NCBI GenBank assembly: GCA_029571985.1
Contig: JAKQVC010000132.1
Span: 62,001-126,000, forward strand
DNA: 64,000 nt
Direction: 5' to 3'
Origin: Bacteroidota bacterium
GTDB taxonomy: Bacteria > Bacteroidota > Bacteroidia > Chitinophagales > BACL12
Shown piece after piece: positions 1 to 64,000 of this stretch; position 1 is the stretch's first letter, and every line of letters begins with the position of its first letter. Both the position numbers and the translations under genes were made by a program. Below the pieces are notes generated by a model. The model was given only the letters and a program-made list of their open reading frames with translations. It made no database searches and was not told the DNA's origin.

Positions 1-1523
1 TTGATTACACCATCGTACACAATGTCTATATCTGAAGTTGGATCAGCAGCATTTTGCATCAACATGGTGCTGCCAATAGTGCTGAGCAGTCCATCGTTTG
101 GTGGCGATTGTAAACCGAGAATATTATACATATTGTCATGCACATACAAGGCTGTTGTTGCTGCGCCAGCATAACTATTGGTATAGGCGACTGCACCCAC
201 CATTGGGTCCATACCGAAATTGATATCAGCGGCATTATAATTCACGTTTAAATCTGTAAATAAAAGTGAGCCGTCAGTATTCAAACGGTAATTCATGTTG
301 TTAGCACTCACCACACGAATTTTATCTACTACCGGATTAAAATCCACACCCACCTGAGTTCCACCCAAGCTTAACATGGTAGGTATCATATTGACAACCG
401 TTGCTACACCCGTAGTTGTATTTAGTGTATACACTTGCGACTCGCCGGTAGCATTATTATATCCTAAGGCATACAATTCGCCGGTGGCAGGACGAAAATC
501 AAGACCAACAATTGACTGATTTAGGGTAATACCGGTAACCGGAACAGCTTCCCGAATAATTCCCGGATTGCCGGTATCAAATGCTAATAAGAAATTATTT
601 GTATTTAAAGCGTACCCCAAAGTGCCAATTAATTCCGGATATGTACGATCAATAAAACAAGCGATATCATCTATAAATAAACCATCACCAATCATACCAG
701 CTATAACTGTACCCATGCCTGTTGTTAAGTCTAAGCTGATGAGTTTATCTGGAACACCATTGGCATTTGCTGCCAGATAAGCTTCATTCATTTGTGTCAT
801 TGGATTAAAATAAATATCAAGGTCTGCAGGTGATACTGCTTTTAATCCGCCTCCATTTAATGTTCCTATGGTATTTAACGTTCCATTATTCGGTGGATCC
901 TGCTTAGCTAAAACCTTGAGGGTTGCATCAATATCATATAATGTGGTAGAGGTAGATCCAACATAACTATTTGTATAGGCACCTGTTACAATATTTGGGT
1001 TTGCACCAGTGTATATGTCTGCTGCAGCATATTGCAAAGTCAGATCTGTAAATACCACCGCACCCGTTACCGGATGCAACCTATAATTATAATCACGATT
1101 ACTCATAACACGAATTCGATCGACAGTCGGGTTAAAATCAAATGTAATTTCCAGACGATCAGCGCCCACCGGACCTAGCACTAACGATATAGGTGTAAGA
1201 TTGACAGGCGTTGCTATTGCCGTCATTGGATCCAACACATATAATTGCGCAGTTTGTGTTATCCGATCATAGCCGAATGCATATAGTTGTCCGGTTAATG
1301 GGCGAAAGTCGATACCTTCCACCACTTGACCTGCCGTAATGCCTGTAATTTCGCCAACCCACATGGTGGTGGCAGCATCAGATGCATCGAACTGATATAA
1401 ATTACTTCCACTCAGGGCATAAATAGTTTGAGCCTGAATAGTTTGGATGGAGAACAGGGCGCAAGAAATAGAGAGCGCTGCCGTTACCTTTCGCATGTGT
1501 TTGAATACGTTGAACTGCTTCAT
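1..1523 (-). CDS. DUF4394 domain-containing secreted protein (C-terminus cut by window edge)
   Basis: Open from an ATG at 1523 to the left edge with no stop, so the C-terminus is missing. The N-terminus is a signal peptide ending near IQAQ; a second ATG at 1496 gives a tighter signal peptide (MRKVTAALSISCALFS), so either start is possible. The mature part holds two tandem copies of a repeat of roughly 225 residues. Each carries a (V/I)-x-G-(I/L)-DFRP motif followed by G-x-LYA-x-GY, then DFNP-x-VD-(R/K)-IRV and later AYTNSY. This pattern is that of the DUF4394 family of secreted beta-propeller-like proteins of unknown function. It is divergent from the neighbouring T9SS-like gene. The family call is from memory of the motif and the function is unknown. 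Confidence 0.75.
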   Translation of the reverse strand, partial: MKQFNVFKHMRKVTAALSISCALFSIQTIQAQTIYALSGSNLYQFDASDAATTMWVGEITGITAGQVVEGIDFRPLTGQLYAFGYDRITQTAQLYVLDPMTAIATPVNLTPISLVLGPVGADRLEITFDFNPTVDRIRVMSNRDYNYRLHPVTGAVVFTDLTLQYAAADIYTGANPNIVTGAYTNSYVGSTSTTLYDIDATLKVLAKQDPPNNGTLNTIGTLNGGGLKAVSPADLDIYFNPMTQMNEAYLAANANGVPDKLISLDLTTGMGTVIAGMIGDGLFIDDIACFIDRTYPELIGTLGYALNTNNFLLAFDTGNPGIIREAVPVTGITLNQSIVGLDFRPATGELYALGYNNATGESQVYTLNTTTGVATVVNMIPTMLSLGGTQVGVDFNPVVDKIRVVSANNMNYRLNTDGSLLFTDLNVNYNAADINFGMDPMVGAVAYTNSYAGAATTALYVHDNMYNILGLQSPPNDGLLSTIGSTMLMQNAADPTSDIDIVYDGVI

Positions 1524-1712
1524 GTTTCTTTGATTTAGGTGAATGAAAAAATATACCGATACCAGCGAATGCTGCTATGCGGTTGGCCAACCGGCTTTAC
1601 TTACGATAAGATTTGTGTTTCAGTTTTCGACCGGCAACATTTTTTTTGAAGCAGTGAAAACGCCCCACCAGCCTGCGATACAGCCTGATACCGGCATTCA
1701 ATATCCTTTTGG

Positions 1713-1720
1713 TAATTTTG
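1713..1720 (+). promoter_or_regulatory. -7 promoter box TAATTTTG, 4 nt before start codon
   Basis: Exact match to the Bacteroidota TAnnTTTG element. The gap of 4 nt (CAGC) to the ATG at 1725 places the expected transcription start at the start codon, predicting a leaderless mRNA. No TTTG -33 element at the usual spacing. Confidence 0.6.
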
Positions 1721-1724
1721 CAGC

Positions 1725-3815
1725 ATGCCTCGTTTGCCATTTTTGAGCTTTTTGATTTTGCTGTCACTAGCTGGCTCAGCTCAGGTTTCTTTTGACCCTG
1801 AGGTTATTCAGATTGGCAATATAGGCATGTATGTTACAAACGCGGGTACACTTGGCCGGCCGGATGTGCGCAATACCCCAACCGGCGATCCTTCTATGGA
1901 ATACCCGATTAATTCCGGTATTGAACACTTGTTTGAAGGTGGTTTTTGGCTCGGTGCTATTGTGGATGGTCAATATCTTGTTTCTACATCAGCAAAAGAC
2001 GCCGCCAGTGGGTATACCACCGGATTAGCCGGGTATGAATTTACGGCTGAAATAGGCAATACCATTACACAAAGGAGTTCATTAACGAACAGCGATTATT
2101 TCAATTTTGATGCCATTTCACATCAGGATTTATTGGTTGATATAACTGATAAAAATACGGTAGTTCCCGGCACCCTCATCACCATTAGCGACCATTTACA
2201 ACCGCTTGAAGCTGACGTGCATTTAGAAACCTATGCCTGGAATTATTCTTTTGCCGATTACTTTGTGCTATTGAATTTTAGCATCACAAATAATTCAACA
2301 TCTGTTTGGGATAGTGTTTACTGCGGATTATGGAGCGATTTAGTTGTTCGCAATGTGAATGTGAGTACCGATTATGGTTCTGCGTTTTTCAGTCATGGCG
2401 GTTATGGCTACTTACCTGACTACTTTACCAATTATGCATTTGATGTTGATGGTGACCCGGGATTTACGAATGCATACGGCGCATTTCAATTTTTAGGCAT
2501 TGAATGGCGTGATCAATTTATACATCCAAATAATAACGATAATTTATTGGCTGCAGGCTATCCGGCTGCAGAGGTTAATAGCAACTTTTGGATTTTCAAT
2601 TCAACTGCCACGCCTCCATACAACGCGCCAGCCGATGATGTAGAACGATTCGATAAATTGCGCACCGGTTTAAATTATATTGACCTGGATATTGTTGAAT
2701 TTTTAAAGGATCCGTCAACCACAGGTGGACTCACCAATTTATTATCTGCCGGACCAATGATTAGCGTAGAACCAGGTGAAACCTTTCATGTCGTATTTGC
2801 AGCAGTTTGTGCAAAACAGATTGAAAATGGCGGCACAACCGGGGTTGATATGGATACGCCTGAAGCACAAGTTGAATTGGCAGACCATTTGAGTTGGTCG
2901 CGACGCACTTACCTCGGTGAAGATCAGAATGAAAATGGTATTTTAGATGCCGGTGAAGATTTAGATGATGATAATGAACTAGACCGATATATTTTACCTG
3001 AGCCGCCGGCAACACCAAACATGAAAGTGGTGGCAGGAGATAAAACCATCGATATTTATTGGGATAACCGTGCCGAATTTTCAATTGACCCGATTAGCAA
3101 AGAATTAGACTTTGAAGGATATCGCCTATATCGCACCCAAGTAGGAGCCGATTTTAATTTGAACTTATTGGGCGATGCTAACATGATTGGTCAATGGGAT
3201 TTGACCGGCAATGCCATCGGATTTAATAATGGTCTTACCGGTATTGCATTACCTTCACCTGTTATTATCGAATCAGATACGTTTTATTATAAATACACAG
3301 TTGATCAGGTATTAAATGGCTGGCAGTATCTGATTGTGTTGACTGCATTCGATCGCGGAGATGCCGATTTACAAATTGAAAGTCTGGAATCTTCTTTTGT
3401 TGAAAATGCCGCTCATGTATTTCCAGGAACGGCTATTCAAAATCAGGCATCTCAAACTGTGGGTGTTTATCCAAATCCATATGGTATACAAGCTGCATGG
3501 GATGGTTCTACACAAACCACACGCAAATTAATATTCTATAATCTTCCGGCTAGTTGCACCATACAGGTTATGACTATTTCCGGTGATATTGTTGCCACAT
3601 TACAACATGATGCGGCCACTTATACCGGTGCTGATATCGATTGGTTCTCTACTTATGCCGGAAATTCGGAAGATCGCATTTTTAGTGGTGGCGAGCATGC
3701 CTGGGATATACTAAGTGAAAGCAATCAAAGTATCACTCAGGGTATTTACTTATTTACCGTTACAGATAAGCAAACCGGCACAACCAGCCAGGGCCGCTTT
3801 GTGGTTGTGAAATAA
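1725..3815 (+). CDS. secreted T9SS-like protein with calcium-loop and FN3-like regions
   Basis: 696 residues. Signal peptide at residues 1-20 (MPRLPFLSFLILLSLAGSAQ). The body is rich in aromatic and small polar residues, as in Bacteroidota surface proteins. Near residues 400-425 lies an acidic DQNENG/EDLDDDNE stretch like thrombospondin-3 or dockerin calcium loops, followed by a fibronectin-III-like segment (GYRLYRTQVG). The last ~110 residues begin with VGVYPNPYG and end GRFVVVK, resembling the C-terminal sorting or FlgD-like domain of T9SS cargo. No enzymatic motif is visible. It is convergent with lptD, only 7 bases away. Secretion through the outer membrane is inferred from the C-terminus; the function is unknown. 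Confidence 0.75.
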   Translation: MPRLPFLSFLILLSLAGSAQVSFDPEVIQIGNIGMYVTNAGTLGRPDVRNTPTGDPSMEYPINSGIEHLFEGGFWLGAIVDGQYLVSTSAKDAASGYTTGLAGYEFTAEIGNTITQRSSLTNSDYFNFDAISHQDLLVDITDKNTVVPGTLITISDHLQPLEADVHLETYAWNYSFADYFVLLNFSITNNSTSVWDSVYCGLWSDLVVRNVNVSTDYGSAFFSHGGYGYLPDYFTNYAFDVDGDPGFTNAYGAFQFLGIEWRDQFIHPNNNDNLLAAGYPAAEVNSNFWIFNSTATPPYNAPADDVERFDKLRTGLNYIDLDIVEFLKDPSTTGGLTNLLSAGPMISVEPGETFHVVFAAVCAKQIENGGTTGVDMDTPEAQVELADHLSWSRRTYLGEDQNENGILDAGEDLDDDNELDRYILPEPPATPNMKVVAGDKTIDIYWDNRAEFSIDPISKELDFEGYRLYRTQVGADFNLNLLGDANMIGQWDLTGNAIGFNNGLTGIALPSPVIIESDTFYYKYTVDQVLNGWQYLIVLTAFDRGDADLQIESLESSFVENAAHVFPGTAIQNQASQTVGVYPNPYGIQAAWDGSTQTTRKLIFYNLPASCTIQVMTISGDIVATLQHDAATYTGADIDWFSTYAGNSEDRIFSGGEHAWDILSESNQSITQGIYLFTVTDKQTGTTSQGRFVVVK

Positions 3816-3822
3816 CCTGCTG

Positions 3823-6504
3823 TTAATATTCTGTCCAATCTTTACGTCGGGTCAGTTTTAAATCCTGCAAAACACCCGCTTTCACATTAATGTTAAACAA
3901 ATAACTCTGACGCACACCAAACGGAATCCACCTGAAGCTCATTTGCCAGCAATGTAAATCACGATAAATATCTATACTAGTATAGGTAAAATCTTTCAAC
4001 TGAAAATCATAACCACTGGTAACTTGAACTTTCCAATTTGGTGTTACAGCAATATCACCTGAAAAGGATGCAGATTGCGTTGTAAACAAACTATCGGCAC
4101 CTGCAGATGTCGGTAAATTCGTTACACGTAAATTATAACTCACAGAAAGGTTCCACGGTGTCGTAAAATCAATATAATCCTGCGGATTACTCCAAACCAT
4201 TTCACGCTCCTCTTCAGTTCCGGCATCGGTTATCATTTCCGGATTTTCTTTACGCAAGGATTGGAAATCAGTGCTGATAGCAAGGTTACCACCATTAAAT
4301 CTGCCGATGCGCTGATTTTCATTCCACTCAAATTTGTTGATACTTCTACCTAAGGTATCGAGCACATAAGGATCGAAACTGCCGCTTACATTGATACGCA
4401 CTTTTTTGGCAATAGTGGTATAGGCGCTAAAACCAATATCACTAAAATTCAATGAATCAGCAGCTAGATTATATCCGGATGAAACACTTAAATTTTCGAT
4501 GAGTCTAATCTTTTTTTCATGCTTAACTGAATCTTTTTTTGAGTACACTTTAATATCTAAAGTGTTGCCCAAATTCAATCCGATGCTACCGATTTCGCCG
4601 CGCCCGGGTCCGCCATAAACAGCGCCTTCAAAAATGCTGTATGGTGTAGGTCCATCATTGGATGGTGTCGGATAATATTCGCCATAATATCCATAGCGCG
4701 GGTCACCAAAATCAGGTGTATAATTAAAGGAGACTGTAGGGGTAAGCACATGCCGAATCGCCTTCAATTTTCCATTGAACTGAGCCATGGCATATACCTT
4801 TGTAGTAACACTTGCACCCATATTATAGAATCGTGCTGCTTTAAAGGCATTTACCGTGTCAGTTTGCACGAGATATTCAGTTGAAATAATACTGTCTTCA
4901 CCGGTACCCGTTTGAATGGTATCTATAACGGTATAGGGATCGTATCGTTTGCGAATGGTTTCGAAATACCAGTTCTCAGTATAGTTTGCATAAGGGCTAA
5001 AGGTAAAATACTTCAATACTTTTACCGGAGCACTGGCGCTTACCTTATGCGAAAAACCACTGCGTAAGTCATCGAGCATGTCTCTTGTAAAAAACAAAGA
5101 ATCCGGGGTAGTAACCGTATTCTGCATGCCCATGGCATAGGTTACACCAAATTGTGCAAGAAAACTGTTTCGATTGTCGGTAAGCGATTTCAGGGGATAA
5201 ATTCGACTCATATTTAATTGCGCCTCGGGAAGTGCGGCTGATACCGTATTACTGCTTATATTTTGACTATGTCGGGCAGAGGCTGAAAGTGAAAAAGGTG
5301 AACCCGGAAAAACCCTGCTGTATGACACTGTCGAGTTTAATTGATTTGTCAGGTAACTGGAAGAATAACTATTATCCTGCAAATAATTAGTTGATCCCAA
5401 ATTTACACTCGCGCTAAATTTATTATTCGGCAATGTTTTGGCATCTTGCGAATGAGACCAGCGAACAAAGAAACCGGTATTTTCGCTATAGGCAGGATCA
5501 AAACGCAAACCGAATTTATTTACCGAATAATCAAATCCCAACGAACCGGTAAATTTATATTTCAATGCATACCGCGACATGGTATGTAAGCCCCAGCTTC
5601 CTCTCGAATAAATATCGCCCGTAAGCATTAAATCGTAATAATCACTTAGTGCAAAATAATAACCTCCATTACGTAAAAAATATCCTTGTGAAATATGACT
5701 ACCATATTGCGGCAAAATAAGTCCACTTGTTTGGCCGCGTTTAATCGGAAAAATGCCAAATGGCAAAAACAAAGGCGTTGGCACGTCGGCAATCACCAAA
5801 TTGGCCGGTCCGGTAACAGCAATTTCCTGCGGTTTTACTTTTGCTTTTTTGGCAGCGATATAAAAGTGCGGATGATCTAATTCGCAAGTGGTATAACTCA
5901 GGTGGTCGCCAAAGTAGGCATCATCTGTCGTTTTTTTGGCATCAACTACACCAATAAAACCTTCGCCTTCCTGGGCCTTGAAATAATGAATTTTACCCTT
6001 CTTAGTACCAAAGTTATAGCACATCGATTCTGCCTTAAACTCTTCATCTCCATCTCGAAAGAAAACCAAATCGCCTTTTTTGCCATTTGAGTCGGTAACC
6101 TGCTCTGCACAAATTGTTTTGGCTGCCCAATCGAATGCAATGAAATCGGCCTTTAGGTAAAAAGTGCCATAATTTATCTCGCCTTTGGCATAAATATATG
6201 TTTTACCGGAGTCGAGGTCATATACAATACTGTCTACTCCTTTATACGTTATTAGTGCATCCAAAGCATCCGGTGAAAGCGTATACCAGAGATTCTTGCC
6301 ATTTAATTCCAGCGAATCTGCATCGGCTGCAATGGCCGCTGTATCAGGTATCTGAGGTATGGTATCAGGTCGAAGCTCCCCTACTGTTTCCACAGGAAAA
6401 GGGTTGGATTGCGCATTATAATATACAAATGGAGCGCTTTTTGCCTGAAAACACATACCAAAGCCCGACAGCAGCAACGTTATCAGCAGGAATTTTCGCA
6501 ACAC
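3823..6504 (-). CDS. lptD: LPS-assembly outer-membrane protein LptD
   Basis: 893 residues, typical of Bacteroidota LptD-like proteins. A signal peptide (LRKFLLITLLLSGFG) is followed by a periplasmic OstA/LptA-like beta-jellyroll at about residues 75-210 (YIYAKGEINYGTFYLKAD, then CYNFGTKKGKIHYFKAQEG). The rest is a long aromatic-rich beta-barrel (LPFGIFPIKRGQTSGLILP, many alternating strands). In the Lpt pathway it receives LPS from the periplasmic bridge and inserts it in the outer leaflet. No ATG fits; the start is GTG at 6504 or TTG at 6501. It faces the amidase/mlaD/ostA operon, and the OstA-like product of that operon is its likely bridge partner. Confidence 0.85.
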   Translation of the reverse strand: MLRKFLLITLLLSGFGMCFQAKSAPFVYYNAQSNPFPVETVGELRPDTIPQIPDTAAIAADADSLELNGKNLWYTLSPDALDALITYKGVDSIVYDLDSGKTYIYAKGEINYGTFYLKADFIAFDWAAKTICAEQVTDSNGKKGDLVFFRDGDEEFKAESMCYNFGTKKGKIHYFKAQEGEGFIGVVDAKKTTDDAYFGDHLSYTTCELDHPHFYIAAKKAKVKPQEIAVTGPANLVIADVPTPLFLPFGIFPIKRGQTSGLILPQYGSHISQGYFLRNGGYYFALSDYYDLMLTGDIYSRGSWGLHTMSRYALKYKFTGSLGFDYSVNKFGLRFDPAYSENTGFFVRWSHSQDAKTLPNNKFSASVNLGSTNYLQDNSYSSSYLTNQLNSTVSYSRVFPGSPFSLSASARHSQNISSNTVSAALPEAQLNMSRIYPLKSLTDNRNSFLAQFGVTYAMGMQNTVTTPDSLFFTRDMLDDLRSGFSHKVSASAPVKVLKYFTFSPYANYTENWYFETIRKRYDPYTVIDTIQTGTGEDSIISTEYLVQTDTVNAFKAARFYNMGASVTTKVYAMAQFNGKLKAIRHVLTPTVSFNYTPDFGDPRYGYYGEYYPTPSNDGPTPYSIFEGAVYGGPGRGEIGSIGLNLGNTLDIKVYSKKDSVKHEKKIRLIENLSVSSGYNLAADSLNFSDIGFSAYTTIAKKVRINVSGSFDPYVLDTLGRSINKFEWNENQRIGRFNGGNLAISTDFQSLRKENPEMITDAGTEEEREMVWSNPQDYIDFTTPWNLSVSYNLRVTNLPTSAGADSLFTTQSASFSGDIAVTPNWKVQVTSGYDFQLKDFTYTSIDIYRDLHCWQMSFRWIPFGVRQSYLFNINVKAGVLQDLKLTRRKDWTEY

Positions 6505-6507
6505 AGG

Positions 6508-6515
6508 TAACTTTG
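6508..6515 (+). promoter_or_regulatory. -7 promoter box TAACTTTG for the amidase-mlaD-ostA operon
   Basis: Exact TAnnTTTG match, with expected start of transcription near 6520 and a leader of about 50 nt before the amidase start. It lies just upstream of the lptD start codon on the other strand. No clear -33 element. Confidence 0.5.
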
Positions 6516-6559
6516 GAATAGTTTTATGAGTAAAAGTAGGAAGGACAGCAATTATTGTG

Positions 6560-6567
6560 CAAAGCTA
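6560..6567 (-). promoter_or_regulatory. -7 promoter box TAGCTTTG for lptD
   Basis: Read on the minus strand this is an exact TAnnTTTG match (CAAAGCTA on the plus strand). Expected start near 6555, giving a leader of about 50 nt before the lptD GTG. It faces the box at 6508-6515, so the two transcripts would overlap by about 35 nt. Confidence 0.5.
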
Positions 6568-6575
6568 TGGAAATT

Positions 6576-7763
6576 ATGAAAAAAAGATTCGGAAAGAAGG
6601 GGATACTCTTAAGTTTGTTCGCAGGCTTATGGGTGATGGTTTGCGCGTTTTATACTCCCGACACCACACCTGTTACGCCTTATAAGCTGAAAACAGTGGT
6701 GATCGATGCCGGACATGGCGGTCACGATCATGGCTGTAGCGGTGCTTCCAACAATGAAAAGACACTATCCCTCAAAATGTCGCTCAAGCTTGGGGAATTG
6801 ATAGAAAAAAACTACCCGGATGTGAAGGTGATCTATACCCGCAAAACGGATGTGTTTATCGAGCTGTATGAGCGCGCTGCTATCGCTAACCGCAATAATG
6901 CCGATTTATTTATTTGCATTCACTGCAATGCGAACCCATCAACTTCACCCTCTGGTACAGAAACCTATGTAATGGGTTTACACAAAACAGAAGCGAACCT
7001 GAATGTTGCCAAACGCGAAAATGATGTTATCCTCCTGGAAAGTGATTACAAGCAGAATTACGATGGATTCAATCCAAACGACCCTGCCTCACATATTATT
7101 TTTTCATTGAATCAGCACGCCTTTATGGAGCAAAGTATACTATTTGCTTCCTCCGTAGAAAAATACCTGAAATCGCATGCAAAACGCAGTAGTCGCGGGG
7201 TAAAGCAAGCCGGATTCCTCGTTTTATGGAAAACAGCGATGCCGAGCGTGTTAATCGAAACCGGATTTCTGACTAATCCGAGTGAAGAAAAATTTTTAGG
7301 TTCAGAAGACGGTCAAACGGCCATTGCCGAAAGTATTTTTTATGCGTTTCGCGACTATAAAAATGACATGGAAAATACCAGCGGTGTCATTAGTGAAGAA
7401 AAGGCAAAAGAATTGAATGCTGAGGTTGATAAAGCCCCCACAGCTTCGACCACAACCACACCAACTGTTGAAAAAAGCTCCACAGATCAACAAAAGGGCT
7501 TAACCTTCAGTGTGCAATTTTATTCAGCTCAGTCGGAAGTTGCCGCCAGCAAATTTGCAAAATTACAGCCCGAAAATATCACCTATGTGCAGGAAAACGG
7601 GTGGTATAAATATCGATTAGGCCCATATTCTTCCCTGGATGAGGCAACCAAAAAGCAAACTTTAGCCCGTACGAACGGATATAAGGATGCATTTGTTATT
7701 GCCATGAAAGACGGCAAGCGCATCAGTATAGATGAAGCACGGGCACTCACGGCTACTAAGTGA
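6576..7763 (+). CDS. N-acetylmuramoyl-L-alanine amidase with C-terminal SPOR domain
   Basis: 395 residues from ATG 6576; an ATG at 6567 is also possible, and a TTG at 6555 is unlikely. It cleaves the amide bond between MurNAc and the stem peptide. An N-terminal hydrophobic segment (ILLSLFAGLWVMVCAFY) exports or anchors it. The Amidase_3 domain shows the zinc ligands in order: IDAGHGGHD, the Glu of NNEKTLSL, CIHCNAN, and the catalytic Glu of LIETGFL. After a Thr/Ser-rich linker, a SPOR domain (FSVQFYSAQ ... WYKYRLGPYSS) should bind denuded glycan at the septum, suggesting a role in daughter-cell separation. It is first in an operon with mlaD 51 nt downstream. Confidence 0.9.
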   Translation: MKKRFGKKGILLSLFAGLWVMVCAFYTPDTTPVTPYKLKTVVIDAGHGGHDHGCSGASNNEKTLSLKMSLKLGELIEKNYPDVKVIYTRKTDVFIELYERAAIANRNNADLFICIHCNANPSTSPSGTETYVMGLHKTEANLNVAKRENDVILLESDYKQNYDGFNPNDPASHIIFSLNQHAFMEQSILFASSVEKYLKSHAKRSSRGVKQAGFLVLWKTAMPSVLIETGFLTNPSEEKFLGSEDGQTAIAESIFYAFRDYKNDMENTSGVISEEKAKELNAEVDKAPTASTTTTPTVEKSSTDQQKGLTFSVQFYSAQSEVAASKFAKLQPENITYVQENGWYKYRLGPYSSLDEATKKQTLARTNGYKDAFVIAMKDGKRISIDEARALTATK

Positions 7764-7814
7764 TGTGACCGCCTGCCAACAATTGCTTAACTTTACTCCA
7801 TAAACCGGAAACGA

Positions 7815-8756
7815 TTGAAAATTTCGAACGAATCGAAAGTAGGAATACTTGCAGCAGTAGGCATTGCCCTTCTCTTTATCGGTTTTAATTACCTGAAGGG
7901 CATCAATGTGTTCAATAAGGGCACGGATTACTATGTGCAATACAGTAATTCGGCTGGAATATCTGTTGGAGACCCGGTTATAATAGACGGATTAACAGTA
8001 GGGCGTGTTAAATCCGTTGAATTACAGAAAGACCAAAGCGGTGCAGATGTCATTATCAACTTTGAAGAATCGGTAAACATACCGGATGATAGTTATGCGC
8101 TTATCAGAGGCAATAGCCTGTTGGCCGAAAAATATATACAGGTATTCTTAGGTAAAAGCACAAACATGATATCCGCAGGTGGTGAGCTACAAGGTCAAAT
8201 TGAAACCGACCTCGCTAGTACCATCAGCCAGCAGTTTAAACCTATTACCGATAAAGTAAATACTTTATTGAGCTCAATGGATACTGCAATCAATGTGCTC
8301 CGTGGCATATTTACTGAGCAAGTACAAAATGATTTTGCCAACAGTATGGCCAATATTAAAACCACATTAGCATCTTTTAATAATTCAGCCGATCGCGTAA
8401 ATGCATTACTGGAAAAAGAATCCGACAATATTGAAAGTATTATTACAGATGTGAGTGGTTTTGCGCAAACAGTTAATGAAACGGAAGATGAGTTTGTGCA
8501 TATCGTTAACAACTTAAAAGCGATAAGTGATTCTTTAAATTCAGTTGAGTGGCAAGAATTAGCCATCGAGTTCGAAAGAGCGGCTAATAATATCAATGAG
8601 ATTTCTGCAAAAATTAACAACGGAGAAGGCAGTGTAGGGATGCTGGTAAACGATGAGGAACTTTACATGGAACTCACCCGCACCTTAGGCACCTTAGATT
8701 CTGTGTTAGACGCCTTTGGCAAAAACCCAACTATCCGTCTTAAATTATTCAACTAA
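7815..8756 (+). CDS. MlaD/MCE-family lipid transport protein
   Basis: 313 residues. Starts with TTG at 7815: the reading frame from there begins KISNESKVGILAAVG, the usual N-terminus for this family, and no ATG is available. One transmembrane helix (about residues 9-28) is followed by a single MCE domain (YYVQYSNSAGISVGDPVIIDGL, GRVKSVEL, IPDDSYALIRGNSLLAEKYIQV) to about residue 115. The C-terminal half is helical and probably coiled-coil, the part that forms the lipid tunnel in MCE hexamers. MCE proteins carry phospholipids between inner and outer membranes with an MlaE/MlaF ABC transporter, which is not encoded here. Its stop overlaps the next gene by one base, so the two are co-transcribed. 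Confidence 0.85.
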   Translation: MKISNESKVGILAAVGIALLFIGFNYLKGINVFNKGTDYYVQYSNSAGISVGDPVIIDGLTVGRVKSVELQKDQSGADVIINFEESVNIPDDSYALIRGNSLLAEKYIQVFLGKSTNMISAGGELQGQIETDLASTISQQFKPITDKVNTLLSSMDTAINVLRGIFTEQVQNDFANSMANIKTTLASFNNSADRVNALLEKESDNIESIITDVSGFAQTVNETEDEFVHIVNNLKAISDSLNSVEWQELAIEFERAANNINEISAKINNGEGSVGMLVNDEELYMELTRTLGTLDSVLDAFGKNPTIRLKLFN

Positions 8757-10288
8757 TGATCGGTGCCGGTATTCTGCATGCCAGAATATATGTAATTGCC
8801 ATTGCGTGCTGTTTGCTTGGATGTTTGGCAATGCCTAAAACTGTTTTAGCACAAACAGACAGTAATGCCATCGAAATCAGACAAGCCGATTATCTGGAAA
8901 TCATCCAGAAAAAAAATGTGAGCATTAACAAGCTGATCAATAATGTCATTCTTGTACAAAATAATCTGACTCTGTATTGTGATAGTGCCTTGTTATACAA
9001 ATCAGCAAAAATTGCCAAGATTTATGGAAATGTGCATGTAAATCAGTCAGATAGCGTTCATGTATATGGAGATAGCGCTATTTACGATGGAAATTCACGT
9101 ACGGCACATATTTACGGAAATGTCAGACTTACGGATAATTCGATGACATTAACAACAAATGATTTGTTGTACGACATGTCAGCTAAAATAGCAACCTATA
9201 TTCATGGCGGTAAATTAACAGATGGAGAAGCTGTATTAACCAGTGAACTCGGTTATTATTATGCTTTTACCAATGATGCATATTTTAAAAAAAATGTGCT
9301 GTTAGTGCATCCCAAATATCAGTTAGAAGCAGATACTTTGCAATATAACACGCAAACAGAAATCGCCTTTTTTCATGGCCCCACTAAAATAAGTACCGAA
9401 AACAGTACAGTATATTGCCACAAAGGATATTACGAAACGAACTCCGGGATTGCTGTTTTTCATGAGCAAGTTCAGTTAGACAATGCACCACAGCAATTAT
9501 TGGCCGATAGTCTGTATTACAATCGGGAAACAGGCATTGGTAAAGCCTTCAGGCATATTGAATTTCGGGATACCGCACAAAATATTTTACAATTCGCCAA
9601 TATCGCTGAATATGATGAAGTGCATAACACCATTAATTCTACGGATGGATCAATTGCCGGTTATATCATGGACATGGACACCCTGTTTATCGGAGGTGAT
9701 ACCATACGCACTGCTGAAGATAGTTTAGGCAGAAAAACAATGCGTGTGTTTCATCACGTGCGGATTTACAAAAGTGATTTACAAGGTGTATGTGATTCCT
9801 TAAGTTATACAGACGCAGATTCTATCCTGCGTATGTTTGGCGTGCCGGTTATGTGGAGCGACAGCACACAATTTACTGCGGATACCATTTATATGGTTAT
9901 GCGGGCAAAACAATTGAGTGAAGTGCAACTATACAGTAATGGCTATATCATTAATGAGGATGACAGCCTGATTTATAATCAGATTAAAGGGCGAAACATT
10001 TACGGATATTTTGCAAATAATGATTTACGAAAAATACATGCTATCGGAAATGGAGAGAGTGTGTACTTCGGTAAAGATGACGATAACCGGTACATCGGTG
10101 TAAATAAATTATTCTGCAGCGAAATATTTATATACCTCAACGATAAAAAATTCCATCGCATTTCATTCCGCAATGCACCAGATTCTTCGTTTACACCAAT
10201 GGATGGTGTGCAATTGCAGGAATTTCAATTAAAGAATTTCGACTGGCAATATGATGCCCGCCCACAATCGATGGAAGACTTGCGGTAA
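8756..10288 (+). CDS. OstA/LptA-like periplasmic protein
   Basis: 510 residues. A signal peptide (ARIYVIAIACCLLGCLA) is followed by repeated short beta-strand units (LYCDSALLYKSAKIAKIYGN, VHVYGDSAIYDGNSRTAHIYGN, LTTNDLLYDMSAKIATYIHG). These stack into the beta-taco of the OstA-like_N/LptA family. It is much longer than proteobacterial LptA (about 185 residues), as is usual in Bacteroidota, and could by itself form a long trans-periplasmic bridge. Likely role: handing LPS to LptD, whose gene lies divergently 2.2 kb upstream. It is the third gene of the amidase-mlaD operon, overlapping mlaD by one base (TAATG). Confidence 0.8.
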   Translation: MIGAGILHARIYVIAIACCLLGCLAMPKTVLAQTDSNAIEIRQADYLEIIQKKNVSINKLINNVILVQNNLTLYCDSALLYKSAKIAKIYGNVHVNQSDSVHVYGDSAIYDGNSRTAHIYGNVRLTDNSMTLTTNDLLYDMSAKIATYIHGGKLTDGEAVLTSELGYYYAFTNDAYFKKNVLLVHPKYQLEADTLQYNTQTEIAFFHGPTKISTENSTVYCHKGYYETNSGIAVFHEQVQLDNAPQQLLADSLYYNRETGIGKAFRHIEFRDTAQNILQFANIAEYDEVHNTINSTDGSIAGYIMDMDTLFIGGDTIRTAEDSLGRKTMRVFHHVRIYKSDLQGVCDSLSYTDADSILRMFGVPVMWSDSTQFTADTIYMVMRAKQLSEVQLYSNGYIINEDDSLIYNQIKGRNIYGYFANNDLRKIHAIGNGESVYFGKDDDNRYIGVNKLFCSEIFIYLNDKKFHRISFRNAPDSSFTPMDGVQLQEFQLKNFDWQYDARPQSMEDLR

Positions 10289-10297
10289 TTTGGTAAA

Positions 10298-11521
10298 CTA
10301 TTCTGAAAGTACGAATCCCAGGCGGGCTAAGTCAAACCAGTAGGATGGATATGATTTTTTTACAACCATTGGCTCTTCTATAACGATTGATTTCTGCTGC
10401 AAGGCTAATGGTGCAAAGCTCATTGCCATGCGATGATCCTCATAGGTGGCAATTGTTTGCCGCTCACCTACAGTAGCCTTTCCGTGCAAGTGCCAGCTAC
10501 CATCTGCATCGTCAGTAAATGTCACCTGGAATTTTGCCAATTCATTTTGCAAGGCAGCCGTTCTGTCTGTTTCTTTTATTCGGAGACTTTCCACTCCGGT
10601 AAAGCGCGCATCAACACCTAAACCGGCACAGGTAACAGCTACGGTTTGTGCTATATCCGGACAATCGCTGTAATCCCAATCGAGATGTGCAACGGGGTTG
10701 CCAACTTGTTCGATAAGCATTTCATCACCTGAAAAAGAAGTTTGTACACCTAACTGCACAAATAACTTAGGGAGGATACTATCCCCTTGCAGGCTATCTG
10801 CAAACAATCCCCGAATACGCATATGTGCACCCGGCGACAAGGCCACGATACTATAGTGATAAGAAGCTGCACTCCAATCGCTTTCTGCCTGCATGGGTTT
10901 ACCTGTGTATGCACCTTGCTTAATATGTATAGTTTGGCCGTCGATAGAACATTGAGCACCGAGTTCCTGCATCGTGCGCAAGGTCATTTGTATGTATGGA
11001 AATGAAGCAATTTTACCATCGAGATGCAATATCAATCCACGTTCGAGTAAGGGACCGATCATCATCAAGGCCGAAATATATTGCGAACTCACATCTGCCC
11101 GTATGCGAATTTCGCCACCTTTTAATGTTTTGCCTTTAATACGAATGGGCGGATACCCATCGCGTTCAAGGTGTGTGATGTCAGCACCTAGTTTTTGCAA
11201 CGCTTGAACCAAAATACCTATAGGCCTTTGCTGCATGCGTGCGCTGCCTGTTAAAATACGTTCTCCCGGTGTTATACTGTAGTAAGCCGTTAAAAAACGC
11301 ATGGTTGTTCCGGCGGCACCCACATCACTGATGGCCGGTTGTTGGCTGAGCAGTGTTGTCAGGGTATTTGAATCATCAGATGGAGAAATATTTTTTATCT
11401 CAAATCCACCTGTGCAGAGCGCCTGCATCAACAACAATCTGTTGCTTATACTTTTTGAACCTTCTAAGGTTATACTGCCGCGAATGGGCTGAGCCGGAGC
11501 CGTAACAATCATCTTCATCAC
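10298..11521 (-). CDS. aroA: 3-phosphoshikimate 1-carboxyvinyltransferase (EPSP synthase)
   Basis: 407 residues, slightly short for the family (about 427). It transfers enolpyruvate from PEP to shikimate 3-phosphate, the sixth shikimate step. Visible signatures: GSKSISNRLLLMQAL (phosphate and PEP site), GAAGTTMRFLTA (equivalent of LGNAGTAMRPL), RPIGILVQALQKLGA, RIKETDR and YEDHRMAMSFAPLAL. The catalytic Lys, Arg and Asp/Glu positions are all present. Its ATG overlaps the stop of aroB by four bases (ATGA), indicating translational coupling. It is the last gene of the four-gene operon. Confidence 0.95.
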   Translation of the reverse strand: MMKMIVTAPAQPIRGSITLEGSKSISNRLLLMQALCTGGFEIKNISPSDDSNTLTTLLSQQPAISDVGAAGTTMRFLTAYYSITPGERILTGSARMQQRPIGILVQALQKLGADITHLERDGYPPIRIKGKTLKGGEIRIRADVSSQYISALMMIGPLLERGLILHLDGKIASFPYIQMTLRTMQELGAQCSIDGQTIHIKQGAYTGKPMQAESDWSAASYHYSIVALSPGAHMRIRGLFADSLQGDSILPKLFVQLGVQTSFSGDEMLIEQVGNPVAHLDWDYSDCPDIAQTVAVTCAGLGVDARFTGVESLRIKETDRTAALQNELAKFQVTFTDDADGSWHLHGKATVGERQTIATYEDHRMAMSFAPLALQQKSIVIEEPMVVKKSYPSYWFDLARLGFVLSE

Positions 11522-12573
11522 AAACCTTTATAAAATTGCAGTGCATCGTGTATGTGTTGTTCTGTCACCAACAGATCATAGCCACATGCACCAATGGATT
11601 CTAATAAACTAAATCGAATTTGTTGCTGTTCATTCTTCTTATCCTGAGCCATAATTTCCATCAGCTCTTCCATTGAAATTTTAGATACGTCATAATGTTC
11701 AAAATATCGCATCAGCACATTGGTGATTTCGGTTAATGCTTCTTGCGTTAATCCGGCAACCTGAGCAGATAAATACGCTTCACAGATCATACCGATAGCG
11801 ATGGCCTCACCATGCAACAGTGGGTCTTCATCCATTCTGAGCGAGATGGTTTCTATCGCATGGCCAATGGTATGTCCGAAATTGAGAATTTTACGCAAAC
11901 CGGATTCGAGGGGATCTCGCTCTACGACAGCACTTTTTATTCGCACTGATTGTGCAATTATCTCCGGCCATTCTGTGCAGGTATCTATATCTATTTGCGA
12001 CACCTGCTGCCAGTATGGTTTACTATATATCATCCCATGTTTGAGTACTTCTGCAAACCCACTTCTCAGCTGACGTTTTGGAAGCGTTTGCAAAAAATCG
12101 GTACAAATGAAAACGGCATTGGGATTTTTAAATACACCAATTAAATTTTTCAGGTCTTGTAAATCAATCCCTAATTTTCCGCCCACACTCGCATCAACTT
12201 GAGCCAGCAGGGTTGTTGGCATTTGAATAAAATCAAAACCTCTCTTAAAAGTAGCGGCCGCAAAACCTCCCATATCGCCTATTACACCACCGCCAAGATT
12301 AATCAGCAACGATTTTCTTGTAGCGAGATTACTGCTCAATTCTTCCCAAATAGCGGTGCAAGTATGAATGGATTTAAACGATTCGCCGGGCGGAATGGTA
12401 ATGATGGTATGTTCAGGAATAAGGTTGGCTAATGCCGGATAACAAAGTGCCTCGGTATGCTCATCGCAGAGAATAAAAATCTGATCATAAGACTGAGTAC
12501 TCAGCCATTCTGTAAAAACCGCATTGGGTTTTGACTCAATAAAAATAGAATAAGTTGATTGGGCTATGATCAT
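11518..12573 (-). CDS. aroB: 3-dehydroquinate synthase
   Basis: 351 residues, normal length. An NAD- and metal-dependent enzyme converting DAHP to 3-dehydroquinate, the second shikimate step. Signatures: LGGGVIGDMGGFAAATFKRG (NAD binding), PTTLLAQVDASVGGKLGID, FAEVLKHGMI and LNFGHTIGHAIE with the metal-binding histidines. It overlaps the upstream gene by one base and aroA by four. The pairing of aroB with aroA in one transcript fits pathway co-expression. Confidence 0.95.
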   Translation of the reverse strand: MIIAQSTYSIFIESKPNAVFTEWLSTQSYDQIFILCDEHTEALCYPALANLIPEHTIITIPPGESFKSIHTCTAIWEELSSNLATRKSLLINLGGGVIGDMGGFAAATFKRGFDFIQMPTTLLAQVDASVGGKLGIDLQDLKNLIGVFKNPNAVFICTDFLQTLPKRQLRSGFAEVLKHGMIYSKPYWQQVSQIDIDTCTEWPEIIAQSVRIKSAVVERDPLESGLRKILNFGHTIGHAIETISLRMDEDPLLHGEAIAIGMICEAYLSAQVAGLTQEALTEITNVLMRYFEHYDVSKISMEELMEIMAQDKKNEQQQIRFSLLESIGACGYDLLVTEQHIHDALQFYKGL

Positions 12574-12860
12574 TATTTAATTTTTTCTACTGACCAGGCA
12601 TGCGGGCGTTCGGCGAATAAAATTTTTGTTTTAGCCCAGGTAGTGGTAAATAACTCGGAATGTCTATAGGCATCCAATGAAGCTACAGTATCCCAAATAC
12701 TAATCGTTATAAACACGTTTGGCTGCAGTACATCGCGCGTCAGGTCAACCCCTTTACAACCCGGGAAGGCTTCAATCAGGTGTTGTGCACCGGAAAATAT
12801 TTCGATAAATTTTTCCACCCCTGAAGGTTCGAAAGTCATTTTAACAATGCGGATAATCAT
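12573..12860 (-). CDS. antibiotic biosynthesis monooxygenase (ABM)-like small protein
   Basis: 95 residues. It has the length and pattern of ABM ferredoxin-like alpha/beta-barrel proteins: a first strand (MIIRIVKMTF), a helix, FITISIWDTVASLDAYRHSE, and the closing W-(A)-KTK segment. Many members have no known substrate, and no heme- or flavin-specific motif is visible. It overlaps the SAM hydrolase by four bases and aroB by one, so it is co-translated within the shikimate operon. The family call is moderately sure; the function is unknown. Confidence 0.65.
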   Translation of the reverse strand: MIIRIVKMTFEPSGVEKFIEIFSGAQHLIEAFPGCKGVDLTRDVLQPNVFITISIWDTVASLDAYRHSELFTTTWAKTKILFAERPHAWSVEKIK

Positions 12861-13630
12861 TCAAATTCAATTTGTATGGTGTTGTCCAAATGGAGCCCTA
12901 ATAATTGACTGGCGTTACCTTTGTGAATTGCAATTTCCAGGTGACCGGCAGAATTAAATAAACATAATTTTTCACCTTCAGGCACATCCTGATAGGTAGA
13001 TGAAATTTGATGTATTTCTTCGTGTCGCTTATAGTTAATCACAAAGTTTCTTCCGGCGCGTGTTTTTTCAAATCGTTCGCGGGTAATATTGGTAATGAGA
13101 TTGCCAAATCGGTCGATATACACAATATTTGCCCTTATAATAAACTGGTTATCAGGGGGACGCAAATAGGTTTTCGTTTCGAGTGTACTCAGCGGAGTGC
13201 CCAATCCGGTAAATGGTTTTCCATTTGCCAATTGCACGGCAACTGCGGTGAGGACTTCCTTGGCGACAAAGCTACTTACGTTTGCCGGATTTTGTGGTAT
13301 CTCAACAATACCTTCGGGCACGTCCTCCAGCATCAGGCTGAACAATCCATTATCCATCCCGATAAAAACATGCCCCTTACTTAAAACCGCCACCGCTTTT
13401 GTCGGGTTTCGCGATTCAGCATGCACGCTCACCAGATGAATTGTGCCTGGTGGGAAATGAAAACAGGCATTCCGCATCACAAATGCGGCCTCCTGAATGT
13501 CAAATGGACTGATGTCATGAGAAATATCAATAACCTGCGTAGAGGGTGCGCCACTCAATATCTTACCCTTTAAAACCGCCGCATAGTAGTCCTTTGTACC
13601 TAAATCGGAAGTCAGGGTTACAATGGCCAT
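12857..13630 (-). CDS. SAM hydrolase / hydroxide adenosyltransferase family (DUF62)
   Basis: 257 residues from ATG 13630, chosen because MAIVTLTSDLGTKDYY is the usual family start; an ATG at 13645 would add five residues. The family hydrolyses S-adenosylmethionine to adenosine and methionine, using an Asp-Arg-His water-activating triad related to the fluorinases. Visible: TSDLGTKDYYAAVLKGKI at the N-terminus, VIDISHDISPFDIQEAAFVM, GTIHLVSV and GMDNGLFSLML, plus a C-terminal beta domain with IVYIDRFGNLITNI. It is first gene of the operon with ABM, aroB and aroA. The reason for the association with shikimate genes is not obvious. Confidence 0.85.
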   Translation of the reverse strand: MAIVTLTSDLGTKDYYAAVLKGKILSGAPSTQVIDISHDISPFDIQEAAFVMRNACFHFPPGTIHLVSVHAESRNPTKAVAVLSKGHVFIGMDNGLFSLMLEDVPEGIVEIPQNPANVSSFVAKEVLTAVAVQLANGKPFTGLGTPLSTLETKTYLRPPDNQFIIRANIVYIDRFGNLITNITRERFEKTRAGRNFVINYKRHEEIHQISSTYQDVPEGEKLCLFNSAGHLEIAIHKGNASQLLGLHLDNTIQIEFE

Positions 13631-13667
13631 AGGAGTGAGTCGCAATCAGGTTAGTGCAAAAATTAGA

Positions 13668-13675
13668 TACATTTG
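13668..13675 (+). promoter_or_regulatory. -7 promoter box TACATTTG upstream of phoH
   Basis: Exact TAnnTTTG match, with expected transcription start near 13680. This argues that the phoH start codon is the TTG at 13703, since a TTG at 13673 falls inside the box itself. On the other strand a near-match with one extra spacer base (TAATTTTTG, 13665-13657) could serve the SAM hydrolase operon. Confidence 0.5.
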
Positions 13676-13702
13676 CATGAACGAACAAAATTACCAATAA
13701 AA

Positions 13703-14674
13703 TTGATTGAAATATCCATTCCTTTAGACGGTATTCGGCCGATTGACTTCTATGGTATACACAATGCCCGTTTAGGCATCATTAAGAAAACATTTCCTTT
13801 TCTCAACATCAGTGCAAGAGGTAATGAACTGAAAGTGCGCGGAAGTGAGAAAGATGTAGAAGATTTTAAATCGCGTATTGAATCGGTGTTAATACATCTC
13901 GAAAAATTTAATACGATATCCGATAGCAATTTACAGAGCATGTTGTTTGGTGTTCCGGAGCAGGAACTTGTCGACTTACCGGAAATGCCTGACGATGCAA
14001 TTGTGCATGGACCTCAGGGGTATATTGTGCGCGCCAGAACGCCAAACCAGAAAAAAATGGTTTCCTTAGCTTCTGAAAACGATATTGTATTTGCCATCGG
14101 ACCAGCGGGAACAGGAAAAACGTATACGGCTGTTGCACTTGCAGTGAAGGCTTTAAAAGAAAAAACTGTTAAACGCATAATTCTTACCAGACCGGCTGTA
14201 GAAGCAGGTGAAAATCTCGGATTTCTGCCCGGAGATTTAAAGGAAAAAATCGATCCGTATTTGCGGCCATTGTATGATGCACTGGATGATATGATTCCAA
14301 TTGAAAAACTGAATCTATACATGCAAAATCGCGTCATTGAAATTGCGCCTTTGGCATTTATGCGCGGACGTACACTTGATCATGCGTTTATTATTCTGGA
14401 TGAAGCGCAAAATGCAACTGATGCTCAGCTGAAAATGTTTCTGACCCGCTTAGGTCCAAGCGCGAAATGCATTATCACCGGTGACCTCACGCAGATAGAT
14501 TTACCAAGAAATCAGCAATCCGGATTATTTACATCCCTGCGTATTTTAAAAGATATTGATGGAATCGGAACTATCTTTTTAAATGAAAATGACGTGGTGC
14601 GCCATCGCCTGGTTAAAATGATTATTAAAGCCTACGATAAGGACAAAGAAAGACATCAGCAAAATGAATCCTGA
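13703..14674 (+). CDS. PhoH-like P-loop ATPase
   Basis: 323 residues from TTG 13703 (IEISIPLDGIRPIDFYG); no in-frame ATG exists near the N-terminus. The N-terminal ~110 residues are a KH-like nucleic-acid-binding domain (GNELKVRGSEKDVEDFKSRI). The PhoH core has Walker A GPAGTGKTYTA, the RPAVEAGENLGFLPGD segment, Walker B FIILDEAQN and GDLTQIDLP. PhoH proteins are thought to act as RNA-associated helicase-like ATPases, often linked to YbeY-type RNA maturation. The stop touches the carbonic anhydrase stop on the other strand with no intergenic base. Confidence 0.9.
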   Translation: MIEISIPLDGIRPIDFYGIHNARLGIIKKTFPFLNISARGNELKVRGSEKDVEDFKSRIESVLIHLEKFNTISDSNLQSMLFGVPEQELVDLPEMPDDAIVHGPQGYIVRARTPNQKKMVSLASENDIVFAIGPAGTGKTYTAVALAVKALKEKTVKRIILTRPAVEAGENLGFLPGDLKEKIDPYLRPLYDALDDMIPIEKLNLYMQNRVIEIAPLAFMRGRTLDHAFIILDEAQNATDAQLKMFLTRLGPSAKCIITGDLTQIDLPRNQQSGLFTSLRILKDIDGIGTIFLNENDVVRHRLVKMIIKAYDKDKERHQQNES

Positions 14675-15316
14675 TTATTCGTAATCATCAGGCAATAATC
14701 CGTATTCTTTCCATTCTTCCACCGGCAAGGGCAACTCGTGAATCAGGCCATGGCTGATATCGAGTACCCATCCATGCAGTCGCGGGTATTTTCCCGAGCC
14801 GAATGCATCATGCATGACAGATGTTTTACATAGCTGTCGGAGTTGACGTACAACATTTAATTCTGATAATCTATTCAGGCGTTCATGCATATCCGGAATG
14901 GCGTCTAATTCTTTTTTATGCTCCATTGAAAGATCGCGGATATTCATTGTCCAGTTCTCAACAATATTCATGCTGGTGCCCTTATAGGCCGCCTCTACCC
15001 CACCACACTGATAATGGCCACAAACAATGATATGTTCTACTAATAATACCTTAACAGCATATTCCAAAACAGATAACAAATTCATATCATTCAGAAATAC
15101 CTGATTAGCCACATTTCTATGGATAAAAATTCTGCCCGGATCTGCTCCGGTAAATAAGTCGATTGGCAGTCTGCTGTCACTGCACCCAATATATAAAAAA
15201 GGTGGATTTTGTCCCTTTGATAATCTGCTGAAATAGTCAGGATCTGTATTCAATTTTTCAGAAACCCAATCCTTATTGTTTTTCAGCAATTGTTCATACT
15301 GAATGCGGTTATTCAT
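14675..15316 (-). CDS. beta-class carbonic anhydrase
   Basis: 213 residues. Zinc ligands are visible as the C-x-D-x-R motif in YIGCSDSRLPIDLFTG and the H-x2-C motif in IIVCGHYQCGGVEAA, with the supporting GRIFIHRNVANQV. It interconverts carbon dioxide and bicarbonate, with no signal peptide, so it is cytoplasmic. It supplies bicarbonate for carboxylases and pH control. Start ATG 15316 lies 4 nt after a near-consensus promoter box. Neighbouring genes are functionally unrelated. Confidence 0.93.
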   Translation of the reverse strand: MNNRIQYEQLLKNNKDWVSEKLNTDPDYFSRLSKGQNPPFLYIGCSDSRLPIDLFTGADPGRIFIHRNVANQVFLNDMNLLSVLEYAVKVLLVEHIIVCGHYQCGGVEAAYKGTSMNIVENWTMNIRDLSMEHKKELDAIPDMHERLNRLSELNVVRQLRQLCKTSVMHDAFGSGKYPRLHGWVLDISHGLIHELPLPVEEWKEYGLLPDDYE

Positions 15317-15320
15317 TTTA

Positions 15321-15328
15321 CAAGGATA
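15321..15328 (-). promoter_or_regulatory. -7-like box TATCCTTG, 4 nt before carbonic anhydrase ATG
   Basis: Minus-strand TATCCTTG matches TAnnTTTG with one substitution (T to C) and lies exactly 4 nt before the ATG, the same spacing as the exact boxes elsewhere in the window. Confidence 0.4.
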
Positions 15329-15378
15329 CTATTTTTTTTGCAGAATCAGGTACGCTGTGGAGCAAGGTTTTTAATACC

Positions 15379-15912
15379 TCACCCCGTTACAGCAGGGATA
15401 CCATAGCGTTCCTGCAAAATTGCCATATGGTGTAATTCATGTCCAACCAAAATCCAGGCATAAGCATTCACCGTAAAATTGCCTCCATTTGCCATTCCGG
15501 AAGCCTGTAACATTTCTGTAGTGCAACTTTTAAAAAAGGCAATTGTTGCTGCACGAAGGGTCTGAAATTCGCTGGTCATATCCTCTATCGAACGTTGCAT
15601 TGCACCTGATGTTTCCACATACAGATTTTCATCAAATCCCGGCAAGGGAGTCGTATCTTTTCTTGCAAACCGCATAGCTCTGTAAGTCATTACCCGTTCG
15701 CAATCAATAATATGCTGCAACACCTCCTGCACCGTCCATTTACCTTCGGCATAGGCATAAGCTAATTGTGTTGAAGTCAGAGACGCATACAGATTAACCG
15801 TTTCCTGCACCTGTTGTGCAAACATGGCAAGCAAATCGCCATCTGGCACTCGGCTCAGGTAGGTGTATTGATAAGGCAGGTATTCTCCCTCTTTAGGTCT
15901 TAACCAATGCAT
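15379..15912 (-). CDS. DinB-like (YfiT-type) metal-dependent hydrolase family protein
   Basis: 177 residues from ATG 15912; an upstream in-frame ATG at 15972 would add a non-conserved tail. A four-helix DinB_2-type protein with three metal-ligand histidines: QHIIDCERVMTYR, then GHELHHMAIL near the C-terminus. The opening RPKEGEY-x-PYQ-x-Y is typical of Bacteroidota members. Relatives act as thiol- or bacillithiol-linked transferases or hydrolases, and the substrate is unknown here. It is not the DNA polymerase DinB. The start codon is 104 nt from the divergent unknown gene at 16017. Confidence 0.8.
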   Translation of the reverse strand: MHWLRPKEGEYLPYQYTYLSRVPDGDLLAMFAQQVQETVNLYASLTSTQLAYAYAEGKWTVQEVLQHIIDCERVMTYRAMRFARKDTTPLPGFDENLYVETSGAMQRSIEDMTSEFQTLRAATIAFFKSCTTEMLQASGMANGGNFTVNAYAWILVGHELHHMAILQERYGIPAVTG

Positions 15913-16004
15913 AACTGTTGTGTTTCCTGCAAAGGTGAGCAGTTTCTGTGGAATCAGCAACCAACAATTCACTTGCCGGAAGAACTGTCATCCTGGCCCT
16001 TTGC

Positions 16005-16012
16005 TATCTTTG
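16005..16012 (+). promoter_or_regulatory. -7 promoter box TATCTTTG, 4 nt before start codon
   Basis: Exact TAnnTTTG match; CCGT separates it from the ATG at 16017, predicting a leaderless mRNA. An upstream in-frame ATG at 15948 would have the promoter inside its coding region and is therefore disfavoured. Confidence 0.6.
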
Positions 16013-16016
16013 CCGT

Positions 16017-16490
16017 ATGAAAAAAGTGATTGACACGGTAAAACATGTCATTGAAGACACAACCGCCTTATTTGGCGAAGGTTATAATGCTGCAACCGGA
16101 CTATTAGGTGAAACCCTGCAGCATTTTTATGATGTTAAGGATTTAACTAAGGAGAAAGCTGCCGCATTGACAAATGATGTTATTGCTCTGGCACCTGTGA
16201 TTGAACAAACCGGATATCGTACAAAAGAAATTAATATTGGCGTGAGTGTTCCTCCCCGCATTATTATTCACTTTGAAAAATTTGCAGAAATCAGTCAGGA
16301 ACGGGTTGAGGAAATTCTGAATGAACATGCTGAAAAAAAGCTATTAAAGGTTATTGTTCAAACCTTAATCGCTGCAGACGCCTTTCAGCAAAAACTCACT
16401 ATGGGCAATTTTACTTTTAATGAAATTAACATTAGTTTAAGTGTTCCTCCTGAAGTTCAGGTTAAATTTGTGAACAGTCAAACCGCTTAA
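16017..16490 (+). CDS. unknown protein with duplicated EINI-x2-SVPP motif
   Basis: 157 residues, not recognised. No signal peptide or membrane segment. The first ~70 residues look helical (VIDTVKHVIEDTTALFGEG, LGETLQHFYDVKDLTKEKAAAL). The rest contains two copies of a strand-like motif: KEINIGVSVPPRIIIHFEKF at about residues 71-90 and NEINISLSVPPEVQVKFV near the C-terminus, with a helical linker between. This suggests an internal duplication or a pseudo-symmetric fold. It is followed after 14 nt by the metallophosphoesterase gene, so the two are probably one transcript. Confidence 0.7.
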   Translation: MKKVIDTVKHVIEDTTALFGEGYNAATGLLGETLQHFYDVKDLTKEKAAALTNDVIALAPVIEQTGYRTKEINIGVSVPPRIIIHFEKFAEISQERVEEILNEHAEKKLLKVIVQTLIAADAFQQKLTMGNFTFNEINISLSVPPEVQVKFVNSQTA

Positions 16491-16504
16491 CATGTCTTTA
16501 TAAA

Positions 16505-17773
16505 ATGGACATCATTTCTTTACTTATTCGACTCGCAGCAACTGCATTTTTTTATTTTCTGCCCGACTGGTGGATACAAGGCGCAGTGCGCAGTGCCTTT
16601 CGGACGAACCCGGTCAAAGCACTCAAACGGTTTTGGTATCTCAATATCAGTTTATTTATACTTGTTGCTTCAGGATTCCTGCTCATGCAGTTCATGGCAG
16701 ACACCCTCGCCCGATTCAATACATATATTTTTGGTGTTTTTGTTTCTGTACTGATCACAAAACTCATTATAGCCGTTATTTTGCTGATTACAGAAGATTC
16801 CTGGCGGATTCCGTTCAGCCTGTTTACACGCAGAAAAAGAAAAGCAGCATCAGCACCTTCGTCGGCACCACTTTTTATTTCAAGAAGAACATTTATTTCG
16901 CGCGCGGCACTTATAACCGGCATACTTCCTTTTTCAGGATACATCTATGGTATGGTGCGCGGGCGATATGCTTTTACGGTTCATAGAGAATCACTGCACT
17001 TTGACGATTTACCTGCAGCTTTCGACGGCCTTTCTATTGTGCAAATCAGCGACTTACATATGGGCAGCTGGGATCATGCTGCAAAAGCGCACGTTGAAGA
17101 AATCGTGTCTATCGTAAATAGTTTCGGTGCCGATATTGTTTTTTTTACCGGTGATATTGTAAATAGCAAGGCGGAAGAAATGAATGGATGGTACGATACC
17201 TTAAAATCCATTCAGGCTAAAACAGCAAAATACTCCATTCTGGGTAATCATGATTATGGCGATTATGTCAATTGGAAAACAGAGGAAGACAAAGCCGTAA
17301 ACCTGAGTCTGGTAAAAAACATCCATCCAGCCATCGGATTTAATTTATTACTCAACGAGCATACTTTCCTCGAAAAAAATAATGAACGCCTATACATTGC
17401 CGGTGTCGAAAACTGGGGGGATGGCGATTTTCCAAAATTCGGCGATTTAGATAAGGCATACGCCGGCATCCCTGAAAATGCATTTACCATTCTATTATCA
17501 CATGACCCTTCACACTGGAGAGCAAAGGTGTTAAACCATGCACATAAGCCACATTTAATGTTGAGCGGACACACCCATGGCTTTCAAATGGGTATAGAAA
17601 CGCCGGCATTCCGGTTATCGCCTTCACAACTTGTATACCGTGAATGGGCCGGTTTATATCAGGAAGGTAAATCGCATCTTTACGTAAACCGGGGGTTAGG
17701 AACAGTCGGGTATCCCGGCAGGTTGGGCATTTGGCCGGAAATTACACACATAACATTACACAGGAAATTGTAG
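16505..17773 (+). CDS. membrane-anchored calcineurin-like metallophosphoesterase (YkuE type)
   Basis: 422 residues. Three hydrophobic helices lie in the first ~95 residues (AATAFFYFLPDWW, ISLFILVASGFLLM, VFVSVLITKLIIAVILLI), then an Arg-rich stretch and a fourth hydrophobic segment with an RRTFISRAALI Tat-like start. The C-terminal phosphoesterase domain has all five motifs: SDLHMG, GDIVN, GNHDYGDY, SHDP and GHTHG, so it should be an active two-metal enzyme. YkuE-type relatives sit on the membrane and may act on lipid-linked phosphoesters such as UDP-diacylglucosamine-like substrates; the substrate here is not known. It lies 14 nt after the unknown gene at 16017. Confidence 0.88.
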   Translation: MDIISLLIRLAATAFFYFLPDWWIQGAVRSAFRTNPVKALKRFWYLNISLFILVASGFLLMQFMADTLARFNTYIFGVFVSVLITKLIIAVILLITEDSWRIPFSLFTRRKRKAASAPSSAPLFISRRTFISRAALITGILPFSGYIYGMVRGRYAFTVHRESLHFDDLPAAFDGLSIVQISDLHMGSWDHAAKAHVEEIVSIVNSFGADIVFFTGDIVNSKAEEMNGWYDTLKSIQAKTAKYSILGNHDYGDYVNWKTEEDKAVNLSLVKNIHPAIGFNLLLNEHTFLEKNNERLYIAGVENWGDGDFPKFGDLDKAYAGIPENAFTILLSHDPSHWRAKVLNHAHKPHLMLSGHTHGFQMGIETPAFRLSPSQLVYREWAGLYQEGKSHLYVNRGLGTVGYPGRLGIWPEITHITLHRKL

Positions 17774-17778
17774 TTTTG
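17771..17778 (+). promoter_or_regulatory. -7 promoter box TAGTTTTG overlapping upstream stop codon
   Basis: Exact TAnnTTTG match whose TAG is the stop codon of the metallophosphoesterase. It is 4 nt before the second of two adjacent ATGs (17783), predicting leaderless initiation there. Confidence 0.5.
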
Positions 17779-17782
17779 AATG

Positions 17783-18418
17783 ATGAAACACTATTTACTT
17801 GCCCTATTCATATTAGGCACATTTGCTGCATGCAATCAAAAAGATACTGAACATGATGCTGAAGGCATTCTATTGGCAGAATCGATGCAAACACTTTCAG
17901 GCGGTGGATTTTCATTTAGTCCAATGTCGCATGAAGACAGTGCCAGCGTGTTGAACTATAAGCCGGAAGTTTATTTACATAACGGCAAACCCTATACCGG
18001 CAAAATCACTTCTTACGATGAGAAGGAACGAAAAGTATTTGATGGCGAACTTGTTAATGGGCTGGCTTCAGGTGAATGGAAATTTTATTATGCATCAGGT
18101 GTTGTTCAAATTCAGGGAAATTATAAGGCTGGATATGAAACAGGCATTTGGGTGAATTATTTCGCACAAAACAAACCACGCCTCGTAAAAGAATATAGCG
18201 ACTCAGGCTTCATGCTCATGCGCACTGAATATTATAATAATGGTCGCGTTAAAAATTACCAGAATGTTGCCTGTCCTGAATACGGGAATATGGCCCGCAG
18301 AATTCAGTTTACATATGATGTGACCGTTGAATACATGGACATAGAAAAATCCTATGGAAAAATGCCACCAAAGGATTTGATGGACCTCATCAAGAAAAAT
18401 GGTTTTCGCGTACAGTAA
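17783..18418 (+). CDS. YwqK/MORN-variant repeat lipoprotein
   Basis: 211 residues from the second of two adjacent ATGs (17780 and 17783), the one 4 nt after the promoter box. Lipobox FAAC near residue 17, so it is a lipoprotein. The body has MORN-variant repeats of the YwqK type: GKPYTGKI, FDGELVNGLASGEWKFYY and GNYKAGYETGIWVNYF. Databases often label such proteins toxin-antitoxin YwqK family antitoxins, but there is no toxin gene partner here and the label has little meaning. Likely a surface or periplasmic scaffold; the function is unknown. Confidence 0.75.
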   Translation: MKHYLLALFILGTFAACNQKDTEHDAEGILLAESMQTLSGGGFSFSPMSHEDSASVLNYKPEVYLHNGKPYTGKITSYDEKERKVFDGELVNGLASGEWKFYYASGVVQIQGNYKAGYETGIWVNYFAQNKPRLVKEYSDSGFMLMRTEYYNNGRVKNYQNVACPEYGNMARRIQFTYDVTVEYMDIEKSYGKMPPKDLMDLIKKNGFRVQ

Positions 18419-18488
18419 AGGTCAGTCTCTTTTGCGATAGACAATTTATAACAGTGATTGTGCGTTTTAAAAACCAATCCTGTTAACC

Positions 18489-19145
18489 ATGTTTCACCTG
18501 CACAGCAAATTACTTCTTGCATTGTCCGGCATTGTATGCCTGATTGCCTGTAATAGAGCCGATAGCGAGGTAACAGATACCTTACCCGCGAGGCAGGAAG
18601 TTGCTTACGATACAACCTATATATCAGCCCTGCGGGAAAAGGGCCTGGAAGCAGCTGCATTTTGCACTAAAAAACAATTGAATACGGATTATTGCTTCTT
18701 ACTGCACATGGGCAGACATTCCGGATATCATCGTTTTTTTATCTGGGATTTAAAAAATCAGACAGCTATTGATTCAGGATTGGTTAGTCATGGTTGCGGG
18801 GAAAACAGTTGGGGCCAGGATCACTCCGCTGACCATCCATCTTTCAGCAATACATATGACACGCATTTGTCCTCTTTAGGTAAATATACAATTGGAAAAC
18901 GCGGTTACAGCCAGTGGGGCATTCATGTGAATTATTTGATGCACGGCTTAGACTCAACCAATAGCAATGCCTTGGGGAGAGCCATTGTTTTACATAGCTG
19001 GAGTCAGATTCCAGACACAACTGTTTATCCGAGGGGCACACCGGAAGGTTGGGGATGCCCTGCCGTTTCCAATACCTTTATGGAAGATTTAGATGAGCGA
19101 TTAAAAGTTACAAGCAAGCCAGTGCTCATGTGGATATTTAATTAA
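18489..19145 (+). CDS. murein L,D-transpeptidase catalytic domain-like lipoprotein (YkuD_2 type)
   Basis: 218 residues. Signal with lipobox LIAC at about residue 21. The domain matches the YkuD_2 family: F-x-WDL-x-N, GLVSHGCG, HLSSLGKYTIGKRGYS, the catalytic His in VLHSW, and EGWGCPAVSN with the catalytic Cys. Such enzymes form or edit 3-3 peptide cross-links in peptidoglycan, or attach proteins to it. The enzyme family is clear from the His and S/W-G-C-P motif; the precise reaction is not known. It has its own 70-nt upstream gap. Confidence 0.82.
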   Translation: MFHLHSKLLLALSGIVCLIACNRADSEVTDTLPARQEVAYDTTYISALREKGLEAAAFCTKKQLNTDYCFLLHMGRHSGYHRFFIWDLKNQTAIDSGLVSHGCGENSWGQDHSADHPSFSNTYDTHLSSLGKYTIGKRGYSQWGIHVNYLMHGLDSTNSNALGRAIVLHSWSQIPDTTVYPRGTPEGWGCPAVSNTFMEDLDERLKVTSKPVLMWIFN

Positions 19146-19207
19146 GCTACGGCATGCCTATACTGGCAATATATTTTGCCTTATCTATGCCAATTAAATA
19201 TCAATTA

Positions 19208-21304
19208 TTAACGGAGTAAATGCACAGGTCCTGAGTAGGTGCGAGGTTCACCATCACAAGTCATTTGCACCAAATAAATATAGGTACCAATTTCCTGCGG
19301 CTTACCATTTAGAGTGCCATCCCAACCTTCAACAGTAGGATCAGCAAAATAATCGTATACAATTTGTCCCCAACGATTAAATACCTTGAAATATGTAATG
19401 TCCTCACATAAATTGGCCACTGGCGGGATTCGGAATACATCATTCACAAAATCACCATTTGGTGTAAATGCATTTGGAAAGGCAACGCCTGCTGCTACAA
19501 TAATGGTGATACAATCTGTAGAAGTACAACCTGTTGGATGTGTAGCTGTAACACAATACATGGTTGTTTCATACGGTGTTACAACCGGATTAGCAGCTGT
19601 AGGGTCATCGATATTATAAGCCGGCGTCCACACATAGGTGTAGGTATCGTCCAGATTTGAATAAAGTGTAAGTGAGTTACCTAATTCGAGGGTTGTGTCG
19701 GGGAAGGCAGTAATTTCCACTGAATCAATCACATCCACCACTACCTCGCCGATTAACTGACAGCCTAAATCATCTGTAACTACAACCGTATAAGTGAAAT
19801 CATTTTCGGGGATAGTAAATACATCAGGTGTAGTGGATGCATCCGGGTCGTTCCATAAATACCCAGGATTACCTGTACCTGTTGCCACCGCACTCATAAA
19901 TAATTCGTTACCTTGGCAAACAACGGCATCATCCGGAACCATATCGAGGGTTAAAGGAATATAAGGTTCTGTAGCATAAGGCAATGCCAAACTGCCAACA
20001 AATCCGCCATCAGAACCGTCAGTAGCATTGTTTGGAGAATTAAAACATGGTGAAATTGCAGCTTCACCAACAGTAACACCTGAAGGACCGCCAATGGCGT
20101 CTAAGGTTACTGAACCGGGCACAGCACCTGATGGCATCCACAATACACCGCCGGAACCACCACCACCCGGGCCCACACAATTTACACCATCAAAAGTATT
20201 ATCTACATTTCCTCCTGATCCTCCGTGCACCTGCACAGTCAGATTTGAGGCAAAATTGGCCACATCAAGCAATACCACACCTGCTCCACCACCACCGCCG
20301 GCACCATCGTCCATTGAAACAGCGGTAACATTCGTTCCATTAGATTTTACTGAAAAATTATTTCCATCTATCGTGTTGGCCACGATTAATACGATTCCAC
20401 CACCATTTCCACCAGGGACACCTGTTCCCAAGTTACTGCTTCCGGAACCACCGCCACCGCCTAAGAAAATGCGGTTTTCAGCATTATCAAAAATTAAAGG
20501 ATAACCACCAATTCCAGGATATGTGCCTCCGCAACTTCCAGCAGGCGGATACATGAGCTCACCACCGGCGCCACCGGGTGCATAACTACTTCCACCCCCA
20601 CCACCAGTTTGGCGGTCATTACCACCTCCGCCGCCATTAGCACTAGCACCGCGTGCATACCTATCGTCGCCATCAGCTGCAATCCCTTCTCCTTTCTTAC
20701 CGGCTTTATCCTCCATAATGGTAGAAACATAACCGTCGAAACCAGTAGGCGACCCGGTTAAACATGGGGTATTCACAACTGTTGCCGCGCCCCGAAATCC
20801 AATACCGGTAGCATCAATATCTGCACTAAAAGTCAGGGTTCCGTTGGCAATTAACGCTACGATACCCCCAATCGTACCATTCCAGGGTAAACCCGTAACG
20901 GTTCCAACAACCTCCACATTATCATATTCCGGGATACGTACCAACTGCACCTTTCCCGACATCGTATAAAGCTTATTTACAACCTCATTCAGCGTTACCA
21001 CGTTAAAAGCAATGGCCTGAACAGTAAACAATTCGTAATTACCGCATTTGGCATAATTCAGGATACTGCCGTAAGTATTATCATTATCCGCATCTGTATC
21101 GGCGCCGCGCATTTGAATAAGCATAACGTTGTCACCAACGGCCAATCCGATGGGCGTAGCTGTAAGGGTAACAGCATTGTTACATTTATCAATACCGGTA
21201 ACTTCGTAATAATTGTTGATTACACCTGAAATAGGCGTTTGAGCAGAAAGCGCTAAACCTGCACAGAGGAGCACACCAGAGACCAGAATCCTAATATTGG
21301 GCAT
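19208..21304 (-). CDS. glycine-rich surface protein with T9SS type B sorting domain
   Basis: 698 residues from ATG 21304, chosen because MPNIRILVSGVLLCAGLALS is a clean signal peptide; longer in-frame starts add an untypical 50-residue tail. Residues ~60-130 resemble a domain that often precedes glycine-rich regions (NVMLIQMRGAD). Residues ~210-420 are strongly glycine-rich (GGGGGNDRQTGGGGGSSY, GGGGGSGSSNLGTGVPGGNG), like the ALK-type glycine-rich domain. Then come Ig/PKD-like segments (YLWNDPDASTTPDVF, TYVWTPAYNIDDPT). The last ~85 residues are a gliding-motility-associated C-terminal domain (FPNAFTPNGDFVNDVFRI, FNRWGQIVYD). Predicted to be exported by T9SS and attached to the cell surface. 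Confidence 0.88.
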   Translation of the reverse strand: MPNIRILVSGVLLCAGLALSAQTPISGVINNYYEVTGIDKCNNAVTLTATPIGLAVGDNVMLIQMRGADTDADNDNTYGSILNYAKCGNYELFTVQAIAFNVVTLNEVVNKLYTMSGKVQLVRIPEYDNVEVVGTVTGLPWNGTIGGIVALIANGTLTFSADIDATGIGFRGAATVVNTPCLTGSPTGFDGYVSTIMEDKAGKKGEGIAADGDDRYARGASANGGGGGNDRQTGGGGGSSYAPGGAGGELMYPPAGSCGGTYPGIGGYPLIFDNAENRIFLGGGGGSGSSNLGTGVPGGNGGGIVLIVANTIDGNNFSVKSNGTNVTAVSMDDGAGGGGGAGVVLLDVANFASNLTVQVHGGSGGNVDNTFDGVNCVGPGGGGSGGVLWMPSGAVPGSVTLDAIGGPSGVTVGEAAISPCFNSPNNATDGSDGGFVGSLALPYATEPYIPLTLDMVPDDAVVCQGNELFMSAVATGTGNPGYLWNDPDASTTPDVFTIPENDFTYTVVVTDDLGCQLIGEVVVDVIDSVEITAFPDTTLELGNSLTLYSNLDDTYTYVWTPAYNIDDPTAANPVVTPYETTMYCVTATHPTGCTSTDCITIIVAAGVAFPNAFTPNGDFVNDVFRIPPVANLCEDITYFKVFNRWGQIVYDYFADPTVEGWDGTLNGKPQEIGTYIYLVQMTCDGEPRTYSGPVHLLR

Positions 21305-21464
21305 ACGTGTTTCTTGTGTGTGAATGGGAGATGATGTAAAATTAACTAAATAAGCTACAAAATTCTTCTTTCTTGGGTGATTTTCAATGGGTTTTATACA
21401 CAATTGTCGGGGAAATGACATTCTGCTAGTCACAAAAACGTCAACTTTTGACAAAAGGTTGGCT

Positions 21465-21472
21465 CAAACCTA
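21465..21472 (-). promoter_or_regulatory. candidate -7 box TAGGTTTG for the glycine-rich gene
   Basis: Exact TAnnTTTG on the minus strand. It would give a leader of about 155 nt before ATG 21304, long for this genome, and no -33 element is seen. Confidence 0.3.
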
Positions 21473-21588
21473 AACTTTAAGCCTACTTTCCGGACTTCTG
21501 GTGACCTGAAAAATGGTCCATAGTCATTAGATTTACCCGTAAAACCTGTTAAAACACCTCATTTTTCACTTTCACAATACAGCCACAG

Positions 21589-22068
21589 ATGTCAGAAACG
21601 CAACGTATAGCCCAATTATTTGCTGATTGGCATGATCAAAACCCCTGGACCGAAATCAGGTTAATGGATCTACTTGTAGATGTAACCCCTGAAATGGCTG
21701 CCGCCCACCCAATTCCGGGTGCCAATTCTATCTGGCAGCTAGTTCAGCATTGCCTCGGATGGCGTGAAAATGTGTTGCGGAAATTGCAGGGAGAAGTATT
21801 CAAATCACCCGAAGACAATTATTTGGGTGAACCCACCGATACCTCTCCAGAAGCCTGGTCACATTTGCTCGATGCCATCGCCCAAAATAATCAGGCCTGG
21901 CAACAATTTTTGCTCTCACTTCCGGATACGGATCTAGAAAAAGGCTATGCCCCGGCCAATAATGCCTTCACTCAATATGCAGTGATTCATGGCTTGCTGC
22001 ACCATGATAATTATCATTTTGGGCAAATTCTCATGCTCAAGAAAATGGCACAACATGCAGCCCTTTAG
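21589..22068 (+). CDS. DinB-like hydrolase family protein
   Basis: 159 residues, a second DinB-superfamily member distinct from the one at 15379. Metal-binding histidines lie in WQLVQHCLGWRENVL and HGLLHHDNYHFGQI, in the usual order for a four-helix DinB_2 fold. The ends are typical of the family: FADWHDQNPW at the N-terminus and a short Lys/His-rich C-terminus. No signal peptide. It is convergent with the amylase gene, one base apart. Substrate unknown. Confidence 0.78.
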   Translation: MSETQRIAQLFADWHDQNPWTEIRLMDLLVDVTPEMAAAHPIPGANSIWQLVQHCLGWRENVLRKLQGEVFKSPEDNYLGEPTDTSPEAWSHLLDAIAQNNQAWQQFLLSLPDTDLEKGYAPANNAFTQYAVIHGLLHHDNYHFGQILMLKKMAQHAAL

Positions 22069-22069
22069 T

Positions 22070-23899
22070 TTATTCAATGGCTTCAGCCTGAAATTCTTTT
22101 AATATCATAGCTGTGCCAGGTGCAATGGTAATTTTCACTTTATTATTTTTTCTCACATAGGCTGTGCCGGTCAGCAAATCCAGGATACCGGAATAGGTAT
22201 CATCTGAAAAGTATTTTGTTCTAATTTGCCGGTTTCTTTTGCCTGTATTAATAAAGACATCAACTTGATCATTTGCTGACATACGCGTAAAATAAATCAT
22301 GCCAGATTTTGCTCGTGTCGGAAAAATTAAAAAACCACCCGAACGCAATGCGGGTTCTGTACTGCGCAATGCACCTAATTTTCGATAAAGTTGCAACATA
22401 TCCTCCTGCACCTGTACGGTATCTGATTTGCCGGTTTTCTCCTGATACCAATTGAGGGTTTCAGGTTGAAAGGCAATATCTTTCCACACCATCGGTTTTC
22501 TGCAATCAGGATCATTGGCACCCCACATACCTACTTCATCGCCATAATAAATCATGGGTGCACCAATCCATGTATATTGAAAAACAGCCATGAGTTTTTG
22601 TAAAGCATAATCGGTTGAATCAGGTTTATCTGTTTTTGTTTCCGGAAACCAGGCGTGTGAGGCATGCAAAAAATCGCCCCAGCTTGAAAATGCCGGTAGT
22701 TGCGGGTTGTGGATGACTGTGGGCAGTCGGGGTGTGTCGTGACTGTCGTACAAATTCATCATCGCCTTACGTGTTTCTGATGAATAGGAAAAGGCAAGCC
22801 TGTTTAATGCCTCGGCAAATGCCTTAACTGACATGCGATGTTGTATAAAATAATCGGTACAAAGTGAAGCAAAACTATAATGCATAACGGCATCAAAGGC
22901 ATCGCCCTGCACATAGGGCAAAACCTGTTGTAAATCATTATTTATTTCTGCTGTGAGATAGGCATCCGGATTTATAGTTTTAACATGTATGCGCCATGCA
23001 CGCCAAAAATCCATATCAACACAAAAGGCTACATCTAATCGCCAGCCATCAATTCCATTTGCAACATGTCCGTCTGGTGCCATCCATCTTTTTGTACAGT
23101 CGAAAATATATTGTCGCGGTCCTGCTACAATACCTGTACTATCCTCTTTAAATTCAGGAAGATCCTGTGCACCGAACCATCCCTTATAAGAAAAAGCAGT
23201 TTGCGTTTCGGGATTAGCCCACTGTTCAACAATAAACCAATCAGCGTACGGCGATTCTTGTTGATGTTGTACTACATCCTGAAAAGCAAAACTATTGACA
23301 CCCATGTGATTAAATACGCCGTCGAAAATGATATGCATACCACGAGCATGACAATCCGCAATTAATTGTAATGCCAGTTTATCTGCACTTGTCCAGTTCC
23401 ATGTAGTCGGATCAATTGGATTTTCCTGCGCAATTAATCGTGCATCACCTTCCGGATCAGGACCAAAGGTTGGTTCGATATGATGATACATGGCGGCATC
23501 ATATTTATGCAAACTCGGCGCTACAAATACCGGATTGAGATAAATTGCGGTAATGCCTAAACTATCGAGATAGGGCAATTGGTCGATGATTCCCTGCAAA
23601 TCACCCCCATATCGGCGTCGTTGCACATTGTAATTGAAATCCTGACCATTGGCTGCTTCCCAGGGCTGAAGGGCATACCACTCTGAGCCCCAGGGCATGA
23701 TATGCCATTCGGCAGTATCGTTATGCGGCCAGCAGCCTCGAATGTCGGCTAGTGTCGGGTCATTTGATACATCGCCATTTCTAAACCGGTCAGGGAAAAT
23801 CTGATACCAAACTGCACCCTGCGCCCAATCAGGCACCTGCGTGTATGCTGTATACCCGATCACGAGCAACATCAAAACCAATAACACATCTTTCCGCAT
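22070..23899 (-). CDS. periplasmic GH13 alpha-amylase family glycosidase
   Basis: 609 residues from ATG 23899, which begins a signal peptide (MRKDVLLVLMLLVIGYTAYTQ); an ATG at 23932 would add eleven residues. A GH13 (beta/alpha)8 barrel with all four conserved regions: DGVFNH, GWRLDVAF with the nucleophile Asp, the general acid Glu in YLTAEINND, and YDSHDTPR. The opening GAVWYQIFPDRFRNGD and the insert before the barrel resemble neopullulanase/cyclomaltodextrinase enzymes. A small beta-sandwich follows at the C-terminus. Likely role: periplasmic cleavage of maltodextrins. No SusC/D pair or regulator is nearby, so this is not a typical polysaccharide-utilisation locus. Confidence 0.9.
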   Translation of the reverse strand: MRKDVLLVLMLLVIGYTAYTQVPDWAQGAVWYQIFPDRFRNGDVSNDPTLADIRGCWPHNDTAEWHIMPWGSEWYALQPWEAANGQDFNYNVQRRRYGGDLQGIIDQLPYLDSLGITAIYLNPVFVAPSLHKYDAAMYHHIEPTFGPDPEGDARLIAQENPIDPTTWNWTSADKLALQLIADCHARGMHIIFDGVFNHMGVNSFAFQDVVQHQQESPYADWFIVEQWANPETQTAFSYKGWFGAQDLPEFKEDSTGIVAGPRQYIFDCTKRWMAPDGHVANGIDGWRLDVAFCVDMDFWRAWRIHVKTINPDAYLTAEINNDLQQVLPYVQGDAFDAVMHYSFASLCTDYFIQHRMSVKAFAEALNRLAFSYSSETRKAMMNLYDSHDTPRLPTVIHNPQLPAFSSWGDFLHASHAWFPETKTDKPDSTDYALQKLMAVFQYTWIGAPMIYYGDEVGMWGANDPDCRKPMVWKDIAFQPETLNWYQEKTGKSDTVQVQEDMLQLYRKLGALRSTEPALRSGGFLIFPTRAKSGMIYFTRMSANDQVDVFINTGKRNRQIRTKYFSDDTYSGILDLLTGTAYVRKNNKVKITIAPGTAMILKEFQAEAIE

Positions 23900-23906
23900 T
23901 GCACCG

Positions 23907-23914
23907 TAAATTTG
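23907..23914 (+). promoter_or_regulatory. -7 promoter box TAAATTTG for the CotH-like gene
   Basis: Exact TAnnTTTG match; expected start near 23919, 13 nt before the TTG start codon at 23932. It lies within the amylase 5' region on the opposite strand. Confidence 0.5.
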
Positions 23915-23931
23915 CATAAATAATCGCTGCA

Positions 23932-26211
23932 TTGAAAAAATTCGTAGTTTTCTTACCGATACTTCTTTTCACATTTTCTGCCTTTGCTCAAAACATTCCA
24001 CCATATAGTATACTATATGACGATACGCAGGTAAACCGGATATATATTACCATGGCAGAAGATTCATTAAATGAAATGTATGCCGAGTTAGAAAATGAGT
24101 ATGAATATGCCGTGCAGTTTATCTTCGATGGGTTGACACAACAAGATACCCTCGAACAGGTTGGCTTCCGTTTACGCGGCAATACATCTTTATACTCCGG
24201 AAAAAAATCCTTTAAAATCAGTTTTAATACTTATCAGGCCGGAAGAACTTTTGAAGGTGCTAAAAAACTCAACCTGATTGGCAATCATAACGACCCAACC
24301 ATGGTGCGCGAAAAATTATATTTCGACATCTACAATTATATGGGTTTACCCATGCGTCGGGTTGGATTTGCAGAGTTGTATATTAATGGTAATTACTTCG
24401 GATTTTATACAGTTGTTGAAGAATATGATGATGTCTGGTTGCGCGACAGATATGGCGACGACAGCGGACCGATATTTAAATGTTTATATGGAAGCACCCT
24501 CACCTATCAAGGAACAAATACCGGCGCGTATAACACATACGAGCAACAAAATCACGAACAAAAAGACTTGAAGGATGAGTTGGTTATGCTTACAGACGTG
24601 TTAAACAATACGCCCTTAGCAGAATTACCATGCGCTTTAGAACCCATTTTTGATGTCAATCAATTTTTGAAAATCTATGCTTTAGATATTTCTTGCGGCC
24701 ATTGGGATAATTATGGGGCAAATCAAAATAATTTCTATTTATATCACGATCGTATCAGCGGACAATTTAAATTTTTAAGCTACGATTGTGATAATGTGAT
24801 TGGAATTGACTGGCTGGGCATTGATTGGGCCGACCGCGATGTATATACGTGGAATTTTGATGGCAGACCGTTAGTTGAGCGATTGTTGGAAATAGATACT
24901 TATTATGAACGATTTACTTATTATTTAAAGGAAATTGCCAACTATTATATGTTGGAAGACTATTGGTTTCCAAAGATTGATGCCATGCGCGATTTAGTTG
25001 CACCTTCTGCGGTTGATGATGTTTTCAGAAGTTTTGATTACGGATATACGTATGCTGATTTTCTGGATGGTTTCGACACCAATGATATTGACGGACATAC
25101 CCCATATGGCATCAAAAACTTCATCACCCTGCGCAATACGAACACCTTAAATCAGGTAGAATCATTTGATATTCACCCAATTATTCATCACCCCGAAATA
25201 AGTCCATTATTATTGACAGAAGGCAGCACCGTTACCATTCAGGTACTGGTTGAAGATGATAATGCGATTAACAATGTGACCGTAACTTATGCATTCGATG
25301 ATGTGCCTGCAGGAAGTATCACTTTATATGATGATGGCTTGCATGACGACAATCTGGCCGGAGATGGCAGGTATGGAAATACCCTTACTTTAACCGGCGC
25401 TGAACACGCATTGCATTTCTCGCTGACAGCAACGGATAATGCAAGTCAAACTTCCACTTATCCAACATGCGGCGATATATTTAAAGAAATCGGATACACC
25501 TCTCCAACATTGGTTATCAATGAGGTGCTGCCTGACAACAATGTGACTGTACCGGACGCTAGTGGTGAATATCCCGATTTCATCGAATTATTTAATTATG
25601 GAATTTACAGTGTTGCACTCGGCAATTTAAGTATCAGTGATGAACCCAACAGGCCGACAAAATGGTTTTTACCTGATATGCTTATTCCTGCGGGTGGATA
25701 TGTTTTGTTATTTGCAGACGACGAAACGGAACAAGGATTAAATCATGTCAGTTTTACACTCGATGCTGAAAATGATGAATTAGCGGTGCATGCGCCTGTA
25801 ACATCAGGTTATGCAATAATTGATTCAACATCCTGGAATGATGTACCTGCGGATATTTCATGGGGAAGATTACCCAATGGCACCGGTTCCTTCACTTTAT
25901 TATCCTATATCACACCTGGTTTTAGTAATGATGTCGAAACAGATACGTTGCCTTCAACTTTTGAGGTAACGCTTACCAATAATCCGGGTAACGGGCTATC
26001 GACCCTCACCGTACAACTTCCGGCAGATGAACTTGTGCGATTAACCATTTTTAATACGGAGGGTAAATCTGTTTATTCTGAGCCATCTGCTTATTTAACA
26101 GCAGGCCTCTACAGCTATTCCTTAGATGTAACCGGGCTGGGATCAGGCACTTACTACCTGCATATCGTGCACGGAAATCAGCGTGTCGTATTGCCTTATA
26201 TCGTCCTTTAA
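23932..26211 (+). CDS. CotH-kinase-like secreted protein with lamin-tail domain and T9SS C-terminus
   Basis: 759 residues from TTG 23932, the only start that includes the signal peptide (KKFVVFLPILLFTFSAFAQ). Residues ~40-400 are a CotH-type kinase domain: FRLRGNTSLYSGKKSFKISF, KLNLIGNHNDPTMVREKL and the metal-binding YDCDN stretch after GHWDNYGANQNNFYLYHD. Residues ~425-505 form an Ig-like beta domain (LYDDGLHDDNLAGDGRYGN). Residues ~525-640 are a lamin-tail domain (LVINEVLPDN, DFIELFN). The last ~75 residues resemble a T9SS type A sorting domain without a clear YPNP. CotH proteins phosphorylate surface or spore-coat proteins; the substrate here is unknown. Its TTG overlaps the alternative amylase ATG on the other strand. 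Confidence 0.85.
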   Translation: MKKFVVFLPILLFTFSAFAQNIPPYSILYDDTQVNRIYITMAEDSLNEMYAELENEYEYAVQFIFDGLTQQDTLEQVGFRLRGNTSLYSGKKSFKISFNTYQAGRTFEGAKKLNLIGNHNDPTMVREKLYFDIYNYMGLPMRRVGFAELYINGNYFGFYTVVEEYDDVWLRDRYGDDSGPIFKCLYGSTLTYQGTNTGAYNTYEQQNHEQKDLKDELVMLTDVLNNTPLAELPCALEPIFDVNQFLKIYALDISCGHWDNYGANQNNFYLYHDRISGQFKFLSYDCDNVIGIDWLGIDWADRDVYTWNFDGRPLVERLLEIDTYYERFTYYLKEIANYYMLEDYWFPKIDAMRDLVAPSAVDDVFRSFDYGYTYADFLDGFDTNDIDGHTPYGIKNFITLRNTNTLNQVESFDIHPIIHHPEISPLLLTEGSTVTIQVLVEDDNAINNVTVTYAFDDVPAGSITLYDDGLHDDNLAGDGRYGNTLTLTGAEHALHFSLTATDNASQTSTYPTCGDIFKEIGYTSPTLVINEVLPDNNVTVPDASGEYPDFIELFNYGIYSVALGNLSISDEPNRPTKWFLPDMLIPAGGYVLLFADDETEQGLNHVSFTLDAENDELAVHAPVTSGYAIIDSTSWNDVPADISWGRLPNGTGSFTLLSYITPGFSNDVETDTLPSTFEVTLTNNPGNGLSTLTVQLPADELVRLTIFNTEGKSVYSEPSAYLTAGLYSYSLDVTGLGSGTYYLHIVHGNQRVVLPYIVL

Positions 26212-26265
26212 GGATTAGGCATATCCGGTTCTGATATCCTGTTTACGGCCGGCATAACTTCAATA

Positions 26266-26296
26266 TTGGAGTTTGTGCGGGTATCTTGTATTTTTG
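26266..26296 (+). promoter_or_regulatory. promoter of yebC: TTG, 20 nt, TATTTTTG
   Basis: -33 core TTG at 26266-26268 and an exact -7 box TATTTTTG at 26289-26296 with a 20-nt spacer. Expected start near 26301, with a leader of about 16 nt before ATG 26317. Confidence 0.6.
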
Positions 26297-26316
26297 CAAC
26301 CTAAATTAAAATAATT

Positions 26317-27033
26317 ATGGGACGCGCATTTGAATATCGCAAGGAAAGAAAGTTTAAAAGATGGGGAGCCATGGCTACTGCTTTTACCCGTGTAGGGCGG
26401 GAAATAGCCATTGCCGTAAAAAACGGAGGTCCGAATCCTGAAGCGAATCCTAAGTTGCGTATTGCCATTCAGAACGCGAAGTCAGTGCAAATGCCAAAAG
26501 ACCGTGTTGAAGCTGCCATAAAACGCGCTTCAAGTAAGGATGAAAAAGATTTTGAAGAAGTAGTATATGAGGGTATGGGTCCGGGAGGCATTGCCTTAAT
26601 GGTAGAAACAGCCACTGACAATACAACCAGAACCGTTGCCAACATGCGTGTAATTTTTTCAAAAAATGGCGGCGCACTCGGCACAAGTGGTTCGGTTGGA
26701 TATTTGTTTGAACGTAAGGGTATTTACAAAGTAAGTGCTGATAAAATTAATCTGGATGCAGTTGAATTGGATTTAATTGACGCAGGTGCTGAAGATGTAT
26801 ATACGGATGATGGAACCGTATATATCGAAACTTCATTTAATGATTTCGGCAACATGCAGAAAAAATTGGATGAGCTCAATATTGAAATTAACGGTGCTGA
26901 ATTACTGCGCATTCCATTAAACAAAAATGCAGTTACACCTGAAATTGAAAAACAGGTAAACGCACTTATCGAAAAAATTGAAGAAGATGAAGATGTGGTG
27001 AACGTGTTTCATAACATGGAGGAGACCGCTTAA
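26317..27033 (+). CDS. YebC/PmpR family DNA-binding protein
   Basis: 238 residues, full length. Signature N-terminus GRAFEYRKERKFKRW, where most relatives have GHS-x-W, then AFTRVGREIAIAVKNGGPNP and MPKDRVEAAIKRA. Three alpha/beta domains are evident, ending in the acidic tail IEKIEEDEDVVNVFHNM. Relatives act either as transcriptional regulators or as ribosome-associated factors easing translation of proline-rich stretches. It stands alone, with its own promoter and a shared bidirectional terminator downstream. Confidence 0.93.
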   Translation: MGRAFEYRKERKFKRWGAMATAFTRVGREIAIAVKNGGPNPEANPKLRIAIQNAKSVQMPKDRVEAAIKRASSKDEKDFEEVVYEGMGPGGIALMVETATDNTTRTVANMRVIFSKNGGALGTSGSVGYLFERKGIYKVSADKINLDAVELDLIDAGAEDVYTDDGTVYIETSFNDFGNMQKKLDELNIEINGAELLRIPLNKNAVTPEIEKQVNALIEKIEEDEDVVNVFHNMEETA

Positions 27034-27090
27034 TTCAAAGCGTCTTTGCTGTATGCACTACATCCACTACAGGTAAACTATACCATAAAT

Positions 27091-27125
27091 AAAAAGACCC
27101 GCTTGATAAACAGGCGGGTCTTTTT
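27091..27125. terminator. bidirectional terminator between yebC and the cold-shock gene
   Basis: Perfect 12-base inverted repeat (AAAAAGACCCGC ... GCGGGTCTTTTT) around an 11-nt loop, with T-tracts on both strands. It serves the two convergent genes. Confidence 0.9.
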
Positions 27126-27149
27126 TTCGTGTGGTAAAAATCAATTCAC

Positions 27150-27344
27150 TTACTGTGCGATTTTCACGTTCACTGCATTTTTTCCCTTGCGACCATCGAT
27201 GATATCGAAGGTAACGAGATCATTCTGCTTGACCTTATCCACCAGTCCGGTCTGATGAACAAAGATTTCTTCATTAGTTCCATCTTTTGTGATGAAACCA
27301 TACCCTTTGGTTGCGTTGAAAAATTTGATTTTGCCGGTTTCCAT
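27150..27344 (-). CDS. cold-shock domain protein (CspA family)
   Basis: 64 residues, a complete single cold-shock OB-fold. RNP1 is seen in KGYGFITKD and RNP2 in EIFVHQTGL. It binds single-stranded nucleic acid and probably acts as an RNA chaperone. Start MET-GKIKFF fits the family exactly. A promoter box about 40 nt upstream gives a short leader, and the gene ends near the bidirectional terminator. Confidence 0.95.
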   Translation of the reverse strand: METGKIKFFNATKGYGFITKDGTNEEIFVHQTGLVDKVKQNDLVTFDIIDGRKGKNAVNVKIAQ

Positions 27345-27384
27345 TGTAATAATGCTTGTTAGTAAAAAAAATTGGTTGACAAAC

Positions 27385-27392
27385 CAAAACTA
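27385..27392 (-). promoter_or_regulatory. -7 promoter box TAGTTTTG for the cold-shock gene
   Basis: Exact TAnnTTTG on the minus strand; expected start near 27380 and a leader of about 36 nt. The surroundings are A/T-rich, with no clear -33. Confidence 0.5.
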
Positions 27393-27576
27393 TAAAAAAA
27401 ACATGACTCTTTAGAATTTATCTAAAAAATAGGTAAGAACCCGTAAAACCCGGACATGCAGGAACACCACATGAGCTGTTACAAGCAATGCAATATGCTG
27501 GTTTAAACGGCAAGATCGTTGCCGGTTGATGTCACAAATGCGTGTGTAAAAGAAACTTAAATACGCAAGGTGTGCA

Positions 27577-30003
27577 TTAGAAAATGGCAGGATAACTGTC
27601 GGGATCTACTTCATGCATCATACCATAGATGGCTTCAAAAATGTCATCTTCATTTGGTTTACAGAAATAATCTCCATCGCTGGCATATGCCGAACGGTTA
27701 GGCTGCGCGCTCAGACAGCGTGGAAAAGCATCCAGATATCGGAACAAACTTTCATCAGCAAAAACCTGTTGTTGCATGTACGCCGTTGCCCCACCCGGAA
27801 CATCTTCATCCACAAACAGGATGCGATTAGTGCGCTTCACCGATTCTCGTATGATGCCGGTTATATCAAATGGCAGAAGTGTTTGCACATCGATCAACTC
27901 AATTGACATACCCAGTTTTTCCAGGCGTTCAACGGCTTCCTGCACCACGCGCAGTGTTGAACCATAACTCACCACTGTAATATCAGAACCCTGTTGCAGG
28001 ATTTCAGGAACACCTAAAGGCACCGTAAACGTGTTGATGTTCATCGGCAGTGATTCTTTCAATCGATATCCATTTAAACATTCAACCACAATGGCAGGCT
28101 CATCTGCACGTAATAATGTATTGTACATACCGGCAGCCTGCGTCATATTGCGCGGAACACACAGATGCACACCGCGACAGGTGCCCAAAATCATCGTCAT
28201 CGGAGAACCGGTATGCCAGATACCTTCGAGGCGGTGACCGCGTGTGCGGATAATTAAAGGTGCTTTCTGACCTCCTGCGGTGCGATATTGCAAGGTTGCA
28301 AGGTCGTCGCTTATAGGCTGAAGACCATATATCAGATAGTCGAGGTATTGTATTTCGGCAATTGGACGCATACCGCGCAATGCCATGCCAATTCCCTGAC
28401 CAATGATAGTAGCTTCACGTATACCTGCATCAAAAATGCGGTGTTCACCATATTTATCCTGTAATCCGGCAAAACCCTGGTTCACATCACCAATCTTCCC
28501 GACATCCTCGCCAAAGGCATATAATTGCGGGTTTGTAGAGAAGTGTGCGTCAAAACATTTATTTAAGAGCTCAAAACCATTTACCATAACCGGTTCAGAA
28601 GGATACTCGGCCGGAACAATCGGAATTTGATCAATCGCGTGTGCCGATTTGCTGAATAGATTTCCATTGTAGCGTTGATGGTTAATGGCTGCAAAATCCT
28701 GCATCCAGGCCATGAGCGCTGCACGTTCAATAGACTCTTCACCGGCAGTTACATGTAGTGCCTGACGGGCGGCATGCATCAAATCCTTACGCACCGCATC
28801 CATACTGCTGCGAAGTTCCTGCGCAATAGCTGCCACCTTCTGACCCTGCGCTGAAGCCGTTTCCAGTGCATGCAGTAGCGAAAAAAGTACATCCATGTCC
28901 GGCTTAATAGACATTAGATGTTCGTTCCATGACCGTTTTTGGATATCTCTTGCCTGATCGCGGGCCTGAGCCTGGATTTGGTTCAATTCCTCGTCTGTTG
29001 CAATGGACGCAGCAATCATCCACTTACGCATCTGACGGATACAATCCCACTCAGCTTCCCAATCGAGGCGCTGTTTTGATTTATATCGCTCATGCGAACC
29101 ACTGGTGGAGTGGCCCTGAGGCTGGGTAACTTCCGTAACATGAAATAATACCGGAATATGTTCGCGACGACAGAGGTCAATACCCTCTTCAAACGTTTGC
29201 ACCAATGCCGGATAATCCCAGCCTTTCACTTCGTAGATCCGGATACCATTACCATCCTCATCCAATTGAAAACCGCTCAGGATTTCGGAAATATTTTGCT
29301 TGGTTGTTTGATAACGTTGCGGCACAGAAATGCCATATCCATCGTCCCAAACACACACGGCCATAGGGATTTTAAGCACTCCGGCTGCATTTACGGATTC
29401 CCAGAATAAGCCTTCGGAAGTACTGGCATCACCAATCGTAGCAAACACCACCTCATCGCCGTTTTTGCTAAATCCGCGGGTATGATCGCCCGGATTAGCG
29501 CGATAGAGCTTTGAAGCCAGGCCAAGACCCACTGCGCGGGCCATCTGACTGGCGGTTGGTGAGGTGTCTGACGAACTATTTTTCATGGTGGTCAGGTCTT
29601 TCCAGTTGCCCTGCGCATCGAGACTGCGTGTTGCGAAATGGGCATTCATCTGGCGACCGCCACTAAAAGGATCTTTTTCAATATCGGGGATTGCATACAA
29701 TTGGGCAAAAAACTGCTCCGGGGTGGCCATTCCGGAAGCGAACATAAAAGTTTGATCGCGATAGTAACCTGACCTGAAGTCGCCCTCTCTGAAAACTCTA
29801 GCCATAGCGATTTGCGCTACTTCTTTTCCATCACCAAAAATGCCGAATTTGGCCTTCCCGGTTAACACCTCCTTACGGCCAATCAGGCTGATTTCACGGC
29901 TTAATGCGGCCACCGTAAAATCGCGCATTACATCAGCTCTAAAGTCCTCAAAAGTCATCGATTGACGGTTGTTTGATTCAGGCATACTTTTAGATTGTTG
30001 CAT
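27577..30003 (-). CDS. 2-oxoacid (branched-chain type) dehydrogenase E1, alpha and beta fused
   Basis: 808 residues from ATG 30003, chosen because an exact promoter box lies 5 nt upstream; in-frame codons up to 30069 would cover the promoter. Residues 1-~400 are the alpha part with the TPP site (FATIGDASTSEGLFWES, VCVWDDGYGISVPQRY). Residues ~455-800 are the beta part (LYAFGEDVGKIGDVNQGF, REATIIGQGIGMALRG, DDLATLQYRTAG). The fused order matches the E1 annotated in many Bacteroidota as 2-oxoisovalerate dehydrogenase: thiamine-dependent decarboxylation feeding acyl-CoA formation with E2 and E3, which are not nearby. Branched-chain specificity is inferred from family resemblance only. Confidence 0.87.
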   Translation of the reverse strand: MQQSKSMPESNNRQSMTFEDFRADVMRDFTVAALSREISLIGRKEVLTGKAKFGIFGDGKEVAQIAMARVFREGDFRSGYYRDQTFMFASGMATPEQFFAQLYAIPDIEKDPFSGGRQMNAHFATRSLDAQGNWKDLTTMKNSSSDTSPTASQMARAVGLGLASKLYRANPGDHTRGFSKNGDEVVFATIGDASTSEGLFWESVNAAGVLKIPMAVCVWDDGYGISVPQRYQTTKQNISEILSGFQLDEDGNGIRIYEVKGWDYPALVQTFEEGIDLCRREHIPVLFHVTEVTQPQGHSTSGSHERYKSKQRLDWEAEWDCIRQMRKWMIAASIATDEELNQIQAQARDQARDIQKRSWNEHLMSIKPDMDVLFSLLHALETASAQGQKVAAIAQELRSSMDAVRKDLMHAARQALHVTAGEESIERAALMAWMQDFAAINHQRYNGNLFSKSAHAIDQIPIVPAEYPSEPVMVNGFELLNKCFDAHFSTNPQLYAFGEDVGKIGDVNQGFAGLQDKYGEHRIFDAGIREATIIGQGIGMALRGMRPIAEIQYLDYLIYGLQPISDDLATLQYRTAGGQKAPLIIRTRGHRLEGIWHTGSPMTMILGTCRGVHLCVPRNMTQAAGMYNTLLRADEPAIVVECLNGYRLKESLPMNINTFTVPLGVPEILQQGSDITVVSYGSTLRVVQEAVERLEKLGMSIELIDVQTLLPFDITGIIRESVKRTNRILFVDEDVPGGATAYMQQQVFADESLFRYLDAFPRCLSAQPNRSAYASDGDYFCKPNEDDIFEAIYGMMHEVDPDSYPAIF

Positions 30004-30008
30004 AAGGG

Positions 30009-30016
30009 CAAAGCTA
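30009..30016 (-). promoter_or_regulatory. -7 promoter box TAGCTTTG, 5 nt before E1 start codon
   Basis: Exact TAnnTTTG on the minus strand, with CCCTT before ATG 30003. A -33-like TCTG (one mismatch) lies 20 nt further upstream. Predicts a leaderless or nearly leaderless mRNA. Confidence 0.6.
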
Positions 30017-30119
30017 CAAAATATACCCCTCCCGAACAGAATCTTACTGTTAACCGAGCGAAATTGCATTTGTGGTATAGTTCTTGTAGGTTTTTATCGG
30101 TTTTTTACCTCTAATAAAC

Positions 30120-30127
30120 TACATTTG
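30120..30127 (+). promoter_or_regulatory. -7 promoter box TACATTTG for the DUF1573 pair
   Basis: Exact TAnnTTTG match; expected start near 30132 with a leader of about 38 nt before ATG 30170. Confidence 0.5.
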
Positions 30128-30169
30128 TTGGGGGTAAAAAGCTCCTAACAGTTTAAAAACCAAACAGAT

Positions 30170-30658
30170 ATGAAAAAATTTACACTCGCTTTGACCTTTG
30201 TGTTTGTTTCAGGCGCGGCGGTTTTCGCGCAAACGACAACCACACCTTCATCCAGCACACCGGCCACGTCAACCCCTGCGGTTAACCCGAATGCAGGTGA
30301 ATTTTCATGGGTAGAAGAAACTCATGATTTCGGAACCATTCCACAGGGTATTCCGGTAAAAAACAAATTTGAATTTACCAATGTGGGTAAAGAACCTATT
30401 ATCATCAGCACTGTAGTTAAAACCTGCGGATGTACTGCCTTAGACTGGACAAAAGAACCGGTAATGCCCGGCCAGAAAGGTTATGTATTAGCTGAATTTA
30501 ATGCTGCAAAAGAAGGTCCTTTTACAAAAGCCATTACCGTTCAATCTGATTCCAAAACACCTACAATGAAATTAATTTTCAAAGGTACCGTTCAAAAATC
30601 AGAGCAGGCTGGCAGCGTTCCAGAGCAACAAAATATTTTTAACCAGGGCGGAAATTAA
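30170..30658 (+). CDS. DUF1573 secreted protein (first of tandem pair)
   Basis: 162 residues. Signal peptide KKFTLALTFVFVSGAAVFAQ, then a Thr/Ser/Pro-rich linker of about 25 residues absent from the second copy. The domain shows ETHDFGTIPQGIPVKNKFEF, the KTCGCT motif and the Ig-like strands FTKAITVQSDSKTPTMKL. DUF1573 proteins are small Ig-like periplasmic or surface proteins common in Bacteroidota; the function is unknown. The C-terminus ends QQNIFNQGGN. The paralogue follows 26 nt downstream, evidently in the same transcript. Confidence 0.88.
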   Translation: MKKFTLALTFVFVSGAAVFAQTTTTPSSSTPATSTPAVNPNAGEFSWVEETHDFGTIPQGIPVKNKFEFTNVGKEPIIISTVVKTCGCTALDWTKEPVMPGQKGYVLAEFNAAKEGPFTKAITVQSDSKTPTMKLIFKGTVQKSEQAGSVPEQQNIFNQGGN

Positions 30659-30684
30659 TCACCCTTAAATTTCAGATATTCACG

Positions 30685-31125
30685 ATGAAAAAAGTATTAT
30701 CCATTATCGCATTCCTGGCTGTAACAGCAGGCGTGCAGGCACAAACGTCTTCTATTCCGGTAAATGAGAATGCTCCTGTATTTCAATTTGTGAGCGAGGT
30801 TTACGACTTTGGTTCAATTCCTCAGGGTATCCCTACCGAAGCTCGTTTTGAATTTACCAATACAGGTAAGGAGCCGCTGATTATTACAGATGTTCAAAAA
30901 ACCTGCGGATGCACCAAAACTGATTGGAGCAAAGAACCAATTGCACCCGGACAAAAAGGTTGGATTGTTGCTGAATACAATGCTGCTAACGAAGGCGCAT
31001 TCAATAAGGCGATCACAGTGATGTCTAATAGCAAGACACCAACTATGAAATTGACTTTCAAAGGAACGGTTGTAAAAGATGCAGGCGGAAGCGTGCCACA
31101 GCAAACAACTATTTTCAATAATTAA
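30685..31125 (+). CDS. DUF1573 secreted protein (second of tandem pair)
   Basis: 146 residues. Signal peptide KKVLSIIAFLAVTAGVQAQ. The domain closely parallels the preceding gene (VYDFGSIPQGIPTEARFEF, KTCGCTKTDW, ITVMSNSKTPTMKLTFKG). The conserved C-G-C pair could form a disulfide or bind metal. It is clearly a recent tandem duplicate, differing mainly in the missing Ser/Thr linker. It is followed by a strong terminator, so the pair forms a two-gene unit. Confidence 0.88.
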   Translation: MKKVLSIIAFLAVTAGVQAQTSSIPVNENAPVFQFVSEVYDFGSIPQGIPTEARFEFTNTGKEPLIITDVQKTCGCTKTDWSKEPIAPGQKGWIVAEYNAANEGAFNKAITVMSNSKTPTMKLTFKGTVVKDAGGSVPQQTTIFNN

Positions 31126-31148
31126 TAGTACACGTTATTTGTAATAGA

Positions 31149-31178
31149 AGGGTTGTCGTAACTGACAGCCCTTTTTTT
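31149..31178 (+). terminator. rho-independent terminator after the DUF1573 pair
   Basis: Stem AGGGTTGTC / GACAGCCCT (9 bp with one G-T pair), 6-nt loop, then seven T. Confidence 0.88.
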
Positions 31179-31210
31179 GTTCAAACAAGCCGACTGCTAC
31201 CAAAGAAATG

Positions 31211-31241
31211 CACGAGGCCTGGAAGACTGGGAGGCGGTAAG
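31211..31241 (+). repeat. 31-bp intergenic repeat, copy A (no insert)
   Basis: Begins CACGAGGC and ends GGCGGTAAG, preceded by AATG. It shares the framework with copies B (31338), C (45180) and D (50587). C and D carry 20 extra bases after position 8; this copy does not. Confidence 0.7.
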
Positions 31242-31337
31242 AGGAATGATAGTATAATTACTCATTCCTCTTTCCTTATTCCTTATTCCTTTTTGAACAG
31301 GTATTGAGTAGTGGGTAGTGAGTAGTGAGACAAAATG

Positions 31338-31368
31338 CACGGGGCCGGGAAGATTGGAAGCCGGAAAG
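31338..31368 (+). repeat. 31-bp intergenic repeat, copy B (no insert)
   Basis: Begins CACGGGGC followed by CGGGAAGATTGGAAG, preceded by AATG. The junction GGC/CGGGAAG matches what copy C would read without its 20-base insert. Confidence 0.65.
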
Positions 31369-31390
31369 TAGGTATTTAATGTTCCTTTGC

Positions 31391-31422
31391 GTCTCTGCGT
31401 CTCTGCGTCTCTGCGCCTCTGC
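31391..31422 (+). repeat. four tandem GTCTCTGC-type 8-bp repeats
   Basis: GTCTCTGC three times, then the variant GCCTCTGC, followed by GTGAAATT. Similar CTCTGCGT tracts are, as I recall, dispersed in several bacterial phyla. Not part of the downstream gene. Confidence 0.7.
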
Positions 31423-31499
31423 GTGAAATTGAATTATTGGTTTTTAGTTATTCCTCATTCCCCTTCACCACTCACCACTCACCATTCCCAATATCTCAT

Positions 31500-31507
31500 T
31501 ACCTTTG
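31500..31507 (+). promoter_or_regulatory. -7 promoter box TACCTTTG, 4 nt before aminotransferase ATG
   Basis: Exact TAnnTTTG match with TAAA before ATG 31512; predicts a leaderless mRNA. No -33 element at 20 nt. Confidence 0.6.
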
Positions 31508-31511
31508 TAAA

Positions 31512-32738
31512 ATGCCACATATTTCAAACCGCGGATCTCAAATGCCGGCTTCTCCAATCCGCAAGCTGGTGCCATTTGCTGAAAAAGCTAAGTTGAGGGG
31601 AATAAAAATATACCATCTCAACATAGGCCAACCGGATATTGTTACCCCTCCGCAAATGCTGGATGCTGTTAAACGCACCGATTTGAAGGTTATAGAATAT
31701 AGTCACTCTGCAGGATTTGAATCATACAGAAGAAAACTGGTAACCTATTACGCCAGCAGAAATATTGAAGTAAACCATCATCAGATCATGATTACCACCG
31801 GTGGCAGTGAAGCCATTTTATTTGGTATGATGAGTTGTCTGGATGCGGGTGATGAAGTTATTATTCCTGAACCCTTGTATGCTAACTACAACGGTTTCTC
31901 AACGGCGGGCAATATTGTGATTAAACCCATTACATCACATATTGAAAATGGGTTTGCGCTTCCGGCTATTTCAGCATTTGAAGCATTAATTACGCCTAAG
32001 ACTAAAGCGATTCTGATTTGTAATCCGAATAATCCTACAGGCTATTTATACAGCAAAGAAGAATTAATGCAATTGCGCGACCTGGTGATTAAACATGATT
32101 TATTTTTATTTGCTGATGAAGTGTATCGCGAATTTGTGTATGACGGTCGTGAGCATTTTTCAGTAATGAATCTCGATGGTCTCGATGAGCATGTGGTGTT
32201 GATGGATTCCATTTCCAAAAGATACAGTGCTTGCGGAGCGAGAATTGGCGCGCTTATTTCCAGGAACAATAAAGTAATGGAAACAGCCATGAAATTTGCA
32301 CAGGCACGGCTATCTCCTCCAACCCTTGAACAAATATTGGCAGAAGCTTTTCTCGAGGTACCTGAAAGTTATTTCGCGGAAGTCAGCAAAGAATATGTTG
32401 AGCGACGCGATTTATGTGTGGCCAGATTAAATGCAATGGACGGTGTATTATGCCCAACACCCGGCGGTGCGTTTTATGCTATAGCACGTTTGCCGATAGA
32501 TGATGCCGATGTTTTTTGTCAGTGGTTATTAGAATCATTTCAACTGAATAACGAAACCGTTATGCTGGCACCTGCCACCGGATTTTATTCGACACCCGGA
32601 TTGGGAAAAAATGAAGTGCGTATTGCTTATGTTTTAAATAAGCAAGATATTCATAAAGCAATGGATTGTCTGGAAGCTGCACTTAAAGTATACCCTGGCC
32701 GCACTGCTATCATTTCAACAGTTGGCGCTGAGGCTTAA
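31512..32738 (+). CDS. PLP-dependent class I/II aminotransferase
   Basis: 408 residues from ATG 31512; an in-frame ATG at 31437 lies in repeat sequence upstream of the promoter and is rejected. Fold-type I aminotransferase with HLNIGQPDI (N-terminal substrate arm), TTGGSEAILFG (cofactor phosphate), NPNNPTGYLYS, ADEVYREFVYDG, and the Schiff-base lysine in SISKRYSACGARIG. It ends with the substrate-carboxylate Arg region (GKNEVRIAYVL). The overall pattern is of the aspartate/aromatic aminotransferase group; the donor and acceptor cannot be told from sequence by eye. Cytoplasmic, monocistronic or with the next gene. Confidence 0.9.
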   Translation: MPHISNRGSQMPASPIRKLVPFAEKAKLRGIKIYHLNIGQPDIVTPPQMLDAVKRTDLKVIEYSHSAGFESYRRKLVTYYASRNIEVNHHQIMITTGGSEAILFGMMSCLDAGDEVIIPEPLYANYNGFSTAGNIVIKPITSHIENGFALPAISAFEALITPKTKAILICNPNNPTGYLYSKEELMQLRDLVIKHDLFLFADEVYREFVYDGREHFSVMNLDGLDEHVVLMDSISKRYSACGARIGALISRNNKVMETAMKFAQARLSPPTLEQILAEAFLEVPESYFAEVSKEYVERRDLCVARLNAMDGVLCPTPGGAFYAIARLPIDDADVFCQWLLESFQLNNETVMLAPATGFYSTPGLGKNEVRIAYVLNKQDIHKAMDCLEAALKVYPGRTAIISTVGAEA

Positions 32739-32763
32739 TTATTCAAGAATCAAAGAAATTTTT

Positions 32764-34158
32764 ATGAAGAAGTTTTCGACATGGGTATTACTAACCTTGT
32801 CATGCCTGGTATTAAATGCACAATCAATTCCAGCCGGGTTAACAGGGAAATGGTTAGGCTCGTTGCAGGTGGGTACTGAGGTACGTATTGTATTTAATAT
32901 TACTGTTTCAGGCGATTCAATCAGCAGCACCCTGGATATACCTGATCAGGGTGTTACCGGTATAGCGACATCTGCAACGTCGTTTGAAAATGGTCAGATA
33001 AAAATAAATCTTGATATGATACCGGCACAATATGTTGGCACTTATCAGGCTGACAGTAACAACATAACAGGTGTATGGATTCAGGGTAGTGCTTTACCAT
33101 TGAAATTAGAAAAAACAGATCAGGTTACGCGTAAATTAAAACCACAGGATCCTATAGAGCCTTATCCTTATAAACAGGAAGAAGTAACATTTAATCACGG
33201 TAATATTTCTCTGAGTGGAACTCTTACCATCCCAGAAGGTAAAGGTCCGTTCAAAGCAGTTATTTTAGTAACCGGCAGTGGCCCGCAGGATCGCGACGAA
33301 TCTTTATTAGGGCATAGGCCTTTTTTAGTGTTGAGTGATTATCTGACCCGTCAGGGCATTATTGTATTGCGCTATGACGATCGGGGAACCGGAAAATCAA
33401 CAGGCGACTTTCAATCGGCAACTACTGAAGATTTTACCCAGGACGCCTTAGCAGCTGTTGCCTATTTGCGTTCACGTAAAGATTTAAAAATTGATGCTAT
33501 TGGTATAGCTGGTCATAGTGAAGGAGGTATGGTTGCCCCTATGGCTGCATCTAAAAATAAACATGTAGATTTTATCGTCATGATGGCGGGGCCTGGTATA
33601 CCTTGTGATTCTTTATTGATGCTGCAGGGCAATTTAATCACAAAAGCAAGCGGTTTACCTGATACAGCGATTTATTACAGCGACCTGATGCGCAAGAACA
33701 TGATTGACATCACGAAGGAAATTCCGAACAATGAAGCTCGTCGGGAAGCGCTGTTGAACTATTATGCCAACTTTATGCTCACCACGCCTATAGAGGTGCA
33801 GGAAATTTTAGGCGTAACACATGCCAATGGAAAAGCCACCGCGGAAGCTTTTTGCACCAACTGGATGCATTATTTTCTTCTGTATCAACCGGAACCGGTT
33901 TTAAGAAAATTGAAGATACCTGTACTGGCAGTGAACGGCACTACCGATTTGCAGGTTCCGGCGAAAGAAAACCTGGCCGGAATCGAGCGGATTTTGAAAT
34001 CTGCTGGTAATAAACACTATTCCATTGAGGCCTTTGAGAACCTGAACCACCTGTTTCAAACCTCTGTAAGTGGCAATCCTGCTGAATATTCAACCAACCC
34101 GGAATCCTTTAACGAGGCCGCGATGCAGGTTATTGCTACCTGGATTCTGGAACAGTAA
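32764..34158 (+). CDS. secreted alpha/beta hydrolase (serine aminopeptidase-like)
   Basis: 464 residues from ATG 32764, which begins the signal peptide KKFSTWVLLTLSCLVLNAQ; a frame-open extension to 32722 overlaps the previous gene. Residues ~20-130 form a beta-rich N-terminal domain (GLTGKWLGSLQV). The hydrolase domain shows an oxyanion stretch GSGPQDRDESLLGHRPF, YDDRGTGKST, the nucleophile elbow GHSEGG, the acid in NGTTDLQVPA and the His in NLNHLFQ. All triad residues are present. Likely a periplasmic esterase or peptidase; the substrate is unknown. It follows the aminotransferase by 25 nt. Confidence 0.87.
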   Translation: MKKFSTWVLLTLSCLVLNAQSIPAGLTGKWLGSLQVGTEVRIVFNITVSGDSISSTLDIPDQGVTGIATSATSFENGQIKINLDMIPAQYVGTYQADSNNITGVWIQGSALPLKLEKTDQVTRKLKPQDPIEPYPYKQEEVTFNHGNISLSGTLTIPEGKGPFKAVILVTGSGPQDRDESLLGHRPFLVLSDYLTRQGIIVLRYDDRGTGKSTGDFQSATTEDFTQDALAAVAYLRSRKDLKIDAIGIAGHSEGGMVAPMAASKNKHVDFIVMMAGPGIPCDSLLMLQGNLITKASGLPDTAIYYSDLMRKNMIDITKEIPNNEARREALLNYYANFMLTTPIEVQEILGVTHANGKATAEAFCTNWMHYFLLYQPEPVLRKLKIPVLAVNGTTDLQVPAKENLAGIERILKSAGNKHYSIEAFENLNHLFQTSVSGNPAEYSTNPESFNEAAMQVIATWILEQ

Positions 34159-34191
34159 ACAGCTGAAACGCACCTACTTGAATGAAATCCC

Positions 34192-34199
34192 TATCTTTG
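34192..34199 (+). promoter_or_regulatory. -7 promoter box TATCTTTG for the seven-helix membrane protein
   Basis: Exact TAnnTTTG match; expected start near 34204. The gap to the TTG start (34237) is about 33 nt. Confidence 0.5.
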
Positions 34200-34236
34200 C
34201 AAACCTCTGGCCTAACCTGACAAAGCTTATCATAAC

Positions 34237-34935
34237 TTGGATATTGCTACCGTACAAATAGGGAATCTTATCATCGGAGAGCCGATGACCAGTCTTACGG
34301 ATATTATTATTGCCGTAACCAGCTTTGTATTATTCCTACGTATCCGCGACCGATTAAATGAAAGTTATTTCTATCAGTCGTGGCGGATGTTTTTCTTGTT
34401 CATGGGTATAAGTACATCATTCGGAACATTTGCACATGCTTTAAATGGTTCCCGTGCGGTTGAATTATACACTGTATTATTTCAGGTGATGACAATTTGC
34501 AGTAGCATAGCCGTATTTTATGCGTTACAGGCAACTATTTCCTTTATGGCTATGCGTGATGATATGCGCCGCATGTTGCATACTTTAAATGTCATTATAC
34601 TTTTCATCTTCATCGCCTATACGATTGCGCTTGGCGATTTTGAGATTTTTAAATTACATGCCGGCGGTGCTTTATTTATAATTTTCATCACGCATCTGAT
34701 AGCAATGAATCGCCGTCATTGGGGAAGTGGATGGATTGTTTCCGGTATGTTGTTATCATTTTTTACGGTGTATATCCATTCCATTCAGTTTAGTTTCTCA
34801 CAATGGTTTAATTATAAGGATATCAGTCACGTTATGATGGTCATGAGTCTGATTTGTATTTATACCGGAATTAAGGCTATGCACGACAATTTGCGTTTGA
34901 GTGTTTATCGTGAACGCATGCAGCGTTTATTGTAA
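34237..34935 (+). CDS. seven-helix integral membrane protein (DUF6962-like)
   Basis: 232 residues from TTG 34237; the alternative ATG at 34285, with GGAG 7 nt upstream, gives 216. I favour the TTG because the EPMTSLTD segment just after it looks like the conserved N-terminal motif of the family, but this is uncertain. Seven hydrophobic segments: IIIAVTSFVLFL, MFFLFMGISTSFGTF, VMTICSSIAVFYAL, VIILFIFIAYTIAL, ALFIIFITHLIAM, VSGMLLSFFTVYIH and MMVMSLICIYTGI. No enzymatic motif is seen and the function is unknown. Confidence 0.7.
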   Translation: MDIATVQIGNLIIGEPMTSLTDIIIAVTSFVLFLRIRDRLNESYFYQSWRMFFLFMGISTSFGTFAHALNGSRAVELYTVLFQVMTICSSIAVFYALQATISFMAMRDDMRRMLHTLNVIILFIFIAYTIALGDFEIFKLHAGGALFIIFITHLIAMNRRHWGSGWIVSGMLLSFFTVYIHSIQFSFSQWFNYKDISHVMMVMSLICIYTGIKAMHDNLRLSVYRERMQRLL

Positions 34936-34956
34936 GATATAGTCCGCCTTACCCCA

Positions 34957-35526
34957 TTATCCGCCCAATCTTTTTTGCATGTATTGTTCTATCAACAGAT
35001 AGAGTGCCTGCGGTTTATATTTTCGCCAGTTCAGGTTATTAAAAGGATGGCCTATCAGGAAATAGCGGTCAATATGTGCTCTGTTCATTTCTTCTTCAAC
35101 ATGTTCTCTGAAGTTCAGGCAGGCAACCCATCCATCCTCAATATCATCAAACCATTCTTCGTAATAATCATCATCTCCGCTGTGGAAATTGAGCACATTT
35201 TCTCCAATGAGGATAAACTTTGTGATACCGGCATAAACCAGTTCATCAATCACATCCCGTTTAAGAAACATGATGTCATTGTATAAGCAGTCATTCCATT
35301 CACCAATAAACTCGATGATGGCAACCCCCTGGTCATAGTCGGCAAAAATAATTTTCAGATATAAAGTAGCAGATCCGAATTCATCCCATTGCGGGTGAAT
35401 AAAGAAATTGTAAATGGTATTACTGTATTCAAATTCATTATAATCCCGTCCAAAAAAAGGACTGCATTCGTCTTCCTCCGAAATATAATATTCGCGCCAA
35501 TTATAGAATGGTTCAATTTCCTGCAT
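34957..35526 (-). CDS. conserved acidic hypothetical protein
   Basis: 189 residues, not recognised. Strongly acidic and aromatic: EIEPFYNWREYYISEEDE at the N-terminus, DDDYYEEWFDDIEDGW near residue 120. A predicted alternating strand pattern (TLYLKIIFADYDQGVAIIEF, KFILIGENVL) suggests an alpha/beta domain. No signal peptide, membrane segment or cysteine motif. It stands between the seven-helix protein and murQ; its start is 199 nt from the murQ stop downstream, with nothing recognisable between. It looks like a true gene (smooth codon use, typical start), but I cannot assign a function. Confidence 0.65.
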   Translation of the reverse strand: MQEIEPFYNWREYYISEEDECSPFFGRDYNEFEYSNTIYNFFIHPQWDEFGSATLYLKIIFADYDQGVAIIEFIGEWNDCLYNDIMFLKRDVIDELVYAGITKFILIGENVLNFHSGDDDYYEEWFDDIEDGWVACLNFREHVEEEMNRAHIDRYFLIGHPFNNLNWRKYKPQALYLLIEQYMQKRLGG

Positions 35527-35629
35527 AATCTATTCTCTCTCAACAGTACTTCTAACGAAATAGACTTACAATTTGTTTCGGATGTTTGGTGTATATGGAT
35601 TAAATCAACCTTTCTTTATGCATTCCTAA

Positions 35630-36436
35630 TTAAACTGTTCTTGACTGTACAGCTTTTTTTACACTGCCATGCTGCAGCAATAAGGCATGTGCTTCCGCAT
35701 AAGGCAGGTCTAATAATTCCATCAACATTTTTGCACCCCTGTCAATTAATTTTTCGTTGGTGAGTTGCATATTCACCATTTTATTATCCTCTACCCTTCC
35801 TAACTTAATCATAACGGCTGTACTAATCATATTGAGTACCAATTTTTGCGCCGTTCCGCTTTTCATGCGCGTTGAGCCTGTAACAAATTCAGGGCCTACC
35901 ACTACTTCTATTGGAAAATCTGCTTCTGCAGCAACTGGGGATCCGATATTACAGGTAATACATCCGGTAATAATACCCTGTTGCCGGCATGTTTTTAATG
36001 CACCTATTACGTAAGGTGTTGTTCCGCTCGCGGCAATGCCAATGACCACATCTTTGTCCGTTATATCATATTGCATTAAATCCTTCCACCCTTGTTCAGT
36101 ATCATCTTCGGCGTGTTCCACCGCTTTGCGAATGGCTGCATCGCCACCGGCAATCAAACCGATAACTAGGCCATGCGGTACACCGAAAGTTGGCGGGCAC
36201 TCACTGGCATCCACAATACCGAGTCGACCGGAAGTGCCGGCACCCATGTAAAACAATCTGCCTCCGGCGAGCATTTTGTCGGCGATGACATCTACCAGCG
36301 CGGCAATTTTAGGGATACAAGGTTCAATAGCTTCAGGCACACGCTTATCTTCACGGTTGATATTGAGGAGCAACTCATCCGTACGCATTTTTTCCAGATG
36401 GCGATAAAGAGAGGCTTGTTCCGTTGTTTTCTGCAT
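35630..36436 (-). CDS. murQ: N-acetylmuramic acid 6-phosphate etherase
   Basis: 268 residues, slightly short for MurQ (about 298). It cleaves the lactyl ether of MurNAc-6-phosphate to GlcNAc-6-phosphate and lactate during cell-wall recycling. The SIS domain shows the phosphosugar loops GAGTSGRLGIVDASECPPTFG and IAASGTTPYVIGAL, then the catalytic Glu in AVEHAEDDTE. The signature GSTRMKSGTAQKLVLNMI is present. It is a stand-alone gene; no MurP or AnmK is adjacent, so MurNAc-6-P must arise from recycling kinases elsewhere. Confidence 0.93.
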   Translation of the reverse strand: MQKTTEQASLYRHLEKMRTDELLLNINREDKRVPEAIEPCIPKIAALVDVIADKMLAGGRLFYMGAGTSGRLGIVDASECPPTFGVPHGLVIGLIAGGDAAIRKAVEHAEDDTEQGWKDLMQYDITDKDVVIGIAASGTTPYVIGALKTCRQQGIITGCITCNIGSPVAAEADFPIEVVVGPEFVTGSTRMKSGTAQKLVLNMISTAVMIKLGRVEDNKMVNMQLTNEKLIDRGAKMLMELLDLPYAEAHALLLQHGSVKKAVQSRTV

Positions 36437-36540
36437 AACCCGAATTTACCTGCAAAATAAATCAATTCAAAGGGTTTGTGATGTATAAACTGGATAGTAT
36501 ATCTGTAAATAGTGTATTATTGTTGTCTTAATCAGGCATC

Positions 36541-36774
36541 ATGTCAATAGAAAAACATCTATATAGCAATGGCACGGTAACCATTGTCTGGCAACCTAAA
36601 TTATGTGCTCATTCGGGTAATTGCGTGCGCGGACTACCGACTGTATTCCAATCGCGGGAAAAGCCATGGATTAAACCGGAAGGTGCTGAAACGGAACAGA
36701 TCATTGAGCAGGTGAAAAAATGTCCATCAGGCGCTTTAACCTTTTTCCTGAATAGCGAAAATCCGGACAAATAA
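36541..36774 (+). CDS. small (4Fe-4S) mono-cluster protein (Fer4_19 type)
   Basis: 77 residues. The pattern is that of the divergent 4Fe-4S mono-cluster family: LCAHSGNCVRGLPTVF followed by KKCPSGALTF. Cysteines at about residues 22, 28 and 61 are the cluster ligands, with His nearby. Proteins of this family also occur fused to CDGSH iron-sulfur domains; here it stands alone. The role is probably small-scale electron transfer. Its stop is one base from the alternative ATG of the RNA methyltransferase, so the two may be co-transcribed. Confidence 0.82.
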   Translation: MSIEKHLYSNGTVTIVWQPKLCAHSGNCVRGLPTVFQSREKPWIKPEGAETEQIIEQVKKCPSGALTFFLNSENPDK

Positions 36775-36780
36775 GATGCG

Positions 36781-36785
36781 GGAGG
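36781..36785 (+). promoter_or_regulatory. Shine-Dalgarno GGAGG deciding the RNA methyltransferase start
   Basis: GGAGG lies 8 nt before ATG 36794. Such sequences are rare in this window, so it favours 36794 over the ATG at 36776. Confidence 0.6.
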
Positions 36786-36793
36786 TCGTACAA

Positions 36794-37882
36794 ATGCAAA
36801 AGGTGCAGGAGATCATAAACAGCTACAGCACCACGCAACCCATGCAAACGCATTTACGTGCCTATTTCAAAGCGCACAAAGAAATGGGTAGTCGCGACCG
36901 CAAGGTATATACGCAATTGGTGTATGGTTATTATCGTTTGAAAGGCAACCGGCCACATGCTGATGGATGGATTGTAAAAGCTGCTACGCACGATACATTG
37001 CTGCATGCATTTTATACATTTTGGCAAGATAAAATCGATTTACCGGAAGAAGAAGATGCCTCGGGGTACTTTCCATTATGGGACCAGGTAACCGATCAGA
37101 TTGATACGCATGCTTTTATACAGGCATTACATCAACAACCTGCAGTATTTATCCGATGTAAGAAAGAAGCTATAAAAACAGTTATTGATGAGCTGACAAG
37201 TTTAAATTATACATTTGAACGCGATGGTGTCAGCATTCGGTTTACGCAAAATTATCCGTTACAGGATACACAAAGTTTTGCTACAGGATTATTTGAAATT
37301 CAGGACATCGCTTCTCAATCTACGCGTCGATTTTTTCAACCTGCAAAAAATGAAGCCTGGTGGGATTGTTGTGCCGGTTCCGGAGGAAAGAGTTTATTGT
37401 TGCTGGAAGAAGAAAAGCAGATACAATTATTTGTCAGTGATTCGCGTGAAAGTATTTTACGCAATTTACAGGAGCGTTTTCAGCGTGCCGGCATTCGACA
37501 GTATGCCGCCATCATAGCCGATTTAACACAAACAGATGCAGCAATGCTCAGTTCCATTCCGGATATGCAGGGTATTATTGCGGATGTGCCTTGCAGCGGT
37601 TCAGGTACTTGGGCAAGAACGCCGGAGCGATTGAGTTTTTTTTCGCAGCAGGATTTAGATGCATTCGTGCAGTTACAACGAACTATTGTTTCACAGGCTG
37701 TTTCAAAATTATTGCCCGGTGGAAAATTGATATATCTAACTTGTTCCGTGTACAAAAAAGAAAATGAAGACCAGGTTGCCTGGATATCCAAAACGTTTTC
37801 TTTACAATTACAGGAGCAAGCCTATTTATCGTTTGCACCTGTCGGAGGTGATACGTTATTCGGAGCGGTATTTATCCGTTAA
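36794..37882 (+). CDS. RsmB/NOP-type RNA (cytosine-C5) methyltransferase
   Basis: 362 residues from ATG 36794, preceded by GGAGG; an ATG at 36776 would add six residues. An N-terminal NusB-like helical region (MGSRDRKVYTQLVYGYY) is followed by a Rossmann methyltransferase. SAM site DCCAGSGGKSLLL, acidic VSDSRESILRNLQERF, and both catalytic cysteines of the NOP/RsmB family: motif IV DVPCSGSGTW and motif VI LTCSVYKKEN. The target is probably a cytosine of ribosomal RNA. It is shorter than E. coli RsmB (429). It overlaps the convergent ftcD gene by 11 bp at the 3' end. Confidence 0.88.
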   Translation: MQKVQEIINSYSTTQPMQTHLRAYFKAHKEMGSRDRKVYTQLVYGYYRLKGNRPHADGWIVKAATHDTLLHAFYTFWQDKIDLPEEEDASGYFPLWDQVTDQIDTHAFIQALHQQPAVFIRCKKEAIKTVIDELTSLNYTFERDGVSIRFTQNYPLQDTQSFATGLFEIQDIASQSTRRFFQPAKNEAWWDCCAGSGGKSLLLLEEEKQIQLFVSDSRESILRNLQERFQRAGIRQYAAIIADLTQTDAAMLSSIPDMQGIIADVPCSGSGTWARTPERLSFFSQQDLDAFVQLQRTIVSQAVSKLLPGGKLIYLTCSVYKKENEDQVAWISKTFSLQLQEQAYLSFAPVGGDTLFGAVFIR

Positions 37883-39536
37883 TTTTATTTCGGACAATGT
37901 CCAAAATTTCTGTTTCCATCTGTTGTGCAGCATCAGCTAATCGCTGACCTGCAGCTATTTTGTCGGCAGCTAATTGCTTATCTGACAAACCGGCTGCATT
38001 AATCTGGACATTTAAAAAAGCACCTAAAACGGCGGTACGCGCACATAAAGCACCAACGCCGGCATCGCTCACTGAATTGGGGTTTCCGATTTCTGCCATT
38101 TGTTTGATTAATTGCATGGCATCTAAACTTAATTGCATTACTGAATATGGCACTTCAATGGCGTACACCGTTGCATCCTGAATAGCCTGTTTGCGCGTTG
38201 CCTTTTCTTCAGCGGTGGCTTTTGGTAAACTAAACGCGTCCATTATTTTATTAAATGCAGCTGTATCTTCATCAACCAGATGCAGAAGCCTGTCCTTTAA
38301 GTATTGGCCTTTATCTGCTGCATCTGAAAATACTTTCCATTGGTCATCCCAGCCTTTTTTGTGTGCACTCAGGTTTGCCACCATAGTTGCGAGGGAAATA
38401 CCGAGAGCACCGCAATAGGCAGAGATACTACCGCCGCCCGGGGCCGGACTTTCAGATGCAGTTTCATTGGCAAAATCGCGGAGGTCCATTGAAACTAATT
38501 TGCCTTTGCGCTGACCGAGTTTATATTCAATAATTTTATCAGCAGGATTAAATGGCGCGAGTTCATCCAATCCCATACTTTTAATAGCAATTTTAATTAA
38601 TTCCTCTTCACTAACACCGGTACTCCGTTGTTGTTTTTCGAGAAAATATTTACCTGCATCGAGGAGACATTGCAAAGGAATTAATCCCACCAATTCTGAT
38701 CCGGTAACGCGCATACCTCTGTTAGCGGCACTGGTAACGCAGGCATCAAAGGCGGTATGTACAGGAGTATCGCGAATATTCGTCAGGTTCATCGAAACCT
38801 GGGCGATACCATATTCTTCGATATACCAGCCGATTGCTTTCACACTTTTGCAAGCTCCCGGAATACGGGCCGGTTCGCCCTGAGCATCTTTAGCACCTGA
38901 TGGATCCACACGGCCATTTTCACGCACATCAAATGCAACTGAGTTAGCGCGACGCACGCTGGTTGTATTTAGGTTCACATTAAAGGCCACTAAAAAATCC
39001 CTTGCTCCAATGATACAATTTCCTGAAAATGCATTGAAGGTTGCGGGACCGAAATCCGGTTTCCAATTTGGATCCTGTAATTTCTTTTCGATGCCTTCAT
39101 ATTCTCCGGCGCGCACTGTTGCCAGATTTTTCCGTTCGGGTCTGGATGCGGCACTTTCGTATAAATAAACGGGTATGTTTAGGGAATTACCAACGCGCTC
39201 ACCCAATTTCTTTGCACAGGCGATACAATCATCCATTGTTGCGTTTGCTACCGGCACAAACGGACACACATCAGTAGCGCCCATGCGGGGATGTTCGCCA
39301 TGGTGTTTGCGCATATCAATCAGCTCTGATGCTTTTTGAATGCCACGATAGGCGGCTTCCACCACACTCTCTGCATCCCCAACAAAAGTCACGACGGTTC
39401 GGTTGGTGGCCTTACCGGGGTCTACATCGAGCAACATCACCCCATCAACTGAAGAAATGGCATCCGTGATTTGGCGGATGATACTCAGATCATTCCCTTC
39501 GCTAAAATTGGGCACGCATTCAATAATTTGTCGCAT
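37872..39536 (-). CDS. ftcD: glutamate formimidoyltransferase / formimidoyl-THF cyclodeaminase fusion
   Basis: 554 residues from ATG 39536 (RQIIECVPNFSEG, the canonical N-terminus); an in-frame extension to 39608 runs through the promoter. Residues 1-~330 are the formiminotransferase (GKATNRTVVTFVG, HHGEHPRMGATDVCPFVP, with catalytic His residues). Residues ~355-554 are the cyclodeaminase (LRDFANETASESPAPGGGSI, AYCGALGISLATMVANLSAHK). The fusion links histidine degradation to the folate one-carbon pool as in mammals. hutH, hutU and hutI are not in this window. Convergent with the RNA methyltransferase. Confidence 0.93.
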   Translation of the reverse strand: MRQIIECVPNFSEGNDLSIIRQITDAISSVDGVMLLDVDPGKATNRTVVTFVGDAESVVEAAYRGIQKASELIDMRKHHGEHPRMGATDVCPFVPVANATMDDCIACAKKLGERVGNSLNIPVYLYESAASRPERKNLATVRAGEYEGIEKKLQDPNWKPDFGPATFNAFSGNCIIGARDFLVAFNVNLNTTSVRRANSVAFDVRENGRVDPSGAKDAQGEPARIPGACKSVKAIGWYIEEYGIAQVSMNLTNIRDTPVHTAFDACVTSAANRGMRVTGSELVGLIPLQCLLDAGKYFLEKQQRSTGVSEEELIKIAIKSMGLDELAPFNPADKIIEYKLGQRKGKLVSMDLRDFANETASESPAPGGGSISAYCGALGISLATMVANLSAHKKGWDDQWKVFSDAADKGQYLKDRLLHLVDEDTAAFNKIMDAFSLPKATAEEKATRKQAIQDATVYAIEVPYSVMQLSLDAMQLIKQMAEIGNPNSVSDAGVGALCARTAVLGAFLNVQINAAGLSDKQLAADKIAAGQRLADAAQQMETEILDIVRNKING

Positions 39537-39550
39537 ACAGGTCTTTTGCT

Positions 39551-39582
39551 CAAAGATAGCCATACAAGGCGCATAACACAAT
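39551..39582 (-). promoter_or_regulatory. promoter of ftcD: ATTG, 20 nt, TATCTTTG
   Basis: Minus strand: -7 box TATCTTTG (39558-39551) and a -33-like ATTG (39582-39579) at 20-nt spacing. The leader is about 10-14 nt before ATG 39536. Confidence 0.6.
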
Positions 39583-39642
39583 GATTTTGAGTGAATTAGC
39601 CTGTTCAAAACAGGGCTTTATCTGATTTTTTTGGCAGAGATA

Positions 39643-39674
39643 TTTGGAGCATTTCCGGCAGCCTCGTATATTTG
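39643..39674 (+). promoter_or_regulatory. tRNA promoter: TTTG, 20 nt, TATATTTG
   Basis: Perfect Bacteroidota primary-sigma promoter: -33 TTTG at 39643-39646, -7 TATATTTG at 39667-39674, spacer 20 nt. Expected start near 39679, 25 nt before tRNA-Gly. A useful internal calibration for the other boxes. Confidence 0.85.
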
Positions 39675-39703
39675 CACTCCCGATCGGTAAACCGGTAGGA
39701 AAT

Positions 39704-39776
39704 GCGAGAGTAGCTCAGCTGGTAGAGCACAACCTTGCCAAGGTTGGGGTCGCGGGTTCGAATCTCGTCTCTCGCT
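39704..39776 (+). tRNA. tRNA-Gly(GCC)
   Basis: Acceptor GCGAGAG/CTCTCGC, D arm GCTCAGCTGGTAGAGC, anticodon arm CAACC-TTGCCAA-GGTTG with anticodon GCC, T arm with TTCGAAT. The 3' CCA is not encoded. First gene of a two-tRNA transcript. Confidence 0.97.
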
Positions 39777-39823
39777 CATCGTTCCAGGCACGGTATCAAA
39801 ACCGTGCTTACTTTTTTTAGGTC

Positions 39824-39909
39824 GCCCGGGTGGTGGAATCGGTAGACACGCAGGACTTAAAATCCTGTGGGCAGTAATGTCCGTGCGGGTTCAAGTCCCG
39901 CCCCGGGTA
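39824..39909 (+). tRNA. tRNA-Leu(TAA)
   Basis: Class II tRNA with a long variable arm (GGGCAGTAATGTCC). Acceptor GCCCGGG/CCCGGGT with a terminal G-T pair, anticodon arm CAGGA-CTTAAAA-TCCTG with anticodon TAA, T arm GCGGG-TTCAAGT-CCCGC. CCA is not encoded. 47 nt after tRNA-Gly and followed by its own terminator. Confidence 0.97.
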
Positions 39910-39910
39910 C

Positions 39911-39940
39911 AAAGCCTCTGAGAGATCAGGGGCTTTTTAT
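39911..39940 (+). terminator. terminator of the tRNA operon
   Basis: Stem AAGCCTCTG / CAGGGGCTT (9 bp with one G-T), loop AGAGAT, then a T-tract. Confidence 0.85.
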
Positions 39941-40036
39941 TTATTACAATTTCGTCATAGCTTAATCGCATTCCTATTTTTCTGTGAAGCTTTAACATCT
40001 GGATGCAGAATAATAATTCAATTTTATAATTTAAAT

Positions 40037-40108
40037 AAAATCCTGTGGGCAGTAATGTCCGTGCGGGCCTGCCTGCCGGTAGGCAAGTTCAAGTCCCGCC
40101 CCGGGTAC
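40037..40108 (+). pseudogene. 3'-half copy of tRNA-Leu(TAA) carrying a 20-bp insert
   Basis: Positions 40037-40067 repeat 39859-39889 of the intact tRNA-Leu exactly (from the anticodon loop through the T-stem 5' side). Positions 40088-40108 repeat 39890-39910 exactly (T loop to acceptor end). Between them lies a 20-base insert at 40068-40087. The 5' half (acceptor, D arm, anticodon) is absent, so it cannot make a tRNA. A terminator hairpin follows directly. It could be the scar of an integration at the tRNA 3' end or a local duplication; no integrase is present. Confidence 0.85.
40068..40087 (-). repeat. 20-bp hairpin module in the tRNA-Leu half-copy
   Basis: Minus-strand sequence CTTGCCTACCGGCAGGCAGG: a 6-base arm, 4-base loop, 6-base arm (one G-T pair), then CAGG. 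It has the same architecture as the modules at 45203-45222 and 50610-50629. The intact tRNA-Leu shows the uninserted site. Confidence 0.75.
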
Positions 40109-40109
40109 G

Positions 40110-40137
40110 AAGCTCAGCTAAAGCTGGGCTTTTTTTA
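40110..40137 (+). terminator. terminator after the tRNA-Leu half-copy
   Basis: Stem AAGCTCAGC / GCTGGGCTT (9 bp with one G-T), loop TAAA, then seven T. Built like, but not identical to, the terminator of the intact tRNA. Confidence 0.8.
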
Positions 40138-40244
40138 TTTTTAAATGATTTCAAATATTGTTCTATCCTAAATCATTTCTCGAATAAAACGTATCAGAGG
40201 TAATAGTACAGGATTGCCCTTCCTACCTTGTTCACATATGGTAT

Positions 40245-40625
40245 CTATTTATACGGACTTGATGACAGATAAATGCGATAGTCATTATTCTCAAAAAGCA
40301 ATCCGCCATGAGCTATTTTACTCACAGTAAATTCTCCTCTATATATACTATCATCCGCATAAATGGTTAAAATAGTCTGGCTCCCAATCAGTTGAAGGCT
40401 ATATTTAACTGTTGTGGATTCAGTTTTGCCCGGAAAAGTAATCTCCGAACGTTTCGCATCAATTAAAAGTGGATTCTGCAAAGGACTATCCTTTAACACG
40501 AGCCTATTTTCAGCAGTAGTGCGTATCTCCTTAACAAACCACCACCCATCGATTGAAACAGGTTGTGGTTTGCATGCTGATATCAGCACAACCAGGCATA
40601 ATATGATTACATGAATATGTTTCAA
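40245..40625 (-). CDS. small lipoprotein of unknown function
   Basis: 126 residues, starting with TTG at 40625 (KHIHVIILCLVVLISACKPQ); no ATG covers the signal. Lipobox ISAC, so a lipidated periplasmic or surface protein. The remainder is a small beta-rich domain (GWWFVKEIRTT, GSQTILTIYADDSIYRGEF, GGLLFENNDYRIYLSSS), reminiscent of lipocalin-like lipoproteins, but this is only a resemblance. It sits in an AT-richer patch between the tRNA remnant and a decayed T9SS fragment. Confidence 0.65.
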   Translation of the reverse strand: MKHIHVIILCLVVLISACKPQPVSIDGWWFVKEIRTTAENRLVLKDSPLQNPLLIDAKRSEITFPGKTESTTVKYSLQLIGSQTILTIYADDSIYRGEFTVSKIAHGGLLFENNDYRIYLSSSPYK

Positions 40626-40637
40626 TTTAAAAATAGA

Positions 40638-40853
40638 TCAACTGCGGAACAGGCAAATTGTATACGACAAATCTAAACCAAAAGGCCCTAAGACCAGCTT
40701 TTCTGATACATCTCCATCAGAAGAATATGCAGTAGTTGCCATTATACAACCTGAATCAACAGCATTACCGGGGCTATACCCAATGTCAGTTTGCATTCCA
40801 CCAAAACTCTTTTGCCAAAAAATATCAGAACCCTGCGCCAACAACAGTTTCAT
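40638..40853 (-). pseudogene. decayed fragment of a T9SS repeat protein
   Basis: 71-codon open stretch whose product reads WQKSFGGMQTDIGYS then SGCIMATTAYSSDGDVS. This resembles the common Bacteroidota surface repeat of the type W-x-K-(S/T)-x-GGS-x-xD-x-(A/G)YS ... DGGYI-x-AG-x-T-x-S-x-DGDVS. About one and a half repeat units remain and the sequence then loses resemblance. No signal peptide or sorting domain. Probably a leftover of a larger gene lost from this site; expression is doubtful. An extension of the frame to 41006 overlaps the next gene's start and is not credible. Confidence 0.5.
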
Positions 40854-40931
40854 AAAAATGCTTTTTAGTGTCCTTTGTAAATAGTAATTTCGCTTATTAT
40901 ATGCTATTTTATAACTAATTTTCACGTATCC

Positions 40932-43427
40932 ATGAAATTGAGAACTTTCATATTTAATCTCTTTTTGGTGTTGATATGTATGTGGTCTTTTCCTTCCTAC
41001 TCGCAATCAAATCGTATTATTGTTATTCAACCGTATGAAACTGACGACTTAGATCTTACATTAAATTCTGTATACGGAATAGGAAATTATGAAAAACACT
41101 ACTATTACGACTTTGGATTACCATTGTTTGATTTCATACCAATTGATTCAACAATATGCACTATCCTACTAATTGAAGATCCAAGTGCAAGTTCTCAATT
41201 TAATGCATTTTATAATTTTTACAAATCTACAATAGAAGATTGGGTGGCTGATGGGGGTCATTTATTAATTAACACCGCATACATTGAAGATGGCAATTTT
41301 GAAATAGGTTTTGGAGACGTAAATTTTAGTACAACTAATTATACATTTTGCTCAGACGCAAGTTGCTTTGAAATTGCTGATACGACTCACCTAATATTTA
41401 ATGGTCCAAATTTACCAGCGTATTCTCCTATTTACGATTTTTCATTTACCCACATACAAGGGCCGGAATTAGATACACTCCTTGTTGATACAATACGGCA
41501 ACATGTAATATTGAGTGAAAAATTTTGGGGCCTAGGAGTCGTAATTTTCGCAGCAGGAATTAATCTCGCCCAAACACCAAGCTATTATCTTGGAGCAAAT
41601 ATTTTTTCATACCTTTCGCCATGTTTAAAACCGCCGATTGACATTGGCGTACAAATTATATTAACACCTGATACACAGTGCAGCTATAGTGAAACCGAAG
41701 CGATTGAAATAGTTGTCAGGAATTATGGCCTGTTAGACCAAACTAGCTTCCAAATAGCATATTCAATTGACGGAGGGGATCCAACTATTGAATTAATAAC
41801 CGATACATTGAAAGCGGGGTTTGCTAAAAATTACACTTTTACCGTGTCTGCAAATTTAAGTGAAGGAGTTAGTCACAATATTTCTGCGTGGAGTAATATT
41901 TTGGGTGATATAAATTTTATTAACGATACTACAAGTAAACAAATTACAAGATTGCTTCCTGCGACCACAATCGGCTTCCCCAATGTTTTGTGTGCGAATG
42001 TCGAAGAATATATTGCAAATCCAGAATACCCAACTGGCATATGGTCTGGCGAAGGCGTTTCAGATTCATTAAATGGAATAATCAACACATCATTATTAAC
42101 GCCCGGCGAGTCTACAATAATTAGTTATCAATATTCGGTTCCTATAGCTTATTTACAGGAAACAATACCTTATGGATTAAGAGATAGTATCTCACCAAAT
42201 TATTTATATTTTGATGACATTGGAAGCACAAAGGTTGATATAGGATTCACCTTTAAATATTTTGGGAACACATATGATTCAATTTACATTGGAGCAAATG
42301 GAATTTTAACTTTTGACAGTGGATACAACTTCGGACTACCTGACTTTATTGAAGCAACGAATAATAGTATAGCTGTTTGTGAGGGTGACTTGCACCAGCA
42401 AGCAGGTGGTAAGTTGTATTTTGAAACACAAGGAACCGCACCTAACAGAGAATTTGTTGTTTCCTATGATGAAATTCCATTTTGGTTTCCTCCAACTGAA
42501 CATGTAAATGTTCAATGTATACTGCATGAAAATTCATCGCAAATAGAATTTCAAATTGAATCAATAGACATTAATACTTATGGCTCGCATTTCGTGCTTC
42601 AAGGGATTTGCAATTCTGATTTGAGTCAAAAATATTACACAACCTCTACAGACAACCCTTGGAGTTATTCAATTTACGACACTGCATTTATTTTTAATCC
42701 AATCACTTGTGACACAATTATTTCTCAAAGCATATATCTTATGCCTGATTATGAGTTCAACCTACCAAGTGATACAGTAAGTTGTAATCTTGATGGAATA
42801 TTACTGGAAATTCCAAATGGAGATTATGGGTTTAATTGGTCTACCGGCGACTCAACTAACCTGACAAACATTGTAGAGCCGGGAATGATTTGGGTAACAG
42901 CCACCGATTCTGCGTGTTTATACAGCGATTCTATTTATGTTTTTATGGAAAGTCCGCCTTTGGTTGAAGTAGAAACCGTTGCCAGTTTACCAGATTATCC
43001 AACAGGTCTCGCGACAGCAGTTGTTACAGGCGGCACTTATCCTTATGAATATTTGTGGAATGACGGTCAAACAACCGCGACTATTTCAAGTTTAGCACCC
43101 GGCACTTACACAGTAACGATTTTTGATTCTTTAGGTTGCACAAGCGAAGCATCAGGCACAGTTGATATTATTGATAGTGCTATTGATACTAATGAGCTAT
43201 TTTCTATTTACCCTAATCCAGCAAATAGTATTGTACATCTCAAAGTTACAAGCGAAATGATTGGCGCTTTAGCATATTTCTATTCAGCTGATGAATCGTT
43301 ACGCATGAAAAAAACGCTGAAAGAAATAGACAACACAATAGATATCAATGACTTCCCGGCAGGAATGTATACAGTTACTTTGGTCAGCAACAATGTGAAA
43401 ACATCGCTTAAATTTGTAAAACAATGA
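40932..43427 (+). CDS. T9SS type A surface protein with SprB-type repeat
   Basis: 831 residues. Signal peptide KLRTFIFNLFLVLICMWSFPSYSQ. The N-terminal ~220 residues form an unrecognised alpha/beta domain (IIVIQPYETDDLDLT, DWVADGGHLLINTAYIEDG) resembling glutamine-amidotransferase-like folds in which a cleft lies behind an acidic loop. Ig/CARDB-like segments follow (IDIGVQIILTPDTQC). One SprB-type repeat lies at about residues 677-740 (VVTGGTYPYEYLWNDGQTTA, SLAPGTYTVTIFDSLGCT). The last ~75 residues are a type A sorting domain (FSIYPNPANSIVHLKV ... FPAGMYTVTLVS). The first two-thirds are visibly more AT-rich than neighbouring genes, suggesting acquisition or lineage-specific origin. Confidence 0.8.
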   Translation: MKLRTFIFNLFLVLICMWSFPSYSQSNRIIVIQPYETDDLDLTLNSVYGIGNYEKHYYYDFGLPLFDFIPIDSTICTILLIEDPSASSQFNAFYNFYKSTIEDWVADGGHLLINTAYIEDGNFEIGFGDVNFSTTNYTFCSDASCFEIADTTHLIFNGPNLPAYSPIYDFSFTHIQGPELDTLLVDTIRQHVILSEKFWGLGVVIFAAGINLAQTPSYYLGANIFSYLSPCLKPPIDIGVQIILTPDTQCSYSETEAIEIVVRNYGLLDQTSFQIAYSIDGGDPTIELITDTLKAGFAKNYTFTVSANLSEGVSHNISAWSNILGDINFINDTTSKQITRLLPATTIGFPNVLCANVEEYIANPEYPTGIWSGEGVSDSLNGIINTSLLTPGESTIISYQYSVPIAYLQETIPYGLRDSISPNYLYFDDIGSTKVDIGFTFKYFGNTYDSIYIGANGILTFDSGYNFGLPDFIEATNNSIAVCEGDLHQQAGGKLYFETQGTAPNREFVVSYDEIPFWFPPTEHVNVQCILHENSSQIEFQIESIDINTYGSHFVLQGICNSDLSQKYYTTSTDNPWSYSIYDTAFIFNPITCDTIISQSIYLMPDYEFNLPSDTVSCNLDGILLEIPNGDYGFNWSTGDSTNLTNIVEPGMIWVTATDSACLYSDSIYVFMESPPLVEVETVASLPDYPTGLATAVVTGGTYPYEYLWNDGQTTATISSLAPGTYTVTIFDSLGCTSEASGTVDIIDSAIDTNELFSIYPNPANSIVHLKVTSEMIGALAYFYSADESLRMKKTLKEIDNTIDINDFPAGMYTVTLVSNNVKTSLKFVKQ

Positions 43428-43436
43428 AATTTATGC

Positions 43437-43468
43437 AAAGGGTGATGACGATTGCCATAACCCTTTTT
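43437..43468 (+). terminator. probable terminator after the T9SS type A gene
   Basis: Inverted repeat AAAGGGT ... ACCCTTT around a 16-nt loop followed by more T. Weaker than the other terminators. Confidence 0.55.
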
Positions 43469-43545
43469 ATTTTCTCATATAGGGTTGATTATGACCTTTC
43501 AATTAAAAGTTTTTATCGGGCTGTAGATTTGAATAAAGATTTATG

Positions 43546-44595
43546 TTACCTTTTGATACCCTTCTTATTCAAAGTCTGAATATAAATATCTCTGTTACGA
43601 TTATGCTCGTCTAAGGTTTTTGCAAAAAGGTGATAACCGGAACCATCACCATTCGCGCACATAAAAATATAATCGTGCTGCTCATAATTTAACACAGCAT
43701 CAATATAAGCGATTGGCGGCATATGAATAGGTCCGGGAGGTAAGCCCGGATATTTGTAGGTATTGTAAGGCGACTCAATTTCTAAATCAGCATATAACAG
43801 GCGTTTAATAGTAAAATCGCCGATGGCGAATATTACAGTCGGGTCAGCCTCGAGTTTCTGGCCCTTATTTATTCTATTCATATACACTCCGGCAATGCGA
43901 GGAGCCTCATCCGTTGCGCGTTCATTTTCAGAATATACAATAGACGCAAGCACATACACCTGTGTTGGTGTCAAGCCAATTTTTTCAGCCTTATTTATTC
44001 TTTCGGCTGTCCAAAAAGCATCGTGCTCTTTTAACATGCGTTCAGCAAATTCGGAGGCAGTGGCCGTCCAATACAATTCATATGTATTCGGGATGAATAC
44101 CGTCATGTAGTTGTCGGGCGTAAATCCCCGTTTTGTAAATAAGGATGTGGTATCTAAAAATCCGAGTAATGCTGCTGAATCCAAATCTAATTGCTGAGCA
44201 ATGCGACCGGCAAAATCTTGTTTAGTGCGCATATTATTAAAGGTGATACGCACAGGTGTTTGTCGACCACTCATCAATAGATTTACAATTTCGCGATTAC
44301 TCATGCCGGGTTCAATCAGGTAATGACCGCGTTTCAGATGATCCGGTAGTCCCTGCCGTTTTGCCCACCAGGTAAAGCCATCCGTATTGCGCAAAATTTG
44401 CTGCTCGTCAAATTGCGCAACTATTTGTTCAAATTGCGCTCCTTCTGTCACATAAATATGTGCCGGATTTTCCGACTGAACATTTGGGCCTACAATTTTC
44501 TGATAGGTAGCATATCCAAAGTAAGCCGCAGCAGCTCCAGTTATGAATAGAGCTGCCGCGGTATACAGGACAATTTTTTGGGTGCGGGGTGTCAT
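43546..44595 (-). CDS. mltG: endolytic murein transglycosylase MltG
   Basis: 349 residues from ATG 44595 (TPRTQKIVLYTAAALF), the codon 4 nt after an exact promoter box; an extension to 44610 runs into the box. One transmembrane helix, a LysM-like region (YVTEGAQFEQIVAQFDEQ), then the YceG catalytic domain. The catalytic Glu is in IVYSENERATDEAPRIAGVY and the conserved NRINKGQKLEADPTV, ESPYNTYKYPGLPPGPI and GDGSGYHLFAKTLDEHN are all present. It cuts nascent glycan strands in the inner membrane and sets their length. It stands alone; family members are often near yqgF or tmk, not seen here. Confidence 0.93.
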   Translation of the reverse strand: MTPRTQKIVLYTAAALFITGAAAAYFGYATYQKIVGPNVQSENPAHIYVTEGAQFEQIVAQFDEQQILRNTDGFTWWAKRQGLPDHLKRGHYLIEPGMSNREIVNLLMSGRQTPVRITFNNMRTKQDFAGRIAQQLDLDSAALLGFLDTTSLFTKRGFTPDNYMTVFIPNTYELYWTATASEFAERMLKEHDAFWTAERINKAEKIGLTPTQVYVLASIVYSENERATDEAPRIAGVYMNRINKGQKLEADPTVIFAIGDFTIKRLLYADLEIESPYNTYKYPGLPPGPIHMPPIAYIDAVLNYEQHDYIFMCANGDGSGYHLFAKTLDEHNRNRDIYIQTLNKKGIKR

Positions 44596-44599
44596 CCCA

Positions 44600-44607
44600 C
44601 AAAAATA
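44600..44607 (-). promoter_or_regulatory. -7 promoter box TATTTTTG, 4 nt before mltG ATG
   Basis: Exact TAnnTTTG on the minus strand with TGGG before ATG 44595; predicts a leaderless mRNA. No TTTG at -33. Confidence 0.6.
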
Positions 44608-44693
44608 CAAAACTCAACCTTTCCGGCTTCAGACTGAAAAGGGGTATTGGTGTTATGATTTTTTACCTGAATCGCATGCCTGCTGAGCATCAA

Positions 44694-45032
44694 TCAGGAA
44701 TATTGCACATATTGCAGGCGCATGGTATATAATTTTCCAGTTTCTATACAATCGCACTCAACAGATTGATTCTGTAAGGTATCGTATACATGATCTGCCA
44801 GAAAAATGTTACCGGATGCAATTTGTTTGACATGAATTAATCCGGTATCATCTACCAAAAAAGTTACGGTAACATAACCTTCCAGATCAAATTCAGAAAA
44901 AGGTGTTTGCTTCGAAATTAATTCGGAAATAGATTCTTTTAAAGGATCTTCAGCACAGCCATCAGAGGCAAATGCCGGCCTTGAAAGCAACATGCTCAAA
45001 GCCACTATTCCGGAACATACTATAGTTTTCAT
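44694..45032 (-). CDS. small secreted protein, TonB-C-like (paralogue of 45364-45705)
   Basis: 112 residues. Signal peptide KTIVCSGIVALSMLLSRPAFA. Mature part: LKESISELISKQTPFSEFDL followed by GYVTVTFLVDDTGLIHVKQI, the strand-turn-strand pattern of a TonB C-terminal-like domain, then a C-x-C pair (VECDCIE). The order of elements and signal type match the downstream paralogue, though identity is low. Possibly a periplasmic domain without a partner; the function is unknown. A 331-nt repeat-rich gap separates the two genes. Confidence 0.65.
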   Translation of the reverse strand: MKTIVCSGIVALSMLLSRPAFASDGCAEDPLKESISELISKQTPFSEFDLEGYVTVTFLVDDTGLIHVKQIASGNIFLADHVYDTLQNQSVECDCIETGKLYTMRLQYVQYS

Positions 45033-45099
45033 AATTACGTGTTTTGTTTGTTACATCTATAGCGGATGCCGATGGTGATTTGTTACTTAAGGAAATGTT

Positions 45100-45149
45100 A
45101 AAAAAGAGGAATGAGGAAAAAGGAATGAGGAATGAGGAATGAGGAATGA
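45100..45149 (+). repeat. GAGGAATGA-type simple repeat next to copy C
   Basis: Purine-rich tract built from GGAATGAG units. In the orientation of copy C it lies downstream of the 31-bp repeat, the same order as the pyrimidine tract after copy A at 31261. Confidence 0.65.
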
Positions 45150-45179
45150 CTAATAGGTCGTTTTGCAAAACCTCTCCAA

Positions 45180-45230
45180 CTTACCGCCTTCCTGACTTCC
45201 CGCCTGCCCGCCTCACGGCGGGGCCTCGTG
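45180..45230 (-). repeat. 31-bp intergenic repeat, copy C, with 20-bp insert
   Basis: On the minus strand it begins CACGAGGC, then 20 extra bases (45222-45203), then CGGGAAGTC through GGCGGTAAG. Removing the insert leaves exactly 31 bases and restores the junction seen in copy B. Confidence 0.7.
45203..45222 (-). repeat. 20-bp hairpin module in copy C
   Basis: Minus-strand CCCGCCGTGAGGCGGGCAGG: perfect 6-base arms CCCGCC/GGCGGG, loop GTGA, tail CAGG. Same size and architecture as the module in the tRNA-Leu half-copy. Confidence 0.75.
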
Positions 45231-45278
45231 AATTTATTCTACTACCTTTTTAGAGGAGTGAGGATAAAGAGCTGCATT

Positions 45279-45309
45279 AAAAAAAAAGACCGCCTTTAGC
45301 AGGCGGTCT
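45279..45309 (-). terminator. terminator of the small secreted protein gene at 45364
   Basis: Minus-strand hairpin AGACCGCC / GGCGGTCT (8 bp, perfect), loop TGCTAAA, followed by nine T. Confidence 0.9.
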
Positions 45310-45363
45310 GGGAAGGACGGGACGGATGACGTTGTCCCGGCCAACTTGAACGATCAGCATTCT

Positions 45364-45705
45364 TTATTTTGATTGCACAACATCAACGATGAAGTGAATA
45401 GTCTTGCCTACCAGTGAATCTTCAACAATCATTACAGCACCTTCAATGCTTTTGCGGATATGATATTCGAGCACATAGTTGTCTGTTTGAATTCCATCGA
45501 GGTGAACCTGACCTGCTTCATCAATGGTAAGGGTAATTTCAGCTTTGCCTTCAACACCCAATTCATTTACTACTTCGGGATTTGTTACTATTTGCTCAAC
45601 TGTTTGTTGAACTGAAGATTTTTCTTTGTCATTGGTATTGCCATCATTATGAGCAAAAACAGCAGAGCTAAGAACAAGAGCGATAATGGTAAGTACAGTT
45701 TTCAT
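45364..45705 (-). CDS. small secreted protein, TonB-C-like (paralogue of 44694-45032)
   Basis: 113 residues. Signal peptide KTVLTIIALVLSSAVFAHN. Mature part SVQQTVEQIVTNPEVVNELG then GKAEITLTIDEAGQVHLDGI, the same element order as the neighbour (helix, then two strands with D-x-x-G turn), ending in FIVDVVQSK. Well-formed terminator downstream. It lacks the C-x-C pair of its paralogue. Likely periplasmic; no assigned function. Confidence 0.65.
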   Translation of the reverse strand: MKTVLTIIALVLSSAVFAHNDGNTNDKEKSSVQQTVEQIVTNPEVVNELGVEGKAEITLTIDEAGQVHLDGIQTDNYVLEYHIRKSIEGAVMIVEDSLVGKTIHFIVDVVQSK

Positions 45706-45818
45706 ATTGTTTGGTTTTGATATGGTTAAGTGTTTATTATTCGGTTACAAACATGAGTCGAACCACCCCTAACTTTTGTTACAGCCGGCAGCAAATATTT
45801 TTTTGAAAAAGGGAAATA

Positions 45819-47042
45819 TCAGCCTCTTTTTCGGCTGGAATTCAATCCCAGCAAGGCATTGAAGAAACTAAAAAAAACGACCCCACTTTGTGTTTTGAGC
45901 ATCGATTCGGTGGTTATGTTAACCATAAACAGGAGCAAAAAGGCACCCCACAGATAATTTTTATCCTTCCAGGCCAGCCACAAACAGACCAAAAAGAAGC
46001 CTAAAAAGAAGAGCATACCCGGAAGTCCGGTTTCAACCAAGGCCTGAAAATAGGCATTGTGGGCATTGTATCGTTCTTCAACTCCGGTGGTAAAACCATT
46101 TTCGGCATATTGGTTTATCAGCACCTGTTGAGCATCACCAGAACCAACGCCCAACCACAAATGGTCATCAGCCACCTGACCAACAGCCTTCCAAATTTCT
46201 TCACGCGAATCCACACTATTTGTGTAGGATACTTCATTATAATGCAGCAACATCAACATGCGTTGCCGTGTATAAGGCAATGCCATCATAGCCAAAAACA
46301 GCACGAGATTACCTATAACGGCAATAAATGCTGTTCGTTTCCAGCCCAAATACGTGCGCCCCCAAACAATGAACGCAATCGTCAGAGCCAAAAACATACT
46401 GGCGATAGCAATTTTGGCTGTTAACAATAATACAAACAACATGAAAAAGGCAATAGCTATCAGCATTACCCATATTCGCCTGCTTGATAGTTCGCGATAG
46501 CCGGTAATTATTTCACGAGCAATAACAATCATGGCAAACACCATAAACATCGCAATATAGGATGGATGGATGAATGTAAAGTCGACCAAATATTTATAGT
46601 AAAAATGATTTTCACCGGTGCGTATAAAATCATATAAGGCGAGTCCCAGAGCAACTACACCAAATGCCGCACAGGCAAAAACGAACGCATTTAAAAATGT
46701 CTGAATAGCCTTTTGCGTTACCTGTCCAAACGCCGCCATGAATACCGGTATCAGCAACAGATATAATTTGACATTTGCATCACGCAGGGCTTCCTGTTTA
46801 TCGGTTGAACGCAAATAGGCATAACCCACTAAAAGATACAATGCGGCAAAAATCATCCATCGTTTATGCGTGGTGAAATACATCCACCTTGACCGGTAAT
46901 TTCCGCTAAACAGAATAATAATGAAGGATAAAATGAGTAACGGGGAGCTTAATACTTTATGAAAAGGGATGGTGAGCACCATGAGCAACCAAATGATGAG
47001 CACCACTTTTTGAATCCATGTATACCCTTCGAATATGCGCAT
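45819..47042 (-). CDS. O-antigen ligase / Wzy-type polysaccharide membrane protein
   Basis: 407 residues with about eleven hydrophobic segments (VVLIIWLLMVLTIPF, LLILSFIIILF, FALTIAFIVWG). The Wzy_C region includes SREEIWKAVGQVADDHLWLG, VGSGDAQQVLINQYAENG and RYNAHNAYFQALVETGLPG, with the conserved His and Arg of ligases. It could join O-antigen or exopolysaccharide to a lipid or protein acceptor, or act as polymerase; sequence does not separate these. Its ATG overlaps the stop of the upstream sugar transferase by one base, so the two are co-translated. Confidence 0.85.
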   Translation of the reverse strand: MRIFEGYTWIQKVVLIIWLLMVLTIPFHKVLSSPLLILSFIIILFSGNYRSRWMYFTTHKRWMIFAALYLLVGYAYLRSTDKQEALRDANVKLYLLLIPVFMAAFGQVTQKAIQTFLNAFVFACAAFGVVALGLALYDFIRTGENHFYYKYLVDFTFIHPSYIAMFMVFAMIVIAREIITGYRELSSRRIWVMLIAIAFFMLFVLLLTAKIAIASMFLALTIAFIVWGRTYLGWKRTAFIAVIGNLVLFLAMMALPYTRQRMLMLLHYNEVSYTNSVDSREEIWKAVGQVADDHLWLGVGSGDAQQVLINQYAENGFTTGVEERYNAHNAYFQALVETGLPGMLFFLGFFLVCLWLAWKDKNYLWGAFLLLFMVNITTESMLKTQSGVVFFSFFNALLGLNSSRKRG

Positions 47043-48463
47043 CAGGTACCCTTAAATTTAATCATGACGCCTATTGTTTTGACAATAATCACGAGGTCAA
47101 GCAACAGGGAACGATGTTTAATATAATACAAATCGTATTGCAATTTGATCAGCGTATCGTCAAAATTATTTGCGTAATGATGTTTTACCTGAGCCCAACC
47201 GGTGAGTCCGGGTTTAACTGCTGACCGAAGTGTAAAGAATGGAATTTGCTTACTCAACTCCTCCACAAAATAGGCGCGTTCGGGTCGCGGACCAATTAAA
47301 TTAATATCACCCCTTAATACATTCCAGCACTGGGGTAATTCATCAAGTCGGGTTTTGCGCAATACTTTTCCGACTGGTGTAACACGCGCATCATCACGGT
47401 CGGCAAACTTAGGACCTGTATGCTTTTCAGCATCTACAATCATCGTGCGGAATTTGATGATGCGGAAAGGTTTGTTCTGTTCGCCAACGCGTTCCTGCGC
47501 ATAAAATAGCGGGCCTCTGCACAATAACATATTTGCAAGCCAGACAAATGGCAACACGATTACACATACAATTCCAGCCAGCAAAGCACAAGTAATATTG
47601 ATAAGTCGATTAATGGCTAAATACAATTTTTCCTTATGTACAATACTAAAGGGATCTGTTACATAATACACATCGCCCTTTTTCTTAATCATGACACGAC
47701 CGGTTTGCTCTTCATAAATTTCTGTTGCCGAAGAAATCTGAATACCTTGTTGTTCGCACTGCATGAGGGCGGTATATAAAGCAGGAGAAATATCTTCTTT
47801 ATCCGGGATAGCTAAAATAAGTTCATTCACACCCAAACGCGTTGCAAATTTGACTAAGGTGCCGGTATCGCCCAATACTTTAACCTCATCATATATTTTT
47901 CCTGTTTTTACGGCATCATCATCAATATACCCATAGATACGGTATGCTGTTTTATGATAAATGGCAGGATCATGTAATAAGGTGCGTACAATTTCTCTAC
48001 CGGCATATCCTGCACCAATAACAAGCGCCTTCTTGTTTAGAATGGGATGCATAAAAAACAGTGCATAACACAACCGCCAGGTAAGAACCAGAATGACCAT
48101 CGCGCCAATTAAGGCGAAAGCTGGTAATCGGCTGAATGGCAAGGTAGGACTCACATAAGGTATAAAGATGTAAGTAAGCCCGGTTAACACTGCCGTTAAA
48201 ATAGTATTGCGAATGGTAGTGCGGGTTCTGTCGACATTAGCCAGTTTATACAAATCGAACAGATAACTATAAAAAAACCAGAGCACCAACAGCATCACTA
48301 CCCACAGGAGGTTATCCATAAAGGAGTGATAAGAGCTGAGTGCACTAGGATGAAAAAAACGGATATAGACAAATAGTGCTGCCAAAATCAGCAGTATATC
48401 CACTACAATAAGGATATATCTTCTGAAAATAAAACGCAGGTCATATGCACTTTGAGGCGCCAT
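47042..48463 (-). CDS. undecaprenyl-phosphate sugar phosphotransferase
   Basis: 473 residues. Four to five N-terminal transmembrane helices (LILAALFVYIRFF, LWVVMLLVLWFFYSYLF), a Rossmann-like middle (KALVIGAGYAGREIVRTLL), a re-entrant helix near residue 300, and the C-terminal transferase (FRIIKFRTMIVDAEKH, TRLDELPQCWNVLRGDINLI, GPRPERAYFVEELS, VKPGLTGWAQV). It places the first sugar phosphate on undecaprenyl phosphate to start O-antigen or exopolysaccharide synthesis. It is in operon with the ligase. The sugar is not predictable from sequence alone. Confidence 0.93.
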   Translation of the reverse strand: MAPQSAYDLRFIFRRYILIVVDILLILAALFVYIRFFHPSALSSYHSFMDNLLWVVMLLVLWFFYSYLFDLYKLANVDRTRTTIRNTILTAVLTGLTYIFIPYVSPTLPFSRLPAFALIGAMVILVLTWRLCYALFFMHPILNKKALVIGAGYAGREIVRTLLHDPAIYHKTAYRIYGYIDDDAVKTGKIYDEVKVLGDTGTLVKFATRLGVNELILAIPDKEDISPALYTALMQCEQQGIQISSATEIYEEQTGRVMIKKKGDVYYVTDPFSIVHKEKLYLAINRLINITCALLAGIVCVIVLPFVWLANMLLCRGPLFYAQERVGEQNKPFRIIKFRTMIVDAEKHTGPKFADRDDARVTPVGKVLRKTRLDELPQCWNVLRGDINLIGPRPERAYFVEELSKQIPFFTLRSAVKPGLTGWAQVKHHYANNFDDTLIKLQYDLYYIKHRSLLLDLVIIVKTIGVMIKFKGT

Positions 48464-48473
48464 CGTAAGTGCA

Positions 48474-48481
48474 CAAAATTA
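48474..48481 (-). promoter_or_regulatory. -7 promoter box TAATTTTG for the polysaccharide operon
   Basis: Exact TAnnTTTG on the minus strand, 10 nt before ATG 48463. Leader of only about 5 nt. Confidence 0.5.
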
Positions 48482-48517
48482 ACAATTTAGATGCCGAATA
48501 GAGGCAAGAGAGCCGAA

Positions 48518-49453
48518 TCAGTCGAGGAAGATGGTATAATCCGGCTTGTCGGCTACCGATTTGTGTACAAACTGCTTTGTTATGCGGCCTTCCTGCAGCA
48601 GGAAAATGCCCGGCATTTGCGTTACGTCACCCTCAGGCTTTGTATTAAACAGGCGTTTTCTCCACCCAAGTGATATCCAACGAGCCCATACTTTAATTCC
48701 GAATAACTGTATGAAACTTCCGCGACGCAGTCTGAAACTCTTATAGAAAATTTCTTCAGGGTCACTCACCTGAGCCAGATCCTGAAGTCCATATTGCGAC
48801 AAATACTCTTGTGCAATTTTATCATTAACCATATAAACAAGCACAATGGTTATACCTCTGGATTCCAGTTGCGCCCGATGCTCCTGTAGTTGGAGTAAAC
48901 TTTCTTTACAAAAAGGACAACCAAAGTGCCTCAGGAAGACCAATAATAATTGCTCCTGATCGGCCAGATCTCCAATATTTCTGCCATCCGTGGTATCGAA
49001 AAGGGCTAATGGATATTGGTTACTGTTGAAGGTATCGATGAGCATATCGTCAGTATCCAGATTTCTGCGATACACCAAATAGAGCACATAAGCGTTAGGA
49101 ATCAACCAGATAATATGATTGAAAAACAGGAAAGGGAGGTATACGTTGTTGAACATCCCCATTTTGAAGCCTGCCAGAAAACCGGTAATCATACCCACGT
49201 GAAAGAGCGATGCTAATAAAATAATCAGCCAGTGTTTAAACGGATTAAAGGAGGCGATTAGCAGCACCACACCAAGCATAAAGGTGATGATACCCATGAA
49301 ATCCCAGAATACAATAGGCGTGTTTTTTTCTTCAACCACAACTGAATGCAGGAGCGAGGGGGATATAAATACCATTACCCCCCATACCATAAAGTAGAGT
49401 GCACTGATAAATATCGAGGCGTTAAGTCTGCTCTGAAGCGGCTGAAAATACAT
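48518..49453 (-). CDS. membrane protein fused to a SelL/peroxiredoxin-like redox domain
   Basis: 311 residues. The first ~130 residues hold four transmembrane helices (ISALYFMVWGVMVFIS, IITFMLGVVLLIASF, WLIILLASLFHVGMITGF, FFNHIIWLIPNAYVLYLV). Residues ~165-311 are a thioredoxin-fold domain of the AhpC-TSA_2/SelL group: LLVFLRHFGCPFCKESLLQL with the C-x-x-C redox site, LVYMVNDKIAQEYLS and MPGIFLLQEGRI. The orientation suggests a cytoplasmic redox domain tethered to the membrane. Substrate unknown. It lies just upstream of the polysaccharide operon but is separated from it by 54 nt with its own promoter. Confidence 0.8.
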   Translation of the reverse strand: MYFQPLQSRLNASIFISALYFMVWGVMVFISPSLLHSVVVEEKNTPIVFWDFMGIITFMLGVVLLIASFNPFKHWLIILLASLFHVGMITGFLAGFKMGMFNNVYLPFLFFNHIIWLIPNAYVLYLVYRRNLDTDDMLIDTFNSNQYPLALFDTTDGRNIGDLADQEQLLLVFLRHFGCPFCKESLLQLQEHRAQLESRGITIVLVYMVNDKIAQEYLSQYGLQDLAQVSDPEEIFYKSFRLRRGSFIQLFGIKVWARWISLGWRKRLFNTKPEGDVTQMPGIFLLQEGRITKQFVHKSVADKPDYTIFLD

Positions 49454-49522
49454 ATCCTTATTGCATGGTAAACAAGTTCGATGCCAGATTGTTTACCTTT
49501 ACGCTCTAAAATTATCAAATAC

Positions 49523-50371
49523 ATGCAAAAACTACGCATACTTGGCATAACTCTCCTCACATTGGTGGTTATGCAGGCTCAAGCCCAGGAATTAGAACTC
49601 CCGCAACCCAGTCCATGGGCGCAGGTTTCACAGAAATACGGACTCTCACAGGTTACCGTAACTTATTCACGTCCAGCCATGAAAGGCCGCAAAATTTTCG
49701 GCGGTTTGGTCCCTTATGGTGAAATGTGGCGTACAGGAGCCAATAAGGCCATTGAGTTGAAACTGGAAGGCGACAACCGGATTAACGGTCAGCAGATCGA
49801 ACCGGGTGCCTACAGCCTGTTTACCATTCCCGGTCAAACAGAATGGACCATCATCATTAACAAGAACACTGAGCTCTGGGGAACCGGCGGTTACAAGCAG
49901 GAAGAAGATGTGATGCGTTTCACCGTAAAACCCGGCACTTGCGCGTCAACTGAATCCTTTACGATTGGATTTGCCAATGTAAAAGAGAAATCGCTGACCG
50001 TTGAATTAAGTTGGGAAACCACCAAAGTGTCATTCGATATCACAACCGAAATAGTTGAACAAGGCAAGGCTAATATTGATGCGGCTATTCAGGCTGCTGA
50101 AAATACAATGGGTTTGTATAACGATGCTGCTGAATTTTATCTGGATAATAATTTAGATGCAAAAATTGCATTGGAATGGGCTAAAAAATCAGTTGCGCAA
50201 CGCGAACGCTATTGGAATTTGTACACATTAGCCCGTGCATATGCTGCTAATGGTATGAAAAAAGAAGCTGTTGAAACTGCAGAGCGTTCTTTAACTCTGT
50301 CGAACGAAGCAAAAAATACCGGATTCTCTCAAACGATTGAAAAATCTTTGACAGAATGGAAAGGTAAATAA
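49523..50371 (+). CDS. DUF2911 domain-containing secreted protein
   Basis: 282 residues from ATG 49523, which begins the signal peptide QKLRILGITLLTLVVMQAQAQ; an in-frame ATG at 49481 adds fourteen residues. Residues ~25-180 are the DUF2911 domain: PSPWAQVSQKYGLSQVTVTY, RPAMKGRKIFGGLVPYGEMW, RTGANKAIEL and PGAYSLFTIPG. The last ~95 residues are TPR-like helices (LEWAKKSVAQRERYWNLYT, AYAANGMKKEAVETAE). The family is common in Bacteroidota and its role is unknown. A strong terminator follows. Confidence 0.85.
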   Translation: MQKLRILGITLLTLVVMQAQAQELELPQPSPWAQVSQKYGLSQVTVTYSRPAMKGRKIFGGLVPYGEMWRTGANKAIELKLEGDNRINGQQIEPGAYSLFTIPGQTEWTIIINKNTELWGTGGYKQEEDVMRFTVKPGTCASTESFTIGFANVKEKSLTVELSWETTKVSFDITTEIVEQGKANIDAAIQAAENTMGLYNDAAEFYLDNNLDAKIALEWAKKSVAQRERYWNLYTLARAYAANGMKKEAVETAERSLTLSNEAKNTGFSQTIEKSLTEWKGK

Positions 50372-50394
50372 AACAGTCATCGAAAATCTTGTGA

Positions 50395-50427
50395 AAGGCT
50401 AACCGATTTTGGTTAGCCTTTTTTTTG
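50395..50427 (+). terminator. rho-independent terminator after DUF2911 gene
   Basis: Perfect 10-bp stem AAGGCTAACC / GGTTAGCCTT, loop GATTTT, eight T. Confidence 0.92.
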
Positions 50428-50510
50428 TGGGTGGTTGTGGTTGTTTGGAGGGATGTTTATTTGAATGCATGTTTGAATGGTTGAGTGTTTGAATGAACCT
50501 CACCCCCTGG

Positions 50511-50536
50511 CCCCCTCTCCTTGAAAGGAGAGGGGG
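50511..50536. repeat. perfect 12-bp inverted repeat CCCCCTCTCCTT / AAGGAGAGGGGG
   Basis: Two-nucleotide loop GA; no T-tract, so not a normal terminator. The preceding CACCCCCTGGCC and this pyrimidine/purine arm resemble dispersed repeats that I recall from intergenic regions of other Bacteroidota. Confidence 0.75.
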
Positions 50537-50586
50537 AATTGTTTATTGTTATATATAGTCATAGATTGCCTAATTAATTTATACAT

Positions 50587-50637
50587 CTTACCGCCTTCCA
50601 GTCAGTGCGGCTGCCCGCCTCCCGGCTGGGCCTGGTA
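50587..50637 (-). repeat. 31-bp intergenic repeat, copy D, with 20-bp insert
   Basis: On the minus strand it begins TACCAGGC, then 20 extra bases (50629-50610), then CGCACTGACTGGAAGGCGGT through AAG. 51 bases in all, the same as copy C, with the insert at the same point. Confidence 0.65.
50610..50629 (-). repeat. 20-bp hairpin module in copy D
   Basis: Minus-strand CCAGCCGGGAGGCGGGCAGC: arms CCAGCC/GGCGGG with one mismatch, loop GGGA, tail CAGC. Third copy of the module in the window. Confidence 0.7.
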
Positions 50638-50925
50638 TATTTTCAACAAAGTTTGTGTATTAGTAATCTGGAACAGAATAACCAATGATGAATTTGAGAA
50701 GTGTTTTTGGCAGCTTTCCTAATCAAATAATCTATTAGCTGCGCTCTGTTGCGTGAATATAAAGCGTTACAACTTGCATCCTTGATGCCACGTTAAATCA
50801 ATGTAAATTCTCAGTCCCTGCGGATTAGACCTACGCTCATCCCATTGTAAAATATGGTTCAGGCGTCAGGCAAATTTTGCGAACAGCCGATTTTAGTCGA
50901 ATTTTGAGTATACAATTCCACATCC

Positions 50926-53900
50926 ATGCGTATTATCATTTTTACCTTATTCGTATTTTTCAGTTTCAGTTTAGGTGCTCAGGTTACTCAGCCTAAACCG
51001 CCCATACAAACAGATGCCCCAGAATGGGTGCAATTATTATATGCTGAAACACCTAATATTTATGCTGTACAGGAGGCCTATGATACATATTACAAGGTGC
51101 ATCCTTTTGAACAAAATGATTACACGCGTTACTTTAAACGTTGGGCAATTTTAGCCAGGTCATACGCAAATGAAGCAGGTGATGTGCATCTGCCAGATCA
51201 TCTGCAGCTTGTAGCAAACAGCTCGGCACGCAAAATGTATCGTTCGGCAGAATCCGGTAGTGTGGTGTGGACGTTTACCGGGCCGGAAATTCATTATACC
51301 ACTAAATATGATGCCGGAGCTCCAACCATTCCTGTTTCAGACCATGCGAACATTCACAGTATTGACAGAAGTTTGAGTAATCCCAATATTTTATATTGCG
51401 GCGGTGAAACAGGTGGTATTTACAAATCAACGGATCAGGCGATGCATTGGAATCATGTTACGCATGATTATATCATTAATACGGTTAGGGCAATCAGCAT
51501 TCATCCAACCAATCCGAATATTGTTATTGCAAGCGCTGAAGGTGAACTGTGGCGAACAACTGATGGCGGTAGCACCTGGGAAATTACAGGTGATGCGGGA
51601 TTTATTGCAGCCTATATTACAGCTTACGATATTCAATTTAATCCTGAAAATCCGGACATCATTTATGCTGCTTGTGAGCAAGGTTTTTACAGGAGCGTTG
51701 ATGGTGGTTCAAACTGGACAGAAATTTTAGATCATTTCTGTATGTCGGTTGCCATTAAACCGGATGATCCTGCAGTAATTTATACCATTCAATATCAAAC
51801 TGATACACAAATTCCTTATTTCAAACGCTCGGTTGATTATGGTGCCTCATTTACTACGTATACAGAAGGTTGGTTTGAAGTACCTGCCGCTGATATGGGT
51901 AAGATAGAAAGTTTGGGTGGTCGCATTGCCGTTACAGCAGGAGATCCAAATCGTATTTATGTGTTATTGGTTGGCACGAGTGATGTTGATGCAGATTTAC
52001 AATTACGCGGAACCATTGGTGTTTATGTAAGTCATGATGCAGGTTTAACCTGGTCGAATCCACACGGATTAATCGGTATGCCTTATGATGCCGATAGCCA
52101 TCCGAACCTGATGGACTTTGATGGTGAATCGAGTGATTATAATCAGATATATTATAACACAACATTAGCGGCCTCACATCTGAATCCGGATCACATATTA
52201 ATTGGCGGACTTAATTTATGGAAAAGCGAAGATGGTGCAGCCACATATGAACCGGTTGGTGGTTATATCGGGTATCTCCCCTATTTCCATCCGGATAATC
52301 AGGAAACACTCATTTATCAAACTTCACCAACTACAGAAGAAATCTGGATGGCTACAGATGGTGGTGTAAATTATACTACCAGCTGGGTTGAAGATCATGA
52401 AAGTCGCTGTTTCGGTTTGCGTGGCGAAAATTTCTGGGGCTTTGATCAGGGCTGGCAGGAAGATATGTTGGTGGGTGGCCGATATCATAACGGAGATGCC
52501 GCCTATCATGAAAACTTCAGTACCGGCGAATTTCTTGCACTCGGTGGCGGTGAAGCTTCAACAGGATATGTGAAACCATCTGATGAAAACATCTGCTTAT
52601 TTAGTGATATCGGTGGTATTAAATTACCGGAGAATATTGAAGAAGTAGCGGAAACTGTTGGGTTTAATGATGCACCAAATGAAAGTTACTGGTATAATTC
52701 CAGCTCCCGTATTCAGTTTGATTGGAATTACTACAATCATGCCTATATGGGAAAGGACCATAAAATATATAAAAGCACCGATGGGGGAAGTTCATTTTCG
52801 CCGATATATACATTCGGCACCAATGCCAATAATAAAGTGTTGTGGGTTGAGCAAAGTCGGGTAAATCCGAATATCCTGTATTGCACACAAAATATCGGAT
52901 CAACAAATTGTTATTTATGGCGTTCAACAGATGGTGGCACCAGTTGGAGTTCTGTTAGCCTCCCACTTGCAAAACGCGATTTATTATTTACACTCAGCGG
53001 GAATAATGCCAATGAATTATGGATTGCCTATACCTATGGAGCAAATGGTTCAAAAGTGTATCACAGCACAAATGGTGGTGATTCATGGGATAATATTACT
53101 ACCCCTACACTGGATAACCAGAAACCTTCTGCAATTGTACATCAATTTGGTACTGATGGTGGTGTGTATATAATTATGCGCGAAGCTGTTTGTTATTATC
53201 GCACCAATACGTACATCGACTGGCTGCAGCATGGTGATGATTTACCGGTGATATTTGATGTATTAAAAGCTATACCATTTTACAGAGCAGAAAAAATTCG
53301 CGCAGCCAGCTGGAATATTGGTATTTGGGAAGCACCACTCTATGAACCTGCATCGTTAATTGCGGATTTCAGTGCAGAAAAACCATATTTTAATTGCGCC
53401 GGCGAGAGTGTACATTTTGTGGATCGTTCAACCGCAACTATGGATGCCACTTATAGTTGGTCTTTTCCGGGTGGTGAACCATCAACCAGTACAGAACAAA
53501 ATCCAACTATCTCCTATCCTGCCGATGGTATTTATGATGTATCCCTCACCGTAACAGATGGCGGAACAACATCAACAATAACAAAATCTGCACTGGTGCG
53601 TTCATTAAATCCATCCACACTACCGCTTGCCGAAAATTTTGAAACTGGCAGCTATGCTGAAGGTTGGCATGGCGGACCATCAGGCGGTTGGGCAATTACA
53701 TCAGATGCAAGTGGTTACGATACCGGCACATACAGTATGTGGTTTAATAATTATTGGACCGATTTACAAGGTGGTTATGTTGATGAAATTAGCGCCCGAT
53801 ATGAAATGGACGGCATCACGGAAGCAAGTTTGCATTTTGATATTGCCTATGCTCCATATGGTGGCATATACATGGATTCGCTTGCAGTTTATATTTCAAC

Positions 53901-54405
53901 GGATTGCGGTAATACCTTACATCAGCTGTATTATGCAGGTGGAGCAACTCTGGCAACGGCTCCAACATATACTGCTGATATTTTTTATCCGGAGGCTGAA
54001 GACTGGCGAACAGAAACGTTCGATTTATCAGACTATTTAGGTAGTGACGATATTACTCTCATATTCAGAAATATTGGATATTGGGGCCAGGCGATGTATA
54101 TCGATAACATAAATATAGATGCCGTTGTGCCGATTAAGGAAATTGAACAAGCTGCAATTTCCATGCAGGTGTATCCAAATCCAAATCAGGGACAAGGTTA
54201 CGCCGCTGTTTATGCAGAAACACCTTTTACCGGCGAATTACGTATCATAAATGCATTGGGACAAATGATATCCAAACAAGTGGTTACCCTTAAACAAGGC
54301 GAAACTTTAATCCCAATCGACGTAAGTACATTTGGAAGTGGCATGTATATTGTTTCCATCATAAATGAGCAACAATCCATTGAAACAACTTTTGTGATGG
54401 ATTAA
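50926..54405 (+). CDS. large BNR/sortilin-like and PKD protein with T9SS type A sorting domain
   Basis: 1159 residues. Signal peptide RIIIFTLFVFFSFSLGAQ. Residues ~120-800 contain repeated Asp-box (BNR) units on a sortilin/VPS10-like propeller (GIYKSTDQAMHWN, LWRTTDGGSTWE, FYRSVDGGSNWTE, IYKSTDGGSSFS, LWRSTDGGTSWSS, VYHSTNGGDSW). A PKD domain follows at ~810-890 (VHFVDRSTATMDATYSWSFP). Then comes a jellyroll-like segment with FDIAYAPYGG, and a type A sorting domain (VYPNPNQGQGYAAVY, STFGSGMYIVSI). Predicted secreted surface protein, perhaps glycan- or protein-binding. No catalytic residues of sialidases can be identified with confidence. Confidence 0.85.
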   Translation: MRIIIFTLFVFFSFSLGAQVTQPKPPIQTDAPEWVQLLYAETPNIYAVQEAYDTYYKVHPFEQNDYTRYFKRWAILARSYANEAGDVHLPDHLQLVANSSARKMYRSAESGSVVWTFTGPEIHYTTKYDAGAPTIPVSDHANIHSIDRSLSNPNILYCGGETGGIYKSTDQAMHWNHVTHDYIINTVRAISIHPTNPNIVIASAEGELWRTTDGGSTWEITGDAGFIAAYITAYDIQFNPENPDIIYAACEQGFYRSVDGGSNWTEILDHFCMSVAIKPDDPAVIYTIQYQTDTQIPYFKRSVDYGASFTTYTEGWFEVPAADMGKIESLGGRIAVTAGDPNRIYVLLVGTSDVDADLQLRGTIGVYVSHDAGLTWSNPHGLIGMPYDADSHPNLMDFDGESSDYNQIYYNTTLAASHLNPDHILIGGLNLWKSEDGAATYEPVGGYIGYLPYFHPDNQETLIYQTSPTTEEIWMATDGGVNYTTSWVEDHESRCFGLRGENFWGFDQGWQEDMLVGGRYHNGDAAYHENFSTGEFLALGGGEASTGYVKPSDENICLFSDIGGIKLPENIEEVAETVGFNDAPNESYWYNSSSRIQFDWNYYNHAYMGKDHKIYKSTDGGSSFSPIYTFGTNANNKVLWVEQSRVNPNILYCTQNIGSTNCYLWRSTDGGTSWSSVSLPLAKRDLLFTLSGNNANELWIAYTYGANGSKVYHSTNGGDSWDNITTPTLDNQKPSAIVHQFGTDGGVYIIMREAVCYYRTNTYIDWLQHGDDLPVIFDVLKAIPFYRAEKIRAASWNIGIWEAPLYEPASLIADFSAEKPYFNCAGESVHFVDRSTATMDATYSWSFPGGEPSTSTEQNPTISYPADGIYDVSLTVTDGGTTSTITKSALVRSLNPSTLPLAENFETGSYAEGWHGGPSGGWAITSDASGYDTGTYSMWFNNYWTDLQGGYVDEISARYEMDGITEASLHFDIAYAPYGGIYMDSLAVYISTDCGNTLHQLYYAGGATLATAPTYTADIFYPEAEDWRTETFDLSDYLGSDDITLIFRNIGYWGQAMYIDNINIDAVVPIKEIEQAAISMQVYPNPNQGQGYAAVYAETPFTGELRIINALGQMISKQVVTLKQGETLIPIDVSTFGSGMYIVSIINEQQSIETTFVMD

Positions 54406-54417
54406 TGTTTATCCGGT

Positions 54418-54561
54418 ATGGCGCATCAAAAAGTGAACCTGCCCGAAAAAATTTGTCAGACCTGCAAACGGCCCTTTACCTGGCGAAAGAAATGGGAACG
54501 CAACTGGGAGGCGGTCAAATATTGCAGTAATCGGTGCAGAAATAACAAAAATCAATCATGA
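54418..54561 (+). CDS. DUF2256 mini-protein
   Basis: 47 residues. It matches the DUF2256 family: [33 protein letters not shown] and NRC. Two C-x2-C/C-x3-C pairs (CQTC and CSNRC) form a probable zinc knuckle. DUF2256 proteins are small, basic and common in bacteria; in some genomes they adjoin photolyase/cryptochrome genes, none of which is here. Start ATG 54418 lies 12 nt after the stop of the BNR gene. The role is unknown. Confidence 0.88.
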
Positions 54562-54618
54562 TGTATCGGTTACAGGTAATTGTGACCTACGTCAGCTGAT
54601 TTTACTTCAGGTTATTCG

Positions 54619-54626
54619 TACATTTG
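54619..54626 (+). promoter_or_regulatory. -7 promoter box TACATTTG, 4 nt before FGE ATG
   Basis: Exact TAnnTTTG match with TCTC before ATG 54631; predicts a leaderless mRNA. Confidence 0.6.
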
Positions 54627-54630
54627 TCTC

Positions 54631-55713
54631 ATGCTTTCGCATGTACTGATAATCTGTAGCATATGGTTAGGTGATACCAGTAAATATACTCCGGTTATTA
54701 ACCCCACTATTCTGCCGGATTCAACTCAACTTGAAAATGGCCCGCCCGGCATGCGTTGGATACCAGGTGGTGAATATATGATGGGCACCAATACCGACCC
54801 CCAACGACGCCTGGATGAAACACCTGCTCATCAGGTTCATGTTGACGGATTTTGGATTGACACGACAGAAGTAACCAACGAACAATTTGCTGCATTTGTA
54901 AAAGCTACCGGGTATAAAACGACCGCAGAACTACCTATTGATTGGGAAGAATTAAAAAAACAATTACCACCGGGTACGCCAAAACCCGATGAGTCTTATT
55001 TGCAACCTGCAAGCATGGTGTTTACCATGACCGAGGCACCGGTGGATTTACAAAACAATATGGCGTGGTGGAAATTTGTTCCGGGTGCCGATTGGAAACA
55101 TCCGCAGGGACCGGCATCTGATATTTCCGATAAAATGCAACACCCTGTTGTTCAGGTAAGTTGGGATGATGCTGTTGCCTATTGTACATGGGCCGGAAAA
55201 AGGCTACCGACTGAAGCGGAATGGGAATATGCGGCAAGAGGTGGCAATACCACTGAAATTTATACCTGGGGAAATGACACTGCACTCTATAAATATGTGA
55301 ATTCCTGGAACGGACAATTTCCTTATGCGAATTCAGAATTGGACGGCTATTTACGAACTGCCCCTGTTGCGAGTTATCCGCCAAATGCATATGGCTTGTA
55401 TGACATGGCCGGAAATGTCTGGGAATGGTGTAGCGATTATTTTCATACAGATTATTATGCATTATGCGCTAAACAAGGCTTGATGGTTAACCCCGCCGGT
55501 CCGCCATTTAGTTTTGACCCCAGTCAGCCCTATAATATTGTGCGGGTGAAACGTGGTGGTTCATTTTTATGTAATGAAGCCTACTGCTCAAGCTATCGCA
55601 CTACAGCGCGGATGGCAACCAGTTATGATACCGGTCAGGATCACTCAGGGTTTCGCTGTGTCATGACTCAGGCTATGTGGGAGGAAATACAGGCTACCCG
55701 TAAAGAAAAATAG
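54631..55713 (+). CDS. formylglycine-generating enzyme (SUMF1 family) with both active-site cysteines
   Basis: 360 residues. FGE-sulfatase fold: GMRWIPGGEYMMGTNT, FWIDTTEVTNEQFAAFVKAT, VSWDDAVAYCTWAGKRLPTE, EYAARGG, YDMAGNVWEWCSDYF and HSGFRC. The segment RGGSFLCNEAYCSSYRTTAR holds the C-x4-C pair that binds copper in genuine FGEs. Most bacterial members of this fold lack that pair. It should oxidise a sulfatase-type Cys to formylglycine. The short N-terminus (LSHVLIICSIWLGD) could be a weak signal or anchor. No sulfatase gene lies in the window. The TonB receptor gene follows 128 nt downstream. Confidence 0.87.
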   Translation: MLSHVLIICSIWLGDTSKYTPVINPTILPDSTQLENGPPGMRWIPGGEYMMGTNTDPQRRLDETPAHQVHVDGFWIDTTEVTNEQFAAFVKATGYKTTAELPIDWEELKKQLPPGTPKPDESYLQPASMVFTMTEAPVDLQNNMAWWKFVPGADWKHPQGPASDISDKMQHPVVQVSWDDAVAYCTWAGKRLPTEAEWEYAARGGNTTEIYTWGNDTALYKYVNSWNGQFPYANSELDGYLRTAPVASYPPNAYGLYDMAGNVWEWCSDYFHTDYYALCAKQGLMVNPAGPPFSFDPSQPYNIVRVKRGGSFLCNEAYCSSYRTTARMATSYDTGQDHSGFRCVMTQAMWEEIQATRKEK

Positions 55714-55841
55714 CTTTTTGTGGTGCAATCAATCCATCCTGCAACCCTTGATAACCAACACCCGGAAATGCCGTTAAGTGTGCCTGTTTATTTTTCTGCG
55801 TGGAGCTAAACAATTATGGCCCGAAATTGTTTTATCTGCTT

Positions 55842-58223
55842 ATGAAGTATTTATTGGTAGTGTGCTTATTAGCAACCACGTTTACCCTTTCAGCTCAATC
55901 CGGTCGCATTTACGGCACCATCACCAACAGTATCAACAACGAACCCATACCCTTTACAACAGTTATTCTGGTGGGCTCAGGACTGGGCGCAGTAGCTGAT
56001 GAAAACGGCAACTATGATATTGCTGATATCCCTCCAGGTTTATATAATGTTGAATTCAGTTCAGTTGGTTTTAAAAAATTAACCATGCCTGAAATTCAGG
56101 TAAGTAATGCCAAACCTGTATACCTGAATGTAAGCATGGAAGAGGATGCCAACACATTAGAAGCCCTCGAAATTAAAGCTCCGGTAACAGATAAAACAGA
56201 AGAGTCGCCATTATCACTGCGTACGATTGGCACAAACGAAATTCAGCGGAATCCGGGTGGTAACCGGGATATCTCCAGAGTGATTCAAAGTTTACCGGGT
56301 GTTACCTACACACCTTCATTCAGAAATGATATTATTATTCGTGGTGGTGCGCCTAATGAAAACAGATTTTATCTGGATGGCGTTGAAGTGCCGAATATCA
56401 ATCACTTTGCCACACAAGGTTCCAGCGGTGGACCAAAAGGATTAATCAATGTTGATTTTATTAGAGAGGTGGAATTTTATTCCGGCGCTTTCCCGGTGAA
56501 TTATGGAAACGCGTTAAGCAGTGTGCTCGCATTTGAAACGCGCGATGGTCGCACGGATAACTGGGGTGGATTATTTACTGTAGGTTCAAGCGACTTGAAT
56601 ATCACCATGGAAGGTCCTGTAAGCGAAAAATCTTCTATTCTGGTTTCAGCGCGCAGAAGTTATTTACAGTTTTTGTTTGATGCCATTGGTTTGCCGTTTC
56701 TGCCTACATACAACGATTTTCAATACAAACAGAAAATAAAACTGAATCAAAAAAATGAATTAACCATTATCGGACTCGGTGCTATTGATGACAATCGTTT
56801 AAATACGGAGGATGATACCAGCGCCTTTCAACAGTATTTACTGGCCAATTTACCTATTCAAAATCAATGGAACTATACCTTAGGATTAGTGTACAAACAC
56901 TATCGGGAAAACGGATACAGCACACTGGTGCTCAGTCGTAATATGCTGAATAACCGGGCCTATAAATATGCCGACAATAATGAGGAAGATCCTGCAGGTT
57001 TATTGTTTGATTATGTGAGTCAGGAAAGTGAAAATAAATTCAGGTATGAAGAAACATTAGACAAGGGGCAATTCAGAATCAGGGGTGGCGTAAACTATGA
57101 ATTAGCACGTTATACGAACGACACCTATCAGTTATTGCCAATTGGTGCAGAATTATTAACTATAGATTATCTATCGAAATTATTCATCCATAAATATGGT
57201 GCTTTTGCACAAGCGAGTACCAAACTGCTGGATTATAAATTAACACTATCTGCCGGTTTCAGGGTTGATGGAAATAATTATACATCCACCATGCAAAATC
57301 CACTGAACCAGTTTTCTCCGCGCTTCTCAGCAAGTTATGCGCTGACACGTGCGTGGAGTATCAATTTTAATACCGGCATTTATTACCAGCTTCCTGCTTA
57401 TACGATACTAGGTTATTCGGAAGGTGAAAATAATTTCATAAACCGCGACAATGATATCACCTATATCCAATCTGCACATTTGGTAGCCGGATTAGAATAC
57501 AGACCAAACACCTATCTGAGATTTACACTGGAAGGTTTCTACAAACAATATTCGAATTACCCCTTCAGTCTGCGCGATTCAATATCTATTGCTAACCAGG
57601 GCACTGATTTTGGGGTAATTGGAGATGAACCCGTACGGAGTATCAGTGATGGCCGCAGCTATGGCGTTGAATTTCTTGCACAACAAAAGTTGAATAAGAA
57701 TTTCTATGGTATCCTGTCAGTTACGTATGTAGTGAGCGAATTTGAGAATGGTGATAATATCTATACACCATCCTCATGGGATAACCGCACGATTATATCA
57801 TTAACCGCAGGAAAAAAATGGGGCAAAAACTGGGAGGCAGGAGTTAAGTGGCGTTTTAGTGGTGGCTTACCTTATACCCCATACAATGCAGATTACAGCT
57901 CATTGATTTACGTATGGGATGTTTACAATGCTGGTGTGTTAGATTTTTCCCAACTGAATTCACTGCGCCTGAAACCCTATCACCAATTAGATGTAAGAAT
58001 TGATAAAAAATGGTTCTTCGACAAGGTGAATTTAAATGTGTACTTCGATGTTGAAAATATTTACAATTTTCAGGTAGAGCTTCAACCCTTTATTGATGTT
58101 GTTAAAGATGAAACCGGAAACCCATTGGTAAGCGAAACAGATCCAACCCGCTATCAAACTTATTTGTTGGAAAATAGTTCGGGCACCGTACTTCCAAGTA
58201 TTGGTATTATTGTTGAATGGTAA
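55842..58223 (+). CDS. TonB-dependent outer-membrane receptor with carboxypeptidase-like regulatory domain
   Basis: 793 residues from ATG 55842, which begins the signal peptide KYLLVVCLLATTFTLSAQS; a GTG-led extension to 55800 is not favoured. Domain order: beta-sandwich regulatory domain (IYGTITNSINNEPIPFTTVI, residues ~20-105), plug (QRNPGGNRDISRVIQSLPGV, FYLDGVEVPNINHFA), then a 22-strand-type barrel ending SGTVLPSIGIIVEW. No SusD partner follows, so it is not a classical SusC. The ligand is unknown; a sulfated glycan or a siderophore-like substrate cannot be told apart. Confidence 0.9.
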   Translation: MKYLLVVCLLATTFTLSAQSGRIYGTITNSINNEPIPFTTVILVGSGLGAVADENGNYDIADIPPGLYNVEFSSVGFKKLTMPEIQVSNAKPVYLNVSMEEDANTLEALEIKAPVTDKTEESPLSLRTIGTNEIQRNPGGNRDISRVIQSLPGVTYTPSFRNDIIIRGGAPNENRFYLDGVEVPNINHFATQGSSGGPKGLINVDFIREVEFYSGAFPVNYGNALSSVLAFETRDGRTDNWGGLFTVGSSDLNITMEGPVSEKSSILVSARRSYLQFLFDAIGLPFLPTYNDFQYKQKIKLNQKNELTIIGLGAIDDNRLNTEDDTSAFQQYLLANLPIQNQWNYTLGLVYKHYRENGYSTLVLSRNMLNNRAYKYADNNEEDPAGLLFDYVSQESENKFRYEETLDKGQFRIRGGVNYELARYTNDTYQLLPIGAELLTIDYLSKLFIHKYGAFAQASTKLLDYKLTLSAGFRVDGNNYTSTMQNPLNQFSPRFSASYALTRAWSINFNTGIYYQLPAYTILGYSEGENNFINRDNDITYIQSAHLVAGLEYRPNTYLRFTLEGFYKQYSNYPFSLRDSISIANQGTDFGVIGDEPVRSISDGRSYGVEFLAQQKLNKNFYGILSVTYVVSEFENGDNIYTPSSWDNRTIISLTAGKKWGKNWEAGVKWRFSGGLPYTPYNADYSSLIYVWDVYNAGVLDFSQLNSLRLKPYHQLDVRIDKKWFFDKVNLNVYFDVENIYNFQVELQPFIDVVKDETGNPLVSETDPTRYQTYLLENSSGTVLPSIGIIVEW

Positions 58224-58232
58224 CCGGCTGAT

Positions 58233-58247
58233 GTGCAAAGTTTGCAC
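58233..58247. repeat. perfect short palindrome GTGCAAA-G-TTTGCAC
   Basis: 7-bp arms around a single base, between the convergent receptor and hldD genes. It could end transcripts weakly or be incidental; no T-tract. Confidence 0.4.
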
Positions 58248-58274
58248 GATGGTGTTTGTGCCTCTGCAACAAAA

Positions 58275-59273
58275 TTAATATACCTTATCAGGTATTAAAT
58301 AATGTGTAACGTAATCGAAAGCACCCGCTGAAAGCGATTGAAACGGCTGTGTGTATCCGGCAGCGCGCAACTTTGACATATCTGCTTCTGTGAAATATTG
58401 ATACTTATCGCGGATATCTTCCGGAATATCTACCCAATCAATCTCCAGTGGAATACCTAATGCCTGCGCCGTTGATGATGCCAGTTGATAGAAGGATTCA
58501 GCCTTACCTGTTCCTAAATTATACAATCCGGATTGCGGCTTATGCTCCATCAACCACAATATGACTTGCACCACATCTTGCACATAAATAAAATCACGCA
58601 ACTGATATCCGTCTCGAAAATCAGGATGGTGTGATTTAAATAATTTAACCCGGCCGGTTTGTTGCATTTGCTTAAAAGCATGTAAAATCACAGAGGCCAT
58701 ACGTCCTTTATGATATTCATTCGGACCATACACATTAAAAAATTTAAGTCCGTACCAATGCGGAGGTGTTTCCTGCTGTTGTAAAATCCATGCATCCATA
58801 CGTTGCTTTGACCAGCCGTACGGATTTAATGGTTTAAGTAAAGGTACAATAGCATGATCATCGCGATAGCCTTGTTCGCCGCTTCCATATGTTGCCGCTG
58901 AACTTGCGTAAATCAGTGGTATGTGCAAACGCGTACACACTTCCCAAACAGATTGCGTGCTCTGGATATTCAGCCTATTAAAAATCTCCTCATCAAATTC
59001 CGTTGTATCAGTTCTTGCACCGATATGCAATACCCATGCGATAGTATCCTGCTCGTGAGCCGCAATCCAGGTGGCAATTTCACTGCGGTCTACCTGCTCG
59101 CAATCGGCAAGATGTGTCAGATTGCGCATTTTTTGCGTGGCTGAAAAATCATCGCTGATAACCACCTGAAAGTTTCCCATGCGGTGCAGGGCTGTTGCCA
59201 CACAACTGCCAATAAAGCCCAACGCTCCTGTTACTACTACTATTGGTCGTGGTTGGGATGGTGCGACAGGCAT
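58275..59273 (-). CDS. hldD: ADP-L-glycero-D-manno-heptose-6-epimerase
   Basis: 332 residues. Extended SDR fold with the NAD(P) motif VVTGALGFIGSCVATAL, the active-site YxxxK in PYGWSKQRMDAW with preceding YASSAATYG, and family features such as HIGARTDTTEFDEE, FFNVYGPNEYHKGRMASVI and YQLRDFIYVQDV. It makes the L,D-heptose donor for the LPS inner core. With lptD, O-antigen ligase and the sugar transferase in this window it supports a conventional LPS. Its promoter is half of a palindromic bidirectional element. Confidence 0.93.
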   Translation of the reverse strand: MPVAPSQPRPIVVVTGALGFIGSCVATALHRMGNFQVVISDDFSATQKMRNLTHLADCEQVDRSEIATWIAAHEQDTIAWVLHIGARTDTTEFDEEIFNRLNIQSTQSVWEVCTRLHIPLIYASSAATYGSGEQGYRDDHAIVPLLKPLNPYGWSKQRMDAWILQQQETPPHWYGLKFFNVYGPNEYHKGRMASVILHAFKQMQQTGRVKLFKSHHPDFRDGYQLRDFIYVQDVVQVILWLMEHKPQSGLYNLGTGKAESFYQLASSTAQALGIPLEIDWVDIPEDIRDKYQYFTEADMSKLRAAGYTQPFQSLSAGAFDYVTHYLIPDKVY

Positions 59274-59277
59274 TTTG

Positions 59278-59295
59278 TAATTTTGAGCAAAATTA
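59278..59295. promoter_or_regulatory. palindromic bidirectional promoter TAATTTTG-AG-CAAAATTA
   Basis: Perfect 18-bp palindrome apart from the 2-nt centre. Read on the plus strand, TAATTTTG (59278-59285) serves the lipoprotein gene at 59304, with a TTG at 59253-59255 upstream. Read on the minus strand, TAATTTTG (59295-59288) serves hldD at 59273. Expected starts are near 59290 (+) and 59283 (-), so polymerase can probably occupy it in only one direction at a time. Confidence 0.6.
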
Positions 59296-59303
59296 AGCCA
59301 TTT

Positions 59304-59777
59304 ATGCGAACGCTACTGATAGGGATGGGGCTGCTGGTTCTGCTCAGCGCCTGCAACAGACGAAAATATACAGAGGCTACTGCATATAATGATGCGGTGG
59401 TATCTTTTGTCGAACAATCCGATATTGCCATGCAAAATTGGAACGATAATAATTTCATGCAGGAATACACCCTCAGGAAGCATAATACGGTGATGCGTTT
59501 ATTGGTGGTGCAGGATTCATTAAATCATATCGCACCACTTTCAGGAGATGATACTTTGCGCTTATCAGCGTTGAAGATAGTAGATAACTACATTGAAACT
59601 TTTGCTGTATTCGATACGATTTACGCGATGTTGTCTGATAGTGTATTTTATCCGGAAGATTCTATTCAGGTGCAGTTCTTACTTAAATCGAATCAGGATA
59701 CACTCACGCAACAGGCTGAACGTTTTACGATATTGCAAAAACGTTTTTCTGAGCGTTACGGACTGAAATTTATGTAG
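59304..59777 (+). CDS. small helical lipoprotein of unknown function
   Basis: 157 residues from ATG 59304; upstream in-frame codons to 59184 lie within hldD on the other strand. Signal with lipobox LSAC (RTLLIGMGLLVLLSACNR). The mature part is entirely helical and probably coiled-coil (NDAVVSFVEQSDIAMQNWND, TLTQQAERFTILQKRFSERY), like small periplasmic stress or scaffold lipoproteins. No assigned family. Divergent from hldD over a palindromic promoter. Confidence 0.7.
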   Translation: MRTLLIGMGLLVLLSACNRRKYTEATAYNDAVVSFVEQSDIAMQNWNDNNFMQEYTLRKHNTVMRLLVVQDSLNHIAPLSGDDTLRLSALKIVDNYIETFAVFDTIYAMLSDSVFYPEDSIQVQFLLKSNQDTLTQQAERFTILQKRFSERYGLKFM

Positions 59778-59846
59778 TCAGCTAATTTGTTACTGCTCTG
59801 TATGCGGCGGTGATAGCAGGTATCACCCAATAACCATAAGTATTAT

Positions 59847-60800
59847 TTACTGCGTATCAACCGGTAAACCCAATTGTTCGCGCAATGGCCGATCGGCATT
59901 ATTATGTGTGCGCCAGTAATCAGTTATCATTTCCTTGTTACGCGTGGCTTTAGTCGTTAACACCTTACCATCAAAACCCGGGTAACTATCTTCCCAACCT
60001 AATATCCGATATGGAAATGAATTTTCATATTGAATAGTCAGTATACGTTTTAAGGAAGGCATATCTACTGTATACCAAACGGCATTTCCTTCTTTCACTA
60101 TAGTGGCTTTCGCTTGAACAGGTTCAAGTGGCTGATGCGATAATCGCAAGTATAGGGCTCCGGGTAAAATAGATATGTTACCGGTAGGTAAAGATTCAGG
60201 TTTCAAACGAATCATATTCCAAATTGCATCCTCCTGCATCACTGTAGCCAATTGTAATGTGCGATCACCTTCTGATTCAAAATAACTGTTCGAAGTAATC
60301 TGATAGGCATCATTTCTTTCATTTAATTGAAAATAAGCCATGCCACACCATTCCTGCACACTTCCACTTACCTTAATGGCATGCGGATAGTTATTCAAAT
60401 CAACCGGCTGGAAAGTACTCAACATAAGAGAGTATGGATAGATGCCTGTTACAAACTTGATAGATTGATTCAATTTTAAAACAGGTAATTTATCATTGCC
60501 TGCAGATGAAGGATTATCTAACTTAACCTGCTTGGATTTAGAGAAATCTTCTGTTACAAAAATATTTACCGCTGTACCTGTATGTAATTCACCATATCGG
60601 TTTTGAATAAGGTTGTAGCTGGTTAATTCAGCTTTTCCGGAATACCAATATGCATTCCATGCTGCATCAGGAGCAAAAGGTGCTACCTGTTGTTTTGCCT
60701 CTGGGGTTTTTACGTCATCAGCGCCATTTGATTGGCCGCAAGCAGTAAATAAAGCTGAAAAAAGCAGCGCTGCTATCGGAAACAGAGTAAGACGTTTCAT
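59847..60800 (-). CDS. conserved beta-rich lipoprotein (sometimes mislabelled Maf)
   Basis: 317 residues from ATG 60800 (KRLTLFPIAALLFSALFTACG); in-frame codons to 60908 overlap the glycosyltransferase gene. Lipobox FTAC. Conserved-looking stretch YWYSGKAELTSYNLIQNRYG and VNIFVTEDFSKSKQVKLD. I recall close relatives in Bacteroidota named septum formation inhibitor Maf, but none of the Maf pyrophosphatase motifs is present, so that name should not be used. Role unknown. It lies 26 nt downstream of the glycosyltransferase in the same direction, so it may be co-transcribed. Confidence 0.75.
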   Translation of the reverse strand: MKRLTLFPIAALLFSALFTACGQSNGADDVKTPEAKQQVAPFAPDAAWNAYWYSGKAELTSYNLIQNRYGELHTGTAVNIFVTEDFSKSKQVKLDNPSSAGNDKLPVLKLNQSIKFVTGIYPYSLMLSTFQPVDLNNYPHAIKVSGSVQEWCGMAYFQLNERNDAYQITSNSYFESEGDRTLQLATVMQEDAIWNMIRLKPESLPTGNISILPGALYLRLSHQPLEPVQAKATIVKEGNAVWYTVDMPSLKRILTIQYENSFPYRILGWEDSYPGFDGKVLTTKATRNKEMITDYWRTHNNADRPLREQLGLPVDTQ

Positions 60801-60826
60801 AGGCTGTAAACAGTTTTTATTCGTAT

Positions 60827-62308
60827 TTAGTTCCCCGCTTTTTCGGGATTTGGCGTGTATTGCCTGAACCAATGATGCCGGGTGGCGATTGTCCGTGTGG
60901 GTGTCCACGAACTATCCGCAGGAATAACATAATTATAGGCCCCCGGATCAGCGATGAGCGCGGATGCAACCGGCAAAGTTTTGTTTCCGGAAATGGTCAG
61001 ATATTTCTCCCACGAAGGGCTCATATAAAAATCTGTATAGATTTTCTTTCCTGTATAACCATACCTGGTATCCATTACGGCAGAGGTTATTGGCCAATTG
61101 GCATAATATGCCTGAACTGTATCGGCAGCATCAATGGTTTCCTGAATCATCTGACGCATATTTTTTGCATAAGAGACATACAGCATGTCTGAATCGTATG
61201 TAAAATATTCCTCATTTGGAAGCCCGGGTTCCCGCTTCTCCCATGGGTTTCCATACATAAATACCGCCCCGACTATCAAGCCAAGGGGCAAGCACAATAG
61301 AAATGCCCGATGCTGGGAAATGAGCTGGTCAATGAATGCCGAAGCTAACAATATACCACCGACTAAAACAAACAAGACATATCTGTCTAAATAAAATGAA
61401 ATGCAGTTAATAGCCACACCTGCCGTACACCAGATTAACAACAACAATAAGAAATGCGGAATGCGAAATTTTTTGTTCCACAAAAATATTCCGATAGCCA
61501 ACGCGCATATTCCGGATAAAACGATTCTTCCCTGCTCGATAAAAATAAATCGCGCATATTTTTCCAGCAAATCCAGCATAATTGGAAGCACTAATTTAAT
61601 ATTATCGCCATGATAAGGGAAAAAATACCAGCCATTTTGCATTTTTTGAATGAGTAGAAAAAGGCCAAAAATCAACCAGGGAAAAATAATGCCCACCACC
61701 ATGCGCACAGACATACTGTTACGCCATTTTTGTGTTAAGAGTACATGCACTATTGCAACCGCCGGTAATATCACAGCCGTCTCTTTTGTCAGGATGGCTA
61801 AAGTGGCGAAAATGGCAAATCCAATGTAACTATTTGTTGTCCAAAAATACAAGGCCCACAACATACATAAGGTTAACAACACCTCCGGTAATACCATTAC
61901 AGACTGCGCAAAAAATATCGGCTGCACCGCCAGCAAACAGACAGCAATTAATGCAGCACGACGAGAAATGCACTTTCCGATGATGTACCAAACAGACAGC
62001 ATCAGCATCAGGCTGATCATTAAATTGCCGATATGCCCTCCGATTACAGAATCACCAAAAATAGTATACCAGGTTGCCTGTAAAAAAGTATATAATAATG
62101 GATGGCCTCGACTTAATTCAGGTGGCAGTGAAGACGGCAACATACTTAAAGTATGATCGTGCATATATAATCCTGCTGCACCATAAACACCCACTTCATC
62201 CCAAAACAATGGAACAGATAATGCCGGAATTTTCACAGCTGTAAACACCGCCAAAATCACCCATATCCAATAAGAGCGAGGTCCGGATATTGGTGTTGTG
62301 GTGGTCAT
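60827..62308 (-). CDS. integral-membrane glycosyltransferase (GT39/ArnT-PMT_2 like)
   Basis: 493 residues with about ten to twelve transmembrane segments (IWVILAVFTAVKIPALSV, IGNLMISLMLMLSVWYI, LVGGILLASAFIDQL). The first luminal loop after helix 1 starts with FWDEVGVYGAAGLYM, the acidic pair typical of the GT-C fold in the PMT_2 family, followed by RGHPLLYTFLQATWYTIFG. Such enzymes transfer sugars from lipid-linked donors to lipids or proteins at the outer face of the inner membrane. Precise substrate unknown. It lies downstream of purL (13 nt apart) and directly upstream of the lipoprotein at 59847. Confidence 0.85.
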   Translation of the reverse strand: MTTTTPISGPRSYWIWVILAVFTAVKIPALSVPLFWDEVGVYGAAGLYMHDHTLSMLPSSLPPELSRGHPLLYTFLQATWYTIFGDSVIGGHIGNLMISLMLMLSVWYIIGKCISRRAALIAVCLLAVQPIFFAQSVMVLPEVLLTLCMLWALYFWTTNSYIGFAIFATLAILTKETAVILPAVAIVHVLLTQKWRNSMSVRMVVGIIFPWLIFGLFLLIQKMQNGWYFFPYHGDNIKLVLPIMLDLLEKYARFIFIEQGRIVLSGICALAIGIFLWNKKFRIPHFLLLLLIWCTAGVAINCISFYLDRYVLFVLVGGILLASAFIDQLISQHRAFLLCLPLGLIVGAVFMYGNPWEKREPGLPNEEYFTYDSDMLYVSYAKNMRQMIQETIDAADTVQAYYANWPITSAVMDTRYGYTGKKIYTDFYMSPSWEKYLTISGNKTLPVASALIADPGAYNYVIPADSSWTPTRTIATRHHWFRQYTPNPEKAGN

Positions 62309-62321
62309 TTTAAACGACTAT

Positions 62322-64000
62322 TTACACAGTAACTTCCTGAGTCATGAAACTGCCGATGGCATTTTCATAGATGTGCTTATATTCGGCAATTCCGCCGTAA
62401 CGCTCACGATCGATGATGATACTGCCCTGCGTTACAGTGCCCAGTACATTTACAGGGATTTGATGTTTTTTACACATGTTTTCAATTTCAAACACGCGGT
62501 CAGCTGAAGTAGAAACTACTACACGGCTTTGACCTTCACCAAACAAATACGCATCGCGACGAATACTATGGTCTGTCTCAATTTCGAAACCAAGATTATT
62601 CACCATGGCACTTTCCAGTAAGGTAACAAACAAACCACCCTCGCTTACATCATGTGCAGAGTAGATTAATTTTTTGCGAATGAGTTCTTTAATCGTTTGT
62701 TGCAGGCGATATTCCTCATCCAGATCAAAACGTGGCGCCGGACTATGTTGCACGCCATGCATATCTTTCAGGTATTCGCTACAGGCCATATCGCCTGTTG
62801 CGGTTCCAACCAATAAAATCACATTACCAGAATTAATAAAATCCATGGTCATTTGATGCGCATAACTTTCGAGCACACCTACCATACCAATTGTTGGTGT
62901 CGGGTATACAGGTCCCTCTTCACTCTGGTTGTAAAATGAAACATTACCACCAGTAACCGGCGTGTCAAACTTACGACAGGCATCACCCATACCCCGAATA
63001 GCATTTGCAAATTGCCAATACACTTCCGGATTATAAGGATTACCAAAATTCAAACAATTGGTTACCGCTGCAGGCTCTGCGCCACTGCACACAATATTTC
63101 GTGCTGCTTCTGCAACTGCTATCATACAACCGGTATGTGGATTTGCATATACATATCTGGCATTACAATCTGTAGTTACGGCAAGACCTTTATCTTTTCC
63201 TGTGATGCGAATAAGTGCTGCATCACTTTTTAAATTAGTAGAAGTATTACGCACACCCACCATACTGTCGTACTGAGTCGTAATCCAACGCTTACTTGCA
63301 ATATTCGGATTTGCCGTGAGTCGTTTGGCTACATCAACCAAATCGGCAGGCACTTCTATGGCATTCGGATCAAAGGCTTCGATGTCCTTTTGATATTCTG
63401 GCACTTTTGTTTCGCGCTTGTAAATTGGCGCTCCACCACCCAACACAAGACTATCGGCGGGTACTTCTGCAACTAATTCATCGTGCATATAATAATACAA
63501 GGTATTACCTTCTATTACTTCACCGATGATTTCGCAATGTAAATCCCATTTATCAAATACAGCTTCAATTTCTTTTTCTCTGCCTTTTTTCACAACAACC
63601 AGCATGCGCTCCTGACTTTCGCTGAGCAGAATTTCCCAACCTTTCATGTTTTGCTGACGGGTAGGTACTTTATCCAGATGAATGCGCATACCGTGTTTGC
63701 CTTTTGCGCTCATTTCGGATGTTGAACATGTAATACCGGCAGCACCCATATCCTGCATACCAACAATGGCACCTGTTTTTATTGCTTCCAAGGTTGCTTC
63801 CAACAATAATTTTTCCTGGAAGGGGTCACCCACCTGAACAGAAGGCAGATCTTCATGACTTTCTTCATGTAAATCGCCACTCGCAAAACTGGCCCCATGT
63901 ATACCATCCTTTCCGGTAGCCGAACCAACGATATAAACCGGATTGCCCGCACCTTCCGCTATTGCTGAAACGGTTTCACCAACTTTTACGATACCCACGC
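62322..64000 (-). CDS. purL: phosphoribosylformylglycinamidine synthase subunit PurL (N-terminus cut by window edge)
   Basis: The 5' end lies beyond the right edge; about 559 residues are visible. Catalyses the ATP-dependent amidation of FGAR in purine synthesis. Visible motifs: GVGIVKVGET, GHDGIHGASFASG-like KDGIHGASFASGDL, QVGDPFQEKLLLEATLEAI, MQDMGAAGITCSTSEMSAKG, NCLNFGNPYNPEVYW and SAHDVSEGGLFVTL. The length and single FGAM-synthase layout point to the small (SmPurL) type needing PurS and PurQ. About 180 N-terminal residues are missing. Confidence 0.92.
   Translation of the reverse strand, partial: VGIVKVGETVSAIAEGAGNPVYIVGSATGKDGIHGASFASGDLHEESHEDLPSVQVGDPFQEKLLLEATLEAIKTGAIVGMQDMGAAGITCSTSEMSAKGKHGMRIHLDKVPTRQQNMKGWEILLSESQERMLVVVKKGREKEIEAVFDKWDLHCEIIGEVIEGNTLYYYMHDELVAEVPADSLVLGGGAPIYKRETKVPEYQKDIEAFDPNAIEVPADLVDVAKRLTANPNIASKRWITTQYDSMVGVRNTSTNLKSDAALIRITGKDKGLAVTTDCNARYVYANPHTGCMIAVAEAARNIVCSGAEPAAVTNCLNFGNPYNPEVYWQFANAIRGMGDACRKFDTPVTGGNVSFYNQSEEGPVYPTPTIGMVGVLESYAHQMTMDFINSGNVILLVGTATGDMACSEYLKDMHGVQHSPAPRFDLDEEYRLQQTIKELIRKKLIYSAHDVSEGGLFVTLLESAMVNNLGFEIETDHSIRRDAYLFGEGQSRVVVSTSADRVFEIENMCKKHQIPVNVLGTVTQGSIIIDRERYGGIAEYKHIYENAIGSFMTQEVTV

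Follow-up and report, generated by a model that had tools for sequence, protein, structure and literature searches.

The window, as we call the whole stretch of DNA analysed here (64,000 nucleotides from a Bacteroidota bacterium; contig JAKQVC010000132.1, positions 62,001 to 126,000), contains three 20-base segments that a first-pass annotation had taken for one hairpin module inserted at three sites. All three were found at the coordinates and on the strand given there (Table 1). One of them splits a 3′ half-copy of tRNA-Leu(UAA), which begins at TAAAATCC and whose two matching parts are 100% and 96% identical to an intact parent tRNA in the same window. The parent does represent the site without the insert, as had been proposed: it reads GTGCGGG/TTCAAG, whereas the half-copy reads GTGCGGG-CCTGCCTGCCGGTAGGCAAG-TTCAAG, with exactly 20 extra bases after GTGCGGG and a boundary that is ambiguous by 1 base. 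The other two segments lie in a dispersed repeat with an octamer period, and the two copies of this repeat that had been annotated as uninserted indeed lack the segment.

Table 1. Features of the window discussed in the text.
Feature	Position	Strand	Remark
P20 palindrome CCTGCCTGCCGGTAGGCAAG	40068..40087	+	Inserted in the T-arm, at the 5′ stem/loop border, of the tRNA-Leu 3′ half-copy
tRNA-Leu(UAA) 3′ half-copy	40036..40108	+	From the anticodon on; the palindrome splits the copy
Intact tRNA-Leu(UAA), site without insert	39824..39910	+	
Long form of the octamer-period repeat, CACGAGGCC-[hairpin]-GGGAAGNCNGGAAGGCGGTAAG	45180..45230	-	Lineage-specific
Hairpin CCCGCCGTGAGGCGGGCAGG	45203..45222	-	Fixed part of the long form
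Long form of the repeat, second copy	50587..50637	-	More diverged
Hairpin CCAGCCGGGAGGCGGGCAGC	50610..50629	-	Imperfect stem
Short form of the octamer-period repeat	31210..31241	+	Without hairpin
Second short-form copy in the window	31337..31368	+	Without hairpin

The three segments had been said to share a plan of a 6-base arm, a 4-base loop and a 6-base arm. A clean hairpin of this kind is predicted at 45203 (-7.6 kcal/mol), but the segments at 40068 and 50610 fold weakly on their own (-3.5 kcal/mol each, no better than shuffles), and the stem of the latter contains an A/G mismatch. A near-palindrome of 20 bp describes the segment at 40068 better than a hairpin does. It is one base away from a 20-base palindrome, CCTGCCTGCCGGYAGGCARG (also written CCTGCCTGCCGGTAGGCAGG), which we term P20. 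The three hairpins of the window are two different things: a copy of P20 at 40068 and a repeat-borne hairpin at 45203 and 50610.

The octamer-period repeat (CACGAGGCC ... GGGAAGACTGGAAGGCGGTAAG) was seen in the source genome only, where it has 55 core copies when up to 3 mismatches are allowed, against 0 for the reversed control. With up to 6 substitutions allowed, the loci retrieved contain 62 core sites; most are short forms reading CACGAGGCC/GGGAAG, and approximately 10-17 sites carry the 20-base hairpin, always at one point. The hairpin pattern CCCGCC-N4-GGCGGGCAGGC was found in only 1 of 299 genomes of the order, which is the source genome itself. Independent insertion at 45203 and 50610 is contradicted by the surrounding 59-bp stretches, which are repeats with 78% identity, and by the position of the hairpin, which is the same in every long copy genome-wide. 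In the sister species G001, we found the intergenic regions orthologous to 45203 and 31211, but what they lack is the entire repeat and not the hairpin alone, so that gain or loss of the hairpin by itself could not be scored there. The one fixed hairpin point, the single-genome pattern and the absence of the whole repeat from the orthologous regions of G001 indicate that 45203 and 50610 are parts of one lineage-specific composite repeat that was multiplied as a unit, and the reading of one module at three sites fails for them. A genome-wide search with the 20-mer pattern suggested in the annotation did yield 6 matches, against 0 for its reversed control, but all except the tRNA one fall in the octamer family. 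The accompanying remark that sequence differs between copies while architecture holds was misleading: the mobile element is nearly fixed in sequence, and it is the repeat-borne hairpin that drifts. The window also holds heptamer and octamer arrays (AATGAGG, GTAGTGA and CTCTGCGT) at 45085-45150, 31250-31300, 31300-31330 and 31383-31425, and arrays of the GTAGTGA and CTCTGCGT types occur in G001 as well, at other loci.

P20 is found far beyond the source genome. Allowing up to 1 mismatch, 58 of 299 genomes of the order contain it, with up to 36 copies each, compared with 1 of 299 for the reversed control. An exact 20-mer scan of one genome per species, which favours the T form of P20, returned at least 120 stretches in many phyla, where less than about 1 match per 20-mer would be expected by chance in 257 Gb (our own arithmetic, assuming uniform composition). 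The matches listed place P20 in at least 12 groups that are usually given the rank of phylum; by record title, the taxa include Bacteroidota, many Patescibacteria lineages, Omnitrophota, Nitrospirota, Chloroflexi and WOR-3, together with Stahlbacteria, Elusimicrobia, Ignavibacteria, Spirochaetia, Deltaproteobacteria/Thermodesulfobacteriota and Phycisphaerae. Olivibacter jilunii and Algoriphagus kandeliae are isolate species among the exact matches listed. Most of the genomes are drafts or metagenome bins, and the insertion contexts described below are a sample. In 2.9 million viral contigs, the T form of P20 was found in 8 stretches and the C form in 33, whereas two control palindromes of the same composition had 0 and 0 matches in these contigs. 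A 29-kb viral contig, IMGVR_UViG_3300037242_000417 (our loci L460, L467 and L468), contains six P20 copies, and a 33-kb bacterial stretch (G025:C2:1200428-1232722) contains eight, mostly in repeats of the GTCATTCCGAGC...GAGG/AATC type. A 35-base query made of tRNA plus P20 gave no usable match in plasmids. In the open-access literature, no paper was found with a 14- to 20-base P20 motif, and the papers matching 11-12 bases were unrelated to judge from their titles and abstracts.

Filled and empty versions of the same site can be compared directly in several cases. In a phage tRNA-Met (L464), P20 lies between CACGAGG and TCGCCGG, which are directly joined in five related phage contigs. Another phage contig, L443, shares this insertion point and is missing approximately 13 bp after P20. 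For two further phage insertions, we sought empty counterparts and found only filled contigs. At a bacterial site, site D, one of the two sister species G039 and G072 reads AAGAGGCAA-P20-GACACAAG and the other AAGAGGCAATACACAAG, with 93% identity across 249 bases of the left flank; elsewhere in this set, some species have a filled site where others show plain tandem heptamers. At 19 of 287 distinct insertion sites, there is an empty version that aligns across the junction to a tRNA, compared with 13 of 1122 control positions taken 120-170 bp from P20 sites. We also found seven nested copies, P20 within P20, all of them inserted after base 11. At D-arm sites, the ends are unambiguous and the inserted unit is CCTG...CAGG, 20 bp long and without duplication. 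A target-site duplication, as expected of miniature inverted-repeat elements (MITEs), was absent at the phage tRNA-Met, at site D and at the tRNA sites. In the cleanest cases, exactly 20 bp have been added, and the target shows neither duplication nor loss. The comparison of orthologous sites with and without the insert, which had been proposed as a check, gives clean 20-bp presence and absence for the relatives of P20. For the tRNA-Leu insertion, but not for the other two segments, there is good support for the earlier idea of a very small mobile element lacking both a transposase and a target duplication.

Within tRNAs, 18 of 19 P20 insertions fall in the T-arm, D-loop or variable loop, either in a loop or where it borders a stem; the interior of a stem holds only one, against an expectation of 49% (P ~5e-5). 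The avoidance of stems holds for the 14 independent tRNA sites (P ~1e-3, or 4e-3 with the null restricted to positions of the R/K type described next). Among 184 oriented sites, the base at -1 is mostly R (G or A) and the base at +1 mostly K (G or T). Outside tRNAs, 17 of 171 junctions lie within or at a local hairpin loop (stem of at least 6), compared with 6.0 +/- 1.6. The loop preference overlaps partly with the R/K base preference, yet survives R/K matching. P20 is mostly intergenic, with copies inside open reading frames of at least 200 amino acids in 10 of 88 cases against 60 expected. The tRNA-Leu T-arm position used in the window is also filled in G072 and G082; in G026 and G001, the copy at this position has one or two variant bases or is decayed. 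The 3′ border of the D-arm is filled in Bacteroidota genomes, in Magasanikbacteria and in viral contig L471.

An intact tRNA accompanied by a P20-bearing half-copy approximately 80-400 bp away is a recurrent arrangement (G000, G026, L109, L173, L228, L237 and others); in the cases checked, the half-copy is downstream of the intact tRNA if it is a 3′ half and upstream if it is a 5′ half. Some copies are found within proteins. In a Daviesbacteria sequence (L247, 5144-5163), P20 is in frame within a protein that we take, by sequence likeness, to be the GTPase Obg, giving PNLGVIK-SLPAGRQ-VIADIPG, and a presumed T9SS-type protein in L201, named on the same basis, reads KPE-NLPAGRQG-IQPQ. 'LPAGRQ' peptides in other predicted proteins may likewise be marks of P20 insertion.

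Each genome tends toward its own P20 variant. Pairs of the same variant within genomes number 367, compared with a mean of 205 after shuffling, and none of 5000 shuffles reaches 367; the copies of G039, for example, are all of the C/G form and those of G265 mostly of the T/A form. Part of this amplification is multiplication of a host repeat that contains P20 and not transposition (G265 and G039). Orthologous P20 loci include 16-bp and shifted 20-bp length variants, from which we conclude that slippage also acts on P20, and plain decay is seen in G001. Pairing-preserving changes in P20 were not taken as evidence for structure, because every transition in a palindrome produces a wobble pair on one of the strands.

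We consider it probable that the segment at 40068 represents P20, a candidate ultrashort non-autonomous mobile palindrome inserted at unpaired positions by an enzyme acting in trans, and that 45203 and 50610 belong to a separate repeat. A hairpin-recognising enzyme of this kind would take a folded single strand as its substrate, either single-stranded DNA or RNA that is later copied, and would paste the palindrome into an unpaired stretch of that strand; its targets would be the arms of tRNAs, hairpins of other kinds and the middle of P20 copies. The copies would afterwards decay, or ride along as a host repeat multiplies. More tentatively, P20 might form a class of mobile DNA of its own, a perfect palindrome of 20 bp without gene, tag or target duplication that depends on a putative enzyme, enters unpaired targets and spreads between phyla, with phages as a plausible carrier.

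Y1 and RAYT transposases are the natural suspects, since their substrates are hairpins and single-stranded DNA and their action produces no duplication. P20 could then be a REP-like element moved in trans by RAYT/Y1 (HUH) transposases, its four-base tag (CCTG or CAGG) and 6-bp hairpin being excised and inserted as single-stranded DNA. The size, palindromy, intergenic bias and absent target duplication of P20 would fit such an origin, its 6-4-6-4 plan would correspond to tag plus hairpin, and Y1_Tnp genes are present in G000, G001 and G026. We nevertheless find it unlikely: P20 has no GTAG or CGTC tag at an unpaired end, none of 12 Y1_Tnp loci has P20 within approximately 1.5 kb, a profile search of 120 palindrome loci gave one weak Y1 match only, and G002 contains P20 copies and gave no Y1_Tnp match. 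An error of replication or repair, in which template switching copies the palindrome into another stalled hairpin without a dedicated enzyme, would account for insertions at loops and palindrome centres, for slippage-like length variants at orthologous sites and for P20 copies within tandem heptamer arrays. Harder to explain in this way are the recurrence of an identical 20-mer across phyla and phages, against zero viral matches for either of two comparable palindromes, and the exact ends without microhomology, and we give this reading a low probability.

The constant sequence of P20 across phyla and its mostly intergenic placement could also reflect a functional signal, such as a terminator, a binding site or an uptake signal, that is kept or recreated by selection. 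The patchy distribution, the insertions in dead tRNA halves and other repeats, the in-frame insertion in Obg and the decay in G001 all argue against this, and we consider it very unlikely. With regard to the window itself, it is doubtful that one module was inserted three times and that the repeat-borne hairpin is an old, diverged P20. The two have an equal length of 20 bases and match at 14 of 20 positions, a level that 0.5% of random GC-rich hairpins with this plan attain under a rough null of arbitrary composition, and the short forms of the repeat provide a clean empty site; but a fixed point in one repeat family of one genome allows at most one insertion before multiplication, and the octamer period of the repeat also runs on through the right (3′) half of the hairpin. 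These comparisons suggest that the octamer-borne hairpin and P20 are unrelated or at best anciently related, a common origin being possible. Our preferred reading keeps P20 as an element inserted in trans and treats the repeat-borne hairpin separately. Confirmation would place P20 with the smallest known mobile units and would call for a mechanism by which a bare hairpin is pasted into a structured target without duplication. A confirmed P20 would allow a direct test between RAYT-type, replication-type and other mechanisms, would account for 'LPAGRQ' peptides in predicted proteins and for broken tRNA copies in many genomes, and would provide a sequence-level tracer for transfer between phyla and phages.

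Both the octamer-period repeat and the heptamer arrays that host P20 resemble short tandemly repeated repetitive (STRR) sequences, but the octamer family differs: its dispersed unit is composite, starts from a defined head, CACGAGGCC, and may or may not include the hairpin. The closest bacterial parallels to P20 are the GTAG- and CGTC-tagged REP families, which are palindromic sequences of 20-40 bp, mainly extragenic, sometimes in frame in genes and thought to be mobile; those described are species-specific or common to some species, and the repeat that flanks a RAYT gene is of the GTAG type, the CGTC type being reported without a dedicated transposase (PMC3733652). P20 is like them in being a multicopy, extragenic palindrome within this size range. 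It differs in having no GTAG or CGTC unpaired end, in an inserted unit of CCTG...CAGG to which, judging from the empty sites, nothing more is added, in not lying beside Y1 transposase genes at the 12 Y1_Tnp and 120 palindrome loci, and in keeping the same sequence across phyla. Unlike MITEs, P20 has no target-site duplication flanking terminal inverted repeats. IS200/IS605 elements have hairpin ends, produce no target duplication, use single-stranded DNA targets and insert 3′ of a fixed tetra- or pentanucleotide. P20 shares the lack of target duplication with them but lacks a gene and an interior, and in place of a fixed target tetranucleotide it shows just the R/K preference at 184 oriented sites. 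Other very small elements are the GC clusters and ultrashort elements such as MUSE1 of fungal mitochondria (PMC4478555, PMC7218506) and the hairpin elements of sponge mitochondrial DNA (PMC2800124). Like P20, these are tiny and interspersed, many are palindromic or hairpin-forming, and they are considered mobile; they are mitochondrial, however, whereas P20 occurs in bacteria and phages as one nearly fixed sequence.
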